Source: Bacteroidales bacterium
Lineage (GTDB): Bacteria > Bacteroidota > Bacteroidia > Bacteroidales > UBA4181
Length of the DNA: 37,502 bases
NCBI GenBank assembly: GCA_031271175.1
Contig: JAISWE010000007.1
Location: 1 to 37,502 of the forward strand
Direction of reading: 5' to 3'
This document shows, piece after piece, positions 1 through 37,502 of this stretch. Under the pieces are notes generated by a model, which worked only from the letters and a program-made list of their open reading frames with translations, had not been told where the DNA came from and ran no database searches. The stretch's first letter is position 1; each line of letters opens with the position of its first letter. The position numbers and the translations under genes were made by a program.

Positions 1-1505
1 TCCCGTTCGACATTTTCTGCGAGGAGATACTTCCATACAGGGTAGGCAAGGAAGCATTGGAAAACTGGCGGGAAAAAGCGCTGGCTTCTTTTGCCGACCT
101 GAACAAATCGTTCAGGGAAGATTCGACTGTCACAGCGGTGGAAGCCTGTAGCAGGGTCAATGCCTTGTTGCCTCAGTTCCGGCTGGACAATGATTTTCCT
201 TCTATGAACTATTCCCAGTTAATGGCATCTGCCAGAGGCCCCTGCGAGGCGATGTCAGCGCTGGCTATTTTTTCCATGCGGGCGCTGGGCATTCCAGTCA
301 CTTTCGATTACACCCTACAGTGGCCCCGCTCCAAGATCGGACATTCATGGAACGCTGTCTGCGACAGTTCCGGACGGCATGTGTCTTTTATGGGAACGCA
401 ATCCAACCCGGGACAGCCGCACCAGGGAACCGTCTATACCAAGAGCAAAGCCTACCGGAAAATGTTTGCCCGTCAAAACCATATCCAAACGGAAGAAGCA
501 AACATTCCTCCGACACTGAAAAATCCGTACATGAAGGATATTTCGCACGAACATGCAAGATGCGCTGATATGGTCGTTCCCGTCCGTTTTCCGGCAGCCG
601 TTCCCACCAGCTACGCCTACCTTGCCACGCTGATTGGTGTCGGAGAGATGGTACGGTGGAACCCCGTTGCGTGGGGAAAAGTAGAAAACCGACACATTCA
701 TTATGCTTCCGTAGGAAAAAAACTGTTGTACCTTCCCGTATATTATGCGGATCACCGGCAAACGCCCGCCGGATTCCCCTTTTATCCGGACACAGCGGGC
801 AACATCCGGTACTTTGAACCGGACAGTTCATACAAAGAGATAATATTGTACGAGAGAGGCATATATTATAACCACATGATGAGGGACAGAATGATACGGG
901 GGCGTTTTGAAACCGCCGACCGCCGCGATTTTTCCGATGCGAAAATACTGCATGTGATCACGGCGCTTACACGCTCTTTTAACGAGTTCAGGCCGGAACA
1001 TCCTGTCGCGTGCCGTTATGTCCGCTATGTACCTCCACCGCGAAGTCTTTGTAACGTAGCCGAAATAGAGTTTTACAACGCCGACGGAAAAGTATTGAAA
1101 GGAACGCCTATAGGCACTTCCGGCTCGTATAACTACGGTATGATGACTTTTGACAAGGCTTTCGACGGCAATACGTCCACCTTTTATGACGCTTTGAGCG
1201 ACGACTCGTGGACAGGCATGGATTTCGGCAAAAGAACGGCCATCGGCAAGATACGTTACCATCCTCGCAAAAATGTGATGAGTATCGAATCGGGGCAAAC
1301 CTACGAATTGCTGTACTGGAACGGCGCAAAATGGCAGTCATTGGGCAAAAAGACCGCCGAAGACGCCTGCCTGTCGTTCCGGATGCCGGGCAATGCCCTG
1401 TTTTACATGCAAACCGTTGGCGAGCCAATCGGCAACGCCTCCATATTCGTGATGGAAGACGACATGCAAAAATGGGTGTTTCAGGATATCGTAGATTATC
1501 TTTAA
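1..1505 (+). CDS. Transglutaminase-like protein with C-terminal discoidin domain (5' end outside window)
   Basis: The frame is open from base 3 of the window, so the true start lies upstream; the TTG at 57 is only the first permissive codon. Counting from it, the transglutaminase-like core has a candidate catalytic Cys63 (RGPCEAMSA) and His96 (GHSWNAV), separated by a typical RALGIPV strand; the third (Asp) residue is not obvious. Residues about 320-430 look like an F5/8 type C (discoidin) beta-sandwich (AFDGNTSTFYDA, then a strand ending in a DFG turn). Proteins of this build are common near PULs of Bacteroidota and are normally exported; here the signal sequence is not in view. The role, protease-like or amidase-like on a glycopeptide, is inferred. 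It is followed at once by an AATGAAT heptamer repeat. Confidence 0.8.
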   Translation, partial: PFDIFCEEILPYRVGKEALENWREKALASFADLNKSFREDSTVTAVEACSRVNALLPQFRLDNDFPSMNYSQLMASARGPCEAMSALAIFSMRALGIPVTFDYTLQWPRSKIGHSWNAVCDSSGRHVSFMGTQSNPGQPHQGTVYTKSKAYRKMFARQNHIQTEEANIPPTLKNPYMKDISHEHARCADMVVPVRFPAAVPTSYAYLATLIGVGEMVRWNPVAWGKVENRHIHYASVGKKLLYLPVYYADHRQTPAGFPFYPDTAGNIRYFEPDSSYKEIILYERGIYYNHMMRDRMIRGRFETADRRDFSDAKILHVITALTRSFNEFRPEHPVACRYVRYVPPPRSLCNVAEIEFYNADGKVLKGTPIGTSGSYNYGMMTFDKAFDGNTSTFYDALSDDSWTGMDFGKRTAIGKIRYHPRKNVMSIESGQTYELLYWNGAKWQSLGKKTAEDACLSFRMPGNALFYMQTVGEPIGNASIFVMEDDMQKWVFQDIVDYL

Positions 1506-1531
1506 TGAATAATGAATAATGAATAATGAAA
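1504..1531 (+). repeat. Heptamer tandem repeat (AATGAAT)x3.5
   Basis: Three exact copies of AATGAAT plus a partial copy start inside the stop codon of the transglutaminase-like gene and run into a dispersed 37-bp repeat. It belongs to the same class of 7-bp AT-rich spacer repeats seen after several other genes in the window. Confidence 0.8.
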
Positions 1532-1557
1532 ATATCCACGATATAGATATGCCTGTG
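1521..1557 (+). repeat. Dispersed 37-bp repeat, copy 1
   Basis: This stretch matches 3637-3673 at 36 of 37 positions (G/A difference at 1528/3644). The core AATATCCACGATATAGATAT is identical in both. Each copy is followed within about 10 bp by a hairpin of different sequence; here ATGAGC/GCTCAT with an AATG loop at 1568-1583. The function is unknown; it could be a small non-autonomous repeat element. Confidence 0.75.
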
Positions 1558-1706
1558 AGAAAGGTGAATGAGCAATGGCTCATTGGTAAAATTATGAATT
1601 GCATGCGACTTGCGTTGCATGTTCCGCTACCCTTGCCGTCCTCCACCGCATATCAGCCATATCTCCGACAGATCATGAACCGCTTAACAGCAGTCAAAAA
1701 AAAACG

Positions 1707-1775
1707 CTTTGGGAGAATGATACATAAAAAAAATCTTTGGGGAGAATGATATGTCATTTTTTTTTCTTTACTTTG
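1707..1775 (+). promoter_or_regulatory. Putative promoter with two upstream direct repeats
   Basis: CTTTGGGAGAATGATA (1707-1722) and CTTTGGGGAGAATGATA (1735-1751) are direct repeats 28 bp apart. They lie 16 bp upstream of TTTACTTTG (1767-1775), which resembles the Bacteroidota -7 element TAnnTTTG. No well-placed -33 TTTG was found, so activator-dependent transcription is possible. The direct-repeat layout fits a dimeric activator site; this is inference. The downstream gene is now a broken SusC fragment. Confidence 0.4.
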
Positions 1776-1835
1776 CGTCACTAATTGAAACGAGCATTAT
1801 TTGAAATTTGAAATTCGATCATATAAATAAACAGG

Positions 1836-2243
1836 ATGATCATGGTAAACCTTAATAGCAATAAAAGATTCGGGCGGCTTATTTGGAAAACGGCCGTATG
1901 CTGGTTGGGACTGTGCTTCGCAAGCGTGGCGTTATTGTCCGGCGCAAACCGCGACGCGGAAGGGCGGATCGTCGTCCAGCCGAAGGTGAAAATCTCCGGC
2001 ACGGAAACGGACAAAGACGGCTTTCCCATGCCGGACGTGACCATTCAAATAAAGGGGAAAACAACAGGGGTAGTAACCGACGGTAAATATGAATATGAGC
2101 ATCTGTATGAATGTGAGGGTGCATATCAACATGTCGGCGTTGCCGGTCTGACAAAAGAGGCGCCGGCGGGGAACGGCAAAGGCGGCGACAAGATAAAAAC
2201 GAAAAACCAACGGTTATGTTTTACGCAAGAATCAATAAAATAA
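1836..2243 (+). pseudogene. SusC N-terminal relic (signal peptide plus carboxypeptidase-regulatory-like domain)
   Basis: The 135-codon frame begins with a signal-peptide-like segment (basic start, then VCWLGLCFASVALLSGA) followed by a stretch that matches the start of SusC-type receptors: KISGTETDKDGFPMPDVTI, then KGKTTGVVTDGKYEYE, the carboxypeptidase-D-regulatory-like fold. After about residue 90 the similarity ends; there is no TonB box, plug or barrel. A normal SusC has about 1000 residues, so this is a truncated remnant whose last 28 bp overlap the next gene. The start could be 1836 or 1842. It is either dead or makes a short exported peptide. It may mark the former first gene of the locus, cut by an insertion or deletion. 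Confidence 0.65.
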
Positions 2244-2881
2244 AGGTCTTCAACAATCGCGAGGGATTCCTCGGACTGTTCAACCGCGCGGAACTGCGCA
2301 TTTACGGTTATGCTTCCCCTTCGGGCGGCGCCTCGCTGACGCCGGACGAACTGCTCGCGCTGCCCGACGATGCGGCGCGCCGGCAGCGGTTGCTGGACGC
2401 GGTGGCGACGGAAGCGGAACATTTCGCGCAGAGTAGCCATCTCCAAATCGACGGGGTGCGCGACAACCAGACGCTTACTTTCGGCGAAACCGGCATATTG
2501 CTCTACCGCAGCGACGCCGTCCCCGACGCGCTCCACCTGCAACTGTGGGTCATCGAGAGCGACGAGGATGTGCGCCGCCTCGCAACGGACATCGACGGCA
2601 TCATCAACAGCGACGCTTTCAAAGGTCTGGCCACTGCCTTTATCACAGCCCTCGCCGTAAGCAATCCCATCGTCACCGCATCCATAGGGCTGGGAACGGT
2701 CTTTGCCAACCTGCTGCGCCAAAAACTCCGCGCCAACAGGGACGATCTCGTCGGCTACTGGCAGGCGGCGCTCCATCGCGCGGAACATTACCCGCACGGC
2801 ACCCGCGACCGGCAGGATGTGGCAGACACCACAGGCAACCTGCTGGTGGACTATACCCTCTTCGGAATAATTAATAATTAA
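2216..2881 (+). CDS. Conserved hypothetical protein, 221 aa
   Basis: A clearly coding, GC-richer frame with no signal peptide, so probably cytoplasmic. Residues about 1-30 (INKIKVFNNREGFLGLFNRAE) and the C-terminal third (QKLRANRDDLVGYW, then HRAEHYPHGTRDRQDV) have the look of conserved blocks. A hydrophobic run at about residues 138-165 (GLATAFITALAVSNPIVTAS) could be an amphipathic or membrane-associated helix. I do not recognise a named family and assign no function. The last codons, reading IINN, are made from the TAATAAT spacer repeat, which also supplies the stop, so the native C-terminus may have been replaced. It overlaps the SusC relic by 28 bp and is followed by the heptad-repeat frame 9 bp later. 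Confidence 0.7.
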   Translation: MFYARINKIKVFNNREGFLGLFNRAELRIYGYASPSGGASLTPDELLALPDDAARRQRLLDAVATEAEHFAQSSHLQIDGVRDNQTLTFGETGILLYRSDAVPDALHLQLWVIESDEDVRRLATDIDGIINSDAFKGLATAFITALAVSNPIVTASIGLGTVFANLLRQKLRANRDDLVGYWQAALHRAEHYPHGTRDRQDVADTTGNLLVDYTLFGIINN

Positions 2882-2893
2882 TAATTAATAATG
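2866..2893 (+). repeat. Heptamer tandem repeat (TAATAAT)n
   Basis: About four copies of the 7-bp unit TAATAAT span the stop codon of the 221-aa gene and the start codon of the next frame. The same sequence context recurs at 14572-14602 after the GH5-like gene. Confidence 0.8.
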
Positions 2894-3301
2894 AACAGCG
2901 CTGAAATAAATATGGATACGAGCGACGCATATTCGCATGTAAGCGACGCATATTCGCATGTAAGCGACGTATATTCGCGTGTAAATGGCGTATGTTCGCA
3001 TGTAAATGGCGTATGCGCGCATGTAAATGGCGCATGCGCGCGTGTAAATGGCGTATGCGCGCGTGTAAATGGCGTGTGCGCGCGTGTAAATGGCGTGTGC
3101 GCGCGTGTAAATGGCGTATGCGCGCATGTAAATGACGTATGCGCGCGTGTAAATGAAACGAATATTTCTGTAAATGAAATGATCTTTTCAGTAAATGAAA
3201 TGATCTTTTCAGTAATCAATAATTATAACTCCTTAAAATTCCGGATGGAAACAGCGAACGGCGGCGCCTTTACGCCTGAAATAGAGGCAAAAATAAATTA
3301 G
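2891..3301 (+). CDS. Heptad-repeat protein, 136 aa, encoded by a minisatellite
   Basis: The frame encodes about 14 heptads in a row: SDAYSHV twice, a mixed block of NGVCARV-type units, then NETNISV and NEMIFSV twice, followed by a non-repetitive tail (about 108-136, ending PEIEAKIN). Val sits at position 1 and Val, Ala, Tyr or Met near position 4 of each heptad, a coiled-coil-like spacing, though the many Asn-Gly pairs are poor helix formers. No signal peptide or lipobox. The frame stops one base before the membrane-protein gene, as in an operon. Because the 21-bp repeat keeps other frames open too, including the - strand, coding status is uncertain. The function is unknown. Confidence 0.45.
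   Translation: MNSAEINMDTSDAYSHVSDAYSHVSDVYSRVNGVCSHVNGVCAHVNGACARVNGVCARVNGVCARVNGVCARVNGVCAHVNDVCARVNETNISVNEMIFSVNEMIFSVINNYNSLKFRMETANGGAFTPEIEAKIN
2921..3205 (+). repeat. 21-bp minisatellite
   Basis: About 13-14 imperfect tandem copies of a 21-bp unit of the type GTAAATGGCGTATGCGCGCAT. The middle copies differ mainly at A/G positions of the GTATGCGCGC[AG]T part; the edge copies diverge more. Unit length is a multiple of three and of seven, so copy-number change would keep the frame. Two reading frames on the - strand also stay open across it. Confidence 0.9.
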
Positions 3302-3302
3302 T

Positions 3303-3629
3303 ATGGTAACTTTAAATTTTAGAAAAATGAATTATGGTAGTAACAGATACAGATTTGCGTTCAAACCGTCAAGAATATATTTTTACGGGCTTATTTTGGT
3401 TTTTATGGCCGTATTAACGATATTCTTTCCACATAATCAGTACGTAAAAATTTTTTGCAGTATATTGCTATTGACCTTTTTTTGTCTCACATATTTTGAC
3501 AAGAACGCAAGGAAATACAGGGATAGCCATCTCTCTTATTTACCAAAGTGGGTTTTATCGAAATGGACATTTTGGACATGCATGTCAATAGTTCTTGTAT
3601 CGTCAATATTTCAATTTATTTTATACTGA
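3303..3629 (+). CDS. Small integral membrane protein, 108 aa, unknown family
   Basis: Three hydrophobic segments can be read: about residues 25-42 (YFYGLILVFMAVLTIFF), 47-64 (IFCSILLLTFFCLTYF) and 88-107 (CMSIVLVSSIFQFIL), with basic loops (KNARKYRD) between the second and third. It starts one base after the stop of the heptad-repeat frame; ATG 3327 is an alternative start. Codons are visibly more AT-rich than in the flanking genes, which suggests a different history. No family recognised. Position and size would suit a partner or immunity-type membrane protein, but nothing in the sequence proves that. Confidence 0.6.
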   Translation: MVTLNFRKMNYGSNRYRFAFKPSRIYFYGLILVFMAVLTIFFPHNQYVKIFCSILLLTFFCLTYFDKNARKYRDSHLSYLPKWVLSKWTFWTCMSIVLVSSIFQFILY

Positions 3630-3634
3630 TTGCT

Positions 3635-4963
3635 ATGAATAATAAAAATATCCACGATATAGATATGCCTGTGTCAGGGGTCGCAGCCCCTGTCGGCGGC
3701 GGAAGGAACAAAAACCGACATCACGTTCGCACGGGAGCGGGACGCAGACAATGTCGATGGTCGATGCTTAGCCTCGCCCTTTTCCTGTCGTTCTGCGTCT
3801 GCAAACCTGTTGCTTCACAGAAGAAACAGGAAGCGGCAAGCGAAATACCCATTGTGGGGTGGTGGGGAATACCGGCGGACGAATCGACGCCGGAACGCTT
3901 CCGCGAACTGAAAGCGGCAGGCATCGGCATCAACTTTTCTCCTTATCCGAACATTCAGGCGGTGGAGAAAGCGCTGGATGCGGCGCAAAAAGCAGGAGTA
4001 AAAGTGCTGCCCTACTGCCCCGAACTGAAAGCGGAACCGGAAAAAACCGTCCGCCGGCTGATGAAGCATCCTGCCCTTGCCGGCTATCACCTGGCAGACG
4101 AGCCGGGCGCAGGCAGTTTTCCCGTACTGGCCGCATGGGTAAGGAAAATACAAGCAGTGGACGCCCATCACGGGTGCTACATCAATCTTTTCCCCAACCA
4201 TGCGCCTGCGGAGGCGCTCGGAACCGCTACCTACACCGAACATGTGGAAGCTTTCCTGCGTGAAGTGCCCGTTCCCTTCCTCTCCTTCGACTGTTATCCC
4301 GTCTTGGAAACTTCAGGACGGCGCAGTCTCAGGGATGGATGGTATGCCAACCTGGAGATAATTTCCGCCACCGCACGAAAGGCAGGCATCCCCTTTTGGG
4401 CTTTTGCACTGGCAACAGCGCACAACCCCTATCCCATCCCCACCACAGGGGAACTCAAACTGCAAATGTACAGCAACCTGGCCTACGGCGCACAGACGTT
4501 GCAGTATTTCACCTATTGGAACCCCGACACCACTACGTGGAATTTCCATCATGCGCCCATCGACCTGCATGGCAAACGCACTGCGGTATATGACCGCATC
4601 CGGCAGGTCAATGCGGAAATACAGCATTATGCAAGCGTGTTTCTGGGCGCAAAAGTTATTTCCGTAGAACATACCGGCAGAGAGATCCCTGCCGGTACCC
4701 GCCGCCTCAGCCGCTTGCCGGAACAGGTGAAAAAAATGGATACGGGCGAAAACGGCGCGGTGGTATCGCTGCTGGAAAAAGGAAACAAGCGGTTTTGGGT
4801 AATTGTCAACCGCGATTTTCAAAATCCGATGAAACTGACGGTCATCGTCAGCGACGAAGTGAAAAGGGTGTTGAAAGACGGAACGCTCGTCCCGACCGGC
4901 GCCTATTCGCAGGAATATGAAGTGGACGCCGGCGACGCAATCATTTTTGCAATTAATAATTAA
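3635..4963 (+). CDS. TIM-barrel glycoside hydrolase-like protein (DEP-motif family), exported
   Basis: About 442 residues from ATG 3635. The mature part shows alternating strand/helix barrel signatures: GWWGIPADE, FSPYPN, VKVLPYCPE, YHLADEPGAG (Asp155-Glu156), CYINLFPN, FLSFDCYPV, IPFWAFAL, LAYGAQTLQYFTYW. The same order occurs in the gene at 21508, a paralogue. The Asp-Glu-Pro after a strand resembles the catalytic pair of GH123-like enzymes; the usual GH-A second glutamate is not evident. The hydrophobic signal segment (LSLALFLSFC, then cleavage near PVASQ) begins only about 44 residues in. ATG 3764 would remove that odd leader, which contains the dispersed repeat, but leaves no basic residues before the hydrophobic core. 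The C-terminal INN and stop come from the TAATAAT repeat. The substrate is unknown. Confidence 0.65.
   Translation: MNNKNIHDIDMPVSGVAAPVGGGRNKNRHHVRTGAGRRQCRWSMLSLALFLSFCVCKPVASQKKQEAASEIPIVGWWGIPADESTPERFRELKAAGIGINFSPYPNIQAVEKALDAAQKAGVKVLPYCPELKAEPEKTVRRLMKHPALAGYHLADEPGAGSFPVLAAWVRKIQAVDAHHGCYINLFPNHAPAEALGTATYTEHVEAFLREVPVPFLSFDCYPVLETSGRRSLRDGWYANLEIISATARKAGIPFWAFALATAHNPYPIPTTGELKLQMYSNLAYGAQTLQYFTYWNPDTTTWNFHHAPIDLHGKRTAVYDRIRQVNAEIQHYASVFLGAKVISVEHTGREIPAGTRRLSRLPEQVKKMDTGENGAVVSLLEKGNKRFWVIVNRDFQNPMKLTVIVSDEVKRVLKDGTLVPTGAYSQEYEVDAGDAIIFAINN
3637..3673 (+). repeat. Dispersed 37-bp repeat, copy 2
   Basis: It is 36/37 identical to 1521-1557. It is followed one base later by a 6-bp-stem hairpin CAGGGG/CCCCTG with loop TCGCAG (3675-3692). 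It lies across the first codons of the following glycosidase-like gene if ATG 3635 is used. Confidence 0.75.
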
Positions 4964-5107
4964 TAATTAATAATTAATAATTAACAATTAATAGTGAATA
5001 GTAAATAATAATCAATGAATAACGAATAATAATCAATGAATAATAAATAATAAATAATAATCAATATGTATAAACAAATTAATAATTAATAATAAATAAT
5101 AATCAAT
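4951..5107 (+). repeat. AT-rich heptamer-repeat spacer upstream of SusC1
   Basis: (TAATAAT)n is followed by degenerate AATAAT/AATCAATGAAT units. The SusC1 start context is duplicated: AATCAATATGTATAAACA near 5059-5076 and AATCAATATGAATAAACC near 5101-5118, offset 42 bp. The upstream copy gives an in-frame mini-ORF of seven codons ending at TAA 5087-5089. No promoter consensus was seen. Confidence 0.75.
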
Positions 5108-8100
5108 ATGAATAAACCAATTAAAAACAGGAATCTTTTGCGAAAGCTATTCCTTATCTTAAGTTGCTGTATGTTTGTGCCGGCAGTGATGGCACAGCAG
5201 GGGATTCGCATCGGCGGGACGGTTTCCGACAGGGGCGGCGATGTGATGCCGGGGGTGAATGTCGTTGTGCGCGGAAGCGCCGTCGGCACGGTCACCGACA
5301 TCAACGGCGAGTTTACGATCACCGTTCCGGGCGACACTTCGGTGTTGCAGTTCAGTTTTGTGGGCTATCAGACGCAAAACGTCGTTGTGGGCAAACGGAA
5401 GATCATTTCGGTAGCGTTGAACGAAGAGGCTGCCGCGCTGGAAGAGGTGACCATTGTGGCCTTTGGCACGCAGAAGAAGGAAAGCATGGTGGCCTCCGTC
5501 ACCACGATTAATCCTGCCGAGCTGAAAGTGCCTTCCAGCAACCTGACCACCGCCTTTGCCGGGCAGATGGCCGGCGTAATTGCCTATCAGCGCAGCGGCG
5601 AACCCGGGCAGGACAATGCCGACTTCTTCGTGCGCGGCATCACCACCTTCGGCAACAACACCAGGCCGTTGATCCTGATTGACGGGATAGAGCTGACCAG
5701 CACCGACCTTGCGCGTTTGCAGCCGGACGACATCGCCAGCTTCTCCATCATGAAGGACGCCACGGCCACCGCGCTGTACGGCGCACGCGGCGCCAACGGG
5801 GTGATACTGGTCACTACCAAACAGGGCAAGGACGGACCGGCAAAGATCTCCCTGCGCATGGAAAACTCATGGTCGATGCCGACCCGCAATATCGAACTGG
5901 CCGACCCCGTCACCTACATGCGGCTGGAAAATGAGGCGACGCTTACCCGCGACCCCCTGACCGGACTGCCGGTTTATTCCGACGAAAAGATAGCCGATAC
6001 CGAATCGGGCAGGGACCCCCTCCGCTTCCCCGCCAACGACTGGTTGGACATGCTGTTCAAAAAATACACCATGAACCAGCGTTACAATTTGAATGTGAGC
6101 GGCGGCGGCGGAGTGGCGCGCTATTACGTGGCAGGATCATTCAACCAGGACAACGGAATGTTGAAAATTGACAAACGGCAAAATTTCAACAACAATATCG
6201 ACAACAAGTCCTATTCCCTGCGCTCGAACGTGAACATCGACATTACCAAAACCACCGAAATAATTGTCCGCCTGAGCGGGACGTTCGACGACTACAGCGG
6301 GCCGCTGCTTGGCGGTACGGACATGTACGGGCTGGTCATGCGGTCGAACCCGGTGATGTTTCCCGCCTATTACCCGGTAACGCCCGAAACATCGTACATC
6401 AAGCACATCATGTTCGGCAATTACAAAAATCAGTACATCAATCCCTACGCCGAGTCGCTGCGCGGCTACAAGGACCGGAACCGGTCGCAGATACTGGCGC
6501 AACTCGAACTGAAACAGGATTTGGGATTCCTCACCGAAGGCTTGTCCGTCAGGGGGATGCTCAACGTATCGCGCCTCTCGATGTTTACCGTCCGGCGGTA
6601 TTACTACCCGAACTATTATGAAATAGGGCGCTATAACTACGCCACCGGGGAATACGGCGTGTACCGCACCAACGAGGGCAACGACTGGCTGCTTTACGAC
6701 GAGCCGGGAGGAAGCGACGACCGAGCGACCAATTCCACCTTTTATTTTGAAGGAATGGTCAACTACAACCGCACCTTTGCCGAAAAGCACGCGGTCAGCG
6801 GCCTTTTGGTCTATATTGCGCGGCAATCGCTCAACGCCTATACCGGCAACCTGCAACTCTCGCTGCCCTCCCGGAACCTGGGGCTGTCCGGGCGGCTCAC
6901 CTATTCATACGACAGCCGCTACTCCGGCGAATTTAACTTCGGTTACAACGGTTCGGAACGCTTTGCCGAAGCACACCGCTACGGCTTCTTCCCTTCGGCG
7001 GGCGTAGCATGGAACATCTCCAACGAACGCTTCTGGGAACCGCTCCGCACGGTGGTGTCCAATCTGAAATTGAGGTATTCCTACGGGCTGGTGGGCAACG
7101 ACCGGATCGGCAGCGATAGCGACCGGTTCTTCTACCTGTCGGATATGAACATGACCGACGGCAACCGGTGGATGACCTTCGGCACCGAATATTCTTACTG
7201 GTACTCCGGTATCTCCGTTAGCCGCTACGCCAACGAGGACATCACCTGGGAAACCTCCGTCAAGCAGAATTATGCGGCGGAAATCGGCCTGTGGGAGAAA
7301 CTGTCCATCATCGCCGAATATTTTACCGAACGCCGGTACAACATCCTGATGACCCGCGCTTCCATTCCGCAAACGATGGGCATTGCCAACCGCGGCAACG
7401 TGCGTTCCAACGTAGGCGAAGCGACGGGCAAAGGCGTGGATTTGAGCCTGGAATACCAGCAAAACTGGTCGAGCAACTTCTGGACTGCGGCACGCGGCAA
7501 TTTCACCTTTTCCAGAAGCAAGTACAAAATATATGAAGAGCCGGCCTATACGGAGCCTTGGCGCTACCGCGCCGGACAGTCGCTGAACCAGACCTCCGGC
7601 TATCTGGCCGAAAGGCTTTTCGTGGACGACGCGGAAGCCGAAAACTCGCCTCGGCAGGAGATCAGCAGTTACAAATACAGCGGCGGCGACATCAAATACA
7701 CCGACGTGAACCGCGACGGACGCATCACCGAGATCGACGCCGTACCCATCGGCAACCCCACCGTACCGGAAATCGTTTATGGCTTCGGCGCTTCCGCAGG
7801 CTACAAGGGACTGGACGTTTCGATCTTCTTCCAGGGGCTTACCAACGAATCCTTCTGGATCGACCGGAACGCCATATCGCCTTTCGTCGGCCAGCACAAC
7901 CTGCTGAAAGTGATTGCCGACGACCACTGGTCGGAAGAAAACCGGAACGTGTACGCTTTCTGGCCGCGGCTCAGCACCGACTACAACACCAACAATGCGG
8001 TGCACAGCACCTGGTGGATGCGCGACGGCAGTTTCCTCCGCCTCAAACAAGCCGAAATAGGCTATTCCATTGGAGGCAAATGGAGAGAAAAACTGCGGAT

Positions 8101-8245
8101 CGGAACGTTGCGGTTCTACGTCAACGGCACCAACCTGTTCCTGTGGAGCAAATTCAAACTCTGGGACGTCGAAATGGCAGGCAACGGACTGGGATATCCC
8201 ATCCAGAAAGTCTTCAACTTCGGCCTGAACATTACTTTCAATTAA
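5108..8245 (+). CDS. SusC-family TonB-dependent outer-membrane transporter (SusC1)
   Basis: 1045 residues, full family length. Signal peptide at about 1-29 (cleavage near VMAQQ). Carboxypeptidase-regulatory-like domain at about 32-110 (GTVSDRGGDVMPGVNVVV, then FVGYQTQNVVV). TonB-box/plug start EEVTIVAFGTQKKE at about 114-127. Plug to about 235 with PLILIDGIE, then IMKDATATALYGARGANGV. The rest is a 22-strand-type barrel ending in the aromatic-rich FNFGLNITFN. It imports oligosaccharides, using ExbBD-TonB energy, together with the SusD lid encoded 28 bp downstream. The duplicated start region lies just upstream. A shared transcript with SusD1 is very likely from spacing. The glycan cannot be deduced from this gene alone. 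Confidence 0.96.
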   Translation: MNKPIKNRNLLRKLFLILSCCMFVPAVMAQQGIRIGGTVSDRGGDVMPGVNVVVRGSAVGTVTDINGEFTITVPGDTSVLQFSFVGYQTQNVVVGKRKIISVALNEEAAALEEVTIVAFGTQKKESMVASVTTINPAELKVPSSNLTTAFAGQMAGVIAYQRSGEPGQDNADFFVRGITTFGNNTRPLILIDGIELTSTDLARLQPDDIASFSIMKDATATALYGARGANGVILVTTKQGKDGPAKISLRMENSWSMPTRNIELADPVTYMRLENEATLTRDPLTGLPVYSDEKIADTESGRDPLRFPANDWLDMLFKKYTMNQRYNLNVSGGGGVARYYVAGSFNQDNGMLKIDKRQNFNNNIDNKSYSLRSNVNIDITKTTEIIVRLSGTFDDYSGPLLGGTDMYGLVMRSNPVMFPAYYPVTPETSYIKHIMFGNYKNQYINPYAESLRGYKDRNRSQILAQLELKQDLGFLTEGLSVRGMLNVSRLSMFTVRRYYYPNYYEIGRYNYATGEYGVYRTNEGNDWLLYDEPGGSDDRATNSTFYFEGMVNYNRTFAEKHAVSGLLVYIARQSLNAYTGNLQLSLPSRNLGLSGRLTYSYDSRYSGEFNFGYNGSERFAEAHRYGFFPSAGVAWNISNERFWEPLRTVVSNLKLRYSYGLVGNDRIGSDSDRFFYLSDMNMTDGNRWMTFGTEYSYWYSGISVSRYANEDITWETSVKQNYAAEIGLWEKLSIIAEYFTERRYNILMTRASIPQTMGIANRGNVRSNVGEATGKGVDLSLEYQQNWSSNFWTAARGNFTFSRSKYKIYEEPAYTEPWRYRAGQSLNQTSGYLAERLFVDDAEAENSPRQEISSYKYSGGDIKYTDVNRDGRITEIDAVPIGNPTVPEIVYGFGASAGYKGLDVSIFFQGLTNESFWIDRNAISPFVGQHNLLKVIADDHWSEENRNVYAFWPRLSTDYNTNNAVHSTWWMRDGSFLRLKQAEIGYSIGGKWREKLRIGTLRFYVNGTNLFLWSKFKLWDVEMAGNGLGYPIQKVFNFGLNITFN

Positions 8246-8273
8246 TTTCATCATCCATTAAAATAAGACAATC

Positions 8274-10223
8274 ATGAAAAATATAAGCAACATCATGAAC
8301 CGGCTTCCGCTGAAAGGCGCATGTCTCGCTTTCGGGCTGCTTGCTTTCAGCGCGTGCGACTACTTGGACGTGGTACCCGAAGGCACCGCCACCTTAGACA
8401 ACGCTTTTAACGCGCGCATTCAGGCGCGGCGGTACCTCACCACCTGCTACGCCTACCTGACCTCGCACGACGACGGCGCAGCGGTGGACCTCACCGGCGG
8501 CGACGAAATATGGATCGACTCCGACATGGATTATCCCACCATCTCGCTGGACGGCATCAAGTATGCCGAAGGCCTGCAAACGGCGGTCAGCCCCCTGTGG
8601 AATTACTGGCCTCATTTCTATATGGCGCTGCGCGACTGCAACATCTTTCTCGAAAATGTGAGCAAAGTGCCCGACCTACCCGAATGGGAACGCGACCAGT
8701 GGATCGCCGAGGTGAAGGTATTGAAGGCCTACTATCATTTCCTGTTGCTGCGGCAGTACGGCCCTGTGCCGATCGTCCGCGAGAGCCTGTCGATCGACGC
8801 AGGCGTGGACGAAGTGCGGGTGAAGCGCGACCCGGCCGACGAAGTGGCCGACTATGCGGCAACGCTCATCAGCCAAGCCATACCCGCCCTGCCCGTCGAA
8901 GTATCCAGCCCCAGTGAAGAAAAGGGCAGAATCACGCAGGCCATCGCCCTGACGATAAAGGCGCTGATACGGACGACCATCGCCAGTCCCCTGTTCAATC
9001 CCACGCCCGACGTGCCCAAACTGTTTGCTTCTTTGCACAACCACGACGACGCCACGCCGCTGATTTCCCAGACCTACTCGTCCGAAAAATGGGCGCTGGC
9101 GGTCGCCGCCTGCGAGGAAGCGCTGGTGGCCTGCGACTCGCTCGGACTGGAACTCTACACCTGGCCGGGCGATCCCATGTACCCCAACATGTCGTCCACC
9201 ATCCGGAGGCAGATGACGCTGCGCAACGCCTTCTGCAGAAAATGGAACAGCGAAGTCATCTGGGGAGATACAAAAAACACCTCAGGGAATCTTCAAATCA
9301 GATGGGGGCTGAGCTTACAAGAAGGTTCGGAATGGCGCGAATATGCCCAGATACGGAAGTACGGCGGGCCTACGCTGAAAGTGGCGGAACAGTTCTACTC
9401 GGTCAACGGCGTTCCCATCGAAGAAGACAGGTTCTACAATTATGCCGGACGCTACGATTTGCGGACGGTTGTCGCTACCGACGACCGGCGGCTGTTGCGC
9501 AGCAACAGCGTGACGGCCGGGCTGAATTTCAACCGCGAACCGCGTTTTTACGCCTGGCTGGGCTTCGACACCGGCGTGTGGTACGGACAGAATAATTATG
9601 ACGATACCAATCCCGACAACCTTTACTATGTACGGGCGCGATTCGGTCAAGATCATACGATAAGCGACATAGCCGGTTCGCTTACCGGCTACTTTGTCAA
9701 GAAATGGATACATTACCAAAGCCAGCATCGCGCCAAAATGGAATATTTCGCCGAGCCGTACGGCTGGCCTCATTTCCGTCTGGCGGAACTCTACCTGCTC
9801 TATGCCGAAGCGCTCAACGAAGCGGAAGACAGCGAAGCCAACCGCAACCTGGCGATAAGCTATCTCGACATGGTGCGCACCCGCGCCGGATTGCAGGGAG
9901 TTAAAAACGCATGGCGTACTTTTTCCACGAGACCCAACAAATATGAGACACAATCCGGCCTGCGGGAAATCATCCGGCAGGAGCGCCTGATCGAACTGTG
10001 CTTCGAAAGAAAGCGTTTCTGGGACATCCGGCGCTGGATGACCGTCAGCGACCTCTACCAGATACCCGTGCAGGGATGGAACGTGATGCAGAAGGACGCC
10101 GCCGACTATTACCAGCCTGTTACCATTTTTGAACAAAAATTCAACATACGCGACTATTTCTGGCCTATACCGAGCGACGAAGTCACCGGCAATCCTAATC
10201 TGGTACAAAATATCGGATGGTAA
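8274..10223 (+). CDS. SusD/RagB-family surface glycan-binding lipoprotein (SusD1)
   Basis: 649 residues. Lipobox FSAC with Cys28 (ATG 8295 would be an alternative start). Helix-rich TPR-type N-terminal half (YLDVVPEGT, LKAYYHFLLLRQYGPVPIV) and the SusD C-terminal signatures: HFRLAELYLLYAEALNEA, VRTRAGLQG, RQERLIELCFERKRFWDIRRW, and the typical NPNLVQNIGW end. SusD sits as a lid on SusC and binds the polysaccharide at the cell surface. Its pairing with the preceding SusC is standard. A (TAATAAT)-type spacer of about 50 bp follows the stop, so the downstream genes may be joined by read-through or separately transcribed. Confidence 0.96.
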   Translation: MKNISNIMNRLPLKGACLAFGLLAFSACDYLDVVPEGTATLDNAFNARIQARRYLTTCYAYLTSHDDGAAVDLTGGDEIWIDSDMDYPTISLDGIKYAEGLQTAVSPLWNYWPHFYMALRDCNIFLENVSKVPDLPEWERDQWIAEVKVLKAYYHFLLLRQYGPVPIVRESLSIDAGVDEVRVKRDPADEVADYAATLISQAIPALPVEVSSPSEEKGRITQAIALTIKALIRTTIASPLFNPTPDVPKLFASLHNHDDATPLISQTYSSEKWALAVAACEEALVACDSLGLELYTWPGDPMYPNMSSTIRRQMTLRNAFCRKWNSEVIWGDTKNTSGNLQIRWGLSLQEGSEWREYAQIRKYGGPTLKVAEQFYSVNGVPIEEDRFYNYAGRYDLRTVVATDDRRLLRSNSVTAGLNFNREPRFYAWLGFDTGVWYGQNNYDDTNPDNLYYVRARFGQDHTISDIAGSLTGYFVKKWIHYQSQHRAKMEYFAEPYGWPHFRLAELYLLYAEALNEAEDSEANRNLAISYLDMVRTRAGLQGVKNAWRTFSTRPNKYETQSGLREIIRQERLIELCFERKRFWDIRRWMTVSDLYQIPVQGWNVMQKDAADYYQPVTIFEQKFNIRDYFWPIPSDEVTGNPNLVQNIGW

Positions 10224-10230
10224 ACAAATA

Positions 10231-10275
10231 GTGAAAAATTAATAATGAATAATTAATAATTAATAATTAAAATAA
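10231..10275 (+). repeat. TAATAAT-type spacer repeat between SusD1 and SGBP
   Basis: A run of TAATAAT/AATGAATAA units fills the gap between SusD1 and the next lipoprotein gene. Confidence 0.7.
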
Positions 10276-10282
10276 TTTGATT

Positions 10283-11530
10283 ATGAAAAGGATGAAAACA
10301 AATATCATGTGTGTCCTCTTAGTGGGAGGACTTACAGGGGCGTTTTTTTCGTGCGGGGAAGAGCATTTGACCGACCGCATCGATCCTAACGCACCCGTGC
10401 CGGCGCAGATAGACAAAAACAGCGTCACGGTTCAAAACTTTCCAGGCAGGGCGGTGATCCACTATAGCGTTCCTCGGGACGAGCATCTGCTGTATGTAAA
10501 GGCGGTTTACAACCCTGCGGAGGGCGTGACGCGCGAAGCCAAAGCCTCGCTGTATGTCGATTCGCTGGTGGTGGAAGGCTTTGCCGATGCTGGCGAATAC
10601 CCCATCCGGCTGTACAGCGTAGGCAGGCACGAAAAGGAGTCCGAACCGATCGTCATTCCCGTTTCACCGGGAACGCCCCCCGTGATCTCCGCAGGGGAGA
10701 CGATCAACATGATCGCCACCTTCGGCGGCATCATCGGCTCGTTCCAAAACGAATCCAGAACGCCGCTCATAGCGGTGCTGCTGGCGGACACTTCCCATAC
10801 GGGAAAATGGGACCAGTTGAGAGCCTTTAACCTGAACAGCGTTCAATCGTCGTTCAGTTTCATCAACAATATGGATACCACGGATACCGACTTCAGGGTG
10901 TATCTGAAAGACCGCTACGGCAACATGTCTCCGCCGGTGGATTTTCGCCTGAGACCCTGGTTTGAGGAGGAAATCCCGAAGGCGACATGGCAGAAATACG
11001 TCCTGCCTTCCGATTTCTACGCGGCGACGGAAAGCGAAGATAGATACGGAATGGAGCATCTTTGGGACGGGATATTCACCGAGTTGAACAATTATATTTA
11101 TGCCACCACCATTGGGCCGGAATTTCCGCATCATTTTACCTTCAAGCTGGGGGTGACAGCCCGCATCAGCCGTGCGCAGATACATCATCGGGTACAGGAC
11201 GCCTATACGGGTTCACAGCCCAAAAAAGTGGAACTGTGGGGGTCGGGGAGCGACGCTCCGAGCGGCGACCTGTTCGGCGGCGACTGGTTCCTGATCGGAC
11301 GGCACGACTCGTTCATGCCGTCGGGCAGCACCGGCTCCCCGACACAGGAAGACAAGGACTATGCCACCATGGAAGGCGAAAGGATGCTGATACAGATCAC
11401 CGACGAGATCCCCGACCCCTACCGCCCCGTCAAGTTTATCCGCGTGCGCACCCATGAAGTATGGTCCGGCTTTTCGGGAGGGCAGGTGATTTATGCCGAA
11501 TTAGACCTGTTCGGGCAAATCATTAAATAA
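10283..11530 (+). CDS. Surface glycan-binding lipoprotein, DUF4959/DUF5126/DUF5000-like
   Basis: 415 residues from ATG 10283 (a TTG six bases upstream is unlikely). Lipobox FFSC with Cys24, followed by acidic residues (GEEHLTD) that fit Bacteroidota surface export. Residues about 30-125 form a fibronectin-like domain (AVIHYSVPRDEHLLYVKAVY), about 130-235 a second beta-domain, and about 250-412 a discoidin-like sandwich (HLWDGIFTELNNYIYAT, then HHFTFKLGVTARISRAQIHH and FIRVRTHEVW). This is the usual build of SGBPs placed behind SusCD pairs. It likely holds glycan near SusC1/D1; no catalytic motif is seen. The family assignment is by recognition of architecture, not a search. Confidence 0.82.
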   Translation: MKRMKTNIMCVLLVGGLTGAFFSCGEEHLTDRIDPNAPVPAQIDKNSVTVQNFPGRAVIHYSVPRDEHLLYVKAVYNPAEGVTREAKASLYVDSLVVEGFADAGEYPIRLYSVGRHEKESEPIVIPVSPGTPPVISAGETINMIATFGGIIGSFQNESRTPLIAVLLADTSHTGKWDQLRAFNLNSVQSSFSFINNMDTTDTDFRVYLKDRYGNMSPPVDFRLRPWFEEEIPKATWQKYVLPSDFYAATESEDRYGMEHLWDGIFTELNNYIYATTIGPEFPHHFTFKLGVTARISRAQIHHRVQDAYTGSQPKKVELWGSGSDAPSGDLFGGDWFLIGRHDSFMPSGSTGSPTQEDKDYATMEGERMLIQITDEIPDPYRPVKFIRVRTHEVWSGFSGGQVIYAELDLFGQIIK

Positions 11531-11557
11531 ATCAGTAACGTTTTAACATTCATTGTC

Positions 11558-12691
11558 ATGAAAAAAGTAATCATATTGTTAAGCATTGCCGTCTTTGGGA
11601 TGGCATCGTGTAAAGACCAGTACGACATTTCCGAAAAGTATGAAGTGCCGGGCGGCATCACTTATCCGGGCAAAGCCGGCGGGGTGATCGTCCGTTCCGG
11701 GTACGAACGGGTGGAAGTGCAGTGGCCTGCCGGTACCGATCCGTCGGTGGTAGCAGCGCGTATTTCCTGGAACAACAACATGGGCGACACCCTCATTGCC
11801 ATCCCGCCGGGGACAGACACCATCCGCTGCCGTATTCCCCTGGCGGCAGGTTTGTATGCCTTTGAGATACGGACGTACAACGAAAAGGGCGACATCTCCG
11901 TTCCCGTGGAAATCACCGGAAGGTCGTACGGAACGGTGTATATCAACCGTTTTGTCAATCCCAGAGCGATAGATGTCGTGAAAACCGCCGGCAACAACAT
12001 CCTGTCCATCGTATGGCTGCCTACCGACCCGGCCTCCGGCGCCCAATACACCGAAATCACCTATACCTCCTCCCTCAGCGGGCAGGAAAAGAAGGTGAAG
12101 ACGCTCGCTTCGGAAACAACGACGGACATCACGGATTTTGCCTATGAAAAGGGAGGCTTCAAGCACAGCACCGTATATCTGCCCGATTCCCTGTCCATCG
12201 ACCCGCTGTCTTCCGAAGAACGGACGGTGGACGAATATATGCGGCTGGACAAGAAAAACGCTTCCTTAACGGGTTATTCCTCGCAGGTAAATTCAGACCC
12301 CCCCAACATCGCGGCCAATGCCATAGACGGAAGTTATACCAACCGGTGGCATTCCGACAATCAGCCATATCCTCACTGGATAACGGTGAATCTGGGCGTG
12401 GGAATCACGGTGTCGCGTTTCGGCGTCTGGCCGTCCACTGTGGACAGACCCGCTGGACAGGTCGATCCGCGGTTCCCCACCAGGGTGAAGTTCGAGGTCA
12501 GCATGAACGGCGTCAGTTGGACGAGTCTGGGTGAATACGACTGTGTTGCCGGCACCACACCCGGCGAACGCATCTTTGACGTAACGCCCACTCAGGCGCG
12601 ACATGTCAGATTCACAGGCGTTTCAACCACCAATACCATCGAAGGCGCCAACTACATGGTCATCGCCGAACTGGATGTTTATTGCAGGTAA
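11558..12691 (+). CDS. Surface lipoprotein, DUF4998-like plus F5/8 type C (discoidin) domain
   Basis: 377 residues. Lipobox MASC with Cys18. Residues about 30-215 read as DUF4998-like tandem fibronectin-type domains (GYERVEVQWPAGTDPSVVAA, then LYAFEIRTYNEKG). Residues about 230-375 form a discoidin domain with the typical elements AANAIDGSYTNRWHSD, PHWITVNLG, VKFEVSMNGVSWTSLGEY and ARHVRFTG. It lies 27 bp after the preceding SGBP gene and is probably co-transcribed. The role is carbohydrate binding at the surface. The discoidin fold can bind galactose-type or other sugars, but specificity is not readable. Confidence 0.85.
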   Translation: MKKVIILLSIAVFGMASCKDQYDISEKYEVPGGITYPGKAGGVIVRSGYERVEVQWPAGTDPSVVAARISWNNNMGDTLIAIPPGTDTIRCRIPLAAGLYAFEIRTYNEKGDISVPVEITGRSYGTVYINRFVNPRAIDVVKTAGNNILSIVWLPTDPASGAQYTEITYTSSLSGQEKKVKTLASETTTDITDFAYEKGGFKHSTVYLPDSLSIDPLSSEERTVDEYMRLDKKNASLTGYSSQVNSDPPNIAANAIDGSYTNRWHSDNQPYPHWITVNLGVGITVSRFGVWPSTVDRPAGQVDPRFPTRVKFEVSMNGVSWTSLGEYDCVAGTTPGERIFDVTPTQARHVRFTGVSTTNTIEGANYMVIAELDVYCR

Positions 12692-12698
12692 AAAAAAC

Positions 12699-12743
12699 AA
12701 TTAATAATGAATAATTAATAATTAATAATTAATAATGAATAAT
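12699..12743 (+). repeat. TAATAAT/AATGAAT spacer repeat overlapping a start codon
   Basis: Tandem AT-rich heptamers run into the ATGAATAAT start of the GH5-like gene, so the first three codons (MNN) are repeat-derived. Confidence 0.75.
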
Positions 12744-14588
12744 ATCTGTCAGCATCGAAATAAAATTCCTGTGTGTTACAAATCATTATTACCTTCAATA
12801 GCAGGTGCGGTTGTCCTTTGTTTCCTTTTGGGATGTAAGCATGAAAACGCAAAAGTTGAATTGCAGTCCATGGAGGTCATCCCTGCTTCGGTAAGACTGG
12901 CGGTGAACGGGACGCAACAACTGACCGTCGTCACCGTGCCGGAGAATCTGCCGGATGTGGCGTTCACCTGGACTTCCGACCATTCGGACATTGCCACCGT
13001 GTCGGACGACGGGCTGGTGACTGCCCTGCAGACAGGTTCCGCCACGATAAATGTGTCGAGCGGCGAGCTTCAAAAATCGGTGTCGGTGCTCGTCAGCGAT
13101 CAAATCATTGAGGTGAATCCCCCTTCCGTGATACTGACGGTGAACGGGACACAGCAGCTGACGGCCACAGTGGTGCCGGATATGCCGAATGTGGTCTTGC
13201 GCTGGTCGTCGGATGATCCTGCGGTGGCCGTCGTGTCGGATAACGGGCTGGTCACCGCCCGGCAAATGGGCGTCACCACGGTAAGGGTAACCGCCGGCAA
13301 CATGGAAGAAACGGTGAAAGTGAGCGTTGGCGCAATCGGACAAAGCGAAATTCTAAGCGTACAGAACGGGCATCTCTATCTGGGCGGTAAAAAATTCGCG
13401 GAAATCAGTTTCAACAAATTCGACCTTTTCTGGAAACTCTGGGATGCCGCCTATGCAGGTGAAGTAATCAACGACGCACATCCTGCGGTCATCCGGCAGG
13501 ACGAAGCCCTGAAAGAACTGTCCCAGCATGGTTTTAAAACCATACGCACCTTCTGTCTTCCCTTCTGGTACAAGGATTTTAAAGCAGTTTACGATGACCC
13601 GACCAAAAGGCAAAATGTATATTACGCGGCAATAGACAAAATGCTGGAACTTTGTGAGAAGCACCAGCTCAAGATCGTTTATTGTCTCGGTCTGACGGAC
13701 TTCATCCTTAAAGACTGGGGCTTGCGGGATGATGGCACATACGGGATGATCTACCATGAACACGTGGCGGATTTGATCGGAGATCCCTCTTCCGAGCAGC
13801 GGCAGCGCGTGATGACCTATCTGGACGACATTATCCCTCGTTACCGTTCCAGCCCGGCCATTGCCATGTGGGAAATTGCCAATGAAACGACACTGATACC
13901 GGATATCGATCCGACTCACATCTACGACGGGCAACGCATACCCACCATGCTGCAACTGTCCGAATTTTACCGCGACGTAACCGCGCGGATCAAGTTGCTG
14001 GATCCCGTCCGGTTAGTGAACAACGGCGGAAGCATCTTGCGGGAATATGCCTACGGGCTGTACCACGGAACGGGCTGGAGCAAACGCGACACTTACGGTC
14101 AGCACCAGGAAATATTTGACATGCTTTATGCCGACACCGGTCTTGGCGTGGTGGACATCCACTATTATGCCATTGCCGAAGGCGGTTATCGGATTCTCGA
14201 AAACGACGGCGTTACGCCGCTCTGGCTGGATTTAAAAAAATACAAAGCCATCGCGGACGATATGGGATTCCCCATATATGTGGGCGAATATGCCGCCTTG
14301 CCTGTCAATAAATCAGATACCGAATTCTGGACAAATTATCCCGATTATTTCGACACTTTCGACGGGGATAATGCAGATGCCCTCAGGTGGGTAGGCAAAG
14401 CGCTCAACGATGCCGTAAACAGCGGCATTCCGCTGATTCACTGGTGGTGTTACCAGTCGGACAGAGAACAGGATCAGGGAGACCCTCAACGCATGGATCT
14501 AGACCTGCAAAGAACGCCCACCCTGTTTCAAATGGTGGTGAACGCCAACCACGAACTGAAAGAAAAACTGGGAATAATTAATAATTAA
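12735..14588 (+). CDS. GH5-like (clan GH-A) glycoside hydrolase lipoprotein with two Big_2 domains
   Basis: 617 residues. Lipobox LLGC with Cys34. Two bacterial Ig-like (Big_2) domains at about 45-120 and 125-198, each with VNGTQQLT, then W(T/S)SD and a DNGLVTA-type strand. The barrel domain runs about 205-612. The probable acid/base is Glu384 in MWEIANE and the probable nucleophile Glu518 in PIYVGEYA, in the right order and spacing for GH5-like enzymes; HYY and HWWCY line the likely active site. Mannanase/glucanase-type activity is possible but not provable from sequence. The Ig modules probably act as a stalk holding the catalytic domain off the membrane. The C-terminal IINN and the stop are made from the AT repeat, as in the gene at 2216. 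Confidence 0.82.
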   Translation: MNNICQHRNKIPVCYKSLLPSIAGAVVLCFLLGCKHENAKVELQSMEVIPASVRLAVNGTQQLTVVTVPENLPDVAFTWTSDHSDIATVSDDGLVTALQTGSATINVSSGELQKSVSVLVSDQIIEVNPPSVILTVNGTQQLTATVVPDMPNVVLRWSSDDPAVAVVSDNGLVTARQMGVTTVRVTAGNMEETVKVSVGAIGQSEILSVQNGHLYLGGKKFAEISFNKFDLFWKLWDAAYAGEVINDAHPAVIRQDEALKELSQHGFKTIRTFCLPFWYKDFKAVYDDPTKRQNVYYAAIDKMLELCEKHQLKIVYCLGLTDFILKDWGLRDDGTYGMIYHEHVADLIGDPSSEQRQRVMTYLDDIIPRYRSSPAIAMWEIANETTLIPDIDPTHIYDGQRIPTMLQLSEFYRDVTARIKLLDPVRLVNNGGSILREYAYGLYHGTGWSKRDTYGQHQEIFDMLYADTGLGVVDIHYYAIAEGGYRILENDGVTPLWLDLKKYKAIADDMGFPIYVGEYAALPVNKSDTEFWTNYPDYFDTFDGDNADALRWVGKALNDAVNSGIPLIHWWCYQSDREQDQGDPQRMDLDLQRTPTLFQMVVNANHELKEKLGIINN

Positions 14589-14780
14589 TAATTAATAATT
14601 AATAGTGAATAATACATAATACACAATACACAATAAATAGTAAACAATAAATAGTAAACAATAAATAGTAAACAATAAATAGTAAACAATAAATAATAAA
14701 CAATAAATAATAAATAATAAACAATAAATAATAAACAATAAATAATAAATAATAAATAATAAATAATAAATAATAAATCT
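14572..14780 (+). repeat. Long AT-rich tandem array (7/14-bp units)
   Basis: It begins with TAATAAT units at the stop of the GH5-like gene. From 14632 it holds four exact copies of the 14-bp unit AATAAATAGTAAAC (14632-14687), then degenerates to AATAAAC/AATAAAT 7-mers up to about 14778. It almost entirely fills the gap to the DUF1735 gene. No promoter consensus or RNA fold is evident. The - strand is open for long stretches only because the repeat lacks stops in that frame. Confidence 0.88.
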
Positions 14781-14806
14781 TTTTAGTAACTAAATTTTTT
14801 AATATC

Positions 14807-16192
14807 ATGAAAACAAAATCATTTTTCTTAACATCCTGGGTACTGGTAGCGGGACTTTCCACAGTATCCTTACAGTCGTGCGGCGATGACGACGACAATA
14901 CGAAAACCGACGTTGATGCCGTTCCCGTCAAAGTGTATCTTTCCTCGTCTTCGGCGGTCAATACGCTTGTTTTACCCACCACAAGAGACAGCGTTGTCTC
15001 GTTCGGAACGGTCAAATACGACGGATCCGATTTGAAGCAGGGAGAAATCCGCGCCACCATTGTCGCAGGCAACAATGCGCTGGTAACAGGGTATAATACC
15101 GCCAACAATACCTCGTACTCTCCCCTGCCTTCCTCCTGTTATGAATTGAGCCGGACGACGCTGACGATCGCCGACGGCAAGAATGTTTCGGAAGAAGGAC
15201 AATTGATCGTCAAAAATGTCGGACAGTTGGATACGGACGCAACGTACCTGTTGCCGGTGACCATACAGTCGCTTGTAGCGGCGGAGCATATCACGCCGGA
15301 CGACACGAAAAAGACTGCCTACTGGATCGTCAGCTATTCGCCTCCTCCCGTATTACCCGTCTCCATCACGCTGGGACAGCCGGCATCCGGCGCCATTGAT
15401 TTGACGAGAGGCGAGACGATTACTTTTTCGTGGAATACGGACAGGCCGATAGCAGGCGGTTATACCCTGTCCCTGAGTACGTCGTCGAGCCTGTCAGACC
15501 CCTTGACATTTCAAGCTACGGCGACTTCCGTGGAAGTGCCGGCCATTGAGATAGCCGCACTGCTCAACGCTTCCCGAAATGTTTACTGGTCGGTAAAACC
15601 GGCAGACCTTTCCATTGAGGCGAATATTGCGGATCCGGTATCTTTTACCATCGGAAAAATCATTTATCCGCTGGGCTTCAATCCTCCCACGCAGGCAATA
15701 ACCCCTCCCGCCATTGCATCAAGCGCATTCACGCACCTCACCAAGGTCGATCATGGGGACTACGTTACACTGTCCATTGAAAATGACGGCACCTCATACG
15801 ATAACTGTCATCTTTTCACATCTCCGATAGGCACCGCAGTGAACATCACCCACAACAACCACGGACGGCTGTTCTCTTTTGAATACAAAAGCCCCACCAC
15901 CTCAACGGACGCCAAACTCTACTGCTGCGTGCGCTACTACATGGAAGACTCTCCGAAAAGAAATTTCTCGGATTTGACCATTCCAGCGGCTACCGAGTGG
16001 ACGCGATATACCATAGACCTTACACCGGCCATCGACGGGGTGGACAACTGGGCTTTTTTCGTAAACGGAAAGGGAGCCACCGCTATATGGCCTCCTACAC
16101 CGGTGGAAGATCACTGGTTTGACTTCCAACCGAAACTGGGTTTCGATCCTTATGAAATCTCCATCAGGAAAATTCAGGTAGAACTTTGGTAA
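14807..16192 (+). CDS. DUF1735 (BT_3987-like N-terminal) surface lipoprotein with SusE-like and CBM-like domains
   Basis: 461 residues. Lipobox LQSC with Cys25, followed by GDDDDN, an acidic run typical of surface-exposed Bacteroidota lipoproteins. Residues about 38-165 are DUF1735 (SFGTVKYDGSDLKQGEIRA, then YLLPVTIQSL). They align well with residues about 46-160 of the lipoprotein at 34213. Residues about 183-285 resemble a SusE/fibronectin domain (TITFSWNTDRPIAGGYTLS). The remaining 170 residues look like a beta-jelly-roll (LFSFEYKSPTT, then WTRYTIDLTPAIDG and ISIRKIQVELW). It is probably a glycan-binding outer-membrane lipoprotein. The gene ends 8 bp before the phosphoesterase start. Confidence 0.82.
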   Translation: MKTKSFFLTSWVLVAGLSTVSLQSCGDDDDNTKTDVDAVPVKVYLSSSSAVNTLVLPTTRDSVVSFGTVKYDGSDLKQGEIRATIVAGNNALVTGYNTANNTSYSPLPSSCYELSRTTLTIADGKNVSEEGQLIVKNVGQLDTDATYLLPVTIQSLVAAEHITPDDTKKTAYWIVSYSPPPVLPVSITLGQPASGAIDLTRGETITFSWNTDRPIAGGYTLSLSTSSSLSDPLTFQATATSVEVPAIEIAALLNASRNVYWSVKPADLSIEANIADPVSFTIGKIIYPLGFNPPTQAITPPAIASSAFTHLTKVDHGDYVTLSIENDGTSYDNCHLFTSPIGTAVNITHNNHGRLFSFEYKSPTTSTDAKLYCCVRYYMEDSPKRNFSDLTIPAATEWTRYTIDLTPAIDGVDNWAFFVNGKGATAIWPPTPVEDHWFDFQPKLGFDPYEISIRKIQVELW

Positions 16193-16200
16193 AAAATACG

Positions 16201-17838
16201 ATGCAAAGGAAAAAATTTAACGGGATGCAAATGGCCACCGCGATGATCCTGTTCCTGCTTGTACTGGCATGCAACGGCAAAAACAAAGTGGAAGAAGCGC
16301 CGGACGAATCCCCCGATCAGGAACAGGAACAGGAGCAGGAACAGGAGGAGCAACCGCTGGATTTTGCCGCGATTCAAGCCGCGTATGACACCTATGGCTT
16401 TGTGCTGGACACGGCAGGTCATCCTCTTGAGGGGGTGGTGGTCAGCGACGGCTTTTCCTCCTCCAGAACCGGCAAGGAGGGCATTTACTGGTTCAACCGG
16501 CACGCCAACGCCTATTATGTGCATTACTCCGTTCCCGAGAACTGTCGCGTGCCGGTAGATAAAACCACGGGACTTCCTGCTTTTTTCCAGCAGTTGAAGT
16601 CAGCGACGAAACGGTATGATTTCATACTGAAACCGATGGAGCATGGCGTAGAAACAACATTCACGCTGGTATGTATCGCAGACCCTCAGGTAAAGACTGT
16701 TGCCAATACCAACAGGTTCAAGAACGAAACAGTGGTGGATGTCCGTCAGCACCTGTCCGGCATCGACGGTCCGAAATACGGCGTTGTGCTGGGCGACATC
16801 ATTTTTGATGTACCGTCGCTGTTTCCCGATATACGATCCGCTATGCATGTGAACAAAACAGGCGTGCCGCTCTTTCAGGCCATCGGCAACCACGACCATT
16901 TGTTTGGCGCCGCGAACGAAATAGAGTCGCAGCGCAATTTCGAACGGCAGCTGGGGCCTCTCAATTATTCCTTCAACAGGGGAAACGCCCATATCGTAGT
17001 AATGGATAACGTACTGCACCTGTTGGGAAGCGCTTCCACCTACAATGCCGGCTTCACGGCGGAACAGTTCACCTGGCTGCAAAATGATTTGAGTTTCGTT
17101 TCGAAAGACAAGCTGCTCCTCTTTTGCGTGCATATTCCTTTTAAAATCGGATCGGTTTCGGGAGGAAGCACGGTGAACAGGAACGCCTATTATACCGAAG
17201 TGTTGAATTTGCTTGCGGAATTTCAGGAGGCTCATATCATGGTAGGACATACGCATGACAACAGCAATTACATCCACACGGTGAAAGGCAAACAGATTTA
17301 CGAACATGTACATGGAACGGCCTGTGGCGCATGGTGGAATTCGACCATAGCCAAAGACGGTACTCCCAACGGCTATGCCATATATACCGTTGACGGATCG
17401 ACCATTACCAACTGGTATTACAAACCCACGCGATACAGCAAAGACTTTCAAATCAGGCTGTATCGCGGTACCGACGTCTTTACCGGCGGACACGCTTCCA
17501 AAAGCTGGCAGTTTATCGCACACAACGCAAAGCAGATCATTGCCAATGTCTGGAACAGCGACCCGGATTGGGTGGTGAAAGTATATGAAGACAATACCCT
17601 GACAGGAGTAATGTCTCCCTATACGGACAGCGACTGCTGGGCGGTCGCTTATCATGTGGGGAACAAAGGGCTTTCGGAAACAACGTATGACAAAGCCATG
17701 GATCATTTCTACCACTATACCTTGACGGGTAATCCGCAAAAAGTGGAAATCGAAGCCATCGACAGGTTCGGCAACAAGTATTACCAAAGCGCTTTTTGCA
17801 GCCCGTCGGCAGCAGATTATCCGGATCAGTACGATTAA
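16201..17838 (+). CDS. Calcineurin-like phosphoesterase, surface or periplasmic lipoprotein
   Basis: 545 residues from ATG 16201; an upstream TTG overlapping the previous stop is less likely. Lipobox VLAC with Cys24, then a Glu/Gln-rich linker (about 31-53). Residues about 62-145 form an N-terminal beta-domain of the carboxypeptidase-regulatory/Metallophos_N type (VLDTAGHPLEGVVVSDGF). The metallophosphatase core has all blocks: Asp161 (IADPQV), Asp199 (VVLGDII), Asn230-His231-Asp232 (AIGNHDH), His311 (CVHIPF), His350/His352 (MVGHTHD). A C-terminal beta-domain follows (about 400-545). Metal-dependent phosphomonoester or phosphodiester hydrolysis is expected. Its place in a PUL suggests removal of phosphate from a phosphorylated glycan or teichoic-type polymer, which is inference. 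Confidence 0.9.
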   Translation: MQRKKFNGMQMATAMILFLLVLACNGKNKVEEAPDESPDQEQEQEQEQEEQPLDFAAIQAAYDTYGFVLDTAGHPLEGVVVSDGFSSSRTGKEGIYWFNRHANAYYVHYSVPENCRVPVDKTTGLPAFFQQLKSATKRYDFILKPMEHGVETTFTLVCIADPQVKTVANTNRFKNETVVDVRQHLSGIDGPKYGVVLGDIIFDVPSLFPDIRSAMHVNKTGVPLFQAIGNHDHLFGAANEIESQRNFERQLGPLNYSFNRGNAHIVVMDNVLHLLGSASTYNAGFTAEQFTWLQNDLSFVSKDKLLLFCVHIPFKIGSVSGGSTVNRNAYYTEVLNLLAEFQEAHIMVGHTHDNSNYIHTVKGKQIYEHVHGTACGAWWNSTIAKDGTPNGYAIYTVDGSTITNWYYKPTRYSKDFQIRLYRGTDVFTGGHASKSWQFIAHNAKQIIANVWNSDPDWVVKVYEDNTLTGVMSPYTDSDCWAVAYHVGNKGLSETTYDKAMDHFYHYTLTGNPQKVEIEAIDRFGNKYYQSAFCSPSAADYPDQYD

Positions 17839-17849
17839 ACGTTTCGAAA

Positions 17850-17945
17850 TAATTAATAATTAATAATTAATAATTAATAGTCAGAGTAATTTAATAATAG
17901 TCATAAGTAATTTAATAATAGTCAAAGTAATTTAATAATAAATTT
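17850..17945 (+). repeat. TAATAAT array plus three 20/21-bp tandem copies
   Basis: (TAATAAT)n occupies about 17850-17878. It is followed by AGTCAGAGTAATTTAATAAT (17879-17898), a one-base-longer copy with AGTCATAAGT at its start (17899-17919), and AGTCAAAGTAATTTAATAAT (17920-17939). It lies between the phosphoesterase and PKD genes. TTTTAATATCATGAAAA at the following start is shared with the start at 14807. Confidence 0.85.
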
Positions 17946-17958
17946 AAATTTTAATATC

Positions 17959-19659
17959 ATGAAAAAAGCAGTTAAATTGAGTTTTTACAGCATCTTGTGT
18001 GCTGTTGTCTTCTTCTCGTGCAAAGAAAAAGAAGAACAGGCGGCTCCCTTGCCGGTAGCGGAATTTTCTTACACCGCCGATGTGGGCAACCCGCTGAACA
18101 TAAAGTTCACCGACCAGTCGAAAAATGCCGAGAGCCATAGCTGGAATTTCGGCGATCAGAAGGGTACTTCTGTTGAGAAAAATCCCAGCTACATCTATTC
18201 CGCTGCCGGAACGTATGTGGTAAGCCTGACGGTGACCAACCTCGACGGGAAAACTGCCAAAAAAGAGCAGAATGTGATCGTTCAGCCACTTGCGCCGGTA
18301 GCGAATTTCACCTTCGAAATAGACGAGAGCGATCCGCTGAAGGTTCATTTTACCAACGCTTCGCAAAACGCGACCGTCTATAGCTGGAATTTTGGCGATG
18401 GCTCCACTCCCGCTACGGAAGACAATCCTACGCACGTTTATGCCGCCAGTGGCACTTATTCGGTAAGCCTGACGGCGCAAAACAACAACCTGCAATCGAA
18501 TGCGAAAACAACAGACGTCACCGTAACGGCGACGAGCGTTCCCGAATCGGCCGTAAAAGTGAAAATAGGCAATACCTACACCGATCTGGTACAACAGGGC
18601 GACGATGAAATCTATGAAGCCGTTGTGCCGTTCACAGCAGGCCAGCATACATTTACCATCTATATCGCAAACGCGGAACACGGCTTTATCTGGTATAGCG
18701 GCAACGGCGGCATCGGCGCTGTAATCGACGAGCATGCAAGCGTTCCCCTCGCCGACATCTACGTGGAAAAGAGCCTCGGACGTCTGGCTCCCGCCACCGA
18801 CGAAGACCTCATTGATACCAGTCCCCTGTGGGTGAATACGACAAGCGGAGGCGATGTGCTGGTGCGTGTAGATATGAGCCAGACGGATGAAATCCCCAGG
18901 TATTATCTCGAACTGCAAAAAAGCGCCGATCCGAATCTTATCCTTGAACAGAATTTCGACCTTTTCGTATGGGGAGGACACTGGCCGTACTATATGACAG
19001 GCAGCATTCCTACTCCCAACGATCCCGCATCGGTTGACGGCACGGAAGTCGCAACACGTAGCGGAACCGGAACGGCTATCGGAACGCAGGCCACATCGCC
19101 CCTCAACAACGAAAATGCCGCCATGCTCCCCTATCTGAAAAACCGCGGCATGGAAGGATGGAGCATGAACTGCATCTACGAAATGGCAGGCTATGTTCGC
19201 TTGAGCAACAGCGCTTCCGCCGGTATCGAGTATCGCGGGATACTCAAAACGCCGGCATTGACCGAACTTGCTGCGCCGACCACCATCACGGTGAAATACG
19301 ACGCCTGCCGTTTTGCTGCCTCCGAGGAGGTTATCTTCAAAGTGGAAGGGGACGGAACCATTTCGTCGGCCACTTACAAGGATGTGCTCGAAGAGGGCAT
19401 TACGTATGGCGGCGGTTATACGCCTACCACGTCGGAAACGGATATCACGGTAGGCGGTGGAGCTACCTCGTTTGGCATGACCACAGCCATATCGCCGCCG
19501 TGGAGCGGCGTCAATAGCGCTATAAAATACTGGACACGGTTTACCGTCACCGTTGCAGGCGCAACGTCCAACACTAAAATAGTGTGGGATGCTACCGAAG
19601 GCGCCGCAACGAGCGCTCAATACCGCTTCTGTATCGACAATATTTCCATCAGGAAATAG
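17959..19659 (+). CDS. PKD-domain lipoprotein, likely glycan binding
   Basis: 566 residues. Lipobox FFSC with Cys21, followed by KEKEEQ. Two PKD domains at about 32-110 and 112-192, each with the hallmark SWNFGD and the strand AGTYVVSLTV or SGTYSVSLTA. Residues about 197-305 form a further beta-domain (VKVKIGNTYTDLVQQGDDEI). The C-terminal 260 residues read as a jelly-roll (GYVRLSNSASAGIEYRGIL, then YRFCIDNISIRK). No catalytic residues were found. PKD domains usually act as spacers or binding modules on extracellular hydrolases and SGBPs. It sits between the phosphoesterase and the GH123-like gene and may share their transcript (20-bp gap to the next gene). Confidence 0.85.
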   Translation: MKKAVKLSFYSILCAVVFFSCKEKEEQAAPLPVAEFSYTADVGNPLNIKFTDQSKNAESHSWNFGDQKGTSVEKNPSYIYSAAGTYVVSLTVTNLDGKTAKKEQNVIVQPLAPVANFTFEIDESDPLKVHFTNASQNATVYSWNFGDGSTPATEDNPTHVYAASGTYSVSLTAQNNNLQSNAKTTDVTVTATSVPESAVKVKIGNTYTDLVQQGDDEIYEAVVPFTAGQHTFTIYIANAEHGFIWYSGNGGIGAVIDEHASVPLADIYVEKSLGRLAPATDEDLIDTSPLWVNTTSGGDVLVRVDMSQTDEIPRYYLELQKSADPNLILEQNFDLFVWGGHWPYYMTGSIPTPNDPASVDGTEVATRSGTGTAIGTQATSPLNNENAAMLPYLKNRGMEGWSMNCIYEMAGYVRLSNSASAGIEYRGILKTPALTELAAPTTITVKYDACRFAASEEVIFKVEGDGTISSATYKDVLEEGITYGGGYTPTTSETDITVGGGATSFGMTTAISPPWSGVNSAIKYWTRFTVTVAGATSNTKIVWDATEGAATSAQYRFCIDNISIRK

Positions 19660-19679
19660 ACATAAAATTAAAAAAGGTA

Positions 19680-21452
19680 ATGAATCGAAGAGATGTAATA
19701 AGAGGAATGGCCGTCGGTGGAGTTTTAGGTTTTGCGGAACCGACGGCCTTTTGTGAAGTGATGGCTGATACGCATACGCCTGTTGATCGGTCGGTACTGA
19801 AAGACGACATGAAATTTTGGCTTGAGACGTCGTTGCATCGGGTTTATCCCAATTCGCCTCCGGGCAATCGCGAATTGCCGCTGATGTTGGCCGCCCGAAA
19901 CGAGAAAATCTCTTTTCAGGCCTGTTTTCGCAATTTGAAAATCAATTCTGTTCTCATAGGGTGCGAAGTGCAAGACATCCCGACCGGATGGGAGGTACGC
20001 ATCCGAAGAGTAGGCTTTGTACCGCTTCAGCATTTTAATACCTATACGCCGAAAGACGAGTTGGAAGGGCTTGGTTTTATTCCCGGCTTATGCCCCGACC
20101 CGCTTTATAACGAGACATCCTGTCATGTGGGGCCGGAAGGCAACGGCGTTTTCTGGATATCGTGCAAGATACCGCAGGATACCGTTCCCGGAAAATATGC
20201 TTTATCCGTTTGTTTGACTTTGGAAAATGAATATTCTTACGTGAATTTTACGCGGCCACCATCATGGACGGTCAAATTGCCCGTAACGGTTGATGTCCGG
20301 CCATTGGTCATTCGCAGGAGAACGGATTTTCCCGCCACCAACTGGATTTCGGCGGATTCGATATGGGAGTATTACCGGATAGAACCTTGTAGCGACAGGT
20401 TTTGGACGCTTGCCGACTCCTATATCGCCAACGTCATAGAACACAATATGGACGTCATCTATACGCCTCTTTTTAACATTCGGCATGAAATACTGGAGCG
20501 TCCGGCACAATTACTCAAGGTGAAGAAAACGGCGGAAGACCGGTATGAATTTGATTTCAGCGACGTGCAAAAATGGGTGAGGATAGCGCTGAAACATGGA
20601 GCCAACCATATTGAATGGCCTCATTTTTTTACGCCTGCCCCCACAAGCGGCAAATACCCGCAACGAATTTACGAGCGTACGGAACAAAAAATCGGGCAAT
20701 TGCTGTGGCCGACGGAAACGTTGGCGACATCGGATACCTACCGCAAATTTTTGCAACAGTTTATTCCGGCATTCAGGCAATTTCTCCTGTCGGAAAATAT
20801 CTTGGAGATGTCGCTGTTTCATTGCGCGGATGAACCCGATGGCGAAACCCAGATCGCCGATTACCGGCAAGCCCGCGCCCTGCTGAAAGAAGTAGCCCCA
20901 TGGATGAAAGTAATAGACGCCATGAGCGATCCGCATTTTGCAGTAGAAAGGTTGAGCGACATGCCGGTGCCGAGTATTGAAACCGCCCGCCAGTTTGCGC
21001 TGGCCAATTGTCCTGCATGGGTATATTTCTGTTGCGGCCCGCGCGACAGGTACTTGCAGCGGCTGCTGGATACGCCCCTGGCAAAAATCCGCATGGCAGG
21101 CTGGCTGTTTTACAAGTTGCAGGCCAAAGGGTTTCTTCATTGGGGATACAATTACTGGTTCGTGCTATGCACCGGAACGCCTGTGAATCCTTTCATCGAT
21201 TCGTCGGCTGCCCATTGGCCGGGAATGCCCACCGGCGACGCTTTTGTCGTGTATCCCGGCGCAGACGGCCCTATTGATTCCATCCGCTGGGAAGTGTTTT
21301 CGGAAAGTTTGCAGGATTACGCTTTGCTCCAAAGCGTCGGCATAAAAGCCGACGACGACATGCTGGCAGATATCAAGGATTATAATGACTTTCCCAAAAC
21401 CGAAACATGGTGGAGGAACATACGTCATAAAATCTTACTTTCAGCATCATAG
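19680..21452 (+). CDS. DUF4091 / GH123-like glycoside hydrolase
   Basis: 590 residues from ATG 19680, preceded by AAAAAGG; longer in-frame starts run into the previous gene. The N-terminus NRRDVIRGMAVGG resembles a twin-arginine export signal. An N-terminal beta-sandwich (about 65-210) is followed by a TIM barrel. Asp384-Glu385 in SLFHCADEPDGE fit the adjacent Asp-Glu pair that GH123 enzymes use for substrate-assisted cleavage of beta-N-acetylgalactosaminides. The C-terminal block GPIDSIRWEVFSESLQDYAL is the DUF4091 signature. FLHWGYNYW lines the active-site end of the barrel. The GalNAc-type substrate is inferred from the family. It is placed just before a second DEP-motif protein, which suggests joint action. 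Confidence 0.82.
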   Translation: MNRRDVIRGMAVGGVLGFAEPTAFCEVMADTHTPVDRSVLKDDMKFWLETSLHRVYPNSPPGNRELPLMLAARNEKISFQACFRNLKINSVLIGCEVQDIPTGWEVRIRRVGFVPLQHFNTYTPKDELEGLGFIPGLCPDPLYNETSCHVGPEGNGVFWISCKIPQDTVPGKYALSVCLTLENEYSYVNFTRPPSWTVKLPVTVDVRPLVIRRRTDFPATNWISADSIWEYYRIEPCSDRFWTLADSYIANVIEHNMDVIYTPLFNIRHEILERPAQLLKVKKTAEDRYEFDFSDVQKWVRIALKHGANHIEWPHFFTPAPTSGKYPQRIYERTEQKIGQLLWPTETLATSDTYRKFLQQFIPAFRQFLLSENILEMSLFHCADEPDGETQIADYRQARALLKEVAPWMKVIDAMSDPHFAVERLSDMPVPSIETARQFALANCPAWVYFCCGPRDRYLQRLLDTPLAKIRMAGWLFYKLQAKGFLHWGYNYWFVLCTGTPVNPFIDSSAAHWPGMPTGDAFVVYPGADGPIDSIRWEVFSESLQDYALLQSVGIKADDDMLADIKDYNDFPKTETWWRNIRHKILLSAS

Positions 21453-21507
21453 GACATGAAGAAGATGACCTTTATTCAGATCGAAAAATCTAATAATCAA
21501 AAGATTC

Positions 21508-22824
21508 ATGAAAAATCAAAAGACAGTATTGCATAAGTCGATTTTCATTGCATTAGCTGCACTTTTCGCGTCAAATATTTTGGCGCAGAAAGCGCCTAAC
21601 GAGGCGTCCCAACGGGTAAAAGTCGAAGATTTTATTATTTTCCCGTGGGGTGTTGTGCCGACGCCCGATTTTACAAAGGGCGCATGGGGAGACATGAGCA
21701 GCCCCGCCGACCAGATGAAAGACCTGTTCGATTGCGGATACAACACGACGGGCTTTATTCCGATAAAATACCTTCCCTCTGTCGCTTCCTCCCAACTTGC
21801 GGCGATTCTTCTCGACGAACGGATCGCGTCCAATCCGGATTCGGTTGTCGCGTATGAAATGCAACAGGATCAACGTGCAATGCTCCACCGGAATGTTACC
21901 CTGCAACAGGCGGAAGCAGCCGTTAAGACGGTATTGAACGACATTCCGGCGAAAATACGGAAAACGGTTTATTCCATATACATTAAGGATGAACCGAACG
22001 CCTCGCTGTTTCCGAATTTGAATCTCTGGGCGGAGGCTGTCAGGAAACAGGGACTTTTGCCCTACATCAATCTGTTTCCCGATTATGCTTCCAACGAGGT
22101 CTTGGGGTCGGACGGCTACGAGAACCACCTGGACGAATTTGTCAATAGTTGTCATCCGGAGTATATTTCGTATGACAACTATTCCCTCTTCGGCGAGACG
22201 CTGCACGAAGACCGGTTTTACGGTAACTTGGAATCGGTCAGGAAAAAATCCCTGCAACATGGCATCCCTTTTTGGAACGTGATCCTCAGCAATACGCATT
22301 ACAATTACGCCGAGCCTTCGCCGGCAACGTTGAGCGTTCAAGTGTATTCCACCTTGGCTTACGGCGGAAGGGGTATCGGCTATTTCACGCATTATGCGCC
22401 GAAACGCGACGATTACCGGTTGGCGCCGGTTGACCAGTTCGGTTACCGTACCAAAACATGGGAATGGGTGCGCAACCTCAACTTGCAGATACATGCTTTG
22501 GCGCCGGTGTATTGTACGCTGAAGAGCGTCAATGTGTTCCATACGGGCAATGTGCCGAAAAACGCGCGTGGAATAGCATCCGCCGTTCATCTACAGTCCA
22601 TCGGCGAAGGCCGGTTGCTGGTCGGCGAATTTGTCGATCCAGCAGGTAAACCCTATTTGCTCATTGTCAATAAAGACCTCAAGACATCGGTTTACCTGAA
22701 TGTGTCCTTCAAAAAGAAAGGCAAAATCATGGCTATCAGCCCATACGGTCGAGGCAAAGTAAGGATTGAAGGGATTCAAAACTGGCTTGCACCCGGCGCC
22801 GGAGCATTACTAACAGTAGAATAA
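21508..22824 (+). CDS. TIM-barrel glycoside hydrolase-like protein (DEP-motif family), paralogue of 3635-4963
   Basis: 438 residues. Signal peptide at about 1-26 (SIFIALAALFASNILAQK). The barrel motifs match the gene at 3635 in the same order: FPWGVVPTPD, YIKDEPNASLFPN (Asp161-Glu162), LLPYINLFPDYAS, YISYDNYSLFG, IPFWNVILSNTHYNY, VYSTLAYGGRGIGYFTHY. A C-terminal beta-domain (about 335-438) closes the protein. The DEP pair resembles GH123-type enzymes; a classical GH-A nucleophile Glu is not evident. It could instead be a GH42/GH2-related barrel. It lies 55 bp behind the GH123-like gene and 39 bp ahead of an SGBP gene. Confidence 0.68.
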   Translation: MKNQKTVLHKSIFIALAALFASNILAQKAPNEASQRVKVEDFIIFPWGVVPTPDFTKGAWGDMSSPADQMKDLFDCGYNTTGFIPIKYLPSVASSQLAAILLDERIASNPDSVVAYEMQQDQRAMLHRNVTLQQAEAAVKTVLNDIPAKIRKTVYSIYIKDEPNASLFPNLNLWAEAVRKQGLLPYINLFPDYASNEVLGSDGYENHLDEFVNSCHPEYISYDNYSLFGETLHEDRFYGNLESVRKKSLQHGIPFWNVILSNTHYNYAEPSPATLSVQVYSTLAYGGRGIGYFTHYAPKRDDYRLAPVDQFGYRTKTWEWVRNLNLQIHALAPVYCTLKSVNVFHTGNVPKNARGIASAVHLQSIGEGRLLVGEFVDPAGKPYLLIVNKDLKTSVYLNVSFKKKGKIMAISPYGRGKVRIEGIQNWLAPGAGALLTVE

Positions 22825-22863
22825 TCCATTATAAAAATAGCTTTCATTTTTAATTTATCAATT

Positions 22864-24033
22864 ATGAGCAGACAAATAATCCGATTATCCCTTTTGCCGG
22901 TACTGTCGGCAGTGATGTCGCTTGTGGTTTCATGCGACGAAACGCCCGACTTCATTGATCCGGTAAGAGCCGTTCGCCTGATACCCGAAAGCAACGGCAT
23001 GATTGTCACCTGGAGAAATCCCCAAAGCCCGATACTGGAGTACGTGGAGGTGTCGTATATCGACCTCAGCGGAGCGCCGCAAAGCATACAGCAACGCAAA
23101 TTCATCGGCGATCCTTCCTCCGGCTTCAGCACCGCCTACACCCGTTTTGAGATAAGGGATATAAGCGAATACGAGTTCACGCTGGTGGCATGTAGCAGCA
23201 CGGGGCTTCGGTCGGAGCCGGTCAAAGCTTCGGCGGCGCCCATCGAATCCGCACTGGGACAGTTGCTGAAAAGCATAAAAATATATCAGCCGGTAGATGC
23301 CGGCAATATTATCCGGGTGACATGGGATGCCTCCATCGGCAGTGACTTGTTCGTATCGGTAGCGTACCCGAAATCCGGCGTAACGGAAACCGTCACGTTT
23401 GCCTCCGATGCAACGGAAGGCGATATCGCCGACGCCGACATAACGCCGGCGCCGGAAATCACCGTATGGACGCACGACAGTAAAGGCGACGAGAGCCGGA
23501 AAACGAGCCTTTTGCTGTCGGCAGAAATCAAACTGCCTTCCTCCGCTTTCAGGATATTGGACGAAACGCCATACTGGACGGAATATACCAAATCGACGTT
23601 GCTGTTCGACGGACTGATAGGAGCCCCATGGCATACCGACGCCGACGCCGTCCATCCCTACCCGCATTTTGTGATGGTAGCGTTGGACAGAATGTATGAA
23701 CTCACGCGGTACGCTCTCTACCCGCGCACCGACGAAATATCCCGTCCGCATACCAACCATCGCGTATTGTTAAGCCTCGAAAATTCGACAGATGAAAAAT
23801 TCTGGACTGATACCGGCATCTTTAATTTTGCACAGGAGATAGAAGATAGAGGCGGTATTAGAGCATATTTCGATGCATGGCATGAAAATCCGCCGCGAGA
23901 ACTTCCGTGGTTTGTGTATCCTTTTACAGGATATTCCTATGCGCGCTATTTCCGGTTGGAGATTCTGGCGGGAGCCAATCCGTGGTCTATGCTGGACGAA
24001 ATGGCAGTGTACGGTATTCCTGTTGTAGAATAA
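22864..24033 (+). CDS. Surface glycan-binding lipoprotein, DUF4959/DUF5000-like with discoidin-type end
   Basis: 389 residues. Lipobox VVSC with Cys24, then acidic DETPDF. Residues about 30-125 form a fibronectin-like domain (SNGMIVTWRNPQSPILEYVEV); about 135-220 a second. The C-terminal third has discoidin features (LLFDGLIGAPWHTDADAVHP, PHFVMVALDRMYELTRYALY, ARYFRLEI). The layout is like the lipoprotein at 10283, so the two are functional analogues for different SusCD pairs or substrates. It is the last gene before SusC2 (34 bp gap) and could belong to either operon. Confidence 0.8.
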   Translation: MSRQIIRLSLLPVLSAVMSLVVSCDETPDFIDPVRAVRLIPESNGMIVTWRNPQSPILEYVEVSYIDLSGAPQSIQQRKFIGDPSSGFSTAYTRFEIRDISEYEFTLVACSSTGLRSEPVKASAAPIESALGQLLKSIKIYQPVDAGNIIRVTWDASIGSDLFVSVAYPKSGVTETVTFASDATEGDIADADITPAPEITVWTHDSKGDESRKTSLLLSAEIKLPSSAFRILDETPYWTEYTKSTLLFDGLIGAPWHTDADAVHPYPHFVMVALDRMYELTRYALYPRTDEISRPHTNHRVLLSLENSTDEKFWTDTGIFNFAQEIEDRGGIRAYFDAWHENPPRELPWFVYPFTGYSYARYFRLEILAGANPWSMLDEMAVYGIPVVE

Positions 24034-24067
24034 ATCATTTATTCGTAATATTAAATTGCAAATACGT

Positions 24068-27000
24068 ATGAAGATACTAAAAAATAGGAGGTTATCTACC
24101 GTTGGCCGTATCATGCGCCAAACGGTCGCCTGCATGATGATGGCGGTGTTGGGAGCAGCTAATCTTGTTGCCCAGCCGAAACACGCCGTAAGAGGCGTGA
24201 TTACCGATGCAGCCACCGGAGAGACGTTGCCGGGCGCCAATGTGCATGAGAAAGGTACGCGGCGTGGAGTTGTCTCAGACGTGAATGGAAAATTTTATTT
24301 TGAACCCAGCAAGGCAGAGTGTGTGCTGGTATTCTCTTTTATCGGCTATCAAACGCAGGAAATAGTCTATGTGGGACAGCCTGTGATGGATGTGGTGATG
24401 GAAGAAGATGCGGGCGAAATAGGCGAAGTAGTGATTGTCGGTTACGGATCGCAGACCAAGGAATCGCTTACCGGCGCCATATCGTCCATTCAGGCTACGG
24501 AAATACAGAAATCCACTGCCGCCAGCTTCGGAAACGCTTTGCAGGGACGTATCACCGGTTTGATCTCCGTTCAGAATGCCGGCGGCATGCCCGGCATGGA
24601 CGACGCCACATTGCTGCTGCGCGGCGCAGCCACCACCAACGGAGCCGACCCGCTCATCCTGATCGACGGCATTCCGCGCGAAACCATCCGTACCCTCGAC
24701 GTCAACGAAGTGGAAACCGTCAGCGTACTTAAAGACGCTTCCGCTACAGCTGTCTTCGGCGTGCGCGGCGCCAACGGGGTGATCATCATCACTACCAAAC
24801 GGGGACATGACGGCAAAGCCGAGCTTTCCTTCACCGCTTCGCAGGAATACACCTCCTTTACTCGCCGTCCGGAAAGACTTAGCTCGCTGGAATACATTGA
24901 TTTGCGCAACGAATCCTATCTCAACAGAGGACTTCCGGAGCTTTATCCCAACTATGTGCGCGAACGGTTCGCCGATCCGCTGGTCGGGCTGGATCCGTCG
25001 GATCCCGATTACGAACGGAGGATCGCCCAACGGCAATACATGTATCCCAACCATTATTATTACGGAGAAATTTTCCGCACATGGGCGCCCGAAACACGTT
25101 TTAATGCCAATGTACGCGGCGGAACGGACAAAGTGCGCTACTATGTGAACGTTGGCTATATTAACCAGGGAGGGCATTTGAATACCGAGCCGAAATCGCA
25201 ACTGGGCTACGACCCTTCCATCAAACTGGATCGCTGGAGTTTTCGAACCAATATGGACTATGATGTCAACCATTTTATGAAGGCAAAAATCAATATCGGT
25301 ACGTACATTGAGAAACAAAACGCGCCTCCGCTCGGGCCATACACCAGCGTTAGCTCGCTGATGTCGAGCATTCTTTCGGAAGTGATCCTGCTCAACCCCT
25401 TACATCCTGGGCCTTATACCAATACGTTTTTTGACGACACCACCGACCCGGGAAGAATCATCAAAACGCCTGTAGGCGACCGTTCGCCTTTTACCATGAT
25501 CAACCGCTGTGGTTATGCGGTGGACACGCGCATTAACCTGAATACGACTTTCGAATTGGATTTTGATTTCAGCCGGATGCTTACCAGCGGGCTGACCATG
25601 AAAGCGTCCGTATCGTACGATGTATTGCCGCGAAGCAACATGCAGGCTGTCCGCAGCGAAAAACCATACGTCGCTACGGTGGATTATCTCAACGACCGGC
25701 TGATCTTTTCCGAAATCGACGACGCCGAATCAACGATGACCTTGAGCCGCACCACTTCTTCTCAGTTCCGCATTTATTCACAGTTGGCGCTCAATTATTT
25801 GCGCACTTTCGGCAGCCATAACGTGAGCGCGCTGTTCCTGGTGCAGCGCGATTCGTGGGAAAGCAGGAATGCCGAACTTCCCTACAACCTGATGGGCGTG
25901 GTAGGACGTATTGCTTATAACTACCGGAGCCGCTATTTTGCCGAATGGAACGTGGGGTACAACGGGTCGGAACAGTTTGCCCCTTCGAACCGTTTCGGCT
26001 TCTTCCCCGCAGTATCCGTCGGTTGGGCGCTCAGCAACGAAGCATTTCTGGAAGAGGCGGAATGGATGACCTTTTTGAAAATACGCGCTTCTTATGGACT
26101 GGTAGGAAGCGATAAACTGGGAAGCTCCCGATTCCTCTACTTGGACGATATCAAAATGGGCGGCGGCTCAGGCGTTGGCGGATTAGGAATGGGCAATACC
26201 GTGAACATCAACTTGATAGGCAACCCGCATCTTCAGTGGGAACAGGCAGCCAAGACCAATGTAGGCATCGATTTTACCCTGTTTGAGCAACTGAAGGGCG
26301 CTATAGACTATTTTATGGAAAAACGGGAGAACATCCTGCTGTCAAGAGGATTGGTGCCTGCTTTTCAGGGAATATCTTCGAGCGCCCTTGCCAAAGAAAA
26401 CCTCGGACGAATCAACAACCAAGGGATTGAGTTCGAACTGTCCTACCAGAGGGAAATAGCCCGTGACCTTTTCCTGTATGCGAAAGGGAACATCGCGACC
26501 AACCGCAATGAGATCGAATACATTGCCGAAGCCGCCAACGACCCGAGTTTTGCCTATCGTTACCGTCAAACAGGGTATCGTATCGGGCAGCTATGGGGAC
26601 TGATGGTGGACTGGAACTCGACCGGCAACGGCTATTGGACTTCCCAAAAGGAAATCGACGATAGCGGATTGATTTACGACATCGGAATCCCGCACAAGGG
26701 CGACCTGAAATACATAGAACTGAGCGGCGACAATCATATCTCGGAAAAAGACTATGCTCCCATCGGCGATTCAAACATACCGGGAATCACTTATGGACTG
26801 GATATCGGCCTGAATTATAAAGGACTGGATGCCTCCGTATTCTTTTCGGGCATAGGGAAATACAGTACCATCTGGAGAGGCTACGGTATTTACGAATTTG
26901 CCGTCGCCACAGGCACCTATTACGGTTATCATAAAAATGCCTGGACGGAAGATCGTTACCGCAACGGCGATAAAATCACCTATCCTGCGCTCAGCTCCGA

Positions 27001-27262
27001 AATAACGTCCAACCATACGGCAAACGATTTTTTCCTGCAAAACAGATCGTTCATTCGCCTGAAGAACGCGGAAATAGGTTATACCTTGCCGGAAAGATGG
27101 ACAAAGCTTATCAGCGTCAAAAAACTCAGAATACATGTAAAAGGTCAAAATCTTTTCGTATGGGACAAACTGAGGCTACGGCATCAGGATCCTGAAAAAA
27201 CAAGTCCCACCCAATACCCCATTACCCGGATGGTGGGATGTGGTATTAATGTAACTTTTTAA
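24068..27262 (+). CDS. SusC-family TonB-dependent outer-membrane transporter (SusC2)
   Basis: 1064 residues from ATG 24068; a TTG 12 bases earlier is less likely. Signal peptide ends near AANLVAQ (about residue 35). Carboxypeptidase-regulatory-like domain (GVITDAATGETLPGANVHEK, then SFIGYQTQEIVY). TonB-box/plug start GEVVIVGYGSQTKESLTGAI. Plug motifs PLILIDGIPRE, VSVLKDASATAVFGVRGANG. Long barrel ending MVGCGINVTF. It is closer to the SusC consensus than SusC1 or SusC3. Paired with SusD2, 11 bp downstream. The role is import of glycan fragments across the outer membrane. Confidence 0.96.
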   Translation: MKILKNRRLSTVGRIMRQTVACMMMAVLGAANLVAQPKHAVRGVITDAATGETLPGANVHEKGTRRGVVSDVNGKFYFEPSKAECVLVFSFIGYQTQEIVYVGQPVMDVVMEEDAGEIGEVVIVGYGSQTKESLTGAISSIQATEIQKSTAASFGNALQGRITGLISVQNAGGMPGMDDATLLLRGAATTNGADPLILIDGIPRETIRTLDVNEVETVSVLKDASATAVFGVRGANGVIIITTKRGHDGKAELSFTASQEYTSFTRRPERLSSLEYIDLRNESYLNRGLPELYPNYVRERFADPLVGLDPSDPDYERRIAQRQYMYPNHYYYGEIFRTWAPETRFNANVRGGTDKVRYYVNVGYINQGGHLNTEPKSQLGYDPSIKLDRWSFRTNMDYDVNHFMKAKINIGTYIEKQNAPPLGPYTSVSSLMSSILSEVILLNPLHPGPYTNTFFDDTTDPGRIIKTPVGDRSPFTMINRCGYAVDTRINLNTTFELDFDFSRMLTSGLTMKASVSYDVLPRSNMQAVRSEKPYVATVDYLNDRLIFSEIDDAESTMTLSRTTSSQFRIYSQLALNYLRTFGSHNVSALFLVQRDSWESRNAELPYNLMGVVGRIAYNYRSRYFAEWNVGYNGSEQFAPSNRFGFFPAVSVGWALSNEAFLEEAEWMTFLKIRASYGLVGSDKLGSSRFLYLDDIKMGGGSGVGGLGMGNTVNINLIGNPHLQWEQAAKTNVGIDFTLFEQLKGAIDYFMEKRENILLSRGLVPAFQGISSSALAKENLGRINNQGIEFELSYQREIARDLFLYAKGNIATNRNEIEYIAEAANDPSFAYRYRQTGYRIGQLWGLMVDWNSTGNGYWTSQKEIDDSGLIYDIGIPHKGDLKYIELSGDNHISEKDYAPIGDSNIPGITYGLDIGLNYKGLDASVFFSGIGKYSTIWRGYGIYEFAVATGTYYGYHKNAWTEDRYRNGDKITYPALSSEITSNHTANDFFLQNRSFIRLKNAEIGYTLPERWTKLISVKKLRIHVKGQNLFVWDKLRLRHQDPEKTSPTQYPITRMVGCGINVTF

Positions 27263-27273
27263 ATATTAATGAT

Positions 27274-29247
27274 ATGAAAAACATAAATCATTTCAATAAA
27301 AGATTTCAAAAAGTCCTTATCGCAACCGCATGTATCACGTCGGCAGGATGTACCGAAGCGCTCGACAAAGCGCCCGACGGACAAATCAGCATGGCGGAAA
27401 TATTTGCGGACAATTTCCGCACGGGCGCTTTTTTGAACACAGCCTACAAAAATATACCCGGGTATGCCAATACTTTTTGGTTCGCCACGCGAGGCCCGGT
27501 GGTAGTAAGCGACGAAGCGTGGGACTGCGATGATTTCGAGTACTATTCGGGCATGGGACCTTCCATGTATAACGGGCAAGTGAGTTCCGACAGTTATCCG
27601 ATGACCGAACTGATAGGAAGCGGAGGAGCTGCCTCCAGTGGGCGTTACTACAGTCGTTTTTACGAGAGTATCCGGTTTTGCAACTTTTTCCTTGAACGGA
27701 TCGATGAAGCGAACGTCAGCAACCGGGAAGACAAGAACAGATGGACGGCGGAAGCGCATTTGCTACGGGCATGGTACTATATGGAGTTGCTGCGCTGGTA
27801 CGGAACGGGCGTCCCCCTGATAGAACACTCCATTGACAACGATATAGAAGCATATTCGGATATGAAAAAGCCCTCTTATCTGGAAGTGGTGGAATTAATC
27901 CTTACAGATTGCGAGTTTGCACTGAAAACCACCGAATTGCCGTGGCGTATTACCTCCGGCAGTCAGGCGTACCGCGTCACCAAAGCGCTGGCGGAAGCTA
28001 TCAAGTCGCGCGTCATACTTTATGCTGCAAGCCCTCTCTACAACGACGGACAAAATTTGTGGGAACGGGCTTACCGGATCAACATGAACGCGCTGCAGAA
28101 CCTGCGCAACAACGGTTATTCCCTGTACAGCACCGTTGCCACACCAAGCATTTTCCAGAACGACGAACAGCATCCGGGCAATAGCGCCCATTTGCCCAAC
28201 CGGTATGCAGCGCTGCTCAATGAATATTTCTCCAATAACCAGCAATTTGCAGCAAATCCGAGCGACAAGGAAACCATCTACACTTCCAAAGGAGAAGTAT
28301 CGGGGCCTATCTGGAACATTGAAGGAATAGGCATACAGGGCAATTACAAGTGCGGCGGAGTGCCTACGCAGGAAATGGTGGACGCCTACGAAACCACCAA
28401 TGGAGAACCGATATTAGACCTTGCCATACCTTATCTGGACGAGCAGCACACCATCCCGAATTACAACCGGAACAACCATCTCTATGATCCCGGAAATCCT
28501 TATGTAAATCGCGATCCCCGTTTTTATGCGTCTGTTTACTACAACGGATCGAAAAGGACTGCACACTGGAGCATCGGAGAAACGCCGGAATGTTTAGACA
28601 ATTATGTCGCAGGCAGAGAAATACCGGGCTATCGTACCCGCATTATTTCGACCTGGGCGGGCGAGCCGCAGACCGGCATCCACAATTCTTTTCGCGAACA
28701 AACCCGTACAGGTTATTACCTGCGTAAATTCATCGCGCCCAATTCGGGAGACAACAACGCCTCCATCAATACGCCCCATGAAAAGATTTTCCGCTTGGGC
28801 GAAATCATCCTGAATTGTGCCGAAGCCGCCGCCGAAGCCAATCATTTGGATAGCGCCGCCATTCTGGTCAACCAAATCAGGGCGCGGGTGGACATGCCGC
28901 TGCTGGATGTGCCCAATACCCTGTCGAAAGAAGCATTGATTCTGCGCGTCCGGCAGGAACGAAGAGTAGAAATGGCATTTGAAGGACACCGCTATTTTGA
29001 TGTGAGACGCTGGCAAACGCCCAAAGGCGATCTTTCCGCCACCGACAAATGGGTTACCGCCATGGAAATCACTCGCAACACGGATGGCAGCGGAAACTTT
29101 ACCGGCTACACCTATACCAGGCGACCGGTGCGTCCCACCGAGCGAATGTGTTATACCAACCGTTTCCTGAAAGCCCCCTTTACCAGGGACGAAGCGGCAA
29201 AACTCCTCTCGCTGACGGGAGAAAACTGGCAAAACGAGGGATGGTAA
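27274..29247 (+). CDS. SusD/RagB-family lipoprotein (SusD2)
   Basis: 657 residues. Lipobox SAGC with Cys26. Typical SusD blocks: FCNFFLERIDEAN, RWTAEAHLLRAWYYMELLRW, FRLGEIILNCAEAAAEAN, QIRARVDMPLLD, RQERRVEMAFEGHRYFDVRRW, and the end LTGENWQNEGW. It binds glycan on the cell surface and closes SusC2. Its TAA stop is immediately followed by an ATG for SusC3 with zero spacing, so SusC2-D2-C3-D3 are very probably one transcript. Confidence 0.96.
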   Translation: MKNINHFNKRFQKVLIATACITSAGCTEALDKAPDGQISMAEIFADNFRTGAFLNTAYKNIPGYANTFWFATRGPVVVSDEAWDCDDFEYYSGMGPSMYNGQVSSDSYPMTELIGSGGAASSGRYYSRFYESIRFCNFFLERIDEANVSNREDKNRWTAEAHLLRAWYYMELLRWYGTGVPLIEHSIDNDIEAYSDMKKPSYLEVVELILTDCEFALKTTELPWRITSGSQAYRVTKALAEAIKSRVILYAASPLYNDGQNLWERAYRINMNALQNLRNNGYSLYSTVATPSIFQNDEQHPGNSAHLPNRYAALLNEYFSNNQQFAANPSDKETIYTSKGEVSGPIWNIEGIGIQGNYKCGGVPTQEMVDAYETTNGEPILDLAIPYLDEQHTIPNYNRNNHLYDPGNPYVNRDPRFYASVYYNGSKRTAHWSIGETPECLDNYVAGREIPGYRTRIISTWAGEPQTGIHNSFREQTRTGYYLRKFIAPNSGDNNASINTPHEKIFRLGEIILNCAEAAAEANHLDSAAILVNQIRARVDMPLLDVPNTLSKEALILRVRQERRVEMAFEGHRYFDVRRWQTPKGDLSATDKWVTAMEITRNTDGSGNFTGYTYTRRPVRPTERMCYTNRFLKAPFTRDEAAKLLSLTGENWQNEGW

Positions 29248-32200
29248 ATGAAAAATAAGAATAGGTTTTTAAACCGGATACAATTGAATAAGATGAAATA
29301 CGGTAAAAAGATTTTCACGATAATAATATGCTGTTTGCCGGCAATATGGGCGCCTGTTCACGCACAGGAACAAACAGGCGCAGTCAACGGCGTGGTAAAA
29401 GATGAATACGGCAAACCCTTTGCCGGCGTAGTGGTACGTTCCGAATACGACCGGCATGAAACCGTGAGCGGAGAAGACGGAACATTCGGTCTTTACATCA
29501 CAGACCTGAGCAAGTATGTCAGCCTGTGGCATGAAGGCTACGGCACGGTGAAAGTCCCTGTAGGAACGGAAAGCGTGGAAGTGCAACTGAAGCCCGATAC
29601 TTACCGCGCCGACGAACTGATATACGACGGTTTCGGCGTACGCGCCAAATGGCTCACGGCAGGTTCGGCAGTCACGGTGTCGGGAAGCGAACTGGCAAAA
29701 ACGCCCACCGCCCAGTTGGGGCCTACCCTTGCCGGACGTCTGCCCGGCTTGAATGCGACCCAATACTCTTCGGCATGGGCGCAGATAGGTACCGACTTCA
29801 ATATCCGCGGCGCCCATGTGGGCGGCACTCAAGTTCCGCTCGTCATTATTGACGGCTTCCTGTTGATGTATGCTCCCGAACAGACATACGAATACATTAC
29901 GCCGGACGAAATAGAATCAATAACGGTGCTGAAAGACGCTTCCGCTCTGGCGCTCTACGGCATCAAGGGATCGAGGGGCGCTATCGTGATCACTACCAAA
30001 CGCGGACGACCGGGCAGCCTGAAAGTAAGCCTCACCTTAAGCGGAAACATGCAGGAACCGACTGTCGTACCGTGGCGGGCAAACTCTTCCACCTATGCAA
30101 GACTGAACAACGAAGCGGCATATAACGATAATCCCGCCGGCGGAAAATTCCAGCGGTTTACACAAAAACAAATCGACGCTTTCGATTCCGGACTCGACAG
30201 GGAACATTATCCCAGTCACGACTGGTACAAAACGTATTTCAAGCCATTTGCCTATATGGAACGCATGGGGTTAAACTTTTCGGGCGGATCGAACCGGGTG
30301 CATTTCTATTCCAATTTCAACATCATGCACCAAAACACCAACTTTAATATAGACTCCAACCTCGACAAATACGATCCCACACCCAAATTCTTTTGGGCGA
30401 ACATCCGTTCCAATGTGGATGTCACACTGAACAAATTTTTCAAAGTGATCCTCAATATTTCCGGAAATATGAAAAGGGAAAACCTGCCGCACGCCGGCAT
30501 GAACAGCGCCTATTCCGCTATGTTTGGAATGCCGCCGACCATGTACGACCTGATAACGCCGGAAGTCGTCGATCCGATAACAGGTGAAATAGTACAGGAA
30601 GGCGGAAAAATCCTTGATTCGAGGGAAAACGGCAGCAATATCTATGCCATGTTCTATCGCTCCGGCTTTGTAAAGCACACCGTCACCAACATCTATTCCA
30701 ACATTGCGGTAGAAACCGACCTGTCATTCCTGATCAGGGGATTGAAACTCACAGGCTCGATGGGCTATCTCTCCAATAACACAAACAGACTGTTCTCCAG
30801 TCAAAACTACGAAGTATGGGAACGCTACGGCGATTGGGACCAACTCACCTTTGTAAGGAAAGGGGCTTCGGAAGACAGCGATTTGAGCTATTCCAAAAGC
30901 GCCGACGTTTTCTATCATCTTAATTACAAAGTGCAATTGAACTATGCGCGCACTTTCGGCAAACATCACGTTGGGGCGACAGCTTACGGGATGTTCGCTG
31001 ACCTGACCACCGGTGCGCCGCTAAGGTGGAAATCCATCTGGTCGGGCGTTACGGCAACCTACGACTACGACGGACGGTACATCCTGACGGCAGGTTCAGG
31101 CTATGGCGCTTCCGACCAGTTTGCGCCCGGAAACCGCTTTCACCCCACTCCTGCCGTAGCAGTGGCATGGATACTGTCCAACGAATCGTTCATGAACAAC
31201 TTTCACTGGATCGATCTCCTGAAAATAAAAGCAAGCTACGGACTTGGAGGCAACGACGACAACAATATGCCCCGCTACCCATACATCAACAACATCACCG
31301 CAGGAGGAGCGGAAGCCACCATCGGCAACCCGGGTTACAAACCGGAAATAGTCAAAAAACTGGATTATGGCTTTGAAATAGGCGTAAGGGGATTCCACTT
31401 CGCATGGGATATATTTAAAAGCAAATCGGATAATCTGGTAAACGGAGCCACTTCCACCATACCGAGCTATTTCGGAAATCTGGACATGTTTCCGCGTATC
31501 AATGCAAGTTCGTTCAAAAACCAAGGCTACGAAATGGAAGCCGGATACTTCAAAACCGTCGGCAGAAACTGGACGGTTCGCGCGGATGGATGGATCTCGC
31601 ACAGCGAAAACCGATGGGTGAACTTTACCGACGAAACGTTGCGCGACGACACCTACGTCTTTCCCAAACGCTACGACGGATTTGCCGCCGGAACAACATG
31701 GGGACTGTTGGTGGACTATAGCGAAGGCAACGGATTTTTCAATTCGCAGGAAGAACTGGACGAATACAGCAAGCGCATTAGCTATTCGTTTAGCGCTCCC
31801 CGCGTAGGCGACATCAAGTATCGCGACCTGAACAACGACGGCGTCATAGACGACAGGGATGTTGCGCCGTTGAACAATGGCTACCTTCCCCGATTCATGT
31901 ACGCTTTTTCCGCCGCCGCTTCTTATAAAAATTTCGATATCAGCATTCTGTTCCAAGGCAGAAAAAGCGAACTTTCATCCATTGCCGGAGTCGCCGGTAT
32001 CAACGAACAGGCGATAGGCGAAGGACTATATTCGCAAATACACCTGAAAGCATGGACGGAAGAACGTTATGCCGCAGGAGAAGAAATCCGCTTTCCCGCA
32101 CTCTCGCGGCTGTCCGGCAACGCCAACAACCGCACCAGCGAGTTCTTCATGATAGACCGTTCCTATTTGAGACTGAAAAACGTCGAAATAGGCTACACGC

Positions 32201-32376
32201 TCCCCAATAAAATCAGTAACGCTGTCGGACTGACCAAAGTGAGGGCTACATTGAGCGGACACAACCTGATTACCTGGGACAAGCTCGAAGGATTCGACTT
32301 TGGCCCGGAGTCGGGAAATTATAACGAACTGCCGGTATTCAGCGTGTACAATATCGGTCTTACACTGGAATTTTAA
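29248..32376 (+). CDS. SusC-family TonB-dependent outer-membrane transporter (SusC3), divergent
   Basis: 1042 residues from ATG 29248; ATG 29293 (1027 residues) gives a more compact signal peptide (KKIFTIIICCLPAIWAPVHAQ). A carboxypeptidase-regulatory-like domain follows (GVVKDEYGKPFAGVVVRSEY). The segment normally reading like EEVVVVGYGTQ is replaced by DELIYDGFGVRAKWLTAGSA, so the TonB-box area is atypical. The plug keeps DFNIRGAHVGG, PLVIIDGFL, ITVLKDASALALYGIKGSRG. The barrel ends YNIGLTLEF. It starts directly at the stop of SusD2. The different plug entrance suggests a different substrate from SusC2 or reliance on another TonB. Confidence 0.94.
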   Translation: MKNKNRFLNRIQLNKMKYGKKIFTIIICCLPAIWAPVHAQEQTGAVNGVVKDEYGKPFAGVVVRSEYDRHETVSGEDGTFGLYITDLSKYVSLWHEGYGTVKVPVGTESVEVQLKPDTYRADELIYDGFGVRAKWLTAGSAVTVSGSELAKTPTAQLGPTLAGRLPGLNATQYSSAWAQIGTDFNIRGAHVGGTQVPLVIIDGFLLMYAPEQTYEYITPDEIESITVLKDASALALYGIKGSRGAIVITTKRGRPGSLKVSLTLSGNMQEPTVVPWRANSSTYARLNNEAAYNDNPAGGKFQRFTQKQIDAFDSGLDREHYPSHDWYKTYFKPFAYMERMGLNFSGGSNRVHFYSNFNIMHQNTNFNIDSNLDKYDPTPKFFWANIRSNVDVTLNKFFKVILNISGNMKRENLPHAGMNSAYSAMFGMPPTMYDLITPEVVDPITGEIVQEGGKILDSRENGSNIYAMFYRSGFVKHTVTNIYSNIAVETDLSFLIRGLKLTGSMGYLSNNTNRLFSSQNYEVWERYGDWDQLTFVRKGASEDSDLSYSKSADVFYHLNYKVQLNYARTFGKHHVGATAYGMFADLTTGAPLRWKSIWSGVTATYDYDGRYILTAGSGYGASDQFAPGNRFHPTPAVAVAWILSNESFMNNFHWIDLLKIKASYGLGGNDDNNMPRYPYINNITAGGAEATIGNPGYKPEIVKKLDYGFEIGVRGFHFAWDIFKSKSDNLVNGATSTIPSYFGNLDMFPRINASSFKNQGYEMEAGYFKTVGRNWTVRADGWISHSENRWVNFTDETLRDDTYVFPKRYDGFAAGTTWGLLVDYSEGNGFFNSQEELDEYSKRISYSFSAPRVGDIKYRDLNNDGVIDDRDVAPLNNGYLPRFMYAFSAAASYKNFDISILFQGRKSELSSIAGVAGINEQAIGEGLYSQIHLKAWTEERYAAGEEIRFPALSRLSGNANNRTSEFFMIDRSYLRLKNVEIGYTLPNKISNAVGLTKVRATLSGHNLITWDKLEGFDFGPESGNYNELPVFSVYNIGLTLEF

Positions 32377-32393
32377 CGATAAACATCAATAAT

Positions 32394-34178
32394 ATGAAGA
32401 AGTTCAGCTACATACAGTCAAACATCAAGCGTATCGCCGTCGTGGCGATGATGCTCTCCGCCGCTGCATGTTCGAAAATGTTGGATTCGGAAGACGACGG
32501 ACGCACCGAATATAGCGTTATTTTCAGCAACCGGAACAAGATAACGACTTTTTACACCAGTTGCCTTTCCACACTGGTGGCGCCCAACCTGACATCGGTT
32601 TCTTTCTGTGATGAAGGCGTCAATGCTTCCTTATACAAGGATAACAATATCATCCGCTGGTATTCGGGGCTGATCACCACTTCCGAACACGGCATCAACC
32701 CGTGGGGAGGCGACCCGTGGGGAAGCGCCTATTCCCTGATACGAAAGAGCAACATCTTTCTTGCACATATCGACAATGAAACATCGCAGATGAACATCGA
32801 CCAGCGCAACGGCATGAAAGCGGAAGTATTGGCTTACCGGGGCTATTATTTCTGGCAACTGGCAAAGCGTTTCGGCGGAGTGCCCGTTTTCACGGAGCCG
32901 CTGCTTCCTTCGCATGACTTTTCGCAAAACGTCCGCCCTACCTTTGGCGATGTGGTGCGTCGGGTGATTGCCGACTGCGAGGAAGCACTCAAAGGCCCCG
33001 ACACCCCGATAGGCTTTCCCTGGGAATGGTCGCAACGGACAGAAGGACACATCAACCCCGCTACCTGTCATGCGATTATGTCGGAAGCCGTTACCTATGC
33101 CGTCAGTCCGCTGTGGTACGACGGAAACATTTCCCGCGAATATGCCACCGAAATAACAGGGCGCGCCCTGTACGAATGTCTTTCCCACGGATATGAGCTG
33201 TTCGAAACAGAAAACCTTTCCATCGCCCAAAACGCATACGCACTCTATTTCCTTACAATGGAAGGATGGAATGGAGGAGACAGGGAAACCATTTTCCGTG
33301 TAGGCGGACAACTGCGCGTTTGGGCCGACAACGGTTTACCCTCCACTGCGCAGCAGTCCAGCGCCGGTTCCTGCCCGTCACAAAACATCGTGGACTGTTA
33401 CGAAATGAAAACCACAGGGCTTCCCCCTGTTCTTGGTTATACCGACAGGGAAAAAACCATCCCCAGCATCAACTACGCTTCCGGTTACGACCTCGATCAT
33501 CCGTATGCAGGACGCGACCCGCGTTTTGACGCATCCATTTATTACAACGGAGCCGTCCGTTTCCTGAATGCTCCTGCCGGACAAAAAGTGGAAACATTTG
33601 AAGGCGGCATGGAGGGAATACGCAACAACGATAACCGCTATTCGCCCACAGGCTATTACCTGCGCAAGTACAACCATTGGGATTCACGGCAGGGCAGTTC
33701 TATGGACGGCGCCATGAGAATGTTCCGGCTGGCGGAACTCTACTTGAACTTTGCCGAAACAGCCAACCGCTCGCACGGGCCGGATGTACCGGTATCCATC
33801 AATCCCGGCTTTAGCATCAGCGCAAGGGATGCAGTGAACGCCATCCGCCGCCGCGCAGGTATGCCCGATTTCCCCGCCGGCATGACTGCCGACGAGTTCG
33901 AAACCAAATACCGGAACGAACGCACGGTAGAACTCGCCTTTGAAGGGCATCGCGGATTTGATGTGCGGCGGTGGAAAATCCTGAACGAAACGGACGGCCA
34001 CATTACCGGAATGAAAATTACCGGAGGCGGAGGAACACCCATATATGAACGTTTTGCATTCGAAGAACGAAAATGCAATACCGACAAATATCTTATTTTC
34101 CCCATCAACCTGACGGAAGTACGCAAAATACTCCTTCAAACAGGTAATAACTGGCAAAATCAGGGATGGGACTATTAA
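32394..34178 (+). CDS. SusD/RagB-family lipoprotein (SusD3)
   Basis: 594 residues. Lipobox AAAC with Cys26. SusD blocks: MKAEVLAYRGYYFWQLAKRF, GGVPVFTEPLLP, MFRLAELYLNFAETANRS, AVNAIRRRAGMPDF, RNERTVELAFEGHRGFDVRRW, and the end TGNNWQNQGWDY. It is the surface lid and binding partner of SusC3, 17 bp upstream. A 14-bp tandem repeat (TTGAAAATTGAAAG) begins right after its stop and precedes the DUF1735-propeller gene. Confidence 0.95.
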   Translation: MKKFSYIQSNIKRIAVVAMMLSAAACSKMLDSEDDGRTEYSVIFSNRNKITTFYTSCLSTLVAPNLTSVSFCDEGVNASLYKDNNIIRWYSGLITTSEHGINPWGGDPWGSAYSLIRKSNIFLAHIDNETSQMNIDQRNGMKAEVLAYRGYYFWQLAKRFGGVPVFTEPLLPSHDFSQNVRPTFGDVVRRVIADCEEALKGPDTPIGFPWEWSQRTEGHINPATCHAIMSEAVTYAVSPLWYDGNISREYATEITGRALYECLSHGYELFETENLSIAQNAYALYFLTMEGWNGGDRETIFRVGGQLRVWADNGLPSTAQQSSAGSCPSQNIVDCYEMKTTGLPPVLGYTDREKTIPSINYASGYDLDHPYAGRDPRFDASIYYNGAVRFLNAPAGQKVETFEGGMEGIRNNDNRYSPTGYYLRKYNHWDSRQGSSMDGAMRMFRLAELYLNFAETANRSHGPDVPVSINPGFSISARDAVNAIRRRAGMPDFPAGMTADEFETKYRNERTVELAFEGHRGFDVRRWKILNETDGHITGMKITGGGGTPIYERFAFEERKCNTDKYLIFPINLTEVRKILLQTGNNWQNQGWDY

Positions 34179-34212
34179 TTGAAAATTGAAAGTTGAAAAT
34201 TGAAAGTTGAAA
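34179..34212 (+). repeat. 14-bp tandem repeat TTGAAAATTGAAAG
   Basis: Two exact copies (34179-34192 and 34193-34206) plus a partial copy directly upstream of the ATG at 34213. The unit is again two 7-mers (TTGAAAA, TTGAAAG), matching the heptamer periodicity of the other spacers but with a different sequence. Confidence 0.85.
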
Positions 34213-35466
34213 ATGAAAAATACTCATCATACAATAAAACCTGTGAAAACAAGATCCGTTTTATTCACTTGGGCGTGGTGCATCCCGACAGCGGTACTGT
34301 CGGCCATGTTCTTACCGTCGTGCAGCGACGAGGAGTCCGAAGCCGAACCGGTCAAAGTCTATTTTTCTTCGACGGCAGTTCGTACGGTAATGCTTTTCAG
34401 CAAAAACGACACCGCCTTTTCGTTCGGATCGATCCGCTACGACTGGGATAAAGTCAATCAGGGTGAAATCACAGCCATGCTTGCCGGCGGCGGCAACGAA
34501 TTTTTAGAAAAGTACAATGCCGCAAGAAATACCCAGCATGAACTGTTGCCGGAAAACAATTACAGTTTGAACCATACATCGCTGGTGATTGAAAACGGGA
34601 AAAAAATTTCGGAAGAAGGAATGTTTACCGTCAAAAATATCGAACAACTGGATACAAGCAAAACATATTTGCTGCCGGTGACGATTCAATCGCTCAGCGC
34701 AACGGCTAATGTAATACCGCACGACCTGAAAAAGACCTCCTGGTGGGTATTGTCCGTCAATATTCCTGAAGAACCGGTGGAGATAGCACCGCCAACGAAC
34801 GTTTTCAACGTGGCGGGAAGAAATCTGATATCCCTGTTCGTTTACGGGAATTTTCTGGTAACACATGAAACCAACGGTTTGATAAATCTATATGCCTATG
34901 ATGCGTCCGGTCAAATATTCAGTACAACAAGCTCCTCAACGAATGGCGGATGGAATGTTTTCAATACGCTGATGCCTTCTACGACGGGATTTATTGGAAG
35001 ATGGGCGGATTCCGGCAATTTGTGGGAATATACTGTTGATCAGTCGGGATTTCTAGCAGGCGATTTCCAAACAAAAGGGACAGGTTTTAACGATTACCTT
35101 ACGATTACTTCTTCGGTATTTCACGATGCGCTGTTTGGTATAAAATCGACGGGAGAACTGTATGGTATCAAGCGCGAAGGCACGCAGTGGACAAGTATTG
35201 CCGTTAAAATGGCCGACGGCTGGAATCAATATTCCAACGTTGTCGCTTACGGCAACGGGATTCTTGCTACCGACAGCAACGGATATTTGTGGTTTTTTAC
35301 GGTCAACCAGGATCTGTCCATAGATAGCGGGGTGCTTACAGGTACGGGATGGGAGATGTTCCAAAACCTGTTTGTCTTTGGCAACAACCTGCTGACAATT
35401 ATTGATGATCAGTTGTGGATGTATTCATTCGATTTGGATGGTTATTGGAAAGCCGTACTGCCATAG
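34213..35466 (+). CDS. DUF1735 lipoprotein with tachylectin-like beta-propeller
   Basis: 417 residues from ATG 34213. Lipobox LPSC with Cys37, then SDEESEAE. DUF1735 at about 44-160 (SFGSIRYDWDKVNQGEITA, then YLLPVTIQSL) is closely related to the DUF1735 part of the protein at 14807. From about 175 on, there are four to five repeats of about 45 residues carrying GW..F/Y followed by a hydrophobic strand and an LW/LY turn: GGWNVFNTLM, DSGNLWEYTV, STGELYGIKR, DGWNQYSNVVAYGNGILA, SNGYLWFFTV, TGWEMFQNLFVFGNNLLT. This is the pattern of tachylectin-2-type five-bladed propellers, which bind N-acetylhexosamines. The role is most likely a surface lectin in the SusC2-D3 operon. It is the last gene of the + strand block. 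Confidence 0.78.
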   Translation: MKNTHHTIKPVKTRSVLFTWAWCIPTAVLSAMFLPSCSDEESEAEPVKVYFSSTAVRTVMLFSKNDTAFSFGSIRYDWDKVNQGEITAMLAGGGNEFLEKYNAARNTQHELLPENNYSLNHTSLVIENGKKISEEGMFTVKNIEQLDTSKTYLLPVTIQSLSATANVIPHDLKKTSWWVLSVNIPEEPVEIAPPTNVFNVAGRNLISLFVYGNFLVTHETNGLINLYAYDASGQIFSTTSSSTNGGWNVFNTLMPSTTGFIGRWADSGNLWEYTVDQSGFLAGDFQTKGTGFNDYLTITSSVFHDALFGIKSTGELYGIKREGTQWTSIAVKMADGWNQYSNVVAYGNGILATDSNGYLWFFTVNQDLSIDSGVLTGTGWEMFQNLFVFGNNLLTIIDDQLWMYSFDLDGYWKAVLP

Positions 35467-35505
35467 TTCGCGGCTATGCTTGTATGGCTACTTTGACAAC
35501 CCTGT

Positions 35506-36864
35506 CTAACGGGCAAACTCCAATGCTTTCCCGCAAACCGTTTCGTCAAATCGCCCGTCGTCATACACAAGGCGGCCATTCACCCACGTCTTTAACACCG
35601 CCGAATGGAAAGTTTGCCCCAGGAAAGGCGACCAGCCGCATTTGTACAGGATATTGCCGGACGTTACCGTCCATGGACGGCGCATATCTACCAATACCAG
35701 GTCAGCCCAATAACCTTTGCGTATAAACCCCCGCTCTTTGATCCCGAACAGCATGGCCGGATGATGGCACATCTTTTCCGCCACCTGTTCCGCCGTGATA
35801 TGACCGCGGTGCGTCAGTTCGAGCATTGCCGCCAGCGAATGCTGTACCAGCGGCCCTCCCGAGGGCGACTTAAAGTAGCTCCGCTGTTTCTCCTCCCACG
35901 TGTGGGGGGCATGGTCTGTCGCAACGACGTCAATAGCGCCGTCCAGCAACGCCTGTAGCAGCCCGTCGCGGTCTGCCGCCGTTTTGATGGCGGGATTCCA
36001 CTTGATGGCCGTTCCGTACTGCCGGTAGTCGGCATCGCAGAACCAGAGATGATGCACGCATACTTCGGCGGTAATGCGTTTTTCCGGAAGCGGCGTCCGG
36101 CGGTCGAAAAGTCCGGTTTCCTTGGCCGTGGACAGATGCAGCACATGCAGTCGCGTACCGTATTTCCTTGCCAGCGCTACCGCCTGCGAACAGGAGGCAT
36201 AGCAGGCTTCTTCGCTTCTGATAAACGGATGACACCACACCGGCACATGTTCGCCGTACTGTTCTCTGTAAAGAGCGGTATTCGTCCTTATAATTTCTTC
36301 CTTTTCGCAGTGTACCGCCAGCAAGGCGGGTATTCGACGAAAAATGTCTTCCAGACTGTCGGGCTTGTCCACCAGCATATTGCCGGTGGACGATCCCATG
36401 AACATTTTCACGCCGCACACCATGGAAAAATCGCTTTTCAGCATCTCGTCGATATTGTCGTTGGTGGCGCCGATGTAAAAAGAGTAATTGGCAAGCGATT
36501 TTGCTCCGGCCGTGTCGAATTTCCGCGCCAACGCTTCCTGCGTAACGGCAGGCGGAAAGGTGTTGGGCATGTCCATGAAAGAAGTGACGCCGCCGGCAAC
36601 AGCGGCACGGCTTTCGGTACGGATATCGCCTTTGTAGGTCATGCCGGGTTCGCGAAAATGTACCTGATCGTCAATCACGCCGGGCAAAAGATACAAACCC
36701 TCGGCAGGATATACCGTAACAGCGCTGCTGTTCAAAAGCGCTTCGGGTATTTCCGCCTCGAAAATATCCGCCATCCTGCCGTCGCATATCAGCACGGATC
36801 CTTTCTTCTGTTTGCCCTCATTCACAATAACCGCATCACGGATAAGCTGACGGGAAGTCTTCAT
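35506..36864 (-). CDS. pyrC: Dihydroorotase
   Basis: 452 residues, amidohydrolase fold. It catalyses the reversible cyclisation of N-carbamoyl-aspartate to dihydroorotate in pyrimidine synthesis, in the cytoplasm. Motifs: GVIDDQVHFREPG (Gln67, His69, where most enzymes have His-x-His), FMDMPNT, Lys153 in GVKMFMGSSTG (the lysine expected to be carbamylated), His185 (VHCEKE), His243 (HLSTAKET) and Asp317-His318 in VATDHAPH. The QVH variant is what I remember from Bacteroidota sequences, so it is probably active rather than damaged. The start ATG 36864 is the only good one. It faces the PUL tail to tail (39 bp gap) and follows rtcB on the same strand after a 269-bp spacer. Confidence 0.93.
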   Translation of the reverse strand: MKTSRQLIRDAVIVNEGKQKKGSVLICDGRMADIFEAEIPEALLNSSAVTVYPAEGLYLLPGVIDDQVHFREPGMTYKGDIRTESRAAVAGGVTSFMDMPNTFPPAVTQEALARKFDTAGAKSLANYSFYIGATNDNIDEMLKSDFSMVCGVKMFMGSSTGNMLVDKPDSLEDIFRRIPALLAVHCEKEEIIRTNTALYREQYGEHVPVWCHPFIRSEEACYASCSQAVALARKYGTRLHVLHLSTAKETGLFDRRTPLPEKRITAEVCVHHLWFCDADYRQYGTAIKWNPAIKTAADRDGLLQALLDGAIDVVATDHAPHTWEEKQRSYFKSPSGGPLVQHSLAAMLELTHRGHITAEQVAEKMCHHPAMLFGIKERGFIRKGYWADLVLVDMRRPWTVTSGNILYKCGWSPFLGQTFHSAVLKTWVNGRLVYDDGRFDETVCGKALEFAR

Positions 36865-37133
36865 AAACCATTCATATTAAAATGTAAAAATACCCCGTCA
36901 TTTCCATATTTGCAAATAAAGATAAAATAAAGATATAAAAGTGTCTCCCCTGTGGGACTTTGCGAAGAGCGGATGACGCAGTCCGGAGGCTACGCAAAGC
37001 GTTTCGAATACCCTTTCATGACTGCGCCGGCGGGACGCTTAGTAATAAAAAACATATCAACGCCTATTTTACCGCCACGTTCCCAAAGAGCGTTTTCCCA
37101 TCCTGCGCCGACTGTCCGTCGGCTAAGAATATA
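36865..37133. other. Spacer between rtcB and pyrC with competing stem-loops
   Basis: I see no convincing gene; + strand frames here (for example 36952-37194) lack protein-like features and run over rtcB. The spacer can form two mutually exclusive pairings: GGAC-TT-TGCG with CGCA-GTCC (36955-36964 with 36977-36984), or CTTTGCG with CGCAAAG (36958-36964 with 36993-36999). On the - strand this lies about 90-135 nt upstream of the pyrC start and is followed by a T-rich stretch, so it could be a leader or attenuator. This is inference. Confidence 0.45.
37107..37123 (-). terminator. GC-rich hairpin just downstream of rtcB
   Basis: A perfect 6-bp stem GCCGAC/GTCGGC with a 5-nt loop, 10 bp past the rtcB stop on the - strand. 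No T-tract follows on either strand, so intrinsic termination is uncertain; the hairpin may instead protect the mRNA end or belong to a dispersed repeat. Confidence 0.3.
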
Positions 37134-37502
37134 TTATCCTTTGACTACGGCCATCGGGCTTAGCGTCACTTTGATTTTCACCAAATCTGCCTGAAAGTTC
37201 ATGACTTGCGCAATGTCCTTGTAGGCGGAGGAGGCTTCTTCCAAATCGGATTTTCCGCGAATGGAATGAATGATACCATGCTCGTCCAACTTGCGTTTTT
37301 CTTCTTCCAGGTTCAGGCGCTTGATGGCGGCGGTGCGGCTCATCACGCGTCCTGCGCCGTGCGAACAGCTCATGAAACTTTCAGGATTGCCCAACCCCTC
37401 GACAATGTAAGATTTCGTTCCCTGTGAACCGGGAATAATACCGGTTTCGCCGGCTTTGGCGGAAGTAGCTCCCTTGCGATGCACCAACACTTTCTTTCCG
37501 GA
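37134..37502 (-). CDS. rtcB: RNA-splicing ligase RtcB, C-terminal part (5' end outside window)
   Basis: The frame is open to the window edge; about 122 C-terminal residues are visible. The RtcB signatures are LVHRKGATSA, GIIPGSQGTKSYIV, and SCSHGAGRVMSR. The His in SHGAGR sits about 74 residues from the end, which fits the guanylylated catalytic histidine of known RtcB ligases. RtcB joins 2',3'-cyclic-phosphate or 3'-phosphate ends to 5'-OH ends in RNA repair or tRNA splicing, using GTP and Mn2+. The C-terminus ends PMAVVKG. It is not part of the PUL; it marks ordinary genome flank together with pyrC. Confidence 0.92.
   Translation of the reverse strand, partial: SGKKVLVHRKGATSAKAGETGIIPGSQGTKSYIVEGLGNPESFMSCSHGAGRVMSRTAAIKRLNLEEEKRKLDEHGIIHSIRGKSDLEEASSAYKDIAQVMNFQADLVKIKVTLSPMAVVKG

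Follow-up and report, generated by a model that had tools for sequence, protein, structure and literature searches.

The window analyzed here is a 37,502-bp stretch of DNA that makes up the whole of contig C187, one of the 236 pieces of a 2.93-Mb Bacteroidota genome. An array of tandem 21-bp repeats lies in this window between a gene for a 221-amino-acid (aa) protein (2216-2881) and a 108-aa frame (3303-3629). The features of the array and its surroundings are collected in Table 1. The 221-aa protein (MFYARINKIKVFNNREGF...) is encoded by a single-copy gene in this genome and had no match in Pfam, NCBIfam, or PADLOC. A long open reading frame (ORF; 5108-8245), recognized by eye as what we take to be a SusC/TonB-type receptor, begins 1.9 kb past the array.

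Table 1. Features of the repeat block, with positions in the window
Feature	Position	Strand	Basis
AATAATT heptanucleotide array, left edge of block	2866-2892		TRF, distances to ORF starts
Duplicated block, common to C79 and C28 (own genome) and G001:C59 (sister species)	2865-3240	+	blastn extents, sequences
Open reading frame, 136 codons, spanning the array; not regarded as a gene	2891-3301	+	Frameshifts in relatives, neutral substitutions
14 tandem 21-bp units	2921-3214	+	TRF, unit list, core spacing, lag-21 identity
Tail after the array	3215-3301	+	First ~25 bases common to paralogs, then unique sequence

Period-21 arrays were called by TRF at 2921-3215. The array is composed of 11 units with the core consensus AATGGCGTATGCGCGCGTGTA (2921-3151) and three diverged AATGAAA... 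units (3152-3214), and all 14 in-register units end in GTA. A TGTAA core recurs at each 21 bp, with 11 of 11 core spacings equal to 21 bp. Identity at lag 21 was 0.92 over 210 bases, whereas no value above 0.40 was obtained when the window was shuffled 200 times. Chance is far from accounting for the 21-bp repeat, and a preliminary description of this DNA, which had reported a 21-bp minisatellite encoding about 14 heptads at 2891-3301, was confirmed on this point.

The AATAATT repeats at the left edge of the block are a feature separate from the 21-bp array. Repeats of this 7-bp class also precede several other genes of the window; AATAATT-like arrays at 4951-5100, 10227-10270, 12699-12743, 14573-14778, 17848-17879, and 34177-34219 end about -12 to +80 bp from the start codons of successive genes. 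Within the 21-bp array, identity at lag 7 was 0.147, a value below chance that indicates the lack of a 7-bp subperiod. The idea that three 7-bp repeats gave rise to the 21-bp unit was rejected on this ground, and the 7-bp periodicity that the preliminary description found striking next to the seven-residue one belongs to the separate heptanucleotide repeats. Intergenic heptamer direct repeats, such as TAACTGA, have been described in Beggiatoaceae, Cyanobacteria, and Bacteroidetes (PMC4679880). The AATAATT arrays of the window resemble these repeats in being short, tandem, and near start codons, whereas the 21-bp array has neither a 7-bp unit nor a subperiod of that length and is tied to one gene family.

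Homologous arrays were found on three other contigs of the same genome (C79, C28, and C101), and the number of units among these paralogs ranged from 13 to 21. The window array was 87 to 92% identical in DNA sequence to the C79 and C28 arrays, with homology also to the arrays of C101 and of contig C59 of a sister species (G001). A gene whose product begins MNDRQESK starts where each of the C79, C28, and C101 arrays ends. This gene is complete at C101 (227 aa) and is recognizable only in its first 39 codons at C28 and 31 codons at C79, where a stop is present. In sister species, too, the array copies are followed by MNDRQES genes, whole or as 5' fragments. A search of the genome with the MNDRQES protein returned matches at C101, C65, C28, and C79 only, and none in the window. 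The right border of the duplicated block, at about 3240, is the point at which the downstream gene starts in the other copies, and no trace of the MNDRQES gene was found in the tail at 3215-3301. Because homology stops at about 3240 and no gene trace follows, the window array is an orphan copy without its gene, and it resembles the solo arrays of sister genomes. At least two contigs of this genome also carry arrays of a 42-bp repeat (ATCCCGATAGGGATTATCGCTCGGTAGAAAAC...), at L024:3730-3939 and L152:330-542 (after reverse complement), and one of these arrays adjoins the C79 21-bp array.

The 227-aa MNDRQES protein had no match in Pfam, NCBIfam, PHROG, or PADLOC, and the gene had no match as a defence system. 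The linked gene was matched in neither phage nor plasmid records, and the array had no match in plasmids. Distant homologs of the protein (22 to 43% identity) often bear a C-terminal CarboxypepD_reg domain, and AlphaFold2 modelling of the protein yielded a confident helical bundle (pLDDT 88.8). The gene-array unit was also present in Bacteroidales metagenome assemblies, including those of a Tannerella sp. and a Dysgonamonadaceae bacterium.

Homologs of the MNDRQES protein were sampled from other genomes across the phylum by protein sequence alone, and a locus was scored as positive when its best repeat lag in 600 bp was one of four (21, 42, 63, or 84), with an identity of 60% or more. The upstream 600 bp were periodic at these lags in 34 of 40 MNDRQES loci, compared with 0 of 36 for the 600 bp downstream and 4 of 451 upstream of control frames (Fisher p 8e-42). 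The association is very strong, but this p-value and that for DUF6261 below are not to be taken literally, since several loci are within-genome paralogs and so not independent. Positive loci spanned at least 13 family codes. Unit sequences were unrelated between distant families, and the 21-bp period was retained. Six of the 40 loci were without a clear array, and clear exceptions to the association were L231, L220 (Dysgonamonadaceae), L140, and L141.

A parallel case was found in the genes encoding DUF6261 (PF19775). Arrays with a period of 41 to 43 bp were present upstream of 29 of 35 DUF6261 loci, downstream of 2 of 33, and at 6 of 451 controls (p 6e-35). Since 41 and 43 are not multiples of three, arrays of these periods cannot be codon repeats. 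Up to 20 copies of DUF6261 occur in one genome, and in the G004 and G007 genomes the gene-linked units are also found at other sites, in solo arrays. At loci L149-L178 and L185, the unit sequences were unrelated among arrays. The units are often palindromic, with a dyad z above 2 in 17 of 24. The DUF6261 protein was also modelled as a helical bundle, and homology between it and the MNDRQES protein was undetected by profile comparison (probability 1.3%). PDB searches with both proteins returned generic bundles only, among them chemoreceptor and sensor domains and trypanosome haptoglobin-haemoglobin receptors, with Z values that are uninformative for bundles. The linked proteins had no match to a DNA-binding family and are mostly acidic, and so are not obvious DNA binders. 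A Bacteroidetes-type TAnnTTTG box was found within 120 bp of the ATG at 13 of 34 DUF6261 loci, 8 of 41 MNDRQES loci, and 89 of 451 controls. At those DUF6261 loci the box often lies downstream of the array, which fits an element positioned upstream of the promoter. No published description of an association between arrays and MNDRQES or DUF6261 genes was found in the open-access literature searched, in which DUF6261 is named in an unrelated context.

The preliminary description had offered two readings of the window array: a coiled-coil-like protein of variable length, or noncoding satellite DNA that mimics one. In one version of the first, the frame at 2891-3301 would encode a heptad protein translationally coupled to the downstream gene. 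As had been described, the seven-residue units of this frame carry Val at fixed positions, the a and d places of the heptad. The frame is open in the window, C79, C28, C101, G001, and G004:C279, it stays open as far as the overlap with the gene start in two sister arrays and in the paralogs of the window's genome, and it ends in a ATGAATGA overlap with the gene start in C28, C101, and G004:C279. The best Pfam match of the ORF was DUF948 (PF06103; 22.3 bits, E 1.5e-4), below the curated cut-off of 37.2. However, frameshifts in close relatives, which the preliminary description had set against a protein, were found in 5 of the 16 sister-genome arrays with a TGTAA core. In these slipped arrays, one or two 22-bp spacings shift the frame and introduce stops, after which the 21-bp repeat resumes. 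Substitutions were neutral at the amino-acid level: variants among 39 core units from three own-genome arrays comprised 5 silent and 11 replacing changes, where 30% silent are expected without selection, and the second codon position was the most variable. TGTAA was near-invariant as DNA, third codon positions included, in all four own-genome arrays, and most heptads of the C101 array contain proline (VNDVPAH).

Both strands of the array had been described as open, and minus-strand frames at 2878-3219 and 2885-3127 do exist. When the 21 columns of the window array were permuted, a sense frame was open in 50% of cases and an antisense frame in 67%, and the three open frames observed had a P of 0.12. 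These frames carry no weight, because composition alone yields them. Among 30 MNDRQES arrays, an open sense frame was present in 23, compared with 19.8 expected from column permutation, and the other 7 lacked any open sense frame. We reject the coding reading with high confidence; the heptad protein is left with only a very slight probability, and it is almost certain that the 21-bp repeat in the window is no protein gene. The constant element is the DNA string TGTAA at each 21 bp, and the seven-residue period exists because the DNA period is 21 bp. The second of the earlier readings was supported as regards noncoding DNA, but not as a plain satellite, since the array family is tied to one gene family. 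Some 21-bp arrays in the genus may be coding, as suggested by a 338-aa ORF at L065:705-1721 (starting MARYLDPKHDIPFKRVFGEHPELL) that contains an in-frame 21-bp array at 1450-1659.

The arrays of this class are noncoding and gene linked, and their period is kept across the phylum while their sequence turns over. A length of 21 bp corresponds to two turns of B-DNA, and 41 to 43 bp corresponds to four. A period that is fixed while the sequence is free is most simply explained by protein contacts upstream of a gene, all on the same face of the helix, and the array is probably a row of protein-binding sites. On balance, we favor the reading that the window feature is a noncoding array of a class normally found within about 100 to 450 bp upstream of the genes of one Bacteroidota protein family, where it would act as a helically phased cis-element. 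In this model, putative protein-binding units two helical turns apart, with a TGTAA core in this lineage, would regulate the linked gene or serve as a mark for it. Phasing would maintain the period, and the sequence would drift together with a fast-evolving binder. Arrays would grow and shrink by slippage and would be copied to gene-less sites, the window copy included. Isolated 22-bp spacings are tolerated, which indicates that phasing is not absolute. Conservation over the phylum of the spacing, but not of the letters, suggests that selection acts on the geometry of the DNA and not on its sequence.

More tentatively, and with considerable doubt, the MNDRQES and DUF6261 genes may each represent a system with a private upstream array, its period fixed at two or four helical turns and its sequence evolving jointly with that of one specific partner, the arrays also spreading solo. 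If this is true, Bacteroidota would contain array-plus-protein systems of a new class. The arrays offer a handle on two multicopy gene families of unknown function and account for one kind of spurious heptad ORF annotated in Bacteroidota. What the window contains is an orphan noncoding minisatellite, and the more interesting finding behind it is that arrays of locked period accompany two gene families.

The nearest description is that of BrickBuilt, a 23-bp minisatellite/MITE of Porphyromonas gingivalis (PMC4596501). Like BrickBuilt, the array described here is an intergenic minisatellite of a Bacteroidales genome, with a unit of about two helical turns and multiple copies per genome. However, its unit is 21 bp, and the window copy is without an inverted-repeat leader and tail, although terminal inverted repeats are present in the G007 relatives. 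Further, the description of BrickBuilt does not link it to a single gene family, while here the period is retained across the phylum with unrelated unit sequences. REPIN/RAYT systems (PMC3116915) are similar in comprising a gene-linked repeat with extra solo copies in the genome and divergence between lineages. In contrast to REPINs, the 21-bp units are direct and tandem rather than palindromic (dyad z about 0), although the DUF6261 arrays have dyads. Searches of Pfam, NCBIfam, PHROG, and PADLOC recognized no transposase, such as the Y1 type, in the linked gene, and its PDB fold matches were uninformative. Upstream variable-number repeats are known to tune expression, as for Moraxella uspA2 (cited in PMC4679880), and the copy number here likewise varies upstream of a gene among own-genome paralogs. 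As far as that citation describes them, uspA2-type repeats are short units at single loci, whereas the present arrays have a fixed 21-bp or 41- to 43-bp period across families.

An alternative is a selfish or MITE-like minisatellite, as in BrickBuilt, whose mobile or self-amplifying arrays are carried with the gene and scattered solo, without function for that gene. The G007 genome contains an element of about 360 to 405 bp in three copies at different sites (L042:1468-1830, L054:1465-1820, and L059:1288-1692), in which a near-identical unit (GAATGTAAATGGCGATTGCGC) is repeated between the inverted ends CAGGGTCAACGCATTAAAA and TTTTAATGCGTTGACCCTG. This element, a 21-bp array between inverted terminal repeats, is MITE-like, and together with the units shared by solo and gene-linked arrays in G004 and G007 and the solo state of the window copy, it argues for such an origin. 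On the other hand, no inverted ends surround the window array, and drift alone leaves unexplained why the 21-bp period and upstream position remain constant while the sequence is replaced. We regard a purely selfish element as rather unlikely. Less likely still is an element acting as RNA, in which the array would be transcribed, as a long leader or a separate RNA, and its units would act in cis or trans, possibly as repeated RNA units bound by the linked helical-bundle protein. The position of the arrays on the 5' side of the gene would suit such a function, as would the frequent palindromes of the DUF6261 units, which could form repeated hairpins. However, the 21-bp units are without dyad symmetry (mean z 0.05), the TAnnTTTG box often lies downstream of the array at DUF6261 loci, the linked proteins are mostly acidic, and there was no Rfam match at the gathering score in the window or at nine array loci. 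An RNA element is improbable in light of these observations, and the helically phased cis-element remains the preferred reading.

Several further repeats were observed. The internal 21-bp TGTAAATG array of the G007 element has a unit nearly identical to that of the window, and a possible 10-bp target duplication (AATAATTTTC) was noted at L059. A MITE around the window array was rejected as a candidate, as the G007 inverted end was absent, with one two-mismatch match at chance level. The proposition that all arrays in the genus have a 21-bp unit was also rejected, as it reflected the bias of a heptad query; random stretches also contained arrays of 23, 41 to 44, 63 to 66, and 69 to 71 bp. Several genomes of the genus also contain a dispersed repeat of about 70 bp (GTCCCTGCGGGACTT ... 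CGTATGCTTTAGCTTACGG) in short arrays, frequently close to the end of a contig, at L071:172-326, L077:486-710, L078:6330-6490, L096:162-438, L104:12857-13036, and L025:86-310.
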